Shown here: positions 1 to 64,000 of the stretch, piece after piece | Layout: every line of letters begins with the position of its first letter | Numbering within the stretch: position 1 is the stretch's first letter | Assembly (NCBI GenBank): GCA_004366385.1 | Contig: SIRU01000019.1 | Coordinates: 1-64,000 of the forward strand | Source of the DNA: Actinomycetota bacterium | GTDB taxonomy: Bacteria > Actinomycetota > Thermoleophilia > Gaiellales > Gaiellaceae | DNA length: 64,000 nucleotides | Reading direction: 5' to 3' | The notes under the pieces: model-generated | Seen by the model: only the letters and a program-made list of their open reading frames with translations | Database searches by the model: none | What the model was told of the DNA's origin: nothing | Position numbers and translations under genes: made by a program

Positions 1-93
1 GCGGCCGGGCAGCCCCCATGCGGGGTCGACGTCGCCGATCCAGAGGCCGAGGGCGACGAGCCCGACGATCGCGACCGGGATGTAACGCGCCAT
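1..93 (-). CDS. Small membrane or exported protein, N-terminal part only
   Basis: Reading minus from an ATG at 93 gives MARYIPVAIVGLVALGLWIG followed by DVDPAWGLPGR, running off the window edge. The stretch from residue 5 to 20 is a hydrophobic N-terminal segment that could be a signal anchor. The gene diverges from the carboxylase at 127 with only 33 bases between starts, so both promoters must overlap or lie within the neighbouring genes. The rest of the protein is outside the window and its function cannot be judged. Confidence 0.5.
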   Translation of the reverse strand, partial: MARYIPVAIVGLVALGLWIGDVDPAWGLPGR

Positions 94-126
94 CGAGGAC
101 GACCCTAGCTCCTAGAGTTTGCGCTC

Positions 127-1752
127 GTGGCGATCGAGAAGCTCCTCGTGGCGAACCGCGGCGAGATCGCGCTTCGTGTCTTCCGCACGTGCCGCGAGCG
201 CGGGATCGGGACGGTGGCGGTCGTCGCCCCCGACGACGCGGGCTCGCTGCACGCGCGCTCGGCGGACGAGGTGGTGGAGATCGCGAGCTACCTCCACTCG
301 GAGGAGCACATCCGCGCGGCGGCGGCGGTGGGCGCGGACGCGATCCATCCCGGGTACGGGTTCCTTGCCGAGAACGCGGCGTTCGCGGCGGCGGTGGAGG
401 CGGCCGGGCTCACGTGGGTCGGGCCGCCGGCGGCGGCGCTGCGGGCGGGCGGCGACAAGCTCGAGGCGAAGCGGATCGCGCGCGAGGCCGGTGTCCCGAC
501 GCTGCCGGAGGGCTCGGCGGACGAGATCGGCTTCCCGCTCGTCGTCAAGGCGGCCGCGGGAGGCGGCGGGCGGGGGATGCGGGTCGTGCGGGCCCGCGAG
601 GATCTGGAGGACGCGCTCGCGGCGGCTGAGCGCGAGGCGGCAGGGGCGTTCGGCGACGGGACCGTCTACCTCGAGCGCTACCTGGAGCGCCCTCGGCACG
701 TGGAGGTGCAGCTGCTCGCGGACGCGCACGGGAACGTGGTCGCGCTCGGCGAGCGCGACTGCTCGGTGCAGCGGCGGCACCAGAAGGTGCTCGAGGAGGC
801 GCCGGCGCCGGGGCTGGCTCCGGGTGTGCAGGCGGCGCTGTGGGAGGCGGCCGTGGCGTTCGGGCGCGCCGTCGGGTACAGGAGCGCCGGGACGGTCGAG
901 TTCGTGCTCGAGGGCGACGCGTTCTTCTTCCTCGAGCTCAACGGCCGGATCCAGGTCGAACACCCGGTCACGGAGGCGGTCACGGGCCTCGACCTGGTCG
1001 CGGAGCAGCTGCGCGTGGCGGAGGGGGAAGCGCTTGTGGCTCTGAGCCACAAAGTGGACGGACACGCGATCGAGGCGCGGGTGTACGCCGAGGATCCGCA
1101 GACGTTCCTTCCGCAGACCGGAAGCCTCGAGCGGCTTCGGCTGCCCGCAGGGGCAGGTGCTCGCGTAGATGCGGGGGTCGAAGAGGGCGACGAGGTCGGG
1201 CTCGGCTACGACCCGATGATCGCGAAGGTCATCGCGCACGGTCGCTCGCGGGAGCACGCGCTCGAGCTCCTGGCCGCCGCGCTAGCCGAGACCGAGATCT
1301 CGGGCGTGGTGACGAACCTCCCCTTCCTGCGCTGGCTCGTCGGCCACCCGGTAGTGCGGGCGGGCGAGGCGACGACGGCGTTCCTCGTGGAGCATCCGCC
1401 GCTGTCGCCTCTCCCGCTCCGGCTCGCCGACGGGCCCTGGCGCCGTCCGTGGCGGTTGAACCTCCCGGCACCTGCTCCCGCGCCGCCGCCGGACGTCGAC
1501 GCCGAGGCCCGCGCGCACACAGCGACCCACGGCGGCAGCTCGACGGTGACCGCGCCGATGCCGGGGACGGTGCTGTCGGTGGCGGTCGAGCCGGGCGACG
1601 AGGTCGAGGCCCGCCGCGCGCTGGTCGTGCTCGAGGCGATGAAGATGGAGATCCCCGTGCACTCGCCGTTCGCGGGGACGGTGGCCGCGGTGCACGTCTC
1701 CGCAGGCGACCGCGTGGCCGGCGGCGCCCCGCTAGTCGAGCTCGAGAGCTGA
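127..1752 (+). CDS. Acetyl/propionyl-CoA carboxylase alpha subunit (biotin carboxylase + biotin carrier)
   Basis: A 541-residue protein starting at GTG. It should carboxylate its own biotin with ATP and bicarbonate and pass the carboxyl group to a separate carboxyltransferase subunit, giving malonyl-CoA or methylmalonyl-CoA. The N-terminus (KLLVANRGEIALRVFRT) and the ATP-grasp signature (RDCSVQRRHQKVLEE, then IQVEHPVTE near residue 275-285) define biotin carboxylase. A C-terminal biotinyl domain carries EAMKMEI with biotin Lys506. The protein is shorter than the usual 650 or more residues because the BT linker domain is missing or very reduced. ELNGRIQVEH has Gly where ELNTR or MNTR is usual. 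A palindrome is embedded in the coding region around residues 303-309. No carboxyltransferase gene is in the window. Confidence 0.93.
   Translation: MAIEKLLVANRGEIALRVFRTCRERGIGTVAVVAPDDAGSLHARSADEVVEIASYLHSEEHIRAAAAVGADAIHPGYGFLAENAAFAAAVEAAGLTWVGPPAAALRAGGDKLEAKRIAREAGVPTLPEGSADEIGFPLVVKAAAGGGGRGMRVVRAREDLEDALAAAEREAAGAFGDGTVYLERYLERPRHVEVQLLADAHGNVVALGERDCSVQRRHQKVLEEAPAPGLAPGVQAALWEAAVAFGRAVGYRSAGTVEFVLEGDAFFFLELNGRIQVEHPVTEAVTGLDLVAEQLRVAEGEALVALSHKVDGHAIEARVYAEDPQTFLPQTGSLERLRLPAGAGARVDAGVEEGDEVGLGYDPMIAKVIAHGRSREHALELLAAALAETEISGVVTNLPFLRWLVGHPVVRAGEATTAFLVEHPPLSPLPLRLADGPWRRPWRLNLPAPAPAPPPDVDAEARAHTATHGGSSTVTAPMPGTVLSVAVEPGDEVEARRALVVLEAMKMEIPVHSPFAGTVAAVHVSAGDRVAGGAPLVELES
1034..1052. 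repeat. Palindrome family C, copy 1 (inside carboxylase gene)
   Basis: TTGTGGCTCTGAGCCACAA has two perfect 9-base arms around one central base. An identical element apart from the central base occurs at 42198-42216. Here it lies within the biotin carboxylase coding region and is translated as VALSHK, at a point where homologues vary in length between the ATP-grasp and the GHAIEAR motif. Confidence 0.8.
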
Positions 1753-1766
1753 GCGCAAACATAAAA

Positions 1767-1785
1767 ACCGGTGTCAGACACCGGT
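1767..1785. repeat. Palindrome family A, copy 1
   Basis: ACCGGTGTCAGACACCGGT has 9-base arms around a central A. It is 15 bases past the carboxylase stop and is followed directly by CTTGTCAAG, a second small palindrome. Together with the copy at 1919 it bounds a roughly 130-base non-coding stretch between the convergent genes ending at 1752 and 1949, in which I see no gene. Confidence 0.85.
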
Positions 1786-1918
1786 CTTGTCAAGGGGCAG
1801 CTGTGCCAAGTCTGTGCCATTCGCTCCACAACCCCGTTCGCTCGAGATGCAGGCACTTCGGCGGCGCGACCAGTGCACGGACACGTCCGCCACGGACATG
1901 GTGTGCCACCCGCCGAGA

Positions 1919-1937
1919 ACCGGTGTCTGACACCGGT
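1919..1937. repeat. Palindrome family A, copy 2
   Basis: ACCGGTGTCTGACACCGGT is the reverse complement of copy 1, so the two copies face each other. The arms extend outward (GCCGAGAA on the left, TTCTCGGC on the right, with a small bulge), making a long hairpin. It ends 11 bases before the stop of the minus-strand gene at 1949, so it could end transcription in either direction. Confidence 0.85.
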
Positions 1938-1948
1938 GTTCTCGGCGA

Positions 1949-2530
1949 CTACGCGTCCGGCTCGGCGAGAGGCGGCTCGGGCGGCGGCTGCGACGCGGTC
2001 GCAACCCGGTACCGCCACCAAACGATCCCGCCCGCGAGCAGCGCGCCCACGATGCCCGTGAGCAGCGCCTGGTCGTCCCACTGCGGCTTTACCGTCATCA
2101 CGAACACGATCAGGAAGAGCAGGACGAGATCGAGCCTCGTCAGGAAGACCAGCCGGGCCATCCGCAGCGGGGCCTCCGGCGAGCCGGCGTCCATGAGCCC
2201 TCCGACCCGGCCGGACTCCGGGCCGAAGTAGAGCAGCCCCGCGAAGAACGTGACCGCGTAGAGGAGGAGCCCCATCACGATCCAGTCGTCGCCGAAGCGC
2301 CAGAAGCTCGACTCGACGACCAGGAGCACCCCGGTGAGGAACGCGAGCAGGGACGCCGGAACGAAGATGCGCGTCCCGATCCACTCGATGTCACGCCCGA
2401 GCGCGGCCATGCGCACGGGGTCGCGCGCGAGGGAGATGCGGTACGCGAAGAGCTGCAGCACGAGGTTGCCGCCCACCCAGATCACCGCCATGGCGACGTG
2501 GAGGAAGAGCAGGACCTGGTACCAGCTCAC
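1949..2530 (-). CDS. Integral membrane protein, DUF2269-like
   Basis: A 193-residue protein from a GTG at 2530 (VSWYQVLLFLHVAMAVIWVGG). The ORF track extends further upstream, but that part overlaps the preceding gene and looks like shadow. It has about four to five membrane helices. The FLHVAMAVIWVGG segment is typical of predicted integral membrane proteins of the DUF2269/CopD-like type. The C-terminus is a proline-rich cytoplasmic tail. It follows the holin-like gene by 11 bases and is probably co-transcribed with it. The function is unknown. Confidence 0.7.
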   Translation of the reverse strand: MSWYQVLLFLHVAMAVIWVGGNLVLQLFAYRISLARDPVRMAALGRDIEWIGTRIFVPASLLAFLTGVLLVVESSFWRFGDDWIVMGLLLYAVTFFAGLLYFGPESGRVGGLMDAGSPEAPLRMARLVFLTRLDLVLLFLIVFVMTVKPQWDDQALLTGIVGALLAGGIVWWRYRVATASQPPPEPPLAEPDA

Positions 2531-2541
2531 GGCGACGGAGG

Positions 2542-2904
2542 CTACTCGCCCGAGATCCTGCTCATCAGCGCGCCGACGACCACGTTCACGAGCCAGATCA
2601 CGATCGTCGCGCCCACGTACGTCCAGAATCCGTCGATCGAGAAGTCCGGCGCGATCCACTCCGCGAGTGCGAGCATGAGGACGTTGATCGCGAAGTACGC
2701 GAGCCCGAAGGTGAAGATGATGAGCGGCAGCGTCAGGATCGCCAGGATCGGCTTGATGATCAGGTTGCCGACCATGAGCACCGCAGCGCCGAGGAGCAGC
2801 GGCCCCCACTCGCGGATCGTGACGCTGTCGAACAGCCAGTCGACGACGATCAGCGCGAGGACGTTGATCCCGTAGACGACGGCGATGCGGACGAGCAAGG
2901 GCAC
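2542..2904 (-). CDS. Phage holin family 4 (PF04020-type) small membrane protein
   Basis: A 120-residue protein, nearly all hydrophobic, with four predicted membrane helices (for example VRIAVVYGINVLALIVVDWL, then WGPLLLGAAVLMVGNLIIKP). The GNLIIKPILAILTLPL segment is characteristic of the mycobacterial-type 4-TMS holin superfamily. Chromosomal members are common in actinobacteria and are not evidence of a prophage; no phage genes are nearby. It probably leads the two-gene operon with the DUF2269-like gene. The cellular role is unknown. Confidence 0.75.
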   Translation of the reverse strand: MPLLVRIAVVYGINVLALIVVDWLFDSVTIREWGPLLLGAAVLMVGNLIIKPILAILTLPLIIFTFGLAYFAINVLMLALAEWIAPDFSIDGFWTYVGATIVIWLVNVVVGALMSRISGE

Positions 2905-2941
2905 CGCTGCGAGCCTAACGGGGTATCGGCCTGGTTTCCAG

Positions 2942-3247
2942 CTAGAACAGCTTCTGGAGCTTCATCGCCGCGCCCATGTCGCCCTTGATCTTCAGCTTCC
3001 CGGTCATGTACGCGGTGGTCGCGTTCTGCTCGCCGGCGACGATCTTCTCGAACGTCTCCTCGCTCGAGGAGAACGTGCAGTCGGCGTCGCCCGCGCCCTC
3101 GCTGACGTCGATCTTCCCGTCGGCGATGGCGACCGTCCACGTGCCGGCGCCGTCGATGTCGAAGACGTAGGTGTTGCTCATCCCCTCGATCCGGTCGGCG
3201 CTCACGCGCTCCGGAAGGCCCTGGAAGAACTCCTGCACGCTGGACAT
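2942..3247 (-). CDS. SCP2 sterol-binding domain protein
   Basis: A 101-residue single-domain protein from the ATG at 3247 (MSSVQEFFQGLPERV). The YVFDIDGAGTWTVAIADGKI segment and the C-terminal GKLKIKGDMGAAMKLQKLF match the sterol carrier protein 2 fold, which binds lipids or acyl-CoA in a hydrophobic tunnel. The ORF track start at 3511 overlaps the divergent acyl-CoA dehydrogenase and is not credible. A GGGAG stretch lies upstream of the chosen ATG. Sitting head-to-head with an acyl-CoA dehydrogenase fits a role in acyl-chain handling, but this is inference. Confidence 0.85.
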   Translation of the reverse strand: MSSVQEFFQGLPERVSADRIEGMSNTYVFDIDGAGTWTVAIADGKIDVSEGAGDADCTFSSSEETFEKIVAGEQNATTAYMTGKLKIKGDMGAAMKLQKLF

Positions 3248-3314
3248 CGGCTCGACTCTCCCTCCTCGGTTGCGGACCGGCCGGAGCCTACCGCGCCGAT
3301 AGCATCCTCGCGGC

Positions 3315-4448
3315 GTGGACCTCGACCTCACCCCCGAGCAGGAGCTGATCCGCGACACCGTCCGCTCCTTCGCGCGCGAGAAGGTCGCACCGGTCGCGGC
3401 GGAGCTCGACCTCGAGTCGCGGTTCCCGTACGAGCTCGTCGAGGAGCTCGCCGGGCTCGGGCTCATGGGGCTCCCGATCCCGGAGGAGTACGGCGGCGCC
3501 GACGGCGACACCGTCTCCTACGCGATCGCGATCGAGGAACTGACGCGCGTGGACTCGTCGGTGGCGATCACGGTCGCCGCGCACACCTCGCTCGGGACGA
3601 TGCCGATCCTCCTCTACGGGACGGACGAGCAGAAGGAGCGCTGGCTGCCCGACCTCGCGTCCGGCCGGCGCCTCGCAGCGTTCGGGCTGACGGAGCCGGG
3701 CGCCGGCTCGGACGCCGGGAACACGCGCACGACCGCCGAGCTCCGCGACGGCGAGTGGGTGGTCAACGGCTCCAAGCTCTACATCACGAACGCGGGCACG
3801 GACATCACCTGGGGCGTCACGATCACGGCGCGCACGGGCGAGGACGAGATCTCGAACATCGTGGTCGAGAACGGGACGCCCGGGTACGCGATCTCGGCGC
3901 CGATGAAGAAGCTCGGCTGGCGCGCGTCGGACACGCGCGAGCTCTCGTTCGAGGACTGCAGCGTGCCGGAGGGGAACCTGCTCGGGCCGCGCGGCGAGGG
4001 CTTCCGCCAGTTCCTCGAGATCCTCGACGGCGGGCGCATCTCGGTGGCGGCGATGGGCGTCGGCCTCGCCCAAGGTGCCTACGACCTCGCGTACGCGTAC
4101 GCGCAGGAGCGCGAGCAGTTCGGGAAGCCGATCTCGAAGTTCCAGGCGGTGCAGTTCTCACTCGCGGACATGGCGACCGAGATCGAGGCCGGCCGCGCGC
4201 TCGTTCTCCGGGCCGCCTGGCTCAAGGATCAAGGCCGCGAGTTCGCGCGCGAGGCGGCGATGGCCAAGCTCTACACCGGCGAGCTCTCGGCACGGGTCGC
4301 GGGCGCGGCGCTCCAGATCCACGGCGGCTTCGGGTACATGGAGGAGGCTGCGATCTCGCGCCTCTACCGCGACCAGAAGATCCTCGAGATCGGGGAGGGC
4401 ACCAATGAGGTGCAGCGCATGGTCATCGCTCGCCATCTCGGTCTGTAG
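3315..4448 (+). CDS. Acyl-CoA dehydrogenase
   Basis: A 377-residue FAD enzyme with a GTG start (MDLDLTPEQELIRDTVRSFA) that oxidises acyl-CoA to trans-2-enoyl-CoA and passes electrons to ETF. The FAD/substrate signature FGLTEPGAGSDAGNTRT lies near residues 123-139. The C-terminal signature LEIGEGTNEVQR places the likely catalytic base at Glu361. Length is normal for the family. The ETF and ETF-QO genes at 50-53.6 kb are likely electron acceptors. Substrate chain length cannot be told from the sequence. Its last 44 bases overlap the next gene. Confidence 0.93.
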   Translation: MDLDLTPEQELIRDTVRSFAREKVAPVAAELDLESRFPYELVEELAGLGLMGLPIPEEYGGADGDTVSYAIAIEELTRVDSSVAITVAAHTSLGTMPILLYGTDEQKERWLPDLASGRRLAAFGLTEPGAGSDAGNTRTTAELRDGEWVVNGSKLYITNAGTDITWGVTITARTGEDEISNIVVENGTPGYAISAPMKKLGWRASDTRELSFEDCSVPEGNLLGPRGEGFRQFLEILDGGRISVAAMGVGLAQGAYDLAYAYAQEREQFGKPISKFQAVQFSLADMATEIEAGRALVLRAAWLKDQGREFAREAAMAKLYTGELSARVAGAALQIHGGFGYMEEAAISRLYRDQKILEIGEGTNEVQRMVIARHLGL

Positions 4449-4929
4449 CGCGCTCCTCCTCGCCGCGCCAGCGAACGCGCACGTCGACGCCAGTCCGACG
4501 TTCGTCGAGGCCGGGGGCAACGACGCGGTGTCGCTCGTCGGGCACAACGACCGCGAGCTCGCGATGGATCAGTTCGTGGTCGTCGTTCCTGACGGATTCG
4601 TGATCACGGACGCGATCGGCACGGACGGATGGGACGCGTCGTTCGACGAGCGCGTCGCGACGTGGACCGGCGGGGAGCTCCCACCTGACGCGGACGCGAC
4701 GTTCAGCCTCGACCTGGCCGGCCCCGACGAGCCAGGGCCGGCGATCCTCGAGATCGAGCAGCGCTACCCGGACGACGCCGTCGTCCGTTCGCAGGTCGCG
4801 CTGACGGTCCTCCCGGCGGACGACGAGGAGAAGCAGACGACCTTGGTCATCGCGCTCGTGGGCCTGCTCCTCGCCGGCACGGGCGCCGCCGTCGCCGTCC
4901 GGCGCCGGCGCGCGGCGTCACGCCGCTGA
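4405..4929 (+). CDS. YcnI-like (DUF1775) exported protein with C-terminal anchor
   Basis: A 174-residue protein from the ATG at 4405, preceded by a strong GGGGAGGG ribosome site. The start lies inside the acyl-CoA dehydrogenase gene, so the two overlap by 44 bases. A signal peptide ends at AAPANA, leaving mature protein starting HVDASPTFV. YcnI/DUF1775 proteins bind copper through an N-terminal histidine, and the position here fits. The C-terminus has a single helix (TTLVIALVGLLLAGTGAAVAV) and an arginine tail, as in cell-surface YcnI proteins. The domain is shorter than usual, and no copper transporter (YcnJ/CopCD) is adjacent, so the copper role is inferred. Confidence 0.7.
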   Translation: MRCSAWSSLAISVCSALLLAAPANAHVDASPTFVEAGGNDAVSLVGHNDRELAMDQFVVVVPDGFVITDAIGTDGWDASFDERVATWTGGELPPDADATFSLDLAGPDEPGPAILEIEQRYPDDAVVRSQVALTVLPADDEEKQTTLVIALVGLLLAGTGAAVAVRRRRAASRR

Positions 4930-4978
4930 CGCTCACTTCAAGTGCGATAGCGGAGGCGGGTGCTACGGTCGCGCCTCA

Positions 4979-6310
4979 GTGATCTTCACGCAGTTCGTCG
5001 ACGACGCGCTCGGGTGCGCGTCGTACCTCGTGGGGGACGAGGGATCGGGCGAGGCCGTCGTCGTCGATCCCGCGTTCGCGATCGAGCAGTACCTCGAGGA
5101 GGCCGAGCGACGCGGCGTGCGGCCCGTGCGGGTGATCGAGACGCACACGCACGCCGACCACGTGTCCGGGCACGGGCGGCTCGCGCTCGAGCACGGGCTC
5201 CCGGTCTCGATCCATCCTGCTGCGGAGGCGGCGTATCCGAACGACCCCATGGAGGACGGAGCCGAGATCGAGGTGGGCGCGGTGGCGCTCCGGTGCATCC
5301 ACACGCCCGGCCACCGACCGGAGCACTGCTGTCTCGCGGTGATCGACCGCTCGCGCGGCGACGAGCCGTGGCTCGTGCTCACGGGCGACTCGCTGTTCGT
5401 GGGCGACGCGGCGCGGCCGGACCTCGCGGTGGCGGCGCATGAGGGCGCCGAGGGGCTCTTCCACTCGCTGCAGCGGCTGGTCGAGCTCGGCGACGGCGTG
5501 GAGGTGTACCCCGGCCACGTCGCCGGGTCGCTGTGCGGGAAGGCGATGAGCTCGAAAGCGTCGACCACGATCGGGTTCGAGCGCCGCTTCAACCCAGCGC
5601 TGGCGTTCTCCGACGTGAACGAGTTCATCCTCGCGTCCGCCGGGATCTCGGCGCCGCGGCCGCCGAACATGGAGCGGATCGTCGAGCTGAACCGCGGGCC
5701 GTTCGTGGGCGCTCCGGCCGAGCCGCGAGAGCTGGAAGCGCTGCCCGAGGGCGCGCAGGTGCTCGACGTGCGCCCGGTCGGGCCGTTCGCGGAGGGCCAC
5801 CACGAGGGCGCAGTCAACGTGCCGTGGACGGGGACGCGCTTCTCGACGAAGGCCGCGTTCGTGCTCGACCCCGAGCGGCCGGTGGTGGTCGCCGCGACCG
5901 ACGAGGGCGAGGCTCGCGCCGCGATCGGCGGGCTGCGCTCGGTCGGCTACCTCGGCCTGGCCGGCTGGGTGCTGGGCGGCGGCGGGGAGACGCTCCCGCT
6001 CGTCGCGCTCGAGGAGCTCGACGCGCTGCTCGAGTCCGGCGCCGAGCTGATCGACGTCCGCGAGAAGGACGAGCGCGACGCGGGCTACATCCCCGGCAGC
6101 GCGAACGTGCCGTACCGGCTGCTCGGCGAGGCCGACCTTCCGAACGACCGCCCGCTCGTGACGATCTGCGAGACGGGTCCGCGGGCCGCGATCGCGGCGA
6201 GCATCCTCTCCGCCCGCGGTTACGACGCGCGCGCGGTGGCGAACGGCGGCATCGACGACTGGGCCGCCGCCGGGAAACCGACGGTCGAGTTCCGCCGCTG
6301 CGGCGCCTGA
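4979..6310 (+). CDS. MBL-fold persulfide dioxygenase-like protein with two rhodanese domains
   Basis: A 443-residue protein from a GTG at 4979. Residues 1-210 are an ETHE1-like metallo-beta-lactamase domain with ETHTHADHVSGH (His56, His58, Asp60, His61) and the HTPGHRPEHCCLAV and GDSLFVGDAARPDL motifs. It probably oxidises glutathione- or other low-molecular-weight persulfide using one Fe(II). Two rhodanese domains follow. The second has the active-site loop CETGPRA with Cys397; the first has Ala in place of Cys (VVVAATDEGEA) and is probably structural. This architecture is common in sulfide-detoxifying bacteria. Confidence 0.85.
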   Translation: MIFTQFVDDALGCASYLVGDEGSGEAVVVDPAFAIEQYLEEAERRGVRPVRVIETHTHADHVSGHGRLALEHGLPVSIHPAAEAAYPNDPMEDGAEIEVGAVALRCIHTPGHRPEHCCLAVIDRSRGDEPWLVLTGDSLFVGDAARPDLAVAAHEGAEGLFHSLQRLVELGDGVEVYPGHVAGSLCGKAMSSKASTTIGFERRFNPALAFSDVNEFILASAGISAPRPPNMERIVELNRGPFVGAPAEPRELEALPEGAQVLDVRPVGPFAEGHHEGAVNVPWTGTRFSTKAAFVLDPERPVVVAATDEGEARAAIGGLRSVGYLGLAGWVLGGGGETLPLVALEELDALLESGAELIDVREKDERDAGYIPGSANVPYRLLGEADLPNDRPLVTICETGPRAAIAASILSARGYDARAVANGGIDDWAAAGKPTVEFRRCGA

Positions 6311-6362
6311 CGCACCCTCCGCGACAACGCGGCAGCCGCACGAGGTGGTAGCTCGCCGAGAG

Positions 6363-6385
6363 ACGGTGTCAGACACCGTGTCTAG
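6363..6385. repeat. Palindrome family A, copy 3, in a 247-base gap
   Basis: ACGGTGTCAGACACCGT followed by GTCTAG, 53 bases after the ETHE1-like gene. Twenty-one bases (GGTGTCAGACACCGTGTCTAG) are identical to the copy at 47306-47326. The rest of the gap 6311-6557, between convergent genes, shows no gene; the sequence after the repeat (CTGGCATCTGC onward) has no evident coding signal. Confidence 0.85.
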
Positions 6386-6557
6386 CGGCTGGCATCTGCA
6401 AACGCGCCCGAGCAGGCTCTTCTCGGGTCCGGTAGACAGCCGACGTCGACTTTCGAGGCCTTCTCCGGGACACGTCTCCAACGGACGGGCCTGCCCGACC
6501 TTGTGCACGGCCCGAACCGCCGGTTGCTCCACGGCGGCCGTGTCCGAAGCGGTCGCG

Positions 6558-7727
6558 TCAGGCAGGCGGGCCGAGGCGCTCGACCGGGTAGCCGGCGGCG
6601 CGGATCGCGGCGACCAGCTCCTCGCAGTGCGCGGGATCGCGCGTCGCGATCACGAGCTCGACCTCGGTCTGGAGCGCGGTCGTCGTCGTCCCCTCGCGGT
6701 GGTGCTCCACCGAGACGAGGTTTCCGCGCTCCCGCGCCACGAGGTCGAGCAGATCCCGGAGCTGGCCCGGCGAGTCCGGGATGAGCGTACGGAGCGCGAG
6801 GTAGCGGCCGGCCCGCGTCAGCCCCAGCCGCATCACCGAGATGAGCGTCGTCGCGTCGATGTTCCCGCCCGAGAGGACGATCGCGACCGGATCCTCTCCC
6901 CCGGCCCGCCCCGCCAGCAGCGCCGCAATCCCGACCGCGCCTGCCCCCTCGAGCAGCAGCTTCTTCCGCTCGAGCGCGAGCACGAGCGCGTCCGAGATCT
7001 CCTCGTCCGAGACCTCGACGACGTCGTCGAGCGTCCGCTCGAGGATCGAGCCCGCCAGCTCGCCGCGCGACTTCACCGAGATCCCGTCCGCGATCGTCAG
7101 CCCCGGCTTGCAGACGACCCCGACGACCCGCTGCCCCGGAAGCCGCTCCCGCAGCGCGAGCGAGATCCCCGCCGCGAGCCCGCCGCCGCCGACCGGGATC
7201 AGCACCGTCCGCGCCTCGGCCGCCTGCTCGGCGAGCTCGAGCCCGATCGTCCCCTGGCCGGCGATCACCCGCTCGTCCTCGAAAGCGTGGACGAAAGTCG
7301 CGCCCGTCGCCTCGACGTGCTCCTGCGCGGCCGCGACCGCCCCCTCGAACCCCGCCCCCGCCAGCTCCACGACGCCTCCGTACGCGCGCGTCGCCTCCAC
7401 CTTCGCCATCGGCGCGTCCTCGGGCATGAAGACCGTGGCCGCGATCCCGGCCTCGCGCGCGGCCCACGCGACCGCCTGCCCGTGGTTCCCCGCGCTCGCG
7501 GCGACGACGCCCGCCGCCCGCTCGGGCTCGCCCAGCGTCGAGATGGTGTTGAACGCGCCGCGGATCTTGAACGAGCCTGTGCGCTGGAGGTTCTCCGCCT
7601 TCAGCAGCACCGTGCGCCCGGAGAGCCGGGAGAACGTCTCGGTCGAGTAGAGCGGCGTCTCCCGCGCGACACCCGCAAGGCGCGACCGCGCGGCCTCGAT
7701 GTCAGCGGGCGTCGGCGTCATCTGCAC
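6558..7727 (-). CDS. Threonine ammonia-lyase (threonine dehydratase) with ACT domain
   Basis: A 389-residue PLP enzyme that deaminates threonine to 2-oxobutanoate, the first step to isoleucine or a catabolic route to propionyl-CoA. The PLP lysine is Lys54 in GSFKIRGA, and the phosphate loop is VGGGGLAAG. The last 80 or so residues (LRTLIPDSPGQLRDLLDLV) form a single ACT regulatory domain, as in the shorter TdcB/IlvA type. The start overlaps the meaB stop by 26 bases; a second Met six bases in is an alternative. A second, shorter relative is at 45347. Confidence 0.92.
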   Translation of the reverse strand: MQMTPTPADIEAARSRLAGVARETPLYSTETFSRLSGRTVLLKAENLQRTGSFKIRGAFNTISTLGEPERAAGVVAASAGNHGQAVAWAAREAGIAATVFMPEDAPMAKVEATRAYGGVVELAGAGFEGAVAAAQEHVEATGATFVHAFEDERVIAGQGTIGLELAEQAAEARTVLIPVGGGGLAAGISLALRERLPGQRVVGVVCKPGLTIADGISVKSRGELAGSILERTLDDVVEVSDEEISDALVLALERKKLLLEGAGAVGIAALLAGRAGGEDPVAIVLSGGNIDATTLISVMRLGLTRAGRYLALRTLIPDSPGQLRDLLDLVARERGNLVSVEHHREGTTTTALQTEVELVIATRDPAHCEELVAAIRAAGYPVERLGPPA

Positions 7728-8685
7728 GTACCTTGAACACCTTCTCCATGATCTCGCGCACCGCCGTCAGCGGGTCGAGCTCACGCCGCTCGACCGCTTC
7801 GAGCAGCCGCCGCAGCTCCGGGTCGTCGGCCACCGCTGCCTCGAGATGGGACTTCGCGCGGCTCGACGCGACCGCGAACACCTCGCGCGCGAGGTTTCGG
7901 CGCCTGCGCTCCTCGAGCCGCCCGTCCGCCGCGAGGCCGGCGCGATGCTCCTCGAGCGCCGCCAGCAACTCGTCCACGTTCTCACCGCGCATCGCCTCCG
8001 TGAGGACGATCGGCGGCCGCTGCTCGGGCTCCGCGAGCCCCACGATCGACCGAACCTCGTTCAGCATCGTCTTCGCGGCCGGGTGATCCATCTTGTTCAC
8101 GGCGATCACGTCCGGGATCTCCATGATCCCGGCCTTCAGCGCCTGCACGGAGTCACCGGAGCCGGGCATGAGCACGAGGAGGACCGTGTCGGCGATCCCG
8201 GTCACCTCGACCTCGCTCTGCCCCGCTCCCACGGTCTCGACGAAGATCACGTCCTTCCCGGACGCGTCCAGCAGGAGCACGGCCTGGAGGGTCGTCTCGG
8301 CCAGCCCGCCGAGGTGGCCGCGCGTCCCCATCGAGCGGATGTAGACGCCGGGGTCGAGAAAGTGGTCGGAGAGCCGGATGCGGTCGCCGAGGAGCGCGCC
8401 GCGCGAGAACGGGCTCGACGGGTCGACCGAGACGACGCCGACGCTGCGCCCGCTCGCCCGGACGTGCTCGACGAGCGCGCCGATCAGCGAGGACTTGCCG
8501 ACGCCCGGCGGGCCGGTGACGCCGACGACGGCGGCGCGACCCGTCTCCGGATAGAGCTCGCGGACGAGCGGGTACGCGAGCGGGTCGCCGTTCTCGACGA
8601 GCGAGATCGCCCGCGCGAGCGCGCGCCTGTCTCCCTCGCGCACGCCGCCGGTCAACTGCTCGAGCGTCCACTCGCGCCTGGCCAC
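7702..8685 (-). CDS. meaB: Methylmalonyl-CoA mutase-associated GTPase MeaB (ArgK family)
   Basis: A 327-residue G3E P-loop GTPase that protects and loads the B12 mutase. Visible motifs are Walker A GPPGVGKSS (Lys64), VDPSSPFSRGALLGDRIRL with the switch region, FVETVGAGQSE, and base-recognition NKMD. Length is normal. The mutase subunits it should serve are far away in this window (59.8-62.6 kb). Its 3' end overlaps the threonine dehydratase gene, whose 2-oxobutanoate product feeds propionyl-CoA, so co-expression makes metabolic sense. Confidence 0.95.
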   Translation of the reverse strand: MARREWTLEQLTGGVREGDRRALARAISLVENGDPLAYPLVRELYPETGRAAVVGVTGPPGVGKSSLIGALVEHVRASGRSVGVVSVDPSSPFSRGALLGDRIRLSDHFLDPGVYIRSMGTRGHLGGLAETTLQAVLLLDASGKDVIFVETVGAGQSEVEVTGIADTVLLVLMPGSGDSVQALKAGIMEIPDVIAVNKMDHPAAKTMLNEVRSIVGLAEPEQRPPIVLTEAMRGENVDELLAALEEHRAGLAADGRLEERRRRNLAREVFAVASSRAKSHLEAAVADDPELRRLLEAVERRELDPLTAVREIMEKVFKVRADDADAR

Positions 8686-8689
8686 GTCG

Positions 8690-8725
8690 GCGCACTCTAG
8701 TCCGGGGGCGCACTCTAGTCCGGGG
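8690..8725. repeat. Perfect 18-base tandem duplication
   Basis: GCGCACTCTAGTCCGGGG occurs twice head-to-tail with no mismatch, in the 69-base gap between the MFS gene and meaB, immediately upstream of the meaB start. It also carries two CTAG tetramers, which are otherwise scarce here. It probably arose by slippage, and it would change spacing in the meaB leader. Confidence 0.85.
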
Positions 8726-8754
8726 GCGCCAGGCCCTCCGGGCGAGACGAGGCC

Positions 8755-10260
8755 CTACCGCGCGGAGTGGTTGCGGCGCGCCTCCACCGCGCGCCGCTCC
8801 TCGATCTCCTCGAGGAGGACGGCGAGACGCTCGAGGCTCCGTCGCGACGACCCGTCGGCACCGGCGAGCACCGGCTCCGGGGCGAACGCAGGCTCCGGAG
8901 CGTACACGGGCTCGGGTGCGAGCGCAGTCTCCGCGACGTACGCAGGTTCCTCGGCATACGCCGGCTCGGGTGGAGGCGCGCGAAGCTCGGGCTCGTCCGA
9001 CTCGAGGGCGCTCGCCGCGGCCGCCCCGAGCTCGTCGAGAACGTGATCTCCGTCCTTGGCGGCGACCGGGAGCCAACGCGTGACCGCGACGGTAACGGCC
9101 GCGCCGAAGAGGTAGATCACGCCGGCGACGAGCCAGACGACGCGCGCGCCGTAGAGCTCGGTCAGCACCCCCGCCCCGGCCATCGCCACCCCGAGGAACA
9201 GGAAGTTCGAGCTCATGATCGTGGCGAGCGCGCGCCCGCGGTAACGATCCGGAGCGCCGCGCTGGACGAGGATCTGGTTGCAGACGATGGCGGCGCCGTT
9301 CCCCGCCGCGCCGGCGATGACGAGCGGCACGGCGGCCCAGATCGAGCTCGTGAGTGCTGCGGCACCCCAGCCGACGCCCATGAGGACGATCGAGCCGACG
9401 TAATGCCGGCGCAGCCCCACCCTGCCGAGCGCGGACGGCGCGAGGAAGCTGCCGAGCGCGAGGCCGACGCCGCTCGCCGCGACGATGACCCCGAACCCGA
9501 CGTCGCCGGCGTCGAGCGTGTCCTTCGCGAACACGACCTCGGCGACGTTGATCGCGGCGCTCCCGACGAGCACGATGTTCCAGACGATCAGCACCGTCCG
9601 CAGCGGCGCCGACGTGAGGACGAGCCGGATGCCGTCCGCGACGTCCCGCCAGTGCCCGCGCGTGAGCGACTCCTCCGAGCGGAGCTTGCTCTCGGAGATC
9701 CCCGCGATGAGGAAGGCCGAGACGAGGAACGTGACCGCGTTGACCGCGTACGGGACGGACGGGCTCCAGGCCGTGAGCATGAGGCCTCCCGCGACCGGGC
9801 CGATCATCCACGCAAGCGTCTCGATGGTCTGGAGCAGCGAGTTCGCGTTCGTGAGCTCGTCATCGGGGACGAGGTTGGGAAGGCCGGCGTACGCCGCCGG
9901 CCGGAAGAAGCCGGTCGCCACCCCCGAGACCCCGGCGAGCGCGACGATCCCCACCGGGTCGTCGACGAACGGCAGCGCGGCGAAGACGCCGAAGCGGACG
10001 ACGTCGGAGAGGATCATCAGCCAGCGCCTCGAGAACCGGTCGACGAGCGGCCCGAGCACGAGGCCGATCACCACGATCGGGAGGAAGTCGGCGATCAGCA
10101 GGGCCGCGACCCAGATGCCCGAGCCCGTGCGGTCGTAGATGTCGACCGTAAGCACGATCGCGGCCAGGTACGTGCCGAACCCCGACCCGGCCGTCGCGAG
10201 GAACAGCAGCCCGAAGGCAGGCGAGCGGCGGACGATTCCGAGACGGCTGGTCTGGCTCAC
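8755..10260 (-). CDS. MFS transporter (drug/secretion-effector type)
   Basis: A 501-residue protein with a GTG start (MSQTSRLGIVRRSPAFGLLF) and about 12 membrane helices over residues 15-410. It has the loop motif GPLVDRFSRRWLMILSD between helices 2 and 3. It resembles the transmembrane secretion effector / enterobactin-exporter-like branch of MFS; the substrate is unknown. After the last helix it carries a roughly 90-residue hydrophilic tail rich in Glu-Pro-Ala-Tyr repeats (for example EPVYAPEPAFAPEP). It lies upstream of meaB on the same strand, 69 bases away. Confidence 0.85.
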   Translation of the reverse strand: MSQTSRLGIVRRSPAFGLLFLATAGSGFGTYLAAIVLTVDIYDRTGSGIWVAALLIADFLPIVVIGLVLGPLVDRFSRRWLMILSDVVRFGVFAALPFVDDPVGIVALAGVSGVATGFFRPAAYAGLPNLVPDDELTNANSLLQTIETLAWMIGPVAGGLMLTAWSPSVPYAVNAVTFLVSAFLIAGISESKLRSEESLTRGHWRDVADGIRLVLTSAPLRTVLIVWNIVLVGSAAINVAEVVFAKDTLDAGDVGFGVIVAASGVGLALGSFLAPSALGRVGLRRHYVGSIVLMGVGWGAAALTSSIWAAVPLVIAGAAGNGAAIVCNQILVQRGAPDRYRGRALATIMSSNFLFLGVAMAGAGVLTELYGARVVWLVAGVIYLFGAAVTVAVTRWLPVAAKDGDHVLDELGAAAASALESDEPELRAPPPEPAYAEEPAYVAETALAPEPVYAPEPAFAPEPVLAGADGSSRRSLERLAVLLEEIEERRAVEARRNHSAR

Positions 10261-10374
10261 GGCTCCGGTGAAGCTAGCACCCGCTTCGCGTTTTCTCTAC
10301 GGTCATTTTCGGCCCTGTCCGATACGGCCATGGCGGAAGATTCGGTGTCGCGAGGGCGTCGCCTGCGCCGGGGC

Positions 10375-13998
<3,624 letters not shown>

Positions 13999-14100
13999 GC
14001 CTCCTGCCATGCAACACACCGCCGGGGCCGGAGCCGGGCTTCGCCCGGCGGGAGGCCAGGCGAGCACGTGTTCTCTGCGTCGCGGGGAAGGAGGGGGCCC

Positions 14101-14125
14101 GTGGGGGAACCATGGGTTCCCCCAC
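14101..14125. repeat. Strong hairpin, 11-bp stem with 3-base loop
   Basis: GTGGGGGAACC, loop ATG, GGTTCCCCCAC pairs perfectly. It sits between metH and the metH 5' remnant, exactly where the remnant loses homology. A smaller hairpin (GCCGGGC-TTC-GCCCGGC, 14033-14049) lies between it and metH. It could be a mobile palindrome or a terminator/attenuator for a transcript entering metH; there is no T-tract. Confidence 0.7.
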
Positions 14126-14132
14126 GCCGAGG

Positions 14133-14207
14133 CACGCCCCAGGACCCGTCGAGGACGAGGATCCTCTTCGCCAGGGCCTGCTCGAGCTGTGTGCGTACGT
14201 CCTTCAC
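14133..14207 (-). pseudogene. Remnant of a second metH 5' end
   Basis: Read on the minus strand from a GTG at 14207, 25 codons give [20 protein letters not shown] then GSWGV, which matches the methionine synthase N-terminus ([15 protein letters not shown]) before the frame runs into the hairpin. At DNA level 14137-14171 matches 13931-13965 inside metH over 35 bases with one mismatch; upstream the two diverge although both make plausible N-termini. The 110 bases beyond (14216-14326) include an inverted repeat CGGCTCCCG/CGGGAGCCG at 14213-14241 and no gene; it may be the original metH leader. Confidence 0.65.
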
Positions 14208-14326
14208 GAAATCGGCTCCCGCCTGGAGAGGTCGGGAGCCGGAAGGGCTCGCACGAGGCTCTTTAGGCGGTTGTTTAACCTGGTCGCCAAGCTGCCACAA
14301 AGTCCCAGGTGCGGGGACGGTAGCAG

Positions 14327-14932
14327 CTAGGCCGCGCCCGCGAACGACGCGAGCGCCTCGCGCCCGGTGCCGACCACCGGCACGCCGTGCGCGAGCAGCA
14401 GGTGGTCGAAGTCGATCCCGGCGAGCCGGCGGTACGCCTCGCGCAGGCCTTCCTTCGTCGCCTCCGGCTCGCTCATGAACCGGTCCGGGACGAAGGTCAG
14501 CGGCCCGTCGGGGTCGTACCGGATCGCACCGTCGGCGAGCGCCAGCGCGCGCCGCGCCGGGATGTGCAGCGCGGTCTCGTCCGGGCAGATCGCCCCAACC
14601 GCGTGCGCGACGATCCCTCCCGGCAGCTCGTCCCCGACGGCGAACTGCTCCACGTGGCGATCCGTGCCCTCGAACTCGTGCATCCCCTCCTGCACGCAGC
14701 GGATCGTGACGCCGAAGCGCTCGGCGAACTCCGCGCTCGAGCGGAAGTGGTGCCGGTTCGTGAGGAGGACGTCCGCGGGCGGGCCGTGCTCCTCGAACCA
14801 GTCCAGGCCCTCGGGCGGCGCGATCGGGTCGATGAGGACACGCTCGGCCGGGAGGTAGTACGAGCTCACCTCGATCCCGATCCGTGGATGGGGTGCCGTC
14901 CAGTGCCAGATGCCGGGCGCGAGCTCCTGCAC
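14327..14932 (-). CDS. Degenerate metallo-beta-lactamase-fold protein
   Basis: About 201 residues from a GTG at 14932 (VQELAPGIWHWTAPHPRIG); an ATG at 14974 is the alternative start. The opening strand pattern, VLIDPIAPPEGLDWF, DVLLTNRHHFRSS and the final LLLAHGVPVVG follow the MBL fold. However, the HxHxDH metal motif is replaced by NRHHFRSS, so the normal two-metal site is not intact. It may bind one metal or act without hydrolase activity. It lies alone between metH and atpC, reading toward metH. Confidence 0.65.
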   Translation of the reverse strand: MQELAPGIWHWTAPHPRIGIEVSSYYLPAERVLIDPIAPPEGLDWFEEHGPPADVLLTNRHHFRSSAEFAERFGVTIRCVQEGMHEFEGTDRHVEQFAVGDELPGGIVAHAVGAICPDETALHIPARRALALADGAIRYDPDGPLTFVPDRFMSEPEATKEGLREAYRRLAGIDFDHLLLAHGVPVVGTGREALASFAGAA

Positions 14933-15055
14933 GGCGCGGAGCCTACCCGCAGAGACCGAGCCGCTCGGCGACACCCGAGAGACCGCCCCCGCACGTCACC
15001 GAGGACTGCGACGCGCACCGCTCACTCGACCGGCTCGAGGGTCGCCGGGCAACGC

Positions 15056-15074
15056 AAGTTACAACTTGTAACTT
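15056..15074. repeat. Palindrome family B, copy 1
   Basis: AAGTTACAACTTGTAACTT has 9-base arms around a central C. It ends eight bases beyond the atpC stop codon in the gap before the MBL-like gene, so it may mark the 3' end of the atpDC transcript. The same core recurs at 49945 and, with one mismatch, at 50011. Confidence 0.85.
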
Positions 15075-15082
15075 GGAGTGCC

Positions 15083-15514
15083 TCAGCCCGTCGTGCGGCC
15101 CGAGACCGAAAGCTGGTTCTCGGCGTGCCTGATCCGCTGCTCGAGCTGCCAGCGGTCCGACTGCGACTCGCCCGCCTCGACCTTCTCGAGCTCGGCCTTC
15201 GCCGCCTCGAGCTGGGCGCGGGCGCGGTCGTCGTCGATCTCCTTCACGTCGATCGCGTCGTCCACGAGCGCCAGCGCGCGGTCGAGCTCGACCTTGAAGA
15301 AGCCCGGCCCGGTCGCGAACTCGAGCACCTCGTTCTCGCTCAGGTGGATCCGCGTCGAGCCGGCCTTCAGCGTCGCGACCAGCGGCGCGTGGCGGGCGAG
15401 GACGCCGATCTCGCCCGCCGCGCCGGGGACGATCATCAGCTCGGCTTCGCCGTCGTACGCCGCGCCGTCGGGCGTCACCAACGAGACGTCGAACTTCGAG
15501 CGCCGGTCTGCCAC
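15083..15514 (-). CDS. atpC: F1 ATP synthase epsilon subunit
   Basis: A 143-residue protein starting MADRRSKFDVSLVTPDGAAY. The N-terminal beta-sandwich has MIVPGAAGEIGVLARHAPLVATL, the family signature. The C-terminal helical hairpin (ARAQLEAAKAELEKVEAG) is full length, so the ATP-sensitive inhibitory conformation should be possible. It follows atpD by two bases and forms the last gene of the detached atpDC pair. Confidence 0.95.
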   Translation of the reverse strand: MADRRSKFDVSLVTPDGAAYDGEAELMIVPGAAGEIGVLARHAPLVATLKAGSTRIHLSENEVLEFATGPGFFKVELDRALALVDDAIDVKEIDDDRARAQLEAAKAELEKVEAGESQSDRWQLEQRIRHAENQLSVSGRTTG

Positions 15515-15516
15515 TG

Positions 15517-17058
<1,542 letters not shown>

Positions 17059-17523
17059 TCAGTGGCGCTGGAGGATCACGACCGGGATCCCCTTCCCCGC
17101 GAGGCCTGCAAGCTGGAGGTTCACCTTGTCCCAACTCTCGAAGCTCAGGCCCTTGGTGCCCATGTAGAGCTCCTCGAATCCCGGCTGCCGGATCTGCTCG
17201 GCGGTCGCCTGGACGTCGTACGCGAGCTGGCGCAGCTGCTTCGTGAGCCGCTCGCCCTCGGGCCGGTAGTCCTGGGGCACGGTGACGTCCTCGAGGTCGG
17301 ACGCGGCGTCGTCGATCGTCGCCCCCGCCTCGTCCATGCGCTCGAGGAACTCCTCCAGCGACTGCGCCTTGGTGACGCGGGAGAGCGCGTAGTCCGTTCG
17401 GTCGCGCGCGGTGACGACCGCCTCGGCGTACTCCTCCGGCGTCGGCTCCGCCGAGCTCCCGCCGCAGGCCGACGCCGCCAGGACGAGCGCGGCGAGGACG
17501 AGGAGGGCAAGTGCGCGACGCAT
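17059..17523 (-). CDS. Lipoprotein of unknown function
   Basis: A 154-residue protein with a clear lipoprotein signal (MRRALALLVLAALVLAASAC, lipobox LAASAC with Cys20). The mature part is mostly helical and acidic, with regularly spaced residues (LEEFLERMDEAGATIDDAASDLEDV), and would sit on the outer face of the membrane. It follows the zinc-finger anti-sigma-like gene by 29 bases and may be co-transcribed with it. No family is recognised. Confidence 0.75.
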   Translation of the reverse strand: MRRALALLVLAALVLAASACGGSSAEPTPEEYAEAVVTARDRTDYALSRVTKAQSLEEFLERMDEAGATIDDAASDLEDVTVPQDYRPEGERLTKQLRQLAYDVQATAEQIRQPGFEELYMGTKGLSFESWDKVNLQLAGLAGKGIPVVILQRH

Positions 17524-17552
17524 GGGCTGTCGGGAGGCGATCGGGCGAGCGC

Positions 17553-18008
17553 TCAGAGAACCGAGCCCGGTGGCGGAAGGATCACGCCGGGCCTGACGGC
17601 GTGGATCATGGCCTGCTCGCGCTCGAGCACCGACCGCGGCGGATTGAGGTCACGCGTGCCCTGGTAGGACGAGAAGGACGAGTTGTGGGAGCCGGTCGAC
17701 GCGAGCTGCGTCCCGAGGCCGAGCGCGGCGACCGCCAGGCCCGCCGCGGCGGCGACCTGGAGACGCACGCCGCTGAGCCGGCGGCGGCGCTCGATGACGA
17801 CCGGGCGCTCGAGCCGCTCGAGGGGGGCGCTCCGGATCGCATACGTGAACTGCTCGAGGTCGTCCGCGTACGCCGCGCACTCCGCGCAGCGCTCGAGATG
17901 CGCTGCGAGCATCCTGCGCTCGAGCTCTGCGAGCTCCCCGTCGAGCTGCAGGGAGACCTGCGCGCGGACGCGGTCGCACACGATCGTGGAAGGACTCAAC
18001 TGCCCCAT
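17553..18008 (-). CDS. Anti-sigma-factor-like zinc-finger membrane protein
   Basis: A 151-residue protein. Near the N-terminus CDRVRAQVSLQLDGEL and HLERCAECAAY give the HxxxCxxC zinc-associated anti-sigma (ZAS) motif. A single helix (LQVAAAAGLAVAALGLGTQLA, about residues 85-105) leads to a short extracytoplasmic tail. Such proteins hold an ECF sigma factor at the membrane, but no sigma factor gene is adjacent or elsewhere in the window. The upstream neighbour is oppF and the downstream one is the lipoprotein. Confidence 0.75.
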   Translation of the reverse strand: MGQLSPSTIVCDRVRAQVSLQLDGELAELERRMLAAHLERCAECAAYADDLEQFTYAIRSAPLERLERPVVIERRRRLSGVRLQVAAAAGLAVAALGLGTQLASTGSHNSSFSSYQGTRDLNPPRSVLEREQAMIHAVRPGVILPPPGSVL

Positions 18009-18067
18009 ACCGGTTGTGACGTCGGCCGCGCGGATGAGTTAGACATGCGATCCCGCTGGAACCGCAT

Positions 18068-19132
18068 CTACGTCACCGTCTGCTCTGCGGGTGCCGGCTC
18101 GACGACGTCGAGCGGCTTCATGACCTCCGCGAAGTGACAGGCAACGGGATGTGCGCCGCCCGCCCTCGGAATCAGCTCGGGGTCCTCCTCGGCGCAGATG
18201 TCCTGCGCCTTCCAGCAGCGTGTCCGGAAACGGCAACCGGAGGGCGGGTTGGCGGGGCTCGGGACGTCGCCCGTGAGCACGATGCGCGTCCGCTTCCCGC
18301 GCTGGTTCGGAGACTCGATCGGGACCGCCGAGAGGAGCGCCTGCGTGTACGGGTGCATCGGCGCGTCGTAGATCTCCCGGCGCGTGCCGACCTCGACGAT
18401 CTTGCCGAGGTACATGACGGCGACGCGGTCCGAGACGTGGCGGACGACCGAGAGGTCGTGCGCGATGAAGAGGTACGTGAGCCCGAACTCGCGCTGGAGC
18501 TCCTCGAGGAGGTTCACGACCTGCGCCTGGATGGACACGTCGAGTGCCGACACGGGCTCGTCCAGCACCATCATCTTCGGGTTCAGTGCAAGCGCTCTCG
18601 CAACTCCGATCCGCTGGCGCTGCCCGCCCGAGAACTCGTGCGGGAAGCGGTTGCCGTGCTCGGGGCTCAGGCCCACGGTTCGCAGGAGCTCCTCGACGCG
18701 CCGCCTGCCCTCGCCGCCGCTGTACAGGCCGTGGATGCGCAGCGGCTCGGCCACGATCTCGCGCACCGTCATGCGCGGGTTGAGAGACGCGTACGGGTCC
18801 TGGAAGACGATCTGAATGTCGCGCCGGACGGGGCGCATCTGCCGGCGCTTGAAGCCGGTGATGTCCCTCCCGTCGAAGACGATCTTCCCGGCGGTCGGCT
18901 CGAGAAGCTTGATGATCGTCCTTCCGAGCGTCGTCTTGCCGCACCCGGACTCGCCGACGACGCCGAGCGTCTCGCCGTTCTTGACGGTGAGGTCGACGCC
19001 GTCGACCGCCTTCACCTGGCCGACCGTGTGCTTGAACACGCCGGCCTTGATCGGGAAGTGCTTCACGAGGCCCTCGACCCGGAGGAGCGCGTCCCCGTTC
19101 GTCGCAGCGACGGTGTCCACGGCTTCGCTCAC
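18068..19132 (-). CDS. Oligopeptide/dipeptide ABC transporter ATPase, OppF/DppF type
   Basis: A 354-residue ATPase from a GTG at 19132 that overlaps the oppD-type stop by four bases (GTGA). The longer ORF-track version is out of the operon logic. Motifs are Walker [12 protein letters not shown], signature [11 protein letters not shown], Walker [13 protein letters not shown] and the oligopeptide C-terminal cysteines ([15 protein letters not shown]), which in relatives bind an iron-sulfur cluster. It works as a heterodimer with the preceding ATPase to power peptide import. Confidence 0.93.
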
Positions 19133-20157
19133 GACGCCGTCCCCGCGCGGGCGGCGCCGAGGTTCGCGAGCTCGTCGGCGAAGTGGCACGCCGAGTCGTG
19201 CGGCGCCTCCTGCACGCCGACCGCCTTCAGCGGTGGCACCTCGGTGCGGCAGATCGCCCGGCCCTGGCTGATCGCGCAGCGCGGGTGGAAGGCGCACCCG
19301 GGCGGCGGGGTGATGAGGCTCGGGGGCTGGCCCGGGATCGGCTCCAGCCGGTCGAGGTCGGCGTCGAGGCGCGCGAGGCTGTTCATGAGCCCGATGGTGT
19401 ACGGGTGGCGCGGCTCGTTGAAGATCGTGAACACGTCCGCGAGCTCGACCACCCGCCCCGCGTACATGACCACGACGCGGTCGGCGAGCTCGGCGACGAG
19501 CCCGAGGTCGTGCGTGATGAGCACGATCGCGGCGTGCGTCTCCCGCTGCGCCGCCTTCAGCACCTCCACGATCTGCGCCTGAATCGTCACGTCGAGCGCC
19601 GTCGTCGGCTCGTCCGCGATGAGCACGGCCGGGTCGTTCGCGATCGCCATCGCGATCATCGCCCGCTGGCGCATCCCCCCGGAGAACTCGTGCGGGTACT
19701 GGTCGACACGCCGCTCCGCGAAGGGGACGCCGACGAGCTCGAGCAGCTCCACCGTGCGCTTCCTGGCGTCGTCGTCGGACGTGCCCGAGTTGTGCACGAG
19801 GATCGCCTCCGAGATCTGGTCGCCGATCGTCAGCACCGGGTTCAGCGACGTCATCGGGTCCTGGAAGATCATCGCGATCCTGCCTCCGCGAAGATCGCGC
19901 AGCCGGCTGCTCGACATCGTGAGGAGGTCCTCGCCCTCGAACGTCGCGTGCCCGCTCGGGATCCGGCCGGGCGGCTTCGGGATGAGCCCGAGCACCGAGA
20001 GCATGGAGACGCTCTTGCCCGACCCGGACTCGCCGACGATCCCCAGGACCTCGCCGGGCGCGAGGTCGTAGCTCACGCCGGTCACGGCGCGGACGACCCC
20101 GTCCTCGGTGTCGAACTCGACCGTCAGGTCACGGATCTCGAGGATCGGCTGCGCCAC
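19129..20157 (-). CDS. Oligopeptide/dipeptide ABC transporter ATPase, OppD/DppD type
   Basis: A 342-residue ATPase with Walker [13 protein letters not shown], signature [16 protein letters not shown], Walker [14 protein letters not shown] and the C-terminal [17 protein letters not shown] cysteine motif. It starts at an ATG six bases after the permease stop. Together with the OppF-type ATPase it forms the motor of the importer encoded by this five-gene minus-strand operon. Confidence 0.94.
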
Positions 20158-20163
20158 GAGTGT

Positions 20164-21186
20164 CTAGGTGCGAGTCCTGCGCTGGGTCGGGTCGAGTGCA
20201 TCGCGGAGACCGTCTCCGACGAAGTTGATGCAGAGGGCGATCACGACGATCACGAGCCCCGGGAACGTCACGAGCCACCAGAGGTTGAAGCCCTCCCCCT
20301 GGCCGTCGGCGATGAGCTTGCCGAGCGCGGCGTTCGGGGGCTGGATCCCGAAGCCGAGGAACGACAGCGCCGCCTCGACGAGGATCGCGGCCGCGACGAC
20401 CAGCGTCGTGTTGACCACGATCGGCCCGACACAGTTGGGGAGCATGTGGCGCACGATGATCCGCATGTCGCCGGCGCCCGCGGCCTTCGCCGCCTCCACG
20501 AACTCCTTCTCCCGGAGCGACAGGAAGAGGCCGCGCACGATCCGCGCCACGGCGGTCCAGAACAGGAACGCCAGGATCAGGCCGATCTTCATCGGCTGCG
20601 GGATCATGATCCCGAAGACCTCCGAGTCGTTGGCGCCGAAGAACACGGCGGCGGTGAGGAGCACCGCGAGGCCCGGCAGCGTGAGGATGAGGTCGGTGAA
20701 GCGCATGAGCAGGTTGTCGACCTGACCCCCGTAGTAGCCGGCTATGGCCCCGATCGCGGTCCCGATCGCGGTTGAGAGCAGGGCCACGAAGACGGCGACC
20801 CACAGAGAGGTCCGGACTCCGAAGATGACCCGGCTCAGGTAGTCGCGCCCGAGCTGGTCGGTCCCGAACAGGTGCCAGCCCTCGAGCGTCGGCGACGCCG
20901 TGATGTTGTCGAGGTCGAGCTCGTCGAAGCCGTACGGCGCAAGCTGCGGGGCGAAGACCGCGACGAGGCAGATCAGGATCAGCACGATCAGGCTGCCGAC
21001 GGCGAGCCGGTGCCGGAAGAAGCGCATCCGGGCGTACGCCCACTGGCTCCGCGCCTTCAGCTCGACGCCCGAGTCGTAGGACAGGCCCAGGTCGACGTCG
21101 GCCAGCGCGGGGTCCGCCGCCAACGCCGCGCCGGCGGCGGGCTGCACGGGCTCCGGGGCGACCGGTTCTGCGGAGCGCTCAGTCAT
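20164..21186 (-). CDS. Peptide ABC transporter permease, OppC/DppC type
   Basis: A 340-residue inner-membrane permease. It has the OppC N-terminal hydrophilic extension, a first helix (LAVGSLIVLILICLVAVFAP), the long periplasmic GTDQLGRDYLSRVIFGVRTSL motif, and the EAA loop EFVEAAKAAGAGDMRIIVRHMLPN that docks the ATPases. The start overlaps the oppB-type stop by eight bases, indicating coupled translation. Confidence 0.94.
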   Translation of the reverse strand: MTERSAEPVAPEPVQPAAGAALAADPALADVDLGLSYDSGVELKARSQWAYARMRFFRHRLAVGSLIVLILICLVAVFAPQLAPYGFDELDLDNITASPTLEGWHLFGTDQLGRDYLSRVIFGVRTSLWVAVFVALLSTAIGTAIGAIAGYYGGQVDNLLMRFTDLILTLPGLAVLLTAAVFFGANDSEVFGIMIPQPMKIGLILAFLFWTAVARIVRGLFLSLREKEFVEAAKAAGAGDMRIIVRHMLPNCVGPIVVNTTLVVAAAILVEAALSFLGFGIQPPNAALGKLIADGQGEGFNLWWLVTFPGLVIVVIALCINFVGDGLRDALDPTQRRTRT

Positions 21187-22153
21187 AGCGGACTCGCGGG
21201 TCGAGCAGGCCGTAGGTGATGTCGGCGACCAGGTTGAAGATGATGATCATCGTCGCGGTGATCATCAACCACGCCATCACCGGGTACGGGTCGTTCGTCC
21301 CGAGGGCGTTCACGAAGTAGAGACCCATCCCGTCGAGCGAGAACACCGTCTCGGTGACCACCACCCCGCCGAGCAGCGTCCCGAAGTTGAGGGCGACGAG
21401 GGTGACGAGCGGGATGAGGGCGTTCCGGAACGCGTGCTTCATCGTGACACGCGACTCGGCGAGGCCCTTCGCGCGCGCGGTGCGAACGTAATCCGAGTTG
21501 ACGACCTCGAGCATGGATGCGCGCATGTACCGCGAGTAGGTCGCGATGTTCGCGACCATCAAGACGATGACCGGCAGCACGAGGTGGTGCGCACGGTCGA
21601 TCACGAAGCTCAGCCCCTCACCCGGGTCGACGGAGTTGAGGTTCGCGATCGGGAAGACGTTGCGGCCGGTGGCCAGGTATATCTGCACGACCGCCACCTG
21701 CAGCATCAGCGCCAGCCAGAACACCGGTGTCGCCAGCCCGAGGAAGCTGAAGGTCGTCATCGAGTAGTCGAAGACCGAGTACTGGCGTAACGCCGAGTAC
21801 ACGCCGATGCCGACGGCGATCAGGATCGCGAGGAGCTCGGCCACGAGCACGAGCTGGAGGGTGTTCTTCATGACCCGCCAGAGGTCCGGGAGGATCGGCT
21901 CGTCGGTCAGCAGCGTGGTGCCGAACTTGTTCGTCAGCGCGTCCTTGACCCACTCGTAGTAGCGCACCGGGACGGGCTCGTCGAGGTGCTTGCGCTCGAT
22001 GATGTTCTGGACGGTCTCCTCGGAGACGTTCGGGGTGATCTTGAGAGCGGCGAGCGGGTCACCCGACACCGTCACGAACATGAAGACCAGGAAGCTCGCC
22101 AGGACGAGGACGACGGCGCTGTAGAGAAGTCTGCGGATGACGTACTGGAGCAT
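21179..22153 (-). CDS. Peptide ABC transporter permease, OppB/DppB type
   Basis: A 324-residue permease with the family N-terminus (MLQYVIRRLLYSAVVLVLAS), six helices and the EAA loop YVRTARAKGLAESRVTMKHAFRNALIP. It is separated from the upstream substrate-binding protein by 175 bases that contain a strong hairpin, so its expression is probably lower than that of the binding protein. Confidence 0.94.
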   Translation of the reverse strand: MLQYVIRRLLYSAVVLVLASFLVFMFVTVSGDPLAALKITPNVSEETVQNIIERKHLDEPVPVRYYEWVKDALTNKFGTTLLTDEPILPDLWRVMKNTLQLVLVAELLAILIAVGIGVYSALRQYSVFDYSMTTFSFLGLATPVFWLALMLQVAVVQIYLATGRNVFPIANLNSVDPGEGLSFVIDRAHHLVLPVIVLMVANIATYSRYMRASMLEVVNSDYVRTARAKGLAESRVTMKHAFRNALIPLVTLVALNFGTLLGGVVVTETVFSLDGMGLYFVNALGTNDPYPVMAWLMITATMIIIFNLVADITYGLLDPRVRYD

Positions 22154-22242
22154 GGTCTCGGACTCCTGATCTTAGTGCAGTCTCCCGGTCGGCTTCTCGG
22201 GGGTGGGGGCTCGGAGCGGGCCGGGGGTGGTTCCTCTTGCGG

Positions 22243-22279
22243 GGAGTCCCGCCCCCGCCTGAGGCGGGAGCGGGACTCC
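22243..22279 (-). terminator. Intra-operon hairpin between binding protein and permease genes
   Basis: GGAGTCCCGC pairs with GCGGGACTCC, and an inner CCCGCC with GGCGGG around a TGA loop: a stem of about 16 pairs with one mismatch. It has no T-tract. Its position, after the binding-protein gene and before the permease gene, is where attenuating or RNA-stabilising hairpins are known in other ABC operons. Bases 22154-22328 contain no gene. Confidence 0.5.
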
Positions 22280-22328
22280 GTCGCGACCTACGGGTGTGCG
22301 GGTTGCGCACACACTGGCACGTCCAGTC

Positions 22329-23960
22329 CTACTTGGTGGTCCAGACGTGGGCGTTCCAGGTATCGCCGGTGAGGGTCGGGTTCGCCTTCGGACCGGTGAC
22401 CTTCTTGTTGCGGATGAGGAACTCAGGCCGCACGAACATGGGGATCGAAGGGATGTCCTTCGCCATGAGCGCGTTCGCCTGGTTCAGCATCGTCTGGCGC
22501 TTCGCGGGATTGAGCTCCTGCGCCGTGGCGTCCATCAGCTTGGTCGCCTTGCGGTTGCAGTACTTCATGTAGTTGAGCTCACCGCCGCAGGAGTAGATGT
22601 CCTTCGACGTGATCTTCGAAGCGGGCGACTGGACCCATGTGAACATGAGCAGATCCCAGTCACCGGACGGGAGCGTCGTCCCGAAGAGCGTCCCCGCCAC
22701 CTGGAAGCGCGGGAGAAGCTCGATGCCGACACTCTTGAGCTGCCTCTGGATGATCTCGAACGTGAGGGCGCGGAGCTGGTTACCCGTCGTGGTTGCGAAG
22801 CGGAACGACAGGCGGCCGACGCCCGGGCACGAGAAGATGCTGTTGTTGCCCGCGCTCGGACGATCCGGGCCACCAGTGCAGCCCTTGCCCTTGAGGATCG
22901 AGATGACCTTCGCCTGGTTGAACTTCCAGGCCGAGAAGTGCGGCGTGTAGCCGTTCTCGAAGGTCTTGAAGATGAGGCTGTTCAGCACGGGCAGGCGGCC
23001 GGCGATCGTGCCGTAGAGCGCCCCGGAGATCTGAGCGCGGTTCATGCCCGTGATGAGTGCCTGGCGGATGTACGGCTGCTTCAGGGCGGCGTGCCCCTGC
23101 GGGCCGAACTGGATGTCCACGTGCTCGTACGAGAACCCGGCGAGGCTCTGGACCTCGAAGTTCGAGTCGTTCCTGAAGTCCGCGATCTGGAGCTGAGCCT
23201 GCGGCTCCATGACCTGGCCCTCACCCGACTTGAGCGCCTGGAAGCGGGCGTTCGTGTCGAGGATGTAGCGGAAGACGACCCGGTCGAGCTTCATGGTCGG
23301 AAGCGCCTTGAAGCGCGGGTTCTTGACGACGGTGAGCTGGACGCCCTTCTGCCAGCTCTGGAACCTCCAGGCACCGCTGGAGACGTCGATCGAGTTCAGC
23401 CAGAGCTGGTTGTAGTTCTGGCCCTGGACCTTGTGCGTCGGGAGCGGCGACGCAGACAGCAGCTCCTGCCAGGGCGCATACGTCTTCTTGAAGATGACCG
23501 TGGCCTTCTTCCCCTTGACGTTGACGCGCTGGATGTCCTCCCAGCCGGTCCGCGAGCGGACGTTGTGGGCCGGGTTGATGTAGGTCCGCCACGCCGTGCG
23601 GAAGTCCGCACCCGTGATCGGACGACCGTCGCTCCACACCGCGTTGGCCTTGTACTCGAGCTCAGCGGTCAGCGGCCGCGTCTTGATGAGCTTGGGCAGA
23701 CCCGTGAGCAGAACCGGCACGAGCCTCGCCTGCGCGTTGTAGTACGCGCCCGACTCGAGGATCCGGTTCATGACCAGCGACGTGGCGTAGAGCCCGTTGC
23801 CGACGAGGTCGTTGTTCAGGTTCGGCGGCTCCTGGTCGTGAATGAAGACCACCGTCCCTGCCTTGGCGACCTCGGGGCCGGCGGTCGCGGCGGGGCCGAC
23901 GACCAGGCTCGCGACGATCGCGACTACCCCAATGAGGGGCAGAAGAGAACGTTTACGCAT
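22329..23960 (-). CDS. Oligopeptide ABC transporter substrate-binding protein (SBP family 5)
   Basis: A 543-residue exported protein from the ATG at 23960, with ribosome site GGAGGGAG. The signal peptide MRKRSLLPLIGVVAIVASLV ends at PAATA-G, with no lipobox cysteine, so it does not look lipid-anchored although most binding proteins of monoderms are. The VVFIHDQEPPNLNNDL start, the AVWSDGRPITGADFRTAWRTY motif and the helix-rich C-terminus match family 5 (DppA/OppA). It is first in the transporter operon and diverges from the small gene at 24146. Confidence 0.92.
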   Translation of the reverse strand: MRKRSLLPLIGVVAIVASLVVGPAATAGPEVAKAGTVVFIHDQEPPNLNNDLVGNGLYATSLVMNRILESGAYYNAQARLVPVLLTGLPKLIKTRPLTAELEYKANAVWSDGRPITGADFRTAWRTYINPAHNVRSRTGWEDIQRVNVKGKKATVIFKKTYAPWQELLSASPLPTHKVQGQNYNQLWLNSIDVSSGAWRFQSWQKGVQLTVVKNPRFKALPTMKLDRVVFRYILDTNARFQALKSGEGQVMEPQAQLQIADFRNDSNFEVQSLAGFSYEHVDIQFGPQGHAALKQPYIRQALITGMNRAQISGALYGTIAGRLPVLNSLIFKTFENGYTPHFSAWKFNQAKVISILKGKGCTGGPDRPSAGNNSIFSCPGVGRLSFRFATTTGNQLRALTFEIIQRQLKSVGIELLPRFQVAGTLFGTTLPSGDWDLLMFTWVQSPASKITSKDIYSCGGELNYMKYCNRKATKLMDATAQELNPAKRQTMLNQANALMAKDIPSIPMFVRPEFLIRNKKVTGPKANPTLTGDTWNAHVWTTK

Positions 23961-24145
23961 GTACTCCCTCCATCCGAGTGGTGCCCTGCGGGAACCCGCC
24001 TTGGAGCTCGCCGCCGCCGAGAGCCTCGTCACGACCCGCGGGCCGCAGCTGTTGCATCGAGTGTGTCTCGGTCGGTTGGAGCGCCATGGGCAAGTGCAGG
24101 ATCATACTGTGTGACGTCCGGCCCGAGAAATCGTTAGGAGGAGTT
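23961..24145. promoter_or_regulatory. Divergent intergenic region
   Basis: A 185-base gap between the divergent peptide-transporter operon and the 120-residue gene. It is less GC-rich than its surroundings and must hold both promoters. A TCATACT stretch at 24102-24108 could be a -10 on the plus strand, but I cannot pair it with a convincing -35. No riboswitch or clear operator was recognised. Confidence 0.4.
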
Positions 24146-24508
24146 GTGCAACTTCCCGGTGGTAGCGAGAAAAGGCGTGAGAGCGGGTACTTCGTAGCCG
24201 CCGAGGAAGCCGGGCGGCTGGCGGACGACGTGGTGCCCCTGCTGGAGCAGGCGGTCGGCGTGAGCTGGTACGAGAGCGGGGGAAGCGAGATCGACCGGGC
24301 GGCGCTCGCCCTCTGCCGGCTGCGCAGGGCGAGGGCGGGCGAGCGTGGCGGCCCGAGCCAGGGCGACGAGGCCGTCCGGCTCGCGCTCGACGAGGTGAGC
24401 GCCGCGGCCGTCGTCTGGCTCGCGAGCCGCGCGATCTCGTTCATGGACGAGTCCGGCTTCCCCGAGGCCGTGGAGCGCTGGTTCCCCGAGGACGAGGCCG
24501 GGGTCTGA
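24146..24508 (+). CDS. Hypothetical 120-residue protein
   Basis: The start was chosen at the GTG at 24146 because it follows an ideal AGGAGG ribosome site at eight-base spacing; the longer ORF-track start at 23978 runs through the intergenic region. The product (MQLPGGSEKRRESGYFVAAE...) is small, soluble, acidic and mostly helical, with Trp-containing segments SWYESGG and AVVWLASRAISFMDESGF. It is the only plus-strand gene inside the 13-kb block that splits the atp operon. No family is recognised. Confidence 0.6.
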   Translation: MQLPGGSEKRRESGYFVAAEEAGRLADDVVPLLEQAVGVSWYESGGSEIDRAALALCRLRRARAGERGGPSQGDEAVRLALDEVSAAAVVWLASRAISFMDESGFPEAVERWFPEDEAGV

Positions 24509-24517
24509 CCCGGCCGG

Positions 24518-25483
24518 CTAGCGGTCACGCCGCCACAGGACGAGCCCCAGGGGGAGGAACGCGAGCGCGGTGAGGTAGGGGGCGAGCGGCCAACGTCGCC
24601 CCGTCTCGCCCTCGACGGCGGTGGGCCCGCTTCCGAGCAGGGCCCGCGCGGCCTCGACCGCACGCTCGAGCTCGTCCTCGCCGTGCACGCTCCCGTTCGT
24701 CGCCCGCGCGAGGTTCTCGAGGAGCTCCCGCGCCTCCGGGTCGGGCCGGTACTGGGGCTCGCGCGCGCCGCGCGTGTAGACGCTCTCGTCGCCGCCCCAG
24801 ACGTGGACGAAGATCGTCCCGATGGCGGGCTGCCGGCGCATGATCGCGCCCAGGCGCGTCGCGGCCACGGGGACGCTCTCTCCGTCGGTGACCACCACGA
24901 GCAGCCGCTTGCGGACGTCCGGGCTGAAGAACCGGAGGCCGCGGACCGTGCCGAGCGAGTCGAGCGCGGTCACGTTCGTCCGGAACCCGCTGCGCGGAGG
25001 CGGCCGCTCGATGTCGAGCGAGCGCGCGAGCGTCGCCTCGAAGACGTCCTGGCTGGCGCTCGGGAAGAGGTGCGGGAGCAGCCGGTCGGTGAGCGACGCG
25101 AGCCCGACCCGCACGGTCGGGAGCGACGCCCGGAAGGCACCCGCGGCGTCCTTCGCGCGATCGATGCGCATGGGCGCGGAGACGGACTCCTGGGCGAGCA
25201 TCGACCGCGAGATGTCGAGCACCACGAAGACCTCGGCGTCCGTGCGGAGGTGCAAGGCCGTGTCGTGCTCGACCACCGGCTGCGCGGCCGCGAGCCCGAC
25301 GAGCGCCGCCGTGGCGCCCAGAGAGCCGAGCGCGATGGCGAGGCGCCGGCGAGCGGGCTCCGAGAGGCCGAGCCGGCCGCGCACGCGGCCGGCGTGGCGG
25401 CGCGTCGTGACGAGCACGGCGAGCGGTGCGAGCACGCCGAGCGCGAGCAGCGCTCCGGCCGGGGTCAGGAAGGTCAGGCTCAC
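24518..25483 (-). CDS. Membrane-anchored von Willebrand factor A protein (BatA-like)
   Basis: A 321-residue protein from a GTG at 25483. Two N-terminal helices (LTPAGALLALGVLAPLAVLV and LAIALGSLGATAALVGLAAA) precede a vWA domain with the MIDAS motif DISRS (in FVVLDISRSML) and VTDGES. A final helix (YLTALAFLPLGLVLW) ends the protein, a layout typical of BatA/BatB. It is the last gene of the MoxR operon. It probably binds a divalent metal and partner proteins on the outer membrane face; the target is unknown. Confidence 0.85.
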   Translation of the reverse strand: MSLTFLTPAGALLALGVLAPLAVLVTTRRHAGRVRGRLGLSEPARRRLAIALGSLGATAALVGLAAAQPVVEHDTALHLRTDAEVFVVLDISRSMLAQESVSAPMRIDRAKDAAGAFRASLPTVRVGLASLTDRLLPHLFPSASQDVFEATLARSLDIERPPPRSGFRTNVTALDSLGTVRGLRFFSPDVRKRLLVVVTDGESVPVAATRLGAIMRRQPAIGTIFVHVWGGDESVYTRGAREPQYRPDPEARELLENLARATNGSVHGEDELERAVEAARALLGSGPTAVEGETGRRWPLAPYLTALAFLPLGLVLWRRDR

Positions 25484-25491
25484 AGCGTCGC

Positions 25492-26139
25492 CTAGTACCC
25501 GCTGCCGGGGTCTCCCGCCCCAGCTCCCCGCGAGCCGCGCCCGCCCGGCGACGGGTTGCGGCCACCCGCAGCCTCGGTCAGGTCGACGCCGCGGCCGCGC
25601 TGGAGCGCGAGCTCGAGGTTCAGCTTCGCGTCGCCGTTCCCGGGGTCGAGCGCGATCGCGCGCTCGAGGCTCGTGAGCGTGTACTGGAGCAGGACGTCGC
25701 GCTGCTGCGTCTCGGACACGAGTCGCGCCAAACCGAGGGCGCCCAGCAACCCGGCCGCGCGCGAGCGGCGCTCGGGGTCGCCCGGAGCGCCGACGAAGGC
25801 CTCCAGCCGCGCCTGCGCCTCGTTGCGGGCAATCGCGAGCTGGGGATCCGAGACCGTCGCATCCTCGAGCCGGGCGAGCCGGAACGCGCGGAGCGCCTCG
25901 CGGAACCGGACGTCGTCCCCGGTGCCGAGCAGCGCTCGCGACACGGAGGCGGGCAGGCGCGTCGACGGCACCCAGCGCGCATCCTCCGCCGCGACGCCGT
26001 AGTGGACGTCGCCGTCCTCCAGCGCACCGCTCCAGCGGAGCACGTCGAGCGCGAGGACCGCGAGGAGGACCGCCGCGGCGAGGCACACGGCAGCCCCGGC
26101 GAGCATGCCTCCGCGAACGGCGAGCTCCCGGCGCGTCAT
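25492..26139 (-). CDS. Membrane protein with a TPR-like segment in the MoxR operon
   Basis: A 215-residue protein from an ATG at 26139 that overlaps the upstream vWA gene by four bases (ATGA). One N-terminal helix (GMLAGAAVCLAAAVLLAVLA) is followed by a soluble domain ending in LTSLERAIALDPGNGDAKLN, which is a single tetratricopeptide repeat. A Gly/Pro/Arg-rich C-terminus follows. Its place between two vWA genes corresponds to the TPR protein (BatC-like) of aerotolerance operons, although similarity is only in layout. Confidence 0.75.
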   Translation of the reverse strand: MTRRELAVRGGMLAGAAVCLAAAVLLAVLALDVLRWSGALEDGDVHYGVAAEDARWVPSTRLPASVSRALLGTGDDVRFREALRAFRLARLEDATVSDPQLAIARNEAQARLEAFVGAPGDPERRSRAAGLLGALGLARLVSETQQRDVLLQYTLTSLERAIALDPGNGDAKLNLELALQRGRGVDLTEAAGGRNPSPGGRGSRGAGAGDPGSGY

Positions 26140-26987
26140 GCGGCCCTCCGGAGCCGGCGGGGCGCGGGCGGGAGGCCGAGCCGGGCGCCGAAGCGCTCGT
26201 GGACTGCGAGCGCGGCGAAGAGGAGCGCGCCGAGCAGCAACAGCGCGCGCGGCAGGCCGTACGCCGTCGCGCCGGAGCTGGCCCGCTCGGAGTCGGGGTC
26301 GGTCGGCAGGACGAAGGGCGAGTCGGCGAGCAGGCCGGCGAAGATCTCCTCGGCATCCGTGGACGGGTTGAGACCGGCGACCGCCAGCTCGATGCCGCTC
26401 GCCCGCAGCTCCGCGACGCTCCGCGCGAGCAGCGGGACGTCGTCGGGCGCGGTCTCGAGGTCGCTGACCAGCAGGATCGAGGGGCTCTCGATCTCGTCCC
26501 GTTCGAGCATGTCGCGCGCCAGCGCGAGCGCAGACGAGACACGGGTGCCGGCCCGGAAGGCGTTCGCCCACGGGTTGACGAGCGGCCCAACCTCCGGCTG
26601 GCGGAGGAGGCGCATGAGCGGTCGCAGCTCCGATGCGGGGGTCCCCGGAGGAAGCAGCTCGTAGGCGACGTCCGAGAACACGACCAGCCCGATGCGCGCG
26701 TCGTCCCGGACGAGCCGCTGGAGGGCGTAGCGCACGCCGGCGTAGTCGTCGTCCGAGATCGAGAGGGAGAGGTCGAGCACGACGACGCCGGTCGTCCCCT
26801 TCGGCAGCAGGCCACGCTCGCGTGTGTCGAGGTCGCGCGCGGAGACGTAGAAGGCGGCGAGCAGCGCGACGGCCACCGCGGCGAAGGCGATCCGGACGAG
26901 CCGTGTGCGCCAGGCGGCGCGCGGGATGGCTCTCGCGTCGTGGCTGTCGACGACGAGCGCGCGCCGGAAGCGTCCTCTATCCGGCAC
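26136..26987 (-). CDS. Membrane-anchored von Willebrand factor A protein (BatB-like)
   Basis: About 283 residues from a GTG at 26987; an ATG at 27023 is possible but deepens overlap with the upstream gene. An N-terminal helix (LVRIAFAAVAVALLAAFYVSA) is followed by vWA with MIDAS DLSLS (in VVVLDLSLSIS) and VSDLET, then a C-terminal helix (RALLLLGALLFAALAVHERF). It overlaps both neighbours, so translation of the operon is coupled. Together with the vWA gene at 24518 it probably forms a surface complex regulated by the MoxR ATPase. Confidence 0.85.
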   Translation of the reverse strand: MPDRGRFRRALVVDSHDARAIPRAAWRTRLVRIAFAAVAVALLAAFYVSARDLDTRERGLLPKGTTGVVVLDLSLSISDDDYAGVRYALQRLVRDDARIGLVVFSDVAYELLPPGTPASELRPLMRLLRQPEVGPLVNPWANAFRAGTRVSSALALARDMLERDEIESPSILLVSDLETAPDDVPLLARSVAELRASGIELAVAGLNPSTDAEEIFAGLLADSPFVLPTDPDSERASSGATAYGLPRALLLLGALLFAALAVHERFGARLGLPPAPRRLRRAA

Positions 26988-27966
26988 GACCGTCTCCGTT
27001 CGGCTCCGGCTCCGCGCGCGCAAGGAGCTCCTGCTCGAGCTCGGCGCGGACGCGCGCCGCGAGCGCGTTCGTCTGCTCGACGCCCGGGACGCCCTCGGAC
27101 CACGCCAGCACGCGCGCCGTCTGCGCGAGGTCGGCGTCGCCCCACTCGTCGAGCTCCTCGGCGACGAGCTCGAGCGCCCTGCGCTGCTCGCTCGCGCCGT
27201 CGACGCGGGCCGACTCCTCGAGGAGCGCGAGCGCCTGCTCGAGCGGCGTCAACGACGGCAGGGGCTCCGGCTCGGGCTCCGGTGGAGGAGCCGGCGCGCG
27301 GCGGGGCCAGGCGACGAAGGCGAGGGCGCCACCCGCCCCGCCGAGGAGGAGGCTTACGCCGAGGAGCACGAACGCGAGCGCCTGCGGCGGCACGCGGTAC
27401 GACACCGCCGGCAGCGAGGCCACGTCCGCGCGCCAGGGCGTGACCGCGGTCCGCGGGTCCTCGAACCTCACCGACGCGAACCGCGAGTTGACTGCGAGGA
27501 GCGGCCACGCGACGCTGAGCCGCTCCCGCTTGCCCTCGGCCTCGCCGATCGGCGACACGGTCACGCGCGCCGGCGGCAGCTGGAGCGGCGCGAGCGACCC
27601 TGCGGGGACGCACGGGCTCTTCATGCACCGGATCGCGTAGGTGGTGCGCACAGTGGCGAGCCTTCCCGCGTCGCGCCGCACCCGCTCCGGGGCGCCGATG
27701 ACCTCCCAGGGTGAGAAGCGAACGCCCACGCGCACGGTCTCCGGGTCGAAGCGCTCGGAGTCGACGGTGACGTCGACGACGGCGCGGACCGTGTCCCCGA
27801 AGAGCACGATCCGCGGCAGCAGCCGTGCGTCCGCGCGAATCCCGCTCTCGCCGAGGGGCGGGGCGTCGCCCTCCTGCGCGCGTGCGGCGCCGGGCGCGAC
27901 GGTGGCCGCAGCGAGGGCCAGCAGGAGCAGGATGAGACCGAGCCGTGGAGCCCCGCGCCCGCTCAC
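26977..27966 (-). CDS. Exported membrane protein of the MoxR operon (BatD-like position)
   Basis: A 329-residue protein from a GTG at 27966 that overlaps the DUF58 stop (GTGA). A signal peptide ends near AARAQEGD, followed by an extracellular beta-rich region (residues 35-190, with two cysteines in RCMKSPCVPAG), a helix (ALAFVLLGVSLLLGGAGGAL), a proline/glutamate linker, and a cytoplasmic helical domain. Position and layout fit the BatD/oxygen-tolerance-like component, but no specific motif proves it. Confidence 0.75.
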   Translation of the reverse strand: MSGRGAPRLGLILLLLALAAATVAPGAARAQEGDAPPLGESGIRADARLLPRIVLFGDTVRAVVDVTVDSERFDPETVRVGVRFSPWEVIGAPERVRRDAGRLATVRTTYAIRCMKSPCVPAGSLAPLQLPPARVTVSPIGEAEGKRERLSVAWPLLAVNSRFASVRFEDPRTAVTPWRADVASLPAVSYRVPPQALAFVLLGVSLLLGGAGGALAFVAWPRRAPAPPPEPEPEPLPSLTPLEQALALLEESARVDGASEQRRALELVAEELDEWGDADLAQTARVLAWSEGVPGVEQTNALAARVRAELEQELLARAEPEPNGDGRAG

Positions 27967-28886
27967 GCCTGCACCACCCGCCGCACGCGCCGCAGCTCGG
28001 CCCACTCGAGGAACGCGGCGAGGATCGTGGCCGGCTCGCTCGACGACACGAGGATCGGGTCGAGGTCGAGCTCTTGGAACTGCGCGAGCAGGTTCCGCAG
28101 GCGCGCCTCGTTCGCGGCCCTGCGCGCCGCGACCTCGTCGCGCTTGAGCCGTAGCTCCGTCACCCGGCCCGACGCCGCGTCCCGCAGCGGCACCGTGATC
28201 CCGGCGACGTCGGGGAAGCTCTGCTCCCAGGTCGGGTCCTGGATCACCACGGGCACGACGTCCCAGCGGTGCTCGAGCGCCGTCAGCCACACGTCGCTCG
28301 TCGGCGGCGGCACGAAGTCCGAGAGCACGAACAGGAACGTGCCCGCCGTGACCGAGCGCCGGTGCTCGACCAGGTGGTCGAACGACCGCTCGAGCCAGTC
28401 GGCGGGCGCCTCGAAATCCGGGGACTCGAGCCGCTCGTTGTGGAGCTTGAGCAGCCTGCGGTCGAGCTGCGGGGGGCGCCAGAACGGCTCGCCGTCGGCC
28501 TGGTCGAGGTAGCCGACGAAGCCCCCCGCGCCGGCCGCGCTCGCAAGGATCAGCTCGAACAGGTTCCGCATCGCGAGCGGCTTGTCGAGCCACGGCAGCG
28601 GCGGGGCGAAGCAGGACATCGCCGGCCGCCGGTCGCACACGACCACGACGCGCGGCGCCTCCTCCGCGAACCGCTCGCGGACGACGAACTCGTCGCTGCC
28701 GCGCGCGGTCGAGAGCCGCGCCGACGCCGCCCAGTCGATCGCGTCCATGTCGTCCCCCGGGCGGTAGGGCCGCGACCCGGCGATGTCCGTCCCCGTGCCA
28801 CGCCGGATGCTGCGCATCGTGCCGAACGAGATGCCGATGACCCCGCCGCGCGGGACGAGCGGGAACGTGAGGCGGCCGCCGGCCAT
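27963..28886 (-). CDS. DUF58 domain protein
   Basis: A 307-residue protein with the DUF58 signature GSRPYRPGDDMDAIDW near residues 37-52. The C-terminal half continues with a vWA-like fold (VVVVCDRRPAMSCF, then FLFVLSDFVPPP). It has no membrane helices, unlike many DUF58 proteins. It sits six bases after moxR. DUF58 proteins pair with MoxR ATPases in chaperone-like or metal-centre-assembly systems; the client here is unknown. Confidence 0.9.
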   Translation of the reverse strand: MAGGRLTFPLVPRGGVIGISFGTMRSIRRGTGTDIAGSRPYRPGDDMDAIDWAASARLSTARGSDEFVVRERFAEEAPRVVVVCDRRPAMSCFAPPLPWLDKPLAMRNLFELILASAAGAGGFVGYLDQADGEPFWRPPQLDRRLLKLHNERLESPDFEAPADWLERSFDHLVEHRRSVTAGTFLFVLSDFVPPPTSDVWLTALEHRWDVVPVVIQDPTWEQSFPDVAGITVPLRDAASGRVTELRLKRDEVAARRAANEARLRNLLAQFQELDLDPILVSSSEPATILAAFLEWAELRRVRRVVQA

Positions 28887-28892
28887 CGCGCT

Positions 28893-29975
28893 CTACGAGA
28901 CTGGCCGGGGGCCCTCGAAGAGAGGGTCCTCCTCCGAGCCCGGGCGCGGCGCGACCTCGAGGCAGGCCTGGCGGAACCCGTCGATGGCCGCTGCCCAGCC
29001 CGTGGCCCGCGCTCTCGCGACGAACGCCGGAGTGAAGACGACGCGGTGCGCGAGGACGGGCACGAACAGCCGCTCGACGTCCTCCGGCAGCACGAAGCTC
29101 CGCCCATGGACGAGCGCCCACGCGCGCGCGGCCCGCTCGAGCGCGAGGCTCCCGCGGACCGAGCTGCCGATGACGACGGAGTCGTTCTCGCGCGTCGCTC
29201 GCACGAGCTCGACCACCCAGCGGTGGAGCACGTCGTCCACGTACACGTGCTGGGCCGCGCCTCGTACCTCGTTCACCTCGTCGACCGTGACCACGGGGCC
29301 GAGGTCGGCGAGCGGGTGCGAGAAGCGCTGCTCCTCGAGGATCTTGAGCTCGTCCTCGATCTCCGGGTAGCCGAGGGCGGTGCGGAGGAAGAAGCGGTCG
29401 AGCTGCGCCTCGGGCAGCGGGAACGTGCCCTCGTACTCGATCGGGTTCTCGGTCGCGAGCAGGAGGAACGGCATCGGCAGGTGCCGCGTGACGCCGTCCA
29501 CGGTCACCTGGTGCTCGGCCATCGCCTCGAGCAGCGCCGATTGCGTCTTGGGGGTCGCGCGGTTGATCTCGTCGACGAGGACGACGTTCGCGAAGATCGG
29601 TCCCGGCCGGAACTCGAAGTCCCGCGAGCGCTGGTCGAAGATCGAGAGGCCGGTGACGTCGGTGGGCTGGAGGTCAGGCGTGCACTGGATGCGGGAGGTC
29701 GTCGCGCCGTCGATCGTGCCGGCGATCGCGCGCGCGAGCACCGTCTTCGCCGTGCCGGGGACGTCCTCCAGCAGGACGTGCCCGCCGCAGACGAGCGCGG
29801 TGAGGACGAGCGTGATCTCGTCGCGCTTGCCGTAGACGACCGTCTCGATGTTCCCGACGAACCGCCCGGCGATCTCGCTCGCCCGCTCGAACCGCTCCGG
29901 CTCGACCCCGCGCGCAGGTGCCGCTTCCACCGGCGTGATGCTAGCTGCGTCCGTCTCGGGGCTCGGAACCGCCAT
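28893..29975 (-). CDS. MoxR-family AAA+ ATPase
   Basis: A 360-residue ATPase with Walker A EDVPGTAKTVLARA, Walker B NVVLVDEINRA, sensor region LLATENPIEYEGTFPLPEAQLDRF and the C-terminal lid domain. It leads a six-gene minus-strand operon (MoxR, DUF58, exported protein, vWA, TPR, vWA). MoxR proteins remodel partner proteins with their vWA companions. The operon begins 102 bases after the atpG stop. That gap holds a direct repeat (CCTAAGA twice, 10 bases apart) and palindrome family D. Confidence 0.94.
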   Translation of the reverse strand: MAVPSPETDAASITPVEAAPARGVEPERFERASEIAGRFVGNIETVVYGKRDEITLVLTALVCGGHVLLEDVPGTAKTVLARAIAGTIDGATTSRIQCTPDLQPTDVTGLSIFDQRSRDFEFRPGPIFANVVLVDEINRATPKTQSALLEAMAEHQVTVDGVTRHLPMPFLLLATENPIEYEGTFPLPEAQLDRFFLRTALGYPEIEDELKILEEQRFSHPLADLGPVVTVDEVNEVRGAAQHVYVDDVLHRWVVELVRATRENDSVVIGSSVRGSLALERAARAWALVHGRSFVLPEDVERLFVPVLAHRVVFTPAFVARARATGWAAAIDGFRQACLEVAPRPGSEEDPLFEGPRPVS

Positions 29976-30060
29976 CCGTCAGGTACTTCTACGCGGCCCG
30001 CGGGCGGTTGTTAGGGAATCGAGAAGGCGCGGGCCTAAGAAAGACCTAAGAGCCGACGAG

Positions 30061-30081
30061 GGCGAGGCGCGCCGCCCCTAC
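30061..30081. repeat. Palindrome family D, copy at the atpG stop
   Basis: On the minus strand the sequence reads CGTAGGGGCGGCGCGCCTCGCC, a diverged form of the element CGTAGGGGCGAGG...CCTCGCCCC seen at 32518. The TAG at its left end is the atpG stop codon, so the element defines the C-terminus of the gamma subunit. Confidence 0.6.
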
Positions 30082-30965
30082 GTCAACGCCTCGGCGCCGG
30101 CGACGACCTCGAGGATCTCCTGCGTGATCTCGGCCTGGCGCGCGCGGTTCATGGAGAGGGTGAGCGAGTCGATGAGCTCGCCGGCGTTCTTCGACGCGTT
30201 CCGCATCGCAGTCATGCGCGCGCCCTGCTCCGACGCGGTCGACTCCAGGAGCGCCCTATATATCTGTGTCTCGACGTACACCGGCAGCAGACGCTGCATG
30301 ATCTCCTCGGGCTCCGGCTCGAAGATGAAGTCGCCGCGGAGGGTGTCCGCCGCGCGCTCCTCCTCGTCGGTCTCGAGGATGTCGGGGGAGATCGGGAGCA
30401 CGTCCTGCTCCGTGACGCGCTGCGTGAGGGCGGAGACGTACGTGTTGTAGACGAGGATCACGCGGTCGACGTCGCCCTCGGTGAAGAGCTCGGACACGCG
30501 GTGCGCGATCGCCTGCGCGTCGGAGTAGCCGGGGCGGTCGGTGAAGCCGAGGTACTCGCCCGCGAGCTCGCGGCGGCGGAAGACAAGGGTCGACCGCCCC
30601 TTCTTCCCCACCGCGACCCAGCGCACGGCCTTCCCTTCGGCGAGCAGCCCCCGCTCGAGCGCGAACGCCCTGCGGAGGATCTGCGCGTTGAACGCGCCCG
30701 CGAGCCCGCGGTCGCCGGTCAACGGGACGACGGCGACCGTCTCCACGCTCTCCCGCTGCTCGAGCAGCGGCAGCCGCACCGACGACGACGCGCGGCCGAC
30801 GCCCGCGATCAGCTCGGTCATCGTCTCCGCGTAAGGCCGCAGCGACCGGATCCGGAGCTCGGCGCGCCGCAGCTTCGCCGCGGCGACGAGCTCCATCGCG
30901 CGCGTGATCTTGCGTGTGTTGCGGACGGACTGGATCCGCCGCTTGAGATCCTGGACCGACGCCAT
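30078..30965 (-). CDS. atpG: F1 ATP synthase gamma subunit
   Basis: A 295-residue central-stalk subunit with the N-terminal helix MASVQDLKRRIQSVRNTRKI, the TRAMELVAAAKLRRAE motif and the C-terminal MRNASKNAGELIDSLTLSMNRARQAEITQEI. Length is normal. It is the last gene of the main atp block; atpD, normally next, is about 13 kb further along the same strand. Its stop codon lies in a palindrome. Confidence 0.97.
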   Translation of the reverse strand: MASVQDLKRRIQSVRNTRKITRAMELVAAAKLRRAELRIRSLRPYAETMTELIAGVGRASSSVRLPLLEQRESVETVAVVPLTGDRGLAGAFNAQILRRAFALERGLLAEGKAVRWVAVGKKGRSTLVFRRRELAGEYLGFTDRPGYSDAQAIAHRVSELFTEGDVDRVILVYNTYVSALTQRVTEQDVLPISPDILETDEEERAADTLRGDFIFEPEPEEIMQRLLPVYVETQIYRALLESTASEQGARMTAMRNASKNAGELIDSLTLSMNRARQAEITQEILEVVAGAEALT

Positions 30966-30968
30966 GCG

Positions 30969-32498
30969 CTAGCCGGCGAGCCCCTTCTCCTCCTCGACGT
31001 TGAACACGCCGAGGAAGCGGTCGAGCTCGGCCTTCAGCTTCTCCTCGATCTCGTCCGAGATCTCGCCCTGGTCGCGGATCGCCGCGAGGATCGAGCCCTC
31101 CGTGCGCAGGTGCTCCTTCAGCTCCTCGTGGAAGCGCGGGACCTGCGGCACCGGGATCGTGTCGAGGTAGCCGTTGACGCCGGCGTAGATCGCGGCGACC
31201 TGCTCCTCGAGCGACCACGGCTGGTACTGCGGCTGGTTCAGCGTCGCGACCATCCGCTCGCCGCGCGCGAGCGCCTGCTGCGTCGCCTGGTCGAGCTCGG
31301 AGCCGAACTGCGCGAACGCCTCCAGCTCACGGTACTGCGAGAGGTCGAGCCGAAGCCGGCCCGCGACCTGCCGCATCGCCTTGCGCTGCGCGTTCCCGCC
31401 CACGCGCGAGACCGACACGCCCACGTTGATCGCGGGGCGCACGCCGGAGAAGAAGAGGTCGGACTCGAGGTAGATCTGCCCGTCCGTGATCGAGATGACG
31501 TTCGTCGGGATGTACGCCGCGACGTCGCCCGCCTGCGTCTCGATGATCGGCAGCGCCGTGAGCGACCCGCCGCCGAGGTCGTCCGAGAGCTTGCACGCGC
31601 GCTCGAGCAGCCGCGAGTGGAGGTAGAAGACGTCGCCCGGGAACGCCTCGCGGCCCGGCGGGCGGCGGAGGAGCAGCGACAGCTGCCGGTACGAGTCCGC
31701 GTGCTTCGAGAGGTCGTCGTAGATGAGCAGCGCGTGCTTGCCCTGGTAGAGGAAGTGCTCGCCCATCGCGCAGCCCGCGAACGGGGCCATCCACTTGATC
31801 GGCGCGGCCTCCTGCGCGGGCGCGGAGACGACGATCGTGTACTCCATCGCGCCCTCGTCGCGCAGCCGCTCGACCACCTGCGCGACCGTCGAGCCCTTCT
31901 GCCCGACCGCGACGTAGACGCAGATCACGTCTCCCCCGCGCTGGTTGAGGATCGTGTCGATCGCGATCGCGGTCTTGCCGGTCGAGCGGTCGCCGATGAT
32001 GAGCTCGCGCTGGCCGCGGCCGATCGGGATCATCGAGTCGATCGCCTTGAGCCCGGTTTGGAGCGGCTCCTTCACGGGCTGGCGCGAGATCACGCCCGGC
32101 GCCTTGAACTCGAGGGGGCGGCGCTCGGTCGCCGCGATCGGGCCGAGGCCGTCCAGCGGCTCGCCGAGCGGGTCGACGACGCGGCCGAGCAGGCCCTCGC
32201 CCACGGGCACGCTCATGACCTCGCCGGTACGGCGGACGGGCTCGCCCTCGGTCACCTTGTGCCACTCCCCGAAGAGCGCGGCGCCGACGTTGTCCTCCTC
32301 GAGGTTGAACGCGATGCCGACGACGCCGTGCTCGAGCTCGAGCCGCTCGAGGGCGACGCAGTTCTCGAGGCCGTGGATGCGGGCGATGCCGTCGCCGACC
32401 TGGAGGACGGTGCCGACCTCGGACAGGTCGGTCTCGACGTCGAACTCCTTGATCCGGTCCTTGAGGATCGCGGTGATCTCTTCGGGTCTGAGCTTCAC
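30969..32498 (-). CDS. atpA: F1 ATP synthase alpha subunit
   Basis: A 509-residue non-catalytic nucleotide-binding subunit starting [20 protein letters not shown]. Walker A is [14 protein letters not shown], and the [21 protein letters not shown] signature is intact. It precedes atpG by three bases and follows atpH by 39 bases that carry palindrome family D. Confidence 0.98.
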
Positions 32499-32517
32499 TG
32501 GGTCTCCTTACGTCCGT

Positions 32518-32541
32518 GGGGCGAGGAAGCCTCGCCCCTAC
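32518..32541. repeat. Palindrome family D between atpH and atpA
   Basis: GGGGCGAGG, loop AAG, CCTCGCCCC, then TACG: a 9-bp stem. On the minus strand the TAG in CGTAGGGGCGAGG is the atpH stop codon. It sits directly in front of atpA, so it may tune atpA translation or mRNA cleavage. Confidence 0.85.
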
Positions 32542-33071
32542 GAGGCGGTGGCCAATTCGTGTCTGAGGCGCTCGAGCCGGCCGCGGACGCTGCCGTCCGC
32601 GCGGAACGAGCCGACCTGGAGGACGATGCCGCCGATCAGCGACGGGTCGACCGAGCGCGTGGCCTCGACCGTGCGGCCGGACGCCTGCTCGATCTGCTCG
32701 ACGATCGACCGTGCCTCCTCGTCGGTGAGCTCGTGCGCCGTCGTGAGCTCGACCGCGAGCCGGTTCTGCTCGCGTGCCACGAGCGCGTCGAGCTCCGCGC
32801 TCATCTCCGCGAGCTCGCCCGCGCGTCCCTTCTCGACGATCAGGCGGAGGAAGTTGCGGGTGAGGTCGTCCGAGCCCTCCGCGAGCTGCCCGAGGACGGC
32901 CGCCTTCTCGGCCGGGTCGACCTGCGGGTTGCGGAGGAAGGACTGGAGCTCGGGCACCTCGGCGGTCGCGGCCGCGACCGCGCCGAGCTCCGACGAGACC
33001 TCCTCGAGCCTTCCCTGCTCCCGGGCCGCCTCGAAGAGCGCCCGGGCGTACATGCGCTGCGCGACCGCCAC
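32538..33071 (-). CDS. atpH: F1 ATP synthase delta subunit
   Basis: A 177-residue peripheral-stalk subunit starting MAVAQRMYARALFEAAREQG. It has the usual N-terminal six-helix domain and the C-terminal LIGGIVLQVGSFRADGSVRGRLERL signature. It begins three bases after atpF. Its stop codon is inside palindrome family D. Confidence 0.95.
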   Translation of the reverse strand: MAVAQRMYARALFEAAREQGRLEEVSSELGAVAAATAEVPELQSFLRNPQVDPAEKAAVLGQLAEGSDDLTRNFLRLIVEKGRAGELAEMSAELDALVAREQNRLAVELTTAHELTDEEARSIVEQIEQASGRTVEATRSVDPSLIGGIVLQVGSFRADGSVRGRLERLRHELATAS

Positions 33072-33074
33072 CGG

Positions 33075-33629
33075 CTAGGCCTGGTCTCCCTCGAGCGCGG
33101 AGAAGTCGAGCTCTGAGAGCGCCTCGTCGATCAGGCGGCGCTGGTCCTCGGCGTCGAGCACCTTGCCCGTGACGCGCGCGGTCGCCGCGAGGGTCAGGTC
33201 GGCGACCTCCGAGCGGATGGCGTCGAGCGAGCGCTTCGTCTCGGCGTCGATCTGCCGCTTCGTCTCTTCCAGCCGGCGGGCGCGCTCCTCGTCCGCCTCC
33301 TGCTTCACGCGCTCGATCTGCGCGTCCGCGACCTTGCGCGCGTCGGCGAGGATGTCGGCCGCCTCGCCCTTCGCCTCGCCGATCAGCGCGCGGTGCTGCT
33401 CGAGGAGCTCACGCGCCTCGGCACGTGCATTGTCGGCCTCCTCGACCGCCTTGCGAATGCGGTCGCGGCGCTCGTCGATCGTGCGCTGGATGGGGCCGAA
33501 CGCGAAGCGCTTGAGGACGTAGAACGTGATCGCGAAGCAGATCAGCGTCCAGATCATCAGCCCGGGGACGACGTCGATCAGCCCTCCGGAGCTCTCCTCG
33601 GTCGCGGCGAGTGGCAGGAACGCGAGCAT
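33075..33629 (-). CDS. atpF: F0 ATP synthase b subunit
   Basis: A 184-residue subunit from the ATG at 33629 (MLAFLPLAATEESSGGLIDV). One membrane helix (GLMIWTLICFAITFYVLKRF) is followed by a long charged helix typical of the peripheral stalk. The longer ORF-track version overlaps atpE and is rejected. The start is two bases after the atpE stop. Confidence 0.95.
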   Translation of the reverse strand: MLAFLPLAATEESSGGLIDVVPGLMIWTLICFAITFYVLKRFAFGPIQRTIDERRDRIRKAVEEADNARAEARELLEQHRALIGEAKGEAADILADARKVADAQIERVKQEADEERARRLEETKRQIDAETKRSLDAIRSEVADLTLAATARVTGKVLDAEDQRRLIDEALSELDFSALEGDQA

Positions 33630-33631
33630 GC

Positions 33632-33895
33632 TCAGATGAGGACGTAGGCGAGGATCCCGCCGAGCAGGCCGTAGAACACGACGGCCTCGGTGAGCGCGAA
33701 GCCGAGCCACTGGATGCCCGTGAGCTCGCCCTTGAGCTCGGGCTGGCGCGCCACGGCCTGGATCATCGACCCGAAGATGTTCCCGATGCCGATGCCGGCG
33801 CCGAGCGAGCCGAGGCCGATGCCGAGCGCCAGGGCGATCGCCTTCCCGGCGTCCGCGCCGTCCTCGGCGGCGGCGAGGAAGAAGAACGAAGACAT
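33632..33895 (-). CDS. atpE: F0 ATP synthase c subunit
   Basis: An 87-residue subunit from the ATG at 33895 (MSSFFFLAAAEDGADAGK). Two membrane helices flank the polar loop ARQPELKGE. The ion-binding carboxylate is Glu in FALTEAVVFYGLLGG. The residues around it lack the Na+-type ES/T pattern, which points to a proton-driven ring. Confidence 0.95.
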   Translation of the reverse strand: MSSFFFLAAAEDGADAGKAIALALGIGLGSLGAGIGIGNIFGSMIQAVARQPELKGELTGIQWLGFALTEAVVFYGLLGGILAYVLI

Positions 33896-33912
33896 GGTGG
33901 GACCCTCCTTGC

Positions 33913-34779
33913 TTAGTGCTCGGGCTCGATGGCCGAGCCGATGTAGATGGCGGACAGGGCGGCGAAGATGTACGCCTGGATCGAGACGACGATGACGACC
34001 TCGAAGAGGTAGAAGAGCGTGGCCGCGGGCACGGTGACGACGGCCAGGGCGACGTTCCCCAGCACGAACATCAGCCCGATGACGGTGAGGATGAGCAGGT
34101 GGCCGGCGAGCATGTTTGCGTACAACCGGACGGAGAGTGAGATGAGACGCATGAACTGGCCGAGGATCTCGAGCGGCACGATCAGCGGCAGCAGCACCTT
34201 CGGCACCTCGGGAACCCAGCTCTTGAAGTAACCCCAGGCGCCGTTCGCCCGGATCCCCTCGACGTGCGTGAACACGAACGTCATCAGGGCGAGCGCGAGC
34301 GTGACCGAGAGCGTCGACGTGGCGGCGAAGATCGCGAGCGTGGGCAGCTCGACCCCGAAGATCTCGAAGCGCTCGTCCGAGAGCGGCAGCGGGACGAAGC
34401 TGATGAAGTTGAGGACCCAGATGAAGATCATCAGGCTCGCCACGTACGGGAACCAGCGGCCGATGGCCTTCGTCGGCAGGCCCTGCTCGGCGACCTGTAC
34501 CTGCGCGATCTCGTAGATCGTCTCTCCGACCGCCTGCTTGCGGTCCGGGCCTCTCCCCGCCTTCACGCGCATGAAGACGATCCCGATCACGATCGACACG
34601 ATCGTGCCCAGGAAGAGATAGGCGACGGCCTTGTTGATCGACATGTCGATCGGGCCGATCTGGATCTCCACCCACGGCTTGAGGTCCCACTCGTGCGACG
34701 GGTCGAAGTCCTCCGCGCCGAGCGCGGTGGACGGGAGCGCCAGCGCGAGGGCGAGCAGGGCGAAGAAGGCGCGCTTCAC
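33913..34779 (-). CDS. atpB: F0 ATP synthase a subunit
   Basis: A 288-residue membrane subunit. A signal-like N-terminus (MKRAFFALLALALALPSTALG) precedes five to six helices. The essential arginine lies in ISLSVRLYANMLAGHLL, and QAYIFAALSAIYIGSAIEPEH is the family C-terminus. It forms the proton half-channels with the c ring. It overlaps the atpI-like gene by four bases (ATGA). Confidence 0.97.
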   Translation of the reverse strand: MKRAFFALLALALALPSTALGAEDFDPSHEWDLKPWVEIQIGPIDMSINKAVAYLFLGTIVSIVIGIVFMRVKAGRGPDRKQAVGETIYEIAQVQVAEQGLPTKAIGRWFPYVASLMIFIWVLNFISFVPLPLSDERFEIFGVELPTLAIFAATSTLSVTLALALMTFVFTHVEGIRANGAWGYFKSWVPEVPKVLLPLIVPLEILGQFMRLISLSVRLYANMLAGHLLILTVIGLMFVLGNVALAVVTVPAATLFYLFEVVIVVSIQAYIFAALSAIYIGSAIEPEH

Positions 34780-35171
34780 GCGCTCGCCTCCCCGCCGAAG
34801 TACGTCGCGAGCCCGACCGCGAGCTCGACGGAGAACACGAGCGCGTACAGGAGCGCCGCGGCGATGCCGACGGTCTCGTCGCCCACGGTGACGATCACGA
34901 GCGGGATGCCGACGAGGAGCCCGCGTGAGGTTGTGCCGATGCCGCGCATCCCTGCGGCGGCGAGGTTATCCGTCCCGCCCGAGAGCCGCGCCAGTAGCAG
35001 CGCGAACAGCGTCGCGCCGACCCAGAGGACGGCGGCGAGCGCCCACGCGCGGAGCGGCCAGCCCGCGATCGCGAACACGGGGAGCGCGAGCGCGAGAACA
35101 GCCGCCGCGGCGAGGAGCGGCGCGATCCGGCTCGGCATTGGCCTGGGCGTGGAGAAGATGCCGGCGCTCAC
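34776..35171 (-). CDS. ATP synthase-associated AtpI-like membrane protein
   Basis: A 131-residue protein with four hydrophobic helices (for example APLLAAAAVLALALPVFAIA and WALAAVLWVGATLFALLLA). Sequence similarity to AtpI is weak to the eye, but its size, topology and overlap with atpB fit the AtpI position, a c-ring assembly helper. It overlaps the neighbouring genes on both sides by four bases. Confidence 0.7.
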   Translation of the reverse strand: MSAGIFSTPRPMPSRIAPLLAAAAVLALALPVFAIAGWPLRAWALAAVLWVGATLFALLLARLSGGTDNLAAAGMRGIGTTSRGLLVGIPLVIVTVGDETVGIAAALLYALVFSVELAVGLATYFGGEASA

Positions 35172-35488
35172 CAGGAGTCCTCGTCGTCGTCCTGTGCCCG
35201 CAGGGGCGAGGCTTGCCTGGCCCTCGCGGGGTCGCCGGCTCCGTTCCGGGTCTGCAGGGGCCGGGCGTGCCCGGCCGTCTCCTGCGGCTCAGCGCGCGTG
35301 TACACGTAGTACACGGCGACCACCCCGAGCGGGATCCCGGCAAGCGCACCGATGAGCAGCCCGAGCTCGGGCGCGCCGAACGCCCAGCCGACGAGCGCCC
35401 CGATCCCCATCGCAAGGCCGAGGGCGGCGAAGAGCAGGCCCGAGGCGGTGGCGATCGAGTGCGGTGAGGAGGCCGCGTCCGGCGTCAT
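35168..35488 (-). CDS. AtpZ/AtpI-family small protein with repeat-derived tail
   Basis: A 106-residue protein, first gene of the atp block. Two helices (ATASGLLFAALGLAMGIGALV and LGLLIGALAGIPLGVVAVYY) match the AtpZ-type two-helix subunit linked to F0. From about residue 68 the sequence turns into a Pro/Ala/Arg/Gln-rich tail encoded by two palindromic elements (35200-35285), ending DDDEDSW. The tail is probably an insertion read through rather than an ancestral part. Confidence 0.7.
   Translation of the reverse strand: MTPDAASSPHSIATASGLLFAALGLAMGIGALVGWAFGAPELGLLIGALAGIPLGVVAVYYVYTRAEPQETAGHARPLQTRNGAGDPARARQASPLRAQDDDEDSW
35200..35285. repeat. Two family D-like palindromes inside a coding tail
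   Basis: GCAGGGGCGAGGC-TT-GCCTGGCCCTCGC (35200-35227) and GCAGGGGCCGGGC-GT-GCCCGGCCGTCTCCTGC (35254-35285) are imperfect inverted repeats that start with the same GCAGGGGC. They resemble the atpH and atpG stop elements, with CAG in place of TAG. They lie in the reading frame of the AtpZ-like gene and encode most of its tail. Confidence 0.6.
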
Positions 35489-35497
35489 CCTGGCCTG

Positions 35498-35525
35498 AGC
35501 ATATCAGCGTGCTTGTAACAGTCGA
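35498..35525 (-). promoter_or_regulatory. Possible promoter for the atp block
   Basis: On the minus strand TCGACT and TATGCT are separated by 16 bases, close to the housekeeping -35/-10 pattern. The TATGCT box ends only nine bases before the ATG at 35488, so the transcript would have almost no leader. This is pattern matching only. Confidence 0.3.
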
Positions 35526-35564
35526 TTCCCGCTCCAGGAGCCGAATCCGGCGAGGTTCGTTACA
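35514..35564. repeat. Long imperfect palindrome in a divergent intergenic region
   Basis: TGTAAC...GATTC..GCTCC-A-GGAGC.GAATC...GTTACA forms nested inverted repeats about 51 bases long, between the atp block and the plus-strand hydrolase. The outer TGTAAC/GTTACA half-sites resemble palindrome family B. It overlaps the proposed -35 of the atp promoter, so it could be an operator, or it could be a small mobile palindrome. Confidence 0.55.
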
Positions 35565-35580
35565 GCGCTAGGATTGGCCG

Positions 35581-36303
35581 GTGGAACGCCTCGTCTTCGT
35601 GCACGGCAGCGTCGTCGGCGGCGCGGCGACCTGGCGCGCGCAGCGACCGCTCGCGGAGCGCTTCGAGCTGGTGGTGCTGGAGCGGCCGGGCTTCCCGCCA
35701 GGCCCGCCGGTCGAGCGCGTGGACTTCGAGGCGGACGCCGGGTGGCTCGCGGAGCTGCTCGAGGAGGGCGACCACCTCGTCGGGCACTCGTACGGCGGCG
35801 TGATCTGCCTGCTCGCGGCGGCGCGGCGGACGGAGGCGCTCGCGTCGCTCACGGTGGTGGAGCCGCCGGCGACGCAGGTCGCGCTCGACGTCCCCGCGGT
35901 CGCGGAGTTCGCCGAGGGCGGCGAGCGGCTGTGGGCGGAGGGGCCACGCGACGATCCGGGGGCGTTCCTGCGCCTGTTCCTGGCCGCAGTCGGCTCCGCG
36001 TACGACCCGCCCTCCCCGCTCCCGCCGGAGCTCGAGCAGACGGCGCGGATGCTGATGGACGAGCGCGGCCCGTGGGAGGCGGAGATCCCGCTGGACAAGG
36101 TGGCCGAGACGGAGTTCCCGAAGCTGGTCGTCTCGGCCGCGCACCACCCGGCGTTCGACGCGATCTGCGACCGCCTGGAGCGCGAGCTCGAAGCCGAGCG
36201 AGCCGTCTTCCCGGGCTACGGCCACGCAGCCCAGCGCCACCCTGACTTCAACGAGACGCTCGCCGGCTTCGTCGAGCGCGCATCATCGCGGACGAAGCGC
36301 TGA
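35581..36303 (+). CDS. Alpha/beta-hydrolase fold protein
   Basis: A 240-residue protein from a GTG (MERLVFVHGSVVGGAATWRA). The HG oxyanion motif near residue 8, the nucleophile elbow GHSYGG and the late histidine in GYGHAAQ make up the expected esterase-type triad. No lid or export signal is obvious. It is read opposite to the surrounding atp-wecA cluster and is part of a roughly 1.4-kb interruption of it. Substrate unknown. Confidence 0.85.
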   Translation: MERLVFVHGSVVGGAATWRAQRPLAERFELVVLERPGFPPGPPVERVDFEADAGWLAELLEEGDHLVGHSYGGVICLLAAARRTEALASLTVVEPPATQVALDVPAVAEFAEGGERLWAEGPRDDPGAFLRLFLAAVGSAYDPPSPLPPELEQTARMLMDERGPWEAEIPLDKVAETEFPKLVVSAAHHPAFDAICDRLERELEAERAVFPGYGHAAQRHPDFNETLAGFVERASSRTKR

Positions 36304-36384
36304 CCCTGCGACCGACGCGACTGCACACGACCGGAAGCGGTCTTCCGGGCTGTCGGCACTGGTCTGTGTCGATCTAATGTCCAA

Positions 36385-37023
36385 ATGCTGGCCGGGTCCA
36401 CGCATGCCGCCGGCGCACAGCAACCGTCTGGGTTGCCCGGTGACCCGGCGCTGGAGAAGCGGCCGGCGCTCCAGCAGAACCGGGCCAGTGCGGGCATCCG
36501 GCTCCAGAAGCTGGGCGCGGACGATGTCTCGGAGTTGAGCATGGCGTCGTTCGGCGGAGATGGCCCGTCTACGCCGATCCTCGACACCTTCACGCGACCG
36601 AACGCCGGCAACCTGTGCATCAACGAGCCCGCGTGGGTGTGCAACGACCCGCTCGGCGGTCCATGGGTGCTCTCTGTCTTCGCTCAGCAGGCGGGCACGC
36701 CCGACAACGTGACGAGGGTCTCGTACCGGCACCAGAACTACCCCGGGGACGTCGAGCTCTACGCCTTGATCCCGGTGAAGCCGGCAAACGGCGGCGGAGT
36801 CAGCCTTGTCTTCAACGTCCGCCTGGTACCGGGCGGCAATTGGGACGATCCCAATGCTGTCCGCCACATGACCGAGCCTCCAAGAAACCCAGGGCGCTTC
36901 AAGGTCGTGATCCGTGCGCTCGGATCGGCGGCGGTCGATCTTAGGCGCTTGCGCGCTCTTGTTCGCCCGGCTCCTCAGCTCCGGCCAGCTCGCGCGCGCG
37001 TCTCCGGATCCGCGGGTTCATGA
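36385..37023 (+). pseudogene. Truncated concanavalin-like/LamG-type secreted protein fragment
   Basis: The open frame starts at ATG 36385, or at ATG 36541 with a GGAG site (MASFGGDGPSTPILDTFTRP). The ILDTFTRPNAG opening and the SYRHQNYPGDVELYALIPVK and VVIRAL segments resemble beta-sandwich domains of large secreted or phage-like proteins. The frame loses this character at about 36920, then overlaps the 3' end of the convergent wecA-like gene by 83 bases with an Arg-rich shadow-like tail. It is probably a 5' fragment of a longer gene. Base use is less GC-biased than in its neighbours, which suggests transfer. Confidence 0.45.
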
Positions 37024-38083
37024 GCTTCACGATCTCGAGCAGGTAGACGACGTAGACCGACGCCGCGAGCGCGAAGAGCGCGATCCCCACCACGAGCAGG
37101 GTTTCCCAGAGGTGCCACTCGCCGCCCTCGCGGAACGGGACGAAGCGCGTCGCGAGCGCCGCACCGGCGAGGCTCGCACACCACAGCCACATCGTCACCG
37201 CCGCCCGCCGCTGCGAGAACCCGATGTTGAGGAAGCGGTGGTGCAGGTGCGAGCGGTCGGCCGCGTAGATCGGAAGGTTGTGCTTCAGCCGCTTCGCGAC
37301 GACGAACGAGGTGTCCAGGATCGGCACCGCGAGGACGAGCAGCGGCAGCACGAGGACGACCGTCGACGCCGTCTTGAGCAGCCCCTGGATCGAGACCGCG
37401 GCGAGGATGAACCCGAGGCACAGCGCGCCCGAGTCGCCCATGAAGATCCGCGCCGGGAAGAAGTTGTGCCGGAGGAAGCCGAGGCACGCGCCGGCGACGA
37501 TCGCGGAGAGGATCGCGGGGTCGGTCTTCCCCAGCGACAGGGCCAGGATCGCGTACGTCGTGCCGGCGATCCCGCACACACCAGCGGCCAGCCCGTCGAG
37601 GCCGTCGAGGAAGTTGACCATGTTCATCACGGCGACGATGAAGAACATCGAGAGCGGGACGCCGAGCCAGGCGGGCAGGTCGACCACGCCGAGGAACGGG
37701 AACGTGAAGTGGTCGATCCAGACGCCGAACATGGGCGGGATCGAGGCCGCCACCACCTGCCCCGCGAGCTTCACGGTCGGTGAGAGCCCGCGGAAGTCGT
37801 CGACCGCGCCCACCACCGTCGCGACGGCCGCGCCGAGCAGGACGCCGCGGCTCTCCCCCGACAGGTCGAGGAACGCGAGGGCGGGCACGATGATCCCGAG
37901 GAAGATCGCGAGGCCGCCGAGCCGAGGGATCGTGCGGCGGTTGACGCGACGCTCGCCCGGCTCGTCGACGACCCCGAGCATGCGCGCCATCCCGCCCACT
38001 GCGGGCGTCAGCAGCACGACGATGACGAGCGCGAGGCCGGCCCCGTACAGGACCTCAGGCGTCGCCCGCAGCTCGTCCAGCAT
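36941..38083 (-). CDS. Undecaprenyl-phosphate N-acetylglucosaminyl-1-phosphate transferase (MraY/WecA family)
   Basis: A 380-residue membrane enzyme with about 11 helices that starts polyprenyl-linked glycan synthesis by joining a sugar-1-phosphate to undecaprenyl phosphate. Conserved sites are VGAVDDF, NFLDGLDGLAAG, FMGDSGAL and the WecA-type histidine motif RSHLHHRFL, which favours WecA over MraY. It is seven bases after upp. In actinobacteria a gene of this type commonly stands just before atpI/atpB, as here apart from the insert. Confidence 0.92.
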   Translation of the reverse strand: MLDELRATPEVLYGAGLALVIVVLLTPAVGGMARMLGVVDEPGERRVNRRTIPRLGGLAIFLGIIVPALAFLDLSGESRGVLLGAAVATVVGAVDDFRGLSPTVKLAGQVVAASIPPMFGVWIDHFTFPFLGVVDLPAWLGVPLSMFFIVAVMNMVNFLDGLDGLAAGVCGIAGTTYAILALSLGKTDPAILSAIVAGACLGFLRHNFFPARIFMGDSGALCLGFILAAVSIQGLLKTASTVVLVLPLLVLAVPILDTSFVVAKRLKHNLPIYAADRSHLHHRFLNIGFSQRRAAVTMWLWCASLAGAALATRFVPFREGGEWHLWETLLVVGIALFALAASVYVVYLLEIVKLMNPRIRRRARELAGAEEPGEQERASA

Positions 38084-38089
38084 CGCGCG

Positions 38090-38728
38090 TTACTTCGTCC
38101 CGTACAGCCGGTCGCCTGCGTCGCCCAGGCCGGGGAGGATGTAGCCCTTCTCGTTCAGGCCCCGGTCGACGGAGGCCACGACGATGCGAACGTCGGGATG
38201 ATCGCGGTGCACGCGCTCGATCCCCTCGGGCGCGGCGATCAGCGCGATCAGCCGCACCGAGGTCGCGCCGGCCCGCTTCACCGTCTCGACGGCGGCCGCG
38301 GTCGAGTTCCCGGTCGCGAGCATCGGGTCGAGGAGGATGACGTCGCGGTCGGCGAGGTCCTCCGGCAGCTTCACGTAGTACTCGACCGGCTCGAGCGTCT
38401 CCTCGTCGCGGAAGAGCCCGATGAAGCCGACGCGCGCACCCGGCACGAGCGAGAGCACGGCGTCGAGCATCCCGATCCCCGCGCGCAGGATCGGGCACAC
38501 CGCGACCTTCTTCCCGGAGATCCGCCGTGCGGTCATGCGCTCGAGCGGCGTCTCGATCTCGACCTCCTCGTCCGCGAGGTCCTTCGTCGCCTCGTAGGTG
38601 AGCAGCAGCGTGAGCTCGTTCACGAGCTGCCGGAACATCTGCGTCGTCGTCGTCACGTCCCGCAGCAGCCCGAGCTTGTGCTGGACCAGCGGGTGCGTGA
38701 CCTCGGTCAGCGTCTCTGTCGCAACCAT
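38090..38728 (-). CDS. upp: Uracil phosphoribosyltransferase
   Basis: A 212-residue salvage enzyme making UMP from uracil and PRPP. The PRPP-binding loop is [15 protein letters not shown], and the C-terminal uracil-binding region is [18 protein letters not shown]. Length is standard. It follows glyA by 12 bases; the order glyA-upp-...-atp is the same as in Bacillus. Confidence 0.97.
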
Positions 38729-38740
38729 CGTGGCTCCCTC

Positions 38741-40030
38741 TCAGCCGAAGGTCGGATACGAGCCCTTGCCGGGGTACAGCGGGCGGCGCTCGCAGAGCGC
38801 CGCGGCACGAGCGGCGAGCGCAGGGAGATCGGCGCCGGAGTCGAGCGCCTCACAGATGAGCCGCCCCACCTCGCGGAAGTCGTCCGGGTCGAAGCCGCGG
38901 ATCGTCGGCGCGGGCGTGCCGACGCGCAGCCCGGACGCCACGGTCGGCGGCCGCTCGTCGAACGGGATCGTGTTGCGATTCACCGTGATCGCGACCTCGG
39001 CGAGGCGCTCCTCCGCGTCCTTCCCCGTCCACTCGGTGCGGCGGAGGTCGACGAGCAGGAGGTGCGTGTCGGTGCCGCCGGTCAGCACGTCGAGCCCGCC
39101 CTCCTGGAGCGTCTCCGCGAGCACGTCCGCGTTCGTGCGCACCGCGCGCTGGTACTCGCGAAACGGCGCGGACGCTGCGATCCCGAAGCACGCGGCCTTC
39201 GCGGCGATGACGTGATTCAGCGGCCCGCCCTGCATCCCCGGGAACACCGCCCGGTCGACCGCCTGCGCGTGCTCCTCGCGGCAGAGGACGAACCCCGAGC
39301 GCGGCCCGGCCAGCGTCTTGTGCGTGGTCGAGGTCACGAAGTCGCAGTGCGGTACCGGGCTCGGGTGGATCCCCGCCGCGACGAGCCCGGCGAAGTGGGC
39401 CATGTCGCAGAGGAGCAGGGCGCCGACCTCGTCCGCGATCTCGCGGAACCGCGCCGCGTCCACGGCGCGGGGGTACGCGGAGCCGCCGCAGACGATCAGC
39501 TTCGGCCGGTGCTCCTTCGCGAGCGCGAGCACCTCGTCGTGGTCGACGACGTACGTCTCGCGCGAGACGCCGTAGTGCACCACGTCGTACAGCCGGCCCG
39601 AGAAGTTGACCTTCAGCCCGTGCGTCAGGTGGCCGCCGTGGGAGAGCTCGAGGGAGAGGATCGTGTCCCCCGGCTGCAGGCACGCGAAGTAGACGGCCAT
39701 GTTCGTCTGCGCGCCCGCGTGCGGCTGCACGTTCGCGTGCTCGGCTCCGAAGAGGGCCTTCGCGCGGTCGATTGCGAGCTGCTCGATCTCGTCCACGACC
39801 TCGCAGCCGCCGTAGTAGCGGCGGCCCGGGTAACCCTCCGAGTACTTGTTCGTGGGGACGCTGCCGACCGCCTCGAGCATCGCCGGCCAGGTGAAGTTCT
39901 CGGAGGCGATCAGCTCGATCTCGCCGCGCTGGCGCTCGAGCTCGCGCTCGAGGAGCGCGGCCACCTCCGGATCGACGTCCGCGAGGCCCGCGACGCGGAG
40001 CAACTCGAGCGTCAGGGGGGCGACTGCCAT
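38741..40030 (-). CDS. glyA: Serine hydroxymethyltransferase
   Basis: A 429-residue PLP enzyme converting serine and tetrahydrofolate to glycine and methylene-THF. It starts at the ATG at 40030 ([19 protein letters not shown]). [18 protein letters not shown] and the PLP lysine in [15 protein letters not shown] are visible. It feeds one-carbon units to pathways including metH in this window. It follows tsaC by 10 bases. Confidence 0.97.
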
Positions 40031-40040
40031 CGGCCGGATG

Positions 40041-40649
40041 CTACTCCCCGAGGGCGCCGTCGACGGCCGCCAGAGCATCCTGCGCGGAGACTGCGCCCTC
40101 GCGCAGCACGCGGGCCTCCTCGCCGGTGAGGTCGAGCACCGTCGACGGCGTCCCGGGCAACTCGCCCGCGTCGAGCACGACCGAGACGGCGGAGAGGATC
40201 GAGACCGGCACGTCCTCGACGCGACGCGGGTCCGGACCGCCGTGGACGTTCGCGCTCGTCGCCGCGACCGCGGGAACTCCGGCGAGCACGTCGGCGGTGG
40301 CCGGAGACAGCTCCGGGACGCGGACGCCGATCGTCCCCGGCCGGTCGCCGGTCAGCTGTCCGTAGCGTCGGGCGGGGTTCGGCAGCACGAGCGTGTACGG
40401 GCCGGGGAGCAGCATGCGCGCGACGCGCTCGCTCTCGCCGGCGAGCTCGGGCACGAGCTCGACGAGCCGGTCCACGCTGCCGGCGAGGAGCGCGAGCGGC
40501 CGGCCCTGCGGTCGGCCCTTCAGCTCGGAGAGGGCGCGAACCGACTCGACCGAGTCCGGCGAGCACGCGAGCCCGTAGACCGTGTCCGTCGGGAGCACAA
40601 CGAGGTCGCCCGCGCGCAGCGCGGCGACGGCGTCGACGGCGGTGCTCAC
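40041..40649 (-). CDS. tsaC: L-threonylcarbamoyladenylate synthase (Sua5/YciO/YrdC)
   Basis: A 202-residue protein from a GTG overlapping the PIN toxin stop. It makes threonylcarbamoyl-AMP for the t6A37 tRNA modification. The [11 protein letters not shown] and [14 protein letters not shown] motifs, the substrate loop GPYTLVLPN and TSANVHGG are intact. It is the short YrdC form without the Sua5 C-terminal domain. The place downstream of prmC is the conserved one, apart from the inserted vapBC pair. Confidence 0.93.
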
Positions 40650-41053
40650 GGCAGGACGGCCCAGCCGAGCGAGCGCCCCGCGTCGGCGAGCCGGCGGTCG
40701 AACGTGACGAGGGGCAAGAAGCCCTCCGCGGCACCCGCGCGTTCGGCTGCCTCGAGGTGAAGGGCGTCGAGCGTGCGCACTCCCGTAGCTTCGGCGATCT
40801 GGGCAGCGCGATCGGAGGACGCGTCGTCGATCCCGATCGAGAGCGCTCCCGCCCAGTCGTCCGCAAAGAGACGTTGCGCCTCTGCGAGCGCACCCCCAGA
40901 GAGCGCACGGGCAAGGTTGCGCCGCACCTCGACCGCGCAGAAGCAGGCGCTGACCCAGGATCGGTCACCCCGCAGGATCTCGTCCGCGAGTGGAGAGTCG
41001 GGCTCGTCGAGGTAGAGCTTCAGGAGCGCGCTTGCCTCGGCGTAGAGCGTCAC
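40646..41053 (-). CDS. PIN-domain ribonuclease toxin (VapC-like)
   Basis: A 135-residue protein from a GTG that overlaps the antitoxin stop (GTGA). PIN acidic residues are visible in VEVRRNLAR, VRTLDALHLEAA and LVTFDRRL. The first acidic position reads LYAEASALLKLY, with Glu where Asp (LDTSALVKL) is usual. It is paired with the upstream Phd/VapB-like gene as a type II toxin-antitoxin module inserted between prmC and tsaC. Confidence 0.9.
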   Translation of the reverse strand: MTLYAEASALLKLYLDEPDSPLADEILRGDRSWVSACFCAVEVRRNLARALSGGALAEAQRLFADDWAGALSIGIDDASSDRAAQIAEATGVRTLDALHLEAAERAGAAEGFLPLVTFDRRLADAGRSLGWAVLP

Positions 41054-41343
41054 TCTCCGCGGTCTTCCGCGATCAGCTCCTCGACCGTCATCTTCCCTTT
41101 GAAACGCGGCCGTTTCCTGGTCGTGTCGATGCCACCCGATCGACCGGGGCGGATCCAGCCTTCGCGGATGCCTTGCTCGATCCGCTCTTCGGCGGAGAGC
41201 GCGCGGATCTCGGCCTTCGCCCTGCCGCGGTCGGTCACGACGATCGTCTCGCCCGCCGCCGCGCGAGCGAGGTACTCGGACAGCTTCGCCTTCAGCTCTC
41301 GGACGCCCACGTAGGTAGTCACGATATCGCGCATTGTAGTCAT
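41050..41343 (-). CDS. Phd/YefM-type antitoxin (VapB-like)
   Basis: A 97-residue protein. The N-terminal VGVRELKAKLSEYLARAAAGETIVVTDRGR is the Phd/YefM DNA-binding fold; the C-terminus (RKRPRFKGKMTVEELIAEDR) would wrap the toxin. The start may be the ATG at 41343 or the one at 41334 (MRDIVTTYVGV). It begins just after the prmC stop at 41345 and probably represses its own operon. Confidence 0.88.
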   Translation of the reverse strand: MTTMRDIVTTYVGVRELKAKLSEYLARAAAGETIVVTDRGRAKAEIRALSAEERIEQGIREGWIRPGRSGGIDTTRKRPRFKGKMTVEELIAEDRGE

Positions 41344-41344
41344 G

Positions 41345-42214
41345 TCAATCGGCCGAAGCGGCCACGCCCTCGACGACCCGGTCCCGGCCGGACAGGTCCT
41401 TCGTGACCGTCACCTCCGAGTAGCCGAGCTCGCGGAGAAGACCCGCGACCCGCCCGGCGTCGCCGGCCGCGACCTCCAGGACGAGCGCGCCGCCGGGCCT
41501 CAGCGCCGTGCGTGCGCTCTCGGCGATCGCCTCCGTCGCACCCTCGCCGACGAGCGCCTCGCGCGGCTCCCAGTCGCGCACCTCGGGCTCGAGTGCGTCG
41601 ATCTCCGACGGGATCACGTACGGCGGGTTGGAGACGACGAGGTCCCACGGGCCGGCGGGGACGCCGGCGAGGAGATCCGCCTCGAGGAGCTCGACCGCGA
41701 GGCCGGTGCGCGCGGCGTTCTCACGCGCGATGACGAGCGCGCCTGCGGAGGCGTCCAACCCCGTGACCCTCGCGCCCGGGTGCTCGTCCGCGAGCGCGAG
41801 CGCGATGGCGCCGCTGCCCGTGCCCACGTCGAGCGCCCGCGGCGCGTCGAGCCCCGCGATGCGCGCGAGCGCACGCTCGACGACGATCTCGGTCTCGGGC
41901 CGCGGGACGAGCACCCGCGCGTCCACGAGCAGCGTCAGCCTGCGGAACCCCCACTCGCCGAGCACGTACGCGAGCGGCTCGCGTGCCTCGCGCCGGACGA
42001 GCAGCCGGTCGAGCTCGGCGGCCTCGCCCTCGCCGAGCTCGCGTCGCCCGTCGGCCCGCACCCCGCTCCGCGTCGTCCCGAGCACGTGCGCAAGCAGGAG
42101 CTCCGCGTCGACCTGGGCCGACTCGATCCCGGCGGCCGCCAGCCGCCCCTGGGCGACCTCGAGCGCCCCGGCGGCCGTGACAGCCGCCGACCCCGCCTTG
42201 TGGCTCAGAGCCAC
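41345..42214 (-). CDS. prmC: Release factor glutamine methyltransferase
   Basis: A 289-residue SAM enzyme that methylates the GGQ glutamine of release factors. It has the DVGTGSGAIALALA SAM motif and catalytic VVSNPPYVIP. It starts at a GTG with an AAGGAGG ribosome site, 13 bases after prfA, its substrate gene. The start codon and first codons (VALSHK) lie in palindrome family C, which may hide the start in a hairpin. Confidence 0.95.
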   Translation of the reverse strand: MALSHKAGSAAVTAAGALEVAQGRLAAAGIESAQVDAELLLAHVLGTTRSGVRADGRRELGEGEAAELDRLLVRREAREPLAYVLGEWGFRRLTLLVDARVLVPRPETEIVVERALARIAGLDAPRALDVGTGSGAIALALADEHPGARVTGLDASAGALVIARENAARTGLAVELLEADLLAGVPAGPWDLVVSNPPYVIPSEIDALEPEVRDWEPREALVGEGATEAIAESARTALRPGGALVLEVAAGDAGRVAGLLRELGYSEVTVTKDLSGRDRVVEGVAASAD

Positions 42215-42216
42215 AA
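42198..42216. repeat. Palindrome family C, copy 2 (over the prmC start codon)
   Basis: TTGTGGCTCAGAGCCACAA, 9-base arms around one base. It matches the element at 1034-1052 apart from the reverse-complemented centre. On the minus strand it contains the GTG start of prmC and encodes VALSHK. Confidence 0.85.
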
Positions 42217-42227
42217 AGCCTCCTTGC

Positions 42228-43277
42228 TCACGCGCCGGACGCCGCGAGTGCCTGCCGGCGCTCCTCGGCCTGGAGCGCCTCCGTGAACTCGCCGAGGTCG
42301 CCCTCGAGCGCCTGGTCGAGCCGGTGCTGCGTGAGCTTGATCCGATGGTCGGTGACGCGGCTCTCGGGGAAGTTGTACGTGCGGATCTTCTCGGCTCGCT
42401 CGCCGGTCCCGATCTGGGAGCGGCGCTGCGCGGAGAGCTCGGCCTCCTGCCGCGCGCGCTCGGCCTCGTACAGGCGCGCGCGGAGCACGCGCAGCGCCTT
42501 CAGCCGGTTCTGGAGCTGCGACTTCTCGTCCTGCATCGTCACGACCACCCCGGTCGGGAGATGCGTGAGGCGGACCGCGGAGTCGGTCGTGTTCACGCTC
42601 TGGCCACCGGGCCCGGTCGAGCGCATGACATCCGTCTTCAGGTCCTTCTCCTCGATCCGGATGTCCACATCCTCCGCCTCGGGCATGACTGCGACGGTCG
42701 CCGTCGAGGTGTGGATGCGGCCCTGCGACTCGGTCTCGGGGACGCGCTGCACGCGGTGCGTCCCGCCCTCGAACTTGAAGACGGAGTAGGCACCCTGGCC
42801 CTTGACCGCGAACACGACCTCCTTCACGCCGCCGGCCTCGTTCTCGCTCGTCGAGAGCGTCTCGGTCTTGAACCCGCGGCGCTCGGCGTAGCGCGTGAGC
42901 ATGCGGTAGAGGTCGCTCGCCCACAGCGCGGCCTCGTCTCCGCCCACGCCCTGGCGGATCTCGACGATGACGTCCTTCTCGTCAGCCGGGTCCTTGGCGA
43001 CGAGCGCGAGCGAGAGCTCGCCCTCGAGGCGCGCGACCTCGGCCTCGAGCTCCGTCGCCATCGCCGCCAGCTCCGGGTCCGAGCGCGCATCGGCGAGGTC
43101 GGCGGTCGCCTGCCGCCACTCGTCCGCGAGCCGCTTCGCTCCCTCGAGCTCCTTCAGCCGCCGCCCCGTCTCGGCCGCGGTGCGGCGGTCGTTGTAGACG
43201 GCAGGGTCGGACATGCGCTCCTGCGCCTCCGCGTAGGAGCGCTCGAGGTCGTCGACGAGGTGCTCGATCGTGCTCAC
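42228..43277 (-). CDS. prfA: Peptide chain release factor 1
   Basis: A 349-residue factor from a GTG at 43277 ([20 protein letters not shown]) reading UAA and UAG. The GGQ loop is [25 protein letters not shown]. The RF1 rather than RF2 type is supported by the [26 protein letters not shown] and RIHTSTATV regions and by the coupling to prmC. The ORF-track start at 43436 lies within the OsmC gene and is rejected. Confidence 0.96.
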
Positions 43278-43308
43278 GCGCGGATGGTAGGCGAGGCTGG
43301 CCTCGTCC

Positions 43309-43737
43309 CTATGCGAGCGACGCGTCGAGCGTGATCTCGGGGACGCCGGCGAGCGCCTTCGACACCGGGCAGCCGTCGCGGGCGCCCTCGGCGGCCGCGA
43401 GAAACCCGTCGGCGTCCAGGCCCGGCACCGTGCCACGCACGGTCAGCGCGCTCTTCGTGATCCCCGTCCCCGGGACGAAGGTCACGGTGGCGGACGTCTC
43501 GAGCCGCTCCGGCGGCGTGCCCGCCTGCGCGAGCCCGTGCGAGAGCGCCATCGAGAAGCAGGCAGCGTGCGCGGCCGCGATCAGCTCCTCGGGGCTCGTC
43601 CGGCCCTCCGGCGCCTCGGCCCGCGAGGCCCAGGTCACGTCGAGCGGGCCGAAGGCGCCGCTCCCCACGCCGTCGATCGTCCCCGCTCCGTCCATGAGCG
43701 AGCCCGACCAGGTCACGTTCGCGGTGCGCTCCGTCAT
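43309..43737 (-). CDS. OsmC/Ohr-family peroxide-detoxifying protein 1
   Basis: A 142-residue protein ([20 protein letters not shown]). The two redox cysteines are in [12 protein letters not shown] and DGCPVSKAL, as in osmotically induced OsmC thiol peroxidases acting on organic hydroperoxides. Its start overlaps the stop of a very similar gene upstream (ATGA), a clear tandem duplication. Confidence 0.9.
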
Positions 43738-44186
43738 GTCTCCCCCTCCAGCGTTGCGTCGATGGTCACGGTGGCGCTCGCCTTGAGGAGCGCCGAGAAC
43801 GGGCAGCCGGCGTCCGCGGCCTCGGCGGCCTGCGCGAACGAGGCGGCGTCGCAGCCCGGCGCGGTCCCGCGGGCCGAGATCGCGGACGTGACGATGCGGT
43901 GGCCGACGCCCTCGACCTCGTCCATCGTGACCCGGCAGCGGACCTCGAGCTTCTCGGGCGGCGTCCCTGCCCGCGCGAGCTCGCTCCCGAGCGAGGTGAC
44001 GAAGCACGTTGCGTGAGCGGCTGCGAGCAGCTCCTCCGGGCTCGTCCTCCCCTCAGGGTCGCCGACGCGCGAGGCGATCGTGACCGGGAGCTCGAACGCG
44101 CCAGAGCTGGCCGCGCTCACGACGCCCGAGCCGCGGGCGACGGTTCCCTCCCAGGTGACGTCTGCTTCCCGGACGATCCGCGGCAT
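43734..44186 (-). CDS. OsmC/Ohr-family peroxide-detoxifying protein 2
   Basis: A 150-residue paralogue of the next gene, sharing the order [30 protein letters not shown] and DAGCPFSALL with both cysteines kept. The two copies have diverged clearly, so the duplication is not recent. The pair stands between the DUF1385 gene and prfA, on the conserved cluster's strand, and is probably an addition to that cluster. Confidence 0.9.
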   Translation of the reverse strand: MPRIVREADVTWEGTVARGSGVVSAASSGAFELPVTIASRVGDPEGRTSPEELLAAAHATCFVTSLGSELARAGTPPEKLEVRCRVTMDEVEGVGHRIVTSAISARGTAPGCDAASFAQAAEAADAGCPFSALLKASATVTIDATLEGET

Positions 44187-44198
44187 CGACCGCCGACC

Positions 44199-45125
44199 TT
44201 ACGCCATCACTTCGACCTTGGCGTCGGCCGTCCGCTCGGCGGGCGTCTCCGCCTGGTCGCTCTCGAGCACGCGCTCGAGCGCCCGGATCGAGACCTCGAC
44301 CTGGTCGTCGTCGGGCTGGCGCGTCGTCAGCCGCTGGAGCCACATGCCGGGCGCGAGCATCGCCATCAGGAAGCGGTTGTCCGAGTGCTTGCCCGCGAAG
44401 CGGATGACCTCGTACGCGAGCCCCGCGATGAGCGGCAGGAACAGGATCCGGCTGAGGATCAGCCAGTACCACACCGGCTGGCCGACGAACGCGAAGACGA
44501 AGATCGCGATCACCATCACGTACAGCAGGAACGCCGTGCCGCAGCGGGGGTGGATGAGGCTGTGGCGCTGGACGTTCTCGACCGTCAGCTCCTGGCCCTT
44601 CTCGAGCGCATGGATCGTCTTGTGCTCGGCGCCGTGGTACTGGAAGACGCGGCGGAGATCCGGGAGCAGCGAGATGACGAGGATGTAGCCGATGAAGACG
44701 GCGACGCGGATCAGGCCCTCGACGACGACGAACAGGCCGTCGTTGTCGATCGGCAGCCAGCTCGTGAGCAGCGCCGGCCCGACCTTGAAGAGCATGAGCG
44801 CGAAGACGATCGCGATCGCGAACGAGAAGATGATCTGCCCGCGCGTGATGACGGTCTTGATCTCGCCGTCCTCGTCCGTCTCCTGCGTCGCCACGTTCGC
44901 GGAGATGGCGAGCGCGCGGAAGCCGATCGCGAGCGACTCGCCGAGGGCGATGACGCCGCGGACGACTGGCAGGCGCCAGAGCTTGCGGCGCGACATCGGC
45001 GAGGTGATCTCCTGGACGACCTCGGTGATGTCGCCCTCGGGCGTGCGCACGGCGACCGCCCAGTTCGAGGCGCTCCGCATCATCACGCCTTCGAGGACGG
45101 CCTGCCCGCCGTACGAGACTGCCAT
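44199..45125 (-). CDS. DUF1385 membrane protein
   Basis: A 308-residue protein with the family opening YGGQAVLEGVMMR, the histidine motif FQYHGAEHKTI and HPRCGTAFLLYV, and about four to five helices. The histidine/cysteine motifs suggest metal binding. DUF1385 genes are often found between rpmE and prfA/prmC, as here. The biochemical role is unknown. Confidence 0.92.
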   Translation of the reverse strand: MAVSYGGQAVLEGVMMRSASNWAVAVRTPEGDITEVVQEITSPMSRRKLWRLPVVRGVIALGESLAIGFRALAISANVATQETDEDGEIKTVITRGQIIFSFAIAIVFALMLFKVGPALLTSWLPIDNDGLFVVVEGLIRVAVFIGYILVISLLPDLRRVFQYHGAEHKTIHALEKGQELTVENVQRHSLIHPRCGTAFLLYVMVIAIFVFAFVGQPVWYWLILSRILFLPLIAGLAYEVIRFAGKHSDNRFLMAMLAPGMWLQRLTTRQPDDDQVEVSIRALERVLESDQAETPAERTADAKVEVMA

Positions 45126-45131
45126 TGCGGG

Positions 45132-45350
45132 CTAGGCGCGCCGGGAGCCGCCGGCCTTCTCGAGCCGGCGCTGGAAGCGCTCGACCCGGCCACCCGTGTC
45201 CACGAGCTTCTGCTTCCCCGTGTAGAAGGGATGGCAGGCCGCGCAGATCTCGACGTGCAGCTCGGGCTTCGTGGAGCGCGTCCAGAACTCGTTCCCGCAC
45301 GAGCAGGTCACGTGCGCGAGGACGTAGTCGGGGTGGATGTCGGCCTTCAT
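45132..45350 (-). CDS. rpmE: Ribosomal protein bL31 (zinc-binding form)
   Basis: A 72-residue protein ([20 protein letters not shown]). Zinc ligands CSCGN and [10 protein letters not shown] are present, so this is the C+ zinc form. It overlaps the PLP lyase gene by four bases and leads the conserved rpmE-prfA-prmC-...-atp cluster. Confidence 0.97.
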
Positions 45351-46288
45351 GGGCTGGCCAGGATACCAGCCGCCACCTTCGGATCCGCGTTCCCGCCCGA
45401 GACGACGGCCGCGAGCGGGGCGCCTTCGTCGTGCTCGATCTTCCCGGCGAGGAGCGCCCCGACGGCGGCCGCGCCGGCGGGCTCGCAGGCGAGCTTCGCT
45501 CGCGTGTAGAGGAAGCGCATGCCCTCGGCGATCTCGTCGTCGGTGACGAGGACGACCTCGTCGACGCGCTCGCGGCAGACGGCGAGCGTGCCGGCGCCGG
45601 TGAACGGGGCGTTGAGGCCGTCAGCGATCGACTTCGGCTCGATGCGCACCGGCTCGCCGGCCTCGAGCGCGCGCGTGAGAGAGGCGGCACTCTCCGGCTC
45701 GACGCCGACGACGCGGCAGTCGAGCGCGGTGGCGACGCCCGCAATCAGGCCTCCGCCCCCGATCGGAACGACGACCGTCGCGACGTCGGGGAGGTCCTCG
45801 GCGAGCTCGAGCCCGAGCGTGCCGTGGCCCGCCTGGAGAGCGGGGTCGTCGAACGGGTGGACGAAGACCTGACCCGTGCGCTCGACGTGCTCGAGGAGCC
45901 GCTCGTGCGCCTCGGCCGGGGACGCGGCGGTGAGGTCGACCTCGGCCCCGTAGCCGCGAGTCGCCGCGACCTTGAGCGGGTTCGCGGTCGCCCACATGAA
46001 GACCGTGCACGCGACACCCTCGGCCGCCGCCGCGTAGGCCGCGCCCTGCGCCGCGTTGCCCGCCGACCACGTGACGATCCCGCGCGCCTTCTCCTCCGCA
46101 GAGAGCGACGCCAGCTTGGTGAGCATCCCGCGCGGCTTGAACGACCCCGTCTTCTGGAAGAGCTCGGCTTTCAGGTGGACGTTCGGCCCGAGCGTGCGCG
46201 AGGAGAGGAGCGGCGTGCGGTGCAGGCGGCCGGCGAGGGTGCGCGCTGCACGCTCGACGTCGTCCCGGTCGAGCCACGGCGCGTCCAC
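45347..46288 (-). CDS. PLP-dependent threonine/serine ammonia-lyase or racemase family protein
   Basis: A 313-residue protein from a GTG at 46288 ([20 protein letters not shown]), of fold type II. The PLP lysine is in [11 protein letters not shown], and the phosphate loop is [11 protein letters not shown]. It lacks an ACT domain, unlike the gene at 6558, so it resembles catabolic threonine dehydratase or serine racemase. [17 protein letters not shown] replaces the usual SAGNHAQG, losing the histidine. Substrate uncertain. Confidence 0.85.
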
Positions 46289-46337
46289 GCGCGCGATCGT
46301 ACGGGAACCCCGCGCCGCGGCCGGGTGTAGGAGAGGC

Positions 46338-47252
46338 ATGCGTGCGCTCCTGCTGCTCGTCGCGGTGCTGGCGGTCGTTCCGATCGCCTTCGCGAAGCTG
46401 CCGCCGCCGCCCGAGCAGTCCGCGACCGTGCAAACGGGCCGTGCGCCGTGCGGCCTCGCAGCGGGCGGAGGCGAGCTCTGGGTCGGTGTCTACGAGGCGG
46501 GCACGGTGCTGCGGCTCGACCGCGCGGGGCGCCTCCGGCAGCGCATCCGCGTCGGGCGCTTTGCGTGTCAGCTCGCCGTGACGGCCGACGCAGTCTGGGT
46601 CACGCGCGACAACGCGAACCGCGTCGTACGTATCGACCGGCGCAGCGGGCGGAAGCGGGTCGCGCGCGTCACCTCGCCGTTCGACGTCGTCGAGGCCGCG
46701 GGTGCGCTATGGGTCACGAGCTTCGAGACGGGAACCGTCACGCGCCTCCATCCGAGGACGGCCCGGCCTACGCGCGTGCTCCGCGTCGGCGGCAACCCGG
46801 CGGGCATCGCCGTGTGCGGTGGCCGCGTGTGGGTCGGGCACGGACGGGGTGCGACCTGGCTCACCGCGATCGACCCGAAGACGGGTCGCGCGTGGCGGCA
46901 CGACGTCGTCGTCGAGTCGCCGGGCCGGCCGCGGTGCGTCCGCGGGCAGCTCTGGGTCACCACGCCGGACGCCGTGCTCCGGGTGGCGCCGCGCACGGGC
47001 GAGCTCCTCGGGCACATCCCGCTGGGCGGCACGCCCGCCGAGGCTGCGGCGGCGCAGGGCGCGAGCGACGGCCACTGGACGGTGTGGGTCACGGACAAGG
47101 AGCGCTCGCTCGTCCACCGGGTCGAGCCGACCCGAGGTCTCGTGCTCGACTCGTTCTCGGCCGGCCCCGGCGCGTTCGCGCTCACACGCTTCGCGGGCTC
47201 GATGTGGGTCGCAAGCTTCGCGGGCTCCGACGTCCGCCGCTTCGACCCCTGA
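46338..47252 (+). CDS. Exported beta-propeller protein (YncE/Vgb-like repeats)
   Basis: A 304-residue protein from the ATG at 46338 with a GGAGAGG site. A signal peptide (MRALLLLVAVLAVVPIAFA) is followed by six or seven repeats with the pattern G-L-W-V-T or R-V-W-V-G (GELWVGVYEAGTV, DAVWVTRDNANRV, GALWVTSFETGTV). This is a propeller like those of streptogramin-lyase-like and YncE proteins. No catalytic residues can be assigned; it probably binds a ligand outside the cell. Confidence 0.8.
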   Translation: MRALLLLVAVLAVVPIAFAKLPPPPEQSATVQTGRAPCGLAAGGGELWVGVYEAGTVLRLDRAGRLRQRIRVGRFACQLAVTADAVWVTRDNANRVVRIDRRSGRKRVARVTSPFDVVEAAGALWVTSFETGTVTRLHPRTARPTRVLRVGGNPAGIAVCGGRVWVGHGRGATWLTAIDPKTGRAWRHDVVVESPGRPRCVRGQLWVTTPDAVLRVAPRTGELLGHIPLGGTPAEAAAAQGASDGHWTVWVTDKERSLVHRVEPTRGLVLDSFSAGPGAFALTRFAGSMWVASFAGSDVRRFDP

Positions 47253-47305
47253 GCTGAACGCCCGCTGACACCTCGCGCGACGAAAGGCCGCACGTTGCGG
47301 ACGAA

Positions 47306-47326
47306 GGTGTCAGACACCGTGTCTAG
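47306..47326. repeat. Palindrome family A, copy 4
   Basis: GGTGTCAGACACCGTGTCTAG, identical over 21 bases to 6365-6385. It lies in the 115-base gap between two plus-strand genes, 42 bases before the DUF4389 start, so here it is in a leader rather than at a convergent gene end. Confidence 0.85.
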
Positions 47327-47367
47327 TGCGGCTCGCGCCGTCCGCGCGCGATCCGCAGAATGCGCGC

Positions 47368-48720
47368 GTGCCCGACGCCGCCGCCGCCGAGGAGCGCCGC
47401 CCGATCCGGCTCGTCGTGCGCGATGGCGCCCTCGACCGCAACCGGCTCACGGTCTTCTTCCGGCTCCTGCTCGCGATCCCGCACCTCGTGTGGGTCGCGC
47501 TCTGGGGGCTCGCCGCGTTCGTCGTCGCGTTCATCCTCTGGCTCGCAGTCCTCATCGAGGGGAAGGCCCCGCCGATCCTGCACGACTTCGTCGCCGGGTA
47601 CGTCCGCTACGCGACGCACGTCGGCGCGTACGTGCTGCTCGCAGCCGGCCCGTACCCGGGGTTCAAGGGCGCGCCGGGCTATGCCGTCGACGTGGAGATC
47701 GGCCCGCCGGAGCGCCAGAGCCGCTGGACGGGCTTCTTCCGCCTGCTGCTTGCGATCCCCGCGCTGCTGCTCGCGACCGCGCTCGGGGGCGGCGTGACCT
47801 TCGGGCCACCCGCGGGCTCGTACAGCAGGGAGACGCAGGCGTACGACCTGTACGGCGCGGTGACGCTCGGCGGCGCAGCCTCCATCGCTGCGTTCCTCTC
47901 CTGGTTCTTCATCCTCGTCCGCGGGCGAGCCCCGCGGGGCCTCCGCGACCTGATCGCGTTCGCGCTCGGCTACTGGGCGCAGGCGGTCGGGTACCTCCTG
48001 CTGCTGACGCCGCGCTACCCGACCTCCGACCCCGCGCTCGCGGAGGAGTGGACGAAGCTGCCGGAGCACCCGGTCAAGCTCGTCCTCGACGACGACCTGC
48101 GGCGCTCGCGTTTGACCGTCCTCTTCCGGCTGCTGCTCGTCATCCCGCACGTCGTCTGGTTCTTCCTCTGGACGGTCGCCGTCATCCTCGCTGCGATCGC
48201 GGGGTGGCTCGCCGCGCTCGTTCTCGGCCGGCTTCCGCTGCCGCTGCACCGCTTCCTCGCGGCGTACCTCCGCTACGGACAGCACGTGGCGGCGTTCCTC
48301 TACCTCGTCGGAGAGAAGTTCCCCGGGTTCACCGGACGCGCGGGGTCGTACGGAGTCGATCTCGAGATCGCGCCGCCCGAGCGGCAGAGCCGGTGGACGA
48401 TCCTCTTCCGCGGGATCCTCGGCATCCCGGCGTGGCTGCTCGCGTTGGGGCTCTCGGGTGTTCTCGGGATCGTCTCGGTGCTCGGCTGGTTCTACGCGAT
48501 CGTGCGCGGGCAGATGCCGGAGGGGCTGCGAAACCTCGGCGCCTCTTGCCTCCGTTACAACTCGCAGACGTCCGCCTACTCGCTGCTCCTGACCGGCCGC
48601 TACCCGTACGCGGCGCCGGTGCTCCAGGACCGACCGCCGGCTCGCCGGACGCCGCTTCCGATGCTGCTGCTTCCACCGCCTGCACCTCCCGCCGAGCCCA
48701 TGCCCGGGGTTTCCTTCTGA
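47368..48720 (+). CDS. DUF4389 membrane protein with internal duplication
   Basis: A 450-residue protein from a GTG (MPDAAAAEERRPIRLVVRDG). It contains four DUF4389-like units: RLTVFFRLLLAIPHLVW, SRWTGFFRLLLAIPALLL, RLTVLFRLLLVIPHVVW and SRWTILFRGILGIPAWLL. Units 1-2 and 3-4 align as a twofold repeat of about 210 residues (both have GPPERQSRW or APPERQSRW). About eight helices are expected. A proline-rich tail (LLLPPPAPPAEPMPG) ends the protein. It is translationally coupled to the M48 protease. Function unknown. Confidence 0.85.
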   Translation: MPDAAAAEERRPIRLVVRDGALDRNRLTVFFRLLLAIPHLVWVALWGLAAFVVAFILWLAVLIEGKAPPILHDFVAGYVRYATHVGAYVLLAAGPYPGFKGAPGYAVDVEIGPPERQSRWTGFFRLLLAIPALLLATALGGGVTFGPPAGSYSRETQAYDLYGAVTLGGAASIAAFLSWFFILVRGRAPRGLRDLIAFALGYWAQAVGYLLLLTPRYPTSDPALAEEWTKLPEHPVKLVLDDDLRRSRLTVLFRLLLVIPHVVWFFLWTVAVILAAIAGWLAALVLGRLPLPLHRFLAAYLRYGQHVAAFLYLVGEKFPGFTGRAGSYGVDLEIAPPERQSRWTILFRGILGIPAWLLALGLSGVLGIVSVLGWFYAIVRGQMPEGLRNLGASCLRYNSQTSAYSLLLTGRYPYAAPVLQDRPPARRTPLPMLLLPPPAPPAEPMPGVSF

Positions 48721-49913
48721 GACTCGTCGCCGGCGCCGTCCTCGTCGCGGCGCTCGCCGTCGGCGCGCTCCTGCTCTACCCGACTGCCGTCCCCGAGAAC
48801 CTCTCGCTGCCGGCCGTCGACTCGGATGCGACCTTCGGCGCCGCGCTGGTCGAGCGGGCCGAGCGCTACGAGCGCTTCCTCTACGTCCTCTGGGCGCTCT
48901 CGCAGGTCGCGCTGCTGACGACGCTGTGGCTCTACTCGCGCAAGGGCGCCGTCTTCGTCCGCGAGTCCTCCGCCGGCCCGATCGGCACCGGGATGCTGCT
49001 CGGGATGCTCGGGCTCGGGATCGTCTGGCTCGTCGGGCTCCCGTTCGGTCTCGCAGCGCTCTGGTGGTCGCGCCGGTACGGGCAGACGGAGCTGGGGTAC
49101 CTCGACTGGCTGCTCGAGGACTGGGTCATCCTCGGTGCGGCGTTCTTCTGGATCTCGTTCGCGCTGCTCGTTGTGATGGGGCTCGCGCGCCGGCTCGGCG
49201 AGTGGTGGTGGCTGCCCGGCGCCGCAGTCTTCGTCGCGATCGCCGGCCTCTTCACCTTCACCGCCCCGTACCTCGACTTCACCACCGACCCGCTCGAGGA
49301 CGAGGCGCTGCTCGCGGCCACGCGCGAGTACGAGCGCGAGCTCGGCATCCCGAAGGTCCCGATCCGCGTGGAGGAGGTCAGCGAGAGCTCGCAGCAGGCG
49401 AACGCGTACGCGTATGGCCTCGGGCCGTCACGGCGCGTCGTCCTCTGGGACACGATCCTCATGCCGCCGTTCGAGACGGGCGAGCAGAAGGTCGTCCTGG
49501 CGCACGAGCTCGCCCACCACTCGCAGCGGCATCTCCCGGAAGGGCTCGCCTGGTTCGCGATCTTCGCCGTGCCGGGCGCCTGGCTCCTGATGCGCGCGAC
49601 CCGCTCGCGCGGCGGCATGGGCGCTCCCGAGGCGGTGCCCGTCGCGCTGATCGTGGTGGCCGTCTACACGCTCGTGACGGCGCCGCTCTCGAACCACCTC
49701 TCCCGCCGCATGGAGGCCGAGGCGGACTGGAAGGCGCTCCAGGTCACCGAGGACCCGGCCTCGCTCGAGGGGATCATGGTCGGCTTCGCGGAGACGTCCC
49801 TCGGCGACCCCGACCCGCCCGCGTGGACGCAGCTCGTCCTCGGCACGCACCCGACGCTCGCCGACCGCGTCGCGATGGCGCGCGCGTGGCGCGAGCGCAG
49901 CGCGCCCCGATGA
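48717..49913 (+). CDS. M48-family (Ste24/HtpX-like) membrane metalloprotease
   Basis: A 398-residue protein if it starts at the CTG at 48717, which overlaps the preceding TGA as CTGA. No in-frame ATG, GTG or TTG is available near the hydrophobic N-terminus LRLVAGAVLVAALAVGALLL. The zinc site is VVLAHELAHHSQRH, with the third ligand in RRMEAEADWKAL. Six or so helices surround it. It probably cleaves membrane or misfolded proteins at the cytoplasmic face. Adjacent DUF4389 is a likely partner. Confidence 0.85.
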   Translation: MRLVAGAVLVAALAVGALLLYPTAVPENLSLPAVDSDATFGAALVERAERYERFLYVLWALSQVALLTTLWLYSRKGAVFVRESSAGPIGTGMLLGMLGLGIVWLVGLPFGLAALWWSRRYGQTELGYLDWLLEDWVILGAAFFWISFALLVVMGLARRLGEWWWLPGAAVFVAIAGLFTFTAPYLDFTTDPLEDEALLAATREYERELGIPKVPIRVEEVSESSQQANAYAYGLGPSRRVVLWDTILMPPFETGEQKVVLAHELAHHSQRHLPEGLAWFAIFAVPGAWLLMRATRSRGGMGAPEAVPVALIVVAVYTLVTAPLSNHLSRRMEAEADWKALQVTEDPASLEGIMVGFAETSLGDPDPPAWTQLVLGTHPTLADRVAMARAWRERSAPR

Positions 49914-49944
49914 GGACCCGAGACATGGCCGCACGAGACACCTA

Positions 49945-50025
49945 GTTACAACTTGTAACGTGGCGTCCTCCCGGCCGATTGCCGCTCCCTGAGCCGTTAC
50001 AGGAGAGCTGGTTACGAGTTGTAAC
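49945..50025. repeat. Palindrome family B, copies 2 and 3
   Basis: GTTACAACTTGTAAC (49945-49959) is perfect; GTTACGAGTTGTAAC (50011-50025) has one mismatch. Both share the core of the element at 15056. They lie in the 176-base gap between convergent genes ending at 49913 and 50090; nothing else was recognised there. Confidence 0.8.
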
Positions 50026-50089
50026 TTGGCGGTCTTCGCCCGTCACGGCGCAGCTGCCTCGATGGAGCGAGGTCGAGCCCGCGCGCCCG

Positions 50090-51799
50090 CTAGGTGGCGG
50101 TGTACTCGGGGCCGGAGCCGCCCTCGGGCGGGGTGAGGCGGCCGCCCTTGGCGGTGATCGCGCCGCACTGGACGCAGTTCGAGGGCGTCACCTCGAGATC
50201 GACCATGCCGTCGCCGAGGTCGCGACCGACGGCGTACACGTCCGCCGGGCACATCCACGCCCACGCCTCCGCGACCGGCCGCCGCACGCGTGTCTGGATC
50301 TCGATGTGGCTCGGCTGGTCGTCGCGCGTCCGGTTCCCCGACGCGAAGACGGACGAGAGCTTGTCGAAGACGTACTTGCCGTCCGGCTTCGGGTACCGCC
50401 GAGCGCGGCCGGTCCTGATGAGCGGCGCCTCCGCGTTCGGCTCCGTCGGGAAGCGGCCGTTCGGCATCCGCCCCTTGGTGACGGTCATCATGCTCGCGAC
50501 CGCGCCGCCGACGAAGAAGCCCTTGTCGAAGGCCTGGCGCATGTTCCTGACCTCGTACAGCTCCTTCCACATCCGGCTCGCACGCAGCGACTCGTCGTAG
50601 GAGTCGAGCGCGCCCACCCGGCTCGGCACCTCGCCGCGCTGGAGCGCTCGGAAGGTTGCCTCCGCCGCCAGCCGCCCGGACTCGATCGCGTAGTGGATCC
50701 CCTTCAGCCGCGGCACGTTGACGAGACCCGCGCCCTCGCCGACGAGAAGCAGGCCGGGAGCGCTCAGCTTGGTCGGCAGCGACCAGTACCCGCCCTCGGT
50801 GATCGTCTTCGCGCCCCACGCGACCCGCTCGCCGCCGCGCAGGATCTTCCACACGAGCCGGTGCGTCTTCAGCTCCTGGAGGACGTCGTGCACCGAGAAC
50901 TCGACGTCGCGCGACTCGAGCCCGGCGACGAAGCCGATCGAGACGAGGTCGTCGTCCCCGGCTCGTGACATCGGATAGATGAACGAGCCGCCGAACTCGC
51001 CGTAGCCCGCGAGCGCGCGCAGCGGCCAGCCCATCGTGTGCACGATCCTCCGCAGCGGCCGCGGCACGCGCCAGATCTCCTTCACGCCCAGCGCCCAGAT
51101 CTGCGGGTTCGCGCCCTCGAGCCCGAAGTGCCCGACGGCCGCGCTCGTCAGCAGGCCCTGCGTCCCCTCCGCGAGCACCGTCACGCCCGCGGTGACGTCG
51201 GAGCCCGGCTCGAAGGTCGCCAGCGGCTCGCCCTCGCGCCCTCTCCCCCGGTCCCCCGTGCGCACGCCCACCACGCGCCCGTGCTGCACGAGGAGCTTCG
51301 TCGCCGCGGTCTCCGGGAGCACTGCCACGCCGAGCGCCTCCGCCTGGTCGGCGAGGAAGCGGCCGAGCTCGGAGACGGAGAGGATCACGTTCCCGTGGTT
51401 CCGCATCGTCGGCGGGGGCGGGATCCGGAACGACGAACGGCGCGTGAGGACGTAGACCGCCTCGCCGGGGACATCTCCGTACGTGGGCAGGTCCGCCAGC
51501 GTCAGACGCCCCTTGAAGAGCTCGCGCAGCGGGCGCGGGTTCACGACGGCGCCGGAGAGGAGGTGCGAGCCCGGCTGCTTGCCCTTCTCGAGCAGCGCGA
51601 CCGGGACGTCGCCCAGGCGCTCTCGCACCTCGGGGTGCTCCTCGAGCAGCTGCCCGAGCCGGATCGCGCACGCGAGCCCGCCGGGGCCGCCGCCGACGAT
51701 CAGGACGCCGACCTCGATCCGCTCCTCGGGCGGGTCGGTCGGAGCGCCGACCGCGTCCATCGGCGCGAACGGCGGCGGGAAGTCGGCGGGGCGTGCCAC
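50090..51799 (-). CDS. Electron-transfer flavoprotein:ubiquinone oxidoreductase
   Basis: A 569-residue enzyme from a GTG that shares one base with the etfA stop. It passes electrons from ETF to membrane quinone. The FAD site is VLIVGGGPGGLACAIRLG; SHLLSGAVVNPRPLREL and GEGAGLVNVPRLKGIHYAIESG follow the family. The iron-sulfur domain has Cys in MCPADVY and two in SNCVQCGAITAKGG. The usual fourth ligand (CxxC replaced by CGAI) is absent and the C-terminus is shortened. It ends the etfBA-ETFQO operon. Confidence 0.9.
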   Translation of the reverse strand: MARPADFPPPFAPMDAVGAPTDPPEERIEVGVLIVGGGPGGLACAIRLGQLLEEHPEVRERLGDVPVALLEKGKQPGSHLLSGAVVNPRPLRELFKGRLTLADLPTYGDVPGEAVYVLTRRSSFRIPPPPTMRNHGNVILSVSELGRFLADQAEALGVAVLPETAATKLLVQHGRVVGVRTGDRGRGREGEPLATFEPGSDVTAGVTVLAEGTQGLLTSAAVGHFGLEGANPQIWALGVKEIWRVPRPLRRIVHTMGWPLRALAGYGEFGGSFIYPMSRAGDDDLVSIGFVAGLESRDVEFSVHDVLQELKTHRLVWKILRGGERVAWGAKTITEGGYWSLPTKLSAPGLLLVGEGAGLVNVPRLKGIHYAIESGRLAAEATFRALQRGEVPSRVGALDSYDESLRASRMWKELYEVRNMRQAFDKGFFVGGAVASMMTVTKGRMPNGRFPTEPNAEAPLIRTGRARRYPKPDGKYVFDKLSSVFASGNRTRDDQPSHIEIQTRVRRPVAEAWAWMCPADVYAVGRDLGDGMVDLEVTPSNCVQCGAITAKGGRLTPPEGGSGPEYTAT

Positions 51800-52758
51800 T
51801 ACGAGCCGCGCTGCGCGCGCACGAGCTCGGTCAGCTTCGGGACGATCTCGTGTAGGTCGCCGACGACGCCGAGGTCGCAGAAGTCGAAGATGGGCGCGTT
51901 CGGGTCCTTGTTGATGGCGACGATCGTCCCCGAGCCCTGCATCCCGACCTTGTGCTGGATGGCGCCCGAGATCCCGGCGGCGATGTACAGCTTCGGCGAC
52001 ACGGTCTTGCCGGTCTGGCCGACCTGCGTGGCGTACGGGTACCAGCCCGCGTCGACGACCGCCCGCGTCGCGGCGACGGCGCCGCCGAGCGCGTTCGCGA
52101 GCTCCTCGAGGAGCGTGAACTTGTCGGGCGCACCGAGCCCGCGGCCGCCCGCGACGATGACGTCCGCGTCCTCGATCGAGGGGCCCGTGGACTCCTCCTG
52201 CGTCTGCTCGACGAGGGTGGCGAGCGTCGAGAAGTCCGACGTCTCGAACTCGAAGCTCTCGACCTCCGCCCCGCCGCCCGACTCGACGGGGTCGAGCGCG
52301 CCGGAGCGCACCAACGCGAGGCGTGGCGCGTCAGTCCAGCCGACGTCGACCATGACGGTGTCCCCGAGGGCGGGCCGCTTCCCGACGAGCTCGCCGTCGC
52401 GCACCTCCAGGTCGGTGAGGTCCCAGTTGAGCCCGGCCTCGAGGCGAGCCGCGAGGCCGGCGGCGACGTCCGCGGAGAGAACCGATGCACCGAAGAGCAC
52501 GGCGTCGGGGCTCTCCTGCACCACGAGCGCCGCGAGCGCGTCCACGCGCGGCTGCGGGAGCGGCGGCGCGAGCGCGGGATCCTCGCTCGCGAAGACCTTG
52601 GAGGCGCCGAACGCACCCGCTCCCGGTGCGAGCGCGGAAGCGCCCTCGCCGAGCACGACGCCGACGGCCTCGCCGAGCGCCGCGGCCTTCCCGAGCGCGC
52701 CGAGCCCGCCCTTCTCGAGGGCGTCGCCATGGTGCTCGAGGAAGACGAGGAACTTCAT
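51799..52758 (-). CDS. etfA: Electron transfer flavoprotein alpha subunit
   Basis: A 319-residue subunit. The C-terminal FAD domain is complete: IVAGGRGLG, GAVAATRAVVDAGWYP, VGQTGKTVSPKLYIAAGISG and QHKVGMQGSGTIVAINKDPNAPIF. It receives electrons from acyl-CoA dehydrogenases such as the one at 3315. The sequence looks like canonical (non-bifurcating) ETF. It lies between etfB (40-base gap) and ETF-QO. Confidence 0.96.
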   Translation of the reverse strand: MKFLVFLEHHGDALEKGGLGALGKAAALGEAVGVVLGEGASALAPGAGAFGASKVFASEDPALAPPLPQPRVDALAALVVQESPDAVLFGASVLSADVAAGLAARLEAGLNWDLTDLEVRDGELVGKRPALGDTVMVDVGWTDAPRLALVRSGALDPVESGGGAEVESFEFETSDFSTLATLVEQTQEESTGPSIEDADVIVAGGRGLGAPDKFTLLEELANALGGAVAATRAVVDAGWYPYATQVGQTGKTVSPKLYIAAGISGAIQHKVGMQGSGTIVAINKDPNAPIFDFCDLGVVGDLHEIVPKLTELVRAQRGS

Positions 52759-52798
52759 GCGCGCTCAGCGCCGGCTCGGGCTCCCAAGACCGCGCGGG

Positions 52799-53575
52799 TC
52801 ACAGCAGCCTCCTCTCGACGACGTAGTCCAGGATCTTCTGCGCGGCGCTGCCGTCGTCCTCGATCTTCACGGAATCGCCGCGCGAGGGCGGCGGGCCGAG
52901 CTCGAGGACGGTCGTCTTCGCGCCGGCCTCGCCGGCCGCGCCTGCGTCGACGCCGACATCGCCCAGCGAGATCGTCTCCTGTGGCTTCGTCTTCGCGCCC
53001 ATGATCCCCTTGAGCGAGGGATAGCGCGGCTCGTTGATCGCGTCCGAGACCGCGACGACCGCGGGCAGCGGCGCCGAGATGACGTCGTAGCCGTGCTCCG
53101 TCTGTCGCTTCCCGGTGATCGTGCCGTCGCCCACTTCCAGCGAGGCGGCCTGCGAGATGAGGGGGCGGCGCAGACGGTCCGCGACCGCGGCCCAGAGCAC
53201 GGCACCGTCGCCGTCGCTCGACGCCTGGCCGAAGAGCACGAGATCGGCCTCGACGCGCTCGAGCGCGCCGGCGAGAGCGCGGCTCGTCCCCAGGAGATCC
53301 GACCCTGCGGCGCCCTCGTCGGCGACGAGCACCGCCCGATCGGCCCCCATCGCGAGCGCCTTGCGCAGCGATTCCACCGCCTTCTCCGGCCCCAGCGAGA
53401 CGAGCACGACCTCGCCGCCGGCGGCCTCCTTGATGCGGAGCGCCTCCTCGACCGCGTTCAGGTCGGTCGGGTTGAGCGCCGCCTCGCCGAAGCGGTCGAG
53501 TCGCTTCGTCGCCGGGTCGATCTTCTTGTGCACGGTGGCGTCCGGCACCTGCTTCACGCACACGGCGATCTTCAT
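52799..53575 (-). CDS. etfB: Electron transfer flavoprotein beta subunit
   Basis: A 258-residue subunit from the ATG at 53575 (MKIAVCVKQVPDATVHKKID). It has the AMP-site and partner-docking regions of the beta chain, including the signature VSDAINEPRYPSLKGIMGAKTK. The 925-residue ORF-track entry is an artefact of an open frame running through the M23 gene. First gene of the ETF operon, divergent from the M23 peptidase with 108 bases between starts. Confidence 0.96.
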   Translation of the reverse strand: MKIAVCVKQVPDATVHKKIDPATKRLDRFGEAALNPTDLNAVEEALRIKEAAGGEVVLVSLGPEKAVESLRKALAMGADRAVLVADEGAAGSDLLGTSRALAGALERVEADLVLFGQASSDGDGAVLWAAVADRLRRPLISQAASLEVGDGTITGKRQTEHGYDVISAPLPAVVAVSDAINEPRYPSLKGIMGAKTKPQETISLGDVGVDAGAAGEAGAKTTVLELGPPPSRGDSVKIEDDGSAAQKILDYVVERRLL

Positions 53576-53683
53576 GGCGCGGACTCTATCCAGGCCCCGC
53601 GGGGCGTCGGTGCACTTCCCGAGCCCTCGTGCAGGTCTGCTAGCGTCCCGCCCTTCGAGCGCGAACCGGAGCGCCCCGTCGAC

Positions 53684-54571
53684 ATGCGACGCCACCGGAC
53701 GACAGCCCGAGGGATGGTTCTTCCCCTCCTCCTCGCCGGCCTGCTGGCGGCGGCCGCATCCCCGGCGGGCGGCAGCGGCGGCGCGACACAGGGAGTCCCG
53801 AGGCTCGTGTTCCCGCTCGTCGCGAAGACCGATCTCTGGGACAACTACGGTGACCCGCGCCCTGGCGGCCGGCACGCGGGAATCGACATGGAGAACCCGT
53901 GGCGCGCGCCCGTCGTCGCCGTCGAGGCCGGCCAGGTGAAGTACTGGCAGTCCTCGCTGGGCGGCTGCATGCTCTACCTCTACGGCCGCAGCGGGACGAT
54001 GTACATGTACATCCACCTGAACAACGACCTCACCCCGCGAAACGACAACCGCGGCGGGTGCAAGAAGGACGTCTCGTATGCGGTCCCCAACCACGCGCGG
54101 GTCTCGGCCGGGCAGCAGATCGCCTGGAACGGCGACTCGGGTGACGCGAACGGCAACCCGCACCTCCACTTCGAGGTGCATCCCGGCGGCGGCGCGGACG
54201 TGAGCCCGTACAGGCACCTGAAGCGTGCGGTGAAGCCGCTCTTCGCGGCGAAGCTGGGCTCGCCGTTCAGCCTCGGGCTGCGCGGCGAGGTCGTCTCGGC
54301 GACGAAGGGCGTCGTCCGGCTCGACGTCGACCAGGTGCGCCACTACCCGGGCGGGCGCTGGCTCACGATCGACCGCAGGCGGGTGGAGCTGGCAGCGGCG
54401 CCGGAAGCGCTCGCGCCGACCCCGGCGAACGGCGACCTCACGGTCTCGGCCGCCCCCGCCCTGAAGGCACGGACGCCGGTGACGGCCTACACCCCGAAGG
54501 CGAAAGCGACGGAGGCCGCGATCGTCGGCGCCCCGCGCTCGCTCACGGCGCGCCAAGTCACTCGACGTTAG
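53684..54571 (+). CDS. Exported M23 (LytM-type) peptidase
   Basis: A 295-residue protein from the ATG at 53684. A signal peptide (VLPLLLAGLLAAAASPAGG) precedes a LytM domain with zinc ligands in GRHAGIDME and HLHFEVH. The catalytic histidine may be in YIHLNND. It would cut peptidoglycan cross-links or act as a cell-wall factor. The C-terminal 100 residues form a further beta-rich, then Ala/Pro-rich region. Its TAG stop overlaps the TAA of the convergent SDR gene. Confidence 0.88.
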   Translation: MRRHRTTARGMVLPLLLAGLLAAAASPAGGSGGATQGVPRLVFPLVAKTDLWDNYGDPRPGGRHAGIDMENPWRAPVVAVEAGQVKYWQSSLGGCMLYLYGRSGTMYMYIHLNNDLTPRNDNRGGCKKDVSYAVPNHARVSAGQQIAWNGDSGDANGNPHLHFEVHPGGGADVSPYRHLKRAVKPLFAAKLGSPFSLGLRGEVVSATKGVVRLDVDQVRHYPGGRWLTIDRRRVELAAAPEALAPTPANGDLTVSAAPALKARTPVTAYTPKAKATEAAIVGAPRSLTARQVTRR

Positions 54572-55548
54572 TCCCGAGGGACGCCGGTCTCGGCAGACCG
54601 GGCCCCATGTGTGGCGCGCGCCCATTCGACCGTCCGTGCCAGGCCGTCCGCGAACGAGACCGACGGAGACCAACCCAGTGCGGACAGAGCCCTGGTGTCG
54701 GCCGCGGACCGGCGCTGGTCGCCCAGCTGGGCCTCGGTGCGCCGGACTTCCCAGCTCTCGGGGGACTCGCCGAACGTGGCGAGCACGCCCAGCGCGAGAT
54801 CGTTGACCGACGTCTCGCGGCCGCTTCCGACGTTGAGCACGCGCCCGTGGGACTCCGGTCTCTCCAGCACACGAAGCCACGCCTCGACAACGTCGTCCAC
54901 GTGCACGAAGTCCCTCGTCTGCTCGCCATCCCCGTGAATCGTGATCGGCTCGCCGCGAAGCAGGTTCCCGATGAAGATCGCGAGGACTCCCTGGTAGGGG
55001 TTGTCGACGCTCTGCCGCGCGCCGTACACGTTGAACATCCTGAGCGACGTCACGTCCAGCGACACGTCCGGACGATCGCCCGTGATCTGGACGTAGCGCT
55101 CGCCCGCGAGCTTCGTTACTCCGTAGTACGACACCGGGAGGCACGCGGCGCTCTCCGGTGTGGGCACCACCGAGGGCTGGCCGTACGCGGTCATCGAGCT
55201 CGCGTACACGAGCCGCGGGACCTGATGGACGAGACACGAGCGGATCGCGTTCAGCGTGCCGAGGACGTTCGTGTCGAGATCGTCCTCGGGAGACGCGAAC
55301 GAGCGGCTGATGCTCGCCTGCCCCGCTACATGACACACGGCGTCGAAGCGCGCGGCGGAGAAGACCGCCTCGACGGTGTCGCGCTCCCTGACGTCGCCCT
55401 CGACGAAGACCGCCGCCTCGGGCACGTTCTCGCGCTTCCCCGTCGCGAGGCTGTCGAGCACGGTGACCGCATGACCGTCCCGGACGAGCCCGTGGGCGAG
55501 GTGGCCGCCGATGAAGCCGGCGCCGCCCGTGACGAGGACGCGCTTCAC
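54568..55548 (-). CDS. NAD-dependent epimerase/dehydratase (GalE-like SDR)
   Basis: A 326-residue extended SDR from a GTG ([20 protein letters not shown]). It has the TGGAGFIGG cofactor loop, catalytic SSMTAYG and [10 protein letters not shown] (YxxxK), and [16 protein letters not shown] in the sugar-binding part. It probably epimerises or dehydrates a nucleotide sugar (UDP-glucose 4-epimerase-like). It overlaps the neighbouring SDR gene by four bases and ends the glycan operon. Confidence 0.92.
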
Positions 55549-56606
55549 GCGCCCGCGACCGTCGAGCCGGCGACACCCGCGAGGTCGGTCAGGATCTCGT
55601 CGAGCGAGACCTCGACGCACCAGGTCGGGAAGTCGCCCCGAAGCCGCCTCAGGTCGCTGATGTAACAGATGTGATCGCCGCGTCGCGGCTCGTCCACGTA
55701 CTCCCAGTCGAGGTTCCGCCCGGTGAGCTCTTCGAACCTGGCGATCGCCTCGAGGATCGAGATCGAGTTCGCGCGCCCTCCACCGATGTTGTAGACGGCT
55801 CCCGGCTTGGGGCTCTCGGCGAAGGCGAGGATGGCGGCGCACACGTCGCTCGCGTGGATGTTGTCGCGCACCTGCTTGCCCTTGTAGCCGAGCACCCGGT
55901 ACGAGCGACCCTCGCGTACACACCGGGCGAGGTACGCGAGGAAGCCGTGCAACTCGGCGCTCGCGTGGCTCGAGCCGGTGAGGCAGCCCCCGCGGAGGCA
56001 GACGGTGGGCATCCCGAAGTAACGGCCGTACTCCTGGACGAGGAGATCTGCGGCAGCCTTGGACGCCCCGAACAGACTGTGCGTGGTGGCGTCGATCCGG
56101 CAGTCCTCGTCGATGCCGTCATGAAGCGCCGGGTCGGCGTAGTCGTACCGGGTCTCGAGCTCCACGAGCTCGAGCTCGTTCGGTGCATCGCCGTACACCT
56201 TGTTCGTCGAGAGGAACGCGAACGGCGCCTCCGGGGCGCTCGCCCGCGCAGCCTCGAGGAGGTTGAGCGTGCCCACCGCGTTCACCTCGAAGTCGTCGAA
56301 CGGGCGGCTCGCGGCGAGATCGTGTGACGGCTGCGCCGCGGCATGCACGACGAGCTCGGGCCGAGTGTCCGCAAAGAGCCGCGCGACGCCTTCGCGGTCT
56401 CGGACGTCGAGATCGTGGTGCTCGAAGCGCCGAGCCCGTTCGCGGAGGCGCCGGAGGTTCGCGGTCGTGTCGCCGTCGACCCCGAAGAAGTCGGCCCGCA
56501 TGTTGTTGTCGACGCCGTGCACGATCCAGCCGCGCCGGTCGAGCGTGACGACCATCTCCGACCCGACGAGCCCGCTCGAGCCCGTGACCACGGCGACCCT
56601 CGTCAC
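55545..56606 (-). CDS. CDP-paratose 2-epimerase-like SDR
   Basis: A 353-residue extended SDR from a [15 protein letters not shown] is the NAD loop. [69 protein letters not shown] and [18 protein letters not shown] are the distinctive signature of the RfbE/TyvE branch. No CDP-sugar synthesis genes are in the window, so the actual substrate may be another nucleotide sugar. It overlaps both neighbours by four bases. Confidence 0.88.
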
Positions 56607-57265
56607 GACGGACGCTCGGCGATGTACAGAGTCTGCTTGCCGAGCAACCTCCACGCAGGCCGAAGCGCGAGGTACGCCCTGACCAGCAGGGGGCTCGTCG
56701 GTAGACGGCTTTTCGTGGTGTACGGGAGAAAGCGCGTGACGACCTCGACGGTCCTCAGGCCGGCGAGCTCCGCAGCCTCGGCCAGGCTCTTCTCGGTGAG
56801 TGCGACTTTGTGGTCGATGAAGTCCCAGTACGCCCCGCCGACGAGACGGGCGTTCGGCTGGAGGACGATCACCCGGCCACCCGGGCGAAGAAGGCCGCGG
56901 GCGACCGTCAGCTGGCGTATCACCTCCTCGCCGGAGGCGAGATGCTCGAGGTAGTTGCTCGTGAAGATCACGTCGAACGTGTCGGCCGGGAGCACGTCGT
57001 CGAGGAGCAGACCGTCCGACTGGACGAACCGCACTTCGGGCGGAAGGTGCTCCTGCACGTCGCGAGCGTCGGTCGCCCACCGCTCCTTGGCAACGATGTT
57101 CCGGGCGAAGTACCCTCGGTCGCAGGCGAGGTCGAGCACGACGCCGCCCTCGTCGACGTACCGCTGCAGATGACGGCAGATCACGCGCCACATCGCGTCC
57201 TTGGCCCGTGCTTCGTCGTCGCTGAAACGACGGTCGTACACGTCTTCGAGGGGCGGCGCGCTCAT
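56603..57265 (-). CDS. Class I SAM-dependent methyltransferase
   Basis: A 220-residue protein from the ATG at 57265 ([20 protein letters not shown]). SAM motif I is [16 protein letters not shown] (Asp-Leu-Ala-Cys in place of the usual DxGxG), and [16 protein letters not shown] and [13 protein letters not shown] follow. Such genes in glycan operons methylate sugars or process glycan ends. It overlaps both neighbours by four bases. Confidence 0.88.
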
Positions 57266-58836
57266 GTGCCGGCTCGCTCGCAGCGCTCGTAGAGCCGGTA
57301 CTGCCCCGCCCTCACGCGTTGGCAGAACAGGTCGCGGACGACGCGGTTCGGCTCGGCGGATCCGAAGTCGATGGAGTCGTTCGGCTCCCACCAGTCGTCC
57401 CATCGGCTCGTGAGGACGAGCCAATCGGCGGCGCGGAGCTCGTCGACGAAGCCCGAGCCGTCCCGCGAGGCGGTGTTCGGGTTCAGCTCCATGTAGTACG
57501 ACGCGGGCTCGAGTTGCGGAAGCAGGAAGTAGACGTAGGTCGGCCCGTAGTTGAGGCGGCGGAGGTCGAGCGGGCCGACGAACAGCGACTCTCCGGGGCT
57601 CGAGAGCCGCTCCACCTCCGAGACCACTCTCGTGACATCGCGCGCCGTCCTCGCGCCGCTCAAGGGGAACGCCCGCTCGGAACTCTCCACGGCGGGAGCA
57701 TCGCTCATCCGTGGGAGGCGGATCTCGTCCGACGCAAGCGCGAACCCGAGCGTCACGCCTGCGACCACGGCAACCACAGTTACCCGGGCGCGCCGCCCGC
57801 CCAAGAGCTCCTGGGCACCGAACACCAGGAGAGCCGGAAGCAGGCTGAGCGGGACGATCGCGGCCGGCCGGATGTGATGAATGTCGGGCCGCGAGAACAC
57901 CCAGGGCGCAAGTCCGATGCTGAAGAGACCGGCGGCGAGGACGATCCGTCCCTCGACAGCGCCGCGGCGTCGCCAGGCCATCACGGCTCCGACCGCAACC
58001 AGCGCGAGTGCAACCACGGTCGCGAGCACCAGCAGCCTCCCGGGGTACGTCGCCTCCAGCGGGAGCGGGAGCCTGCGGCCGCTTCCCGTCGCCAGCATGT
58101 CCCCCGCGACTCGACCGATCCGCTCAGGTCCGACGACGAGCGCGTAGGGGAGGTACACCCCGACCGTGACGGCGAACCCACCCGCGTACCAGACGCGCAG
58201 GCGCGAGTCCACATAGAGGAACAGCGGGGCCGCCGACACGACGATTGCGAGCACGAAGTCGTACCGCATGAGCACGGCGACCCCAGCCGCCAGGCCCGCC
58301 CCGAGCGCGAGCGCCCGCGATCCCTCGCCGGCGCCGACCGCGAGGACGGCCAGGGCCAGGCCGGCCAGGGCGAACGCGATCGACCCGTACGTGGCGTACG
58401 CCCAGACGAGCTCCTCCGCCATGAGCACCAGGGAGACCAGCGCCGCCAACGCGCCCGCGAGCAGGCCAGCGAGACGCCACGCCAGCACGAAGAGCGCCAG
58501 GACGACGAGGATCCGGTAGAGCACTCCGACGGCACGCTCGACCTCGACCCGTGCGCCGAAGACCGCGAGCGCCCCGGCGACGAGCCATGGGTTGCCGGGG
58601 CCGTAGAAAGTCAGGAAGTCACGATGCGGCACGTCGCCCTGGAGGACACGCTCGGCGTATGCGAGCACGGCGCCCTCGTCCATTTCCCATCCCCCGCCCG
58701 TCGTCTGCGGGACGAGCAGCACGAGAGCCAAGGCGACGAGCGCGAACGCCGTCGCGAGCGCAAGCGCGGCGGAGCGACGACCGACCTGGAGAGCCTCGGC
58801 TCGAGGCGCCGGGCCGCTCAGCTCGCCCGCGCTCAC
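57262..58836 (-). CDS. GT-C type membrane glycosyltransferase-like protein
   Basis: A 524-residue protein from a GTG ([20 protein letters not shown]) with about 10-11 helices. The first extracytoplasmic loop ([20 protein letters not shown]) carries the acidic pair typical of GT-C enzymes using polyprenyl-phosphate sugars (ArnT/PMT-like), and [13 protein letters not shown] follows. A C-terminal extracellular domain begins after residue 400. With the GT2 gene upstream as lipid-phosphate-sugar maker, it probably transfers that sugar to a surface glycan or protein. Confidence 0.8.
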
Positions 58837-59687
58837 GCGCGCAAGTCCGGCGCGCCCCCGACCGAAGCGGGCTCGTCGTGCTCGGGGATGTGCGGGCGCC
58901 GGCGATAGTCCCCGCGGCTGAGCGTGCGTTCGAGGAGCACGTACAGGACGATGAAGGCGTACCGGCTCCCCATCTCGCGGAGTGACAGCTTCGACGTCCC
59001 CGCCGTCCGGTTGCGCCACGAGATCGGCACGACTCGATACGAGTGCCCGCGTACGATCGCCTTGAGCGGTAGCTCGACGGTGAGGTTGAAGTGGTTGGAG
59101 AGCAGAGGCTGAACCGTCTCGATCACCTCGCGGCGATATGCCTTGAACGCGTTCGTCGTGTCGTTGTACCCGCTGCGGAACAGCACCCTGATCCCCCAGT
59201 TCACGATGCGATTGAGCACCAGCTTCGCTCCTGGATAGTCCTGCACCGTCGCTCCGCGGACGAAGCGCGAGCCGAAGGCGCAGTCGTAGCCCTCTTGGAG
59301 CACCGTGTGGTACCGCACCAGGTCGTTCGGATCGTCTGATCCATCGGCCATGACGATCGCGACGGCGTCGCCCGCGAACATGTCGAGGCCCGACCGGACG
59401 GTGAAGCCGAACCCGCGTGGGTGGTGCGATCGGTAGTACCGCACGCGTGGATCCCGTGCGGCGAGCCCGGTCACGATCGGCTCCGTGTCGTCCGTGCTCG
59501 CGTCGTCGACGACGATCACCTCGTGCTCGATCGAGGCGGCCTCGAGCGCGGACCGGATCCCGACGACGGTTCCCGCGATCGACCCGGCCTCGTTGTGAGC
59601 GGGAACGACGACGGAGAGCGAGATCGCGCGATCGCCGTCGCTCCTCGCGACGGGCTCGCGCTCGGATTGCCCGATCCTGTCGTCCAC
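58833..59687 (-). CDS. Family 2 glycosyltransferase (dolichol-phosphate-mannose-synthase-like)
   Basis: A 284-residue protein. The GT-A motifs are LSVVVPAHNEAGSIAGT, IVVDDASTDDTEPI and MADGSDDPNDL, with the polyprenyl-phosphate glycosyltransferase features FGSRFVRGATVQDYPG and ISWRNRTAGTSKLS. There is no strong membrane anchor at the C-terminus. It is first in the operon and overlaps the GT-C gene by four bases. It probably makes a polyprenyl-phosphate sugar from a nucleotide sugar. Confidence 0.92.
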   Translation of the reverse strand: MDDRIGQSEREPVARSDGDRAISLSVVVPAHNEAGSIAGTVVGIRSALEAASIEHEVIVVDDASTDDTEPIVTGLAARDPRVRYYRSHHPRGFGFTVRSGLDMFAGDAVAIVMADGSDDPNDLVRYHTVLQEGYDCAFGSRFVRGATVQDYPGAKLVLNRIVNWGIRVLFRSGYNDTTNAFKAYRREVIETVQPLLSNHFNLTVELPLKAIVRGHSYRVVPISWRNRTAGTSKLSLREMGSRYAFIVLYVLLERTLSRGDYRRRPHIPEHDEPASVGGAPDLRA

Positions 59688-59790
59688 GCCGCCTCCCCGA
59701 ATGCGCGTCCTCGCCCTGCGCCGACGGCCACCGCCCGGCTCGGCGCAGAACCGTAGTCGCGCAGCATAGGGCGAACGGGGCCGACGAGCG

Positions 59791-60189
59791 TCAGGCCGCG
59801 ACTGCGCCGCGCAGGAAGTCGACGATCTCGGTCGTCGTCGCGCCCGGGCCGAAGACCGCCGCGACGCCGTGCCCTTTCAGCTCGTCCGCGTCGTCCGGCG
59901 GGATCGTGCCGCCCACCACCACGAGCACGTCGTCGGCGCCGTTCTCGCGCAGGCCGTCGACGATCCTCGGGACGAGGGTCATGTGCGCGCCCGAGAGGAT
60001 GGAGACGCCGACCGCGTCCGCGTCCTCCTGGATCGCGGTCTCCACGATCTGCTCCGGGGTCTGGTGGAGCCCGGTGTAGATGACCTCCATGCCGGCGTCG
60101 CGGAGCGCGCGCGCGATGATCTTGGCGCCGCGATCGTGACCGTCGAGCCCCGGCTTCGCGATCACCACTCGGATCTTCCGCGGCGGCAC
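59791..60189 (-). CDS. B12-binding small subunit of methylmalonyl-CoA mutase (or related acyl-CoA mutase)
   Basis: A 132-residue stand-alone B12 domain ([20 protein letters not shown]). DGHDRG holds the cobalt-ligating histidine, with [11 protein letters not shown] and [15 protein letters not shown]. It pairs with the large subunit at 60937 as in two-subunit mutases. It is separated from that gene by an MBL-fold gene on the other strand, so the subunits are not co-transcribed. Confidence 0.92.
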
Positions 60190-60206
60190 ATCGGCAGAAT
60201 ACCGCG

Positions 60207-60935
60207 GTGCGCCTGAACGTCATCGGCTCGTCGCCCGCATGGCCGAACCCGGGCAGCGCGCACTCCGGCTACATGCTCGAGGCGAACGGGAGCCGGCTGC
60301 TCCTCGACTGCGGCCCCGGCGTCCTCGGGAGGCTTCGCGAGTCCGAGCTCTGGCCGCAGGTGGACGGGATCGCGATCACGCACTGGCACCTCGACCACTG
60401 GGGCGATCTCGTTCCCTGGGTCTGGGGCAGCTACTACCTCTCGACCAACGGGCCGCTCCCACGCCCACAGCTCTGGGTGCAGCCGGGCGGCGCCGCGTTC
60501 CTTGCCGAGCTCGGCGGCGCGCTGGGCTTCCCGGACATGTTCGAGAAGACGTTCGTCCTCGACGAGTACGAGCCGGACACGCCCTTCCAGGTCGGACCGC
60601 TCACGGTGATCGCGACCAAGGTCCCGCACTATCGGCTGCGAACGTACGCGTTCCGCGTCGAGGGGGACGGCCGCTCGCTCGCCTACTCCGGCGACTCCGC
60701 GCCGTCGGACGAGCTCGTCTCGTGCGCGAAGGACGCGGACCTCTTCGTCTGCGAGGCCACCCTGCTCCGGGGCGAGCTCGACGGCGAGCCGCGAGGCCAC
60801 CTCTCGCTCGAGGAGGCGGTCGACGCGTACGAGGCCTCGGGCGCGAGGCGGCTCCTCGTGACGCACCGCCCGTGCGAGCTTCCGACCCCGGACGAGTACG
60901 AGCTCGCCTACGACGGCCTCGAGCTCGACGTCTGA
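60207..60935 (+). CDS. RNase Z-like MBL-fold hydrolase
   Basis: A 242-residue protein from a GTG ([20 protein letters not shown]). The metal motif [11 protein letters not shown], the later [14 protein letters not shown] and [25 protein letters not shown] fit the RNase Z / phosphodiesterase branch with complete metal ligands. The exosite of true tRNase Z is not apparent. It is divergent from the B12 subunit and convergent with the mutase large subunit, with one base between stops. Confidence 0.85.
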
Positions 60936-60936
60936 C

Positions 60937-62604
<1,668 letters not shown>

Positions 62605-62692
62605 CCCGCGCATTCTAGGTGGCAGGGCGTCACGGGCTTGATGGCGAGAACGAGGGATGGCTCACCCGCTTTGGGGAGCCGACCAAGGGGCT

Positions 62693-63454
62693 GTGATTCG
62701 CTCCCTCCTTGCAGTCGTGGCCGGCGCCCTCACCGTCGCCGCGCTCGTCACCGAGTCGGGCACCGCGACCGGGCAAGCCCGCTGCGGTGTCGACGTCGCC
62801 GGGAACGGCGGCTACTCGTACGCCGGGCACCAGGCGACCGACCGCGGCCACGGCGCGCGCGCGATCATCACGCTCACCCGCGAGGCGTTCGTCGCCTCCG
62901 GCGGGCACGTCGCCGGCTGGGTCGGCGTCGGCGGGCCGGGGCAGGGCCCGAACGGCGAGGACGCGTGGATCCAGGTTGGGATCGCGGCTGTCGAGCAGAC
63001 GCCGCCGTTCCTCTACGCGGAGGTCACCCGCGGCGGCCGCTACCCGCAGCTCATCATCCTCGAGCGGGAGCTCCAGGTCGGGAAGAGCCGGAGCGTGGCG
63101 GTGCTCGAGATGGCGGGCCGCCCCGGTGTCTGGCGCGTGTGGGTCGACGGCCGGCCCGCGACGAAGCCGATCCGGCTCCGCGGCTCGTCCGGCCGCTGGG
63201 CGCCGATCGCGACCGCCGAGACCTTCAACGGCGGCAAGGTGCAGTGCAACCGCTTCTCGTTCCGCTTCGAGCGCGTCTCCGTCTCCCACGGCCCGGGCGG
63301 CGCGTGGCGGACGTTCGAGTCGGGGCACCGCTTCCTCGACGGCGGGAACAAGCTGCGCGCGCTCGCGACGCGCCCGCAGGCCGAGCGCACCTCGCGCCAG
63401 CTCCTCTCCGAGAGCCGGACGCCGCGCCCGTACGCGTTCCTCGCGAGCTCGTAG
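62693..63454 (+). CDS. Exported protein of unknown function
   Basis: About 253 residues from a GTG at 62693, chosen because the signal peptide (MIRSLLAVVAGALTVAALVT) starts there; the ATG at 62657 is the alternative. The mature part is beta-rich, with WVGVGGPGQGPNGEDAWIQVG, FLYAEVTRGG and WRVWVDGRPATKPIRL, and few charged clusters. This resembles a concanavalin-like fold in which homologous proteins bind glycans, but no motif proves it. It is divergent from the mutase. Confidence 0.7.
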   Translation: MIRSLLAVVAGALTVAALVTESGTATGQARCGVDVAGNGGYSYAGHQATDRGHGARAIITLTREAFVASGGHVAGWVGVGGPGQGPNGEDAWIQVGIAAVEQTPPFLYAEVTRGGRYPQLIILERELQVGKSRSVAVLEMAGRPGVWRVWVDGRPATKPIRLRGSSGRWAPIATAETFNGGKVQCNRFSFRFERVSVSHGPGGAWRTFESGHRFLDGGNKLRALATRPQAERTSRQLLSESRTPRPYAFLASS

Positions 63455-63464
63455 GCCTCCTCGC

Positions 63465-64000
63465 TCAGCCGCAGCCGCGCGCGAGCTCGGCCCGGACCCG
63501 TTCCGGCGCCACCCGCACCGGCCCGTCCACACGCGTGAGGGCGAGCCGGACGCTCGTACCCGTCGCGATCCTCGTCCCCTCGACTGCGAGGTGCGCCGGC
63601 GCGACGACGTACTCGGCATGGAGCGGCACACCGTCGGCGTGCACGGCGCCGTCAGGAGCGACCCGCGCGCGATCCGGCTGGAGGTAGTCGGGGCGATCTC
63701 CGAGGTGCGCGACGTCCACGACTCGTCGGTTGAAGAACTCGACGAGGTAGCGGGCCTGCGTCGCGTCGGTCGGATAGCACGTCCCGATCGCGGTCAGAAG
63801 CGTGGCGGCGCGCCCGTCGGGGACTCGCTCGTCCACCCACGCACGCGACGGAGCCGGAAGGACTGCGGCCGCATCGCGGGCGACACCGGCGACGTTCGTC
63901 CAGGCCGCGACGCCTGCGGCCAGAAAGAACGCGAGGACGAGCCCCGGGGCCACGGGCCCGAGCCGGGGCGGAATCAGGGAGAGGAGCAGCACGGCGAGCA
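63465..64000 (-). CDS. Membrane protein, C-terminal part
   Basis: The frame is open to the window end and no start is certain. The visible part begins with a helix (VAPGLVLAFFLAAGVAAWTN) and continues as an extracytoplasmic domain (ATLLTAIGTCYPTDATQARY, then YLVEFFNRRVVDVAHLGDRPDY). This layout resembles the end of GT-C type membrane glycosyltransferases, as in the gene at 57262, but the diagnostic loop is outside the window. Confidence 0.55.
   Translation of the reverse strand, partial: LAVLLLSLIPPRLGPVAPGLVLAFFLAAGVAAWTNVAGVARDAAAVLPAPSRAWVDERVPDGRAATLLTAIGTCYPTDATQARYLVEFFNRRVVDVAHLGDRPDYLQPDRARVAPDGAVHADGVPLHAEYVVAPAHLAVEGTRIATGTSVRLALTRVDGPVRVAPERVRAELARGCG

Follow-up and report, generated by a model that had tools for sequence, protein, structure and literature searches.

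Lineage-specific REP-like palindromes in Gaiellaceae occupy orthologous codons and may be rewritten in place

The sites of MatP (matS), SlmA and Noc comprise tens of short palindromes in coding as well as intergenic DNA; in number and placement they resemble the repeat reported here, family C, which is more exact and for which we observed no macrodomain-like restriction. REP and REPIN elements with their RAYTs are likewise short dispersed palindromes, with several classes per genome, doublets, some intragenic copies and an intergenic bias to gaps between unidirectional and convergent genes (PMC2817692, PMC3116915, PMC3733652). Turnover of REP classes together with RAYTs is known (PMC3686654), intragenic in-frame REPs have been described, and two Xanthomonas species are reported to carry different REPs at roughly one position in recB (PMC3733652). 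Unlike REPs, family C has a nearly perfect dyad around one central base, its doublets mostly do not alternate by centre base as in REPINs (inverted doublets), and replacement of one dialect by another at the same codons, without indels, is frequent. Rickettsia palindromic elements (RPEs) are also palindromic repeats translated within conserved protein genes, but they are insertions of 105-146 bp adding tens of residues (PMC2229807), whereas family C covers 19-27 bp and usually leaves the length the same. The DNA uptake sequences of Neisseriaceae share with it lineage dialects, permissive coding positions and avoidance of one frame because of a stop codon; they differ in having ~1900 copies, against about 20-60 per genome here, and in not being single perfect palindromes (PMC3630211). 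Insertion is the usual explanation for short palindromic repeats; in the present case exact palindromes differ between species at orthologous codons without any indel, which makes the renewal and replacement of repeat families directly testable by alignment.

The stretch of DNA analysed (the window) has 64,000 nt and corresponds to positions 1 to 64,000 of contig SIRU01000019.1, assembly GCA_004366385.1, from a soil actinobacterium whose genome (2.73 Mb, 63 contigs) is coded G000. It carries two family C copies (Table 1) and no near-miss at up to five mismatches, and in shuffled windows the palindrome is expected 0 times. The first copy forms codons 304-309 (GTG GCT CTG AGC CAC AAA) of a 541-aa protein matching PRK12999 (1.7e-174) and related profiles, the best being those of biotin carboxylase and pyruvate carboxylase, with carrier-domain profiles at 447-540; the genome consensus of the footprint fits its right arm (AAAGTG) but not its left flank (GCGC). 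In the second copy the palindrome includes the GTG (42214-42212) that is the first possible start codon of prmC, with AAGGAGG at 42225-42219, 4 nt upstream. Both copies are exact and read in the same phase, and the first-pass annotation, which had proposed that one palindrome gives VALSHK in the carboxylase, immediately before GHAIEAR, and at the PrmC start, is borne out. No Rfam family matched the window. The 19-mer was absent from viral contigs and the surrounding 91 bp matched no plasmid, on which grounds a phage or plasmid origin was rejected. A literature text search for the motif strings gave no occurrence.

Table 1. Palindromes and host genes, with coordinates
Feature	Position	Strand	Remarks
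Family C palindrome, TTGTGGCTC-T-GAGCCACAA	1034..1052	+	perfect, 9-bp arms, 1-nt centre; read as (L)VALSHK
Full footprint of this copy per genome consensus, (G/C)AC(C/T)TTGTGGCTCTGAGCCACAA(A/G)GT(G/C)	1030..1056	+	
Carboxylase alpha-type gene (biotin carboxylase and C-terminal biotin carrier domain)	127..1752	+	palindrome in loop before GHAIEAR
Second family C copy	42198..42216	-	coding-strand sequence identical to 1034-1052
prmC (peptide chain release factor glutamine methyltransferase)	41345..42214	-	TIGR03534, 241 bits, 1e-71
Dialect B palindrome, CAAGTTACAA-C-TTGTAACTTG	15055..15075	.	same superfamily
Further dialect B core	49945-49959		
Family A palindromes, (A)CCGGTGTCnGACACCGG	1767-1785, 1919-1937, 6363-6379		

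The exact 15-bp core, GTGGCTCnGAGCCAC, is present 57 times in G000 and the reversed pattern 0 times; the two copies noted in the first-pass annotation are an undercount. Within the 690 kb around these sites, that is, regions selected for holding exact cores, the 57 exact cores are accompanied by no one-mismatch and four two-mismatch cores, the latter equal to the reversed control, and a whole-genome search with ≤3 mismatches across 18 positions returned 58 sites only. The core frame is 19 bp and the element extends up to 25-27 bp (footprint ~27 bp); beyond the core the two arms vary mostly independently in G000. A simple purpose-written gene finder places 25 copies inside genes and 32 between them, with ~92% of the sequence coding and ~8% intergenic, and copies in coding and intergenic DNA are found on both strands. 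Most intergenic copies lie between unidirectional or convergent genes, and 28 of the 32 are not between divergent genes. The genic copies use two of the three frames, 11 being read as VA(L/Q)SH(K/E) and 14 as (S/C/R)GSEPQ, while none of the 25 uses the third (WL-stop/WLRAT, with a TGA stop); the palindrome supplies the GTG start codon in three copies. Two paralogous cyclase-domain genes (L113:17999, L124:5318) hold it at the same loop position. Some loops do tolerate VALSHK and a canonical V-A occurs at a few sites, yet the probability that the peptide recurs by chance or through protein-level conservation is practically negligible, given the shuffles, the reversed controls, two peptides read from one DNA sequence and the intergenic copies. 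This also removes the chance pair that the first-pass annotation had named as its own refutation.

In footprint size and copy number (REPs being ~20-40 bp with many copies), as in its placement, family C behaves as a REP. Y1 transposase genes (PF01797) were searched for in G000 and 36 relatives and their flanks scanned for palindromes; none of the three loci in G000 and 28 in the relatives is flanked by the family C core, and an association of the core with RAYTs was rejected on this basis. Its oriented flanks show no conserved tetranucleotide past arm position 13, i.e. no unpaired GTAG/CGTC tag. Family A, GGTGTCnGACACC, lies on both sides of two of the three Y1 (RAYT-like) genes in G000 (L016, L017) and flanks one in G010 (L161), and looks like a RAYT-linked REP. 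Alongside the third locus (L018) there is a 45-bp palindrome, CGCGCAGGACATGTCCAGGGTCTGACCCTGG..., at 1944-1988, and GGGGTCnGACCCC-type palindromes are found near Y1 loci L160, L167 and L171. With 57 copies, family C is also far below the thousand or so, or more, per genome of uptake sequences, and its internal VALSHK sites keep their length where RPEs are in-frame insertions of 100-150 bp. Since it lacks the tag and RAYT of REPs and has neither the size of RPEs nor the number of uptake sequences, we call it REP-like and do not file it as a REP.

The first-pass annotation had taken the shared hexapeptide as a sign of repeats inserting in frame and contributing a tolerated peptide; such mobile repeats would resemble RPEs. 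In codon alignments with five genomes of the same genus and as many as 30 relatives, orthologues from the genus and the family that lack the palindrome at the carboxylase loop have no codon more or fewer there, which refutes insertion at 1034-1052. Palindrome-free orthologues are equal in length also at six further internal VALSHK/VAQSHK sites; CofD is unchanged in length across 30 genomes, TrpC in a comparison with G006 only, and RmlD, ArgS, TilS, an Lhr-like helicase and a phosphoglycerate-mutase-like protein have the same length in some or all orthologues without the C core. No indels are seen at the conserved motifs VAxCY of CofD and VALTRAEWDV of RmlD. Net gain is confined to hydrophilic linkers, most clearly in a MoaD-MoaE fusion: the core comes with 9-14 extra residues in G000, G003 and G005, and both are absent from G006, G007 and G010. 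The other case is one acyltransferase-like linker (5 aa, seg 20). For such linkers in-frame insertion could survive, and in-frame use in 25 genes agrees with it; as a general explanation it is improbable, considering the unchanged lengths and an element of 19 to 25-27 bp that is not obviously a codon multiple, and for the VALSHK sites it appears mostly wrong. Nor does VALSHK behave as a donated unit, the peptide becoming LVTTCYK, LATDCCK etc. as the DNA dialect changes. What stands of the earlier interpretation is a dispersed repeat translated in unrelated proteins at tolerant loops and termini; its in-frame insertion does not. In genes, the alignments suggest that the palindrome usually took over existing codons with protein length kept.

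All dialects have a common outer CTTGT..ACAAG frame; written out, the superfamily is ~CCTTGTnnC..GnnACAAGG with a length of 19-27 bp, and its members stand alone or as doublets. The inner stem varies by lineage, with one or a few dialects in each; an active dialect has exact copies, and orthologous sites are common to several species. Family C counts are 57 in G000, 44 in G019, 25 in G022, 23 in G006 and 13 in G032, with few or none elsewhere; GTGACACnGTGTCAC predominates in G005 and is frequent in G009 and G004, GTAACAGnCTGTTAC is found in G024 (about 29) and others, and TTGTAACGATCAGTTACAA in G001 (about 20). In G005, where other dialects dominate, family C is represented by decayed copies (3 exact and 5 one-mismatch). 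G000 has, in addition, ~21 copies of dialect B, GTTACAAcTTGTAAC, counted with a degenerate pattern. Order-level outgroups carry essentially no dialect copies. When GTDB genomes were scanned for the 19-mer, 47 stretches came up, almost all from actinobacterial, Thermoleophilia or Gaiellaceae MAGs.

Different palindromes were found on the same codons. At the carboxylase loop, with the same centre base, G007 and G005 have GTAACAAcTTGTTAC, G009 has GCAACAGnCTGTTGC and G030 has GTAACAGcCTGTTAC (dyad pairs 9/9, 8/9, 9/9 and 9/9, respectively). In CofD, GTAACAGaCTGTTAC stands in G007, G009 and G019 (8/9 pairs) at the position of GTGGCTCtGAGCCAC in G000. The cyclase loop carries GTGACGAtTCGTCAC in G003, GTAACAGtCTGTTAC in G007 and the C core in G005; at the E2 linker, the GrpE-like N terminus, TilS and helicase sites, too, palindromes of other dialects share the centre. 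Symmetric double changes are seen in G003 (GTCGCTCtGAGCGAC) and G006 (GTGACTCgGAGTCAC). Of 87 orthologue sites that could be aligned and lack the C arm, 19.5% show a dyad of ≥7/9 pairs against 0.6% of 7345 control windows from the same genes, and 9.2% against 0.08% have ≥8/9; these cases come from roughly nine out of about twenty sites, and because orthologues share ancestry the true number of events is below these figures.

Different palindromes at the same codons suggest that sites are rewritten in place and are not simple insertions. From these alignments we infer in-place rewriting, either by hairpin replacement, which we prefer, or by selection on recognition sites. Our main reading, to which we give a probability of roughly 45%, is that a Gaiellaceae-restricted superfamily of REP-like palindromes occupies long-lived sites rewritten in place by a dyad-specific factor. 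This factor, most likely a single-strand processing enzyme of REP/IS200 type, would recognise existing palindromes or near-matches and impose its own sequence on them through hairpin replacement, so that one wave of elements would overwrite the sites of the previous wave; VALSHK-type peptides would be by-products tolerated in two reading frames. We count for it the exactness in G000 (57 to 0 one-mismatch cores), the same-centre dialect swaps and dyad excess, and also the lineage dialects, empty outgroups, intergenic excess, symmetric double changes and doublets. Against it are the lack of a transposase beside family C and of a GTAG/CGTC tag, the unrelated doublet interiors of G000 and G024, the non-independence of orthologues and the fact that the compared genomes are mostly draft MAGs. 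A further point against it is that the CofD palindromes coincide with a VAxCY motif that is ordinary in the wider family, so an earlier palindrome is not required at every site.

Pairs of palindromes 54-134 bp apart are frequent in several genera, with the same centre-base orientation in most pairs. On UBA5186 contigs the doublet interiors have 12-22 bp in common (E-values to 6e-7), which suggests a mobile doublet in that group. In G000 and G024 the interiors are unrelated, which speaks against a conserved mobile doublet there.

A plausible contender, if on the doubtful side, is that the palindromes are recognition sites of a dyad-binding protein, such as a chromosome organiser like those acting on matS or like SlmA and Noc, or an uptake-type motif with dialects; copies would then arise in place from near-matches through point mutation, driven by selection or by uptake-biased recombination, with the dialect following the protein. 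The absence of indels at the CofD and RmlD motifs fits this, as do the per-lineage dialects, the mostly independent arm variation and the occurrence on both strands in coding and intergenic DNA. So does the core-likeness of palindrome-free orthologues, of which 30% at sites in the VALSHK phase (phase 0) match the core at ≥8/14 against 3% expected; this may reflect perfection of near-matches in place, but also decay. Total exactness is unusual for binding sites, ~60 copies are far below uptake sequences, and the doublet spacing and partly shared UBA5186 interiors speak against recognition sites. In the complete G006 chromosome the 23 cores lie at 164-2007 kb of 2622 kb, with dnaA at 56 kb; the large core-free gap lies asymmetrically to the origin, and no clear pattern favours a model of ori/ter domains. 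In the same chromosome centre T is on the + strand in 18 of the 23 cores, and for the part from 164 to 1212 kb in 13 of 14; a polarity with replication is possible, at a significance below that needed for a claim.

Returning to rewriting by a dyad-specific factor, such an enzyme, if it exists, would represent a previously unknown sequence-writing activity, while sites that bind a protein would make up a dispersed recognition system not known before, in a deep lineage of actinobacteria. A broader proposal is that Gaiellaceae possess a sequence-specific system, acting across the genome, that rewrites short palindromes where they stand, essential genes included, so that every site of a genome has the same dialect and all change it jointly between lineages. 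It is tentative and on present data rather unlikely; if true, short sites would evolve in concert with no insertion involved.

In the G000 regions examined we also noted two more recurrent palindromes, GCGAGGC-AA-GCCTCGC (7) and CCCACCC-A-GGGTGGG (4). In G001 several of the pairs are tandem duplications that include the flanks, and TTGTAACGATCAGTTACAA forms tandem arrays of 57-131 bp at L344, L345, L346 and L347.
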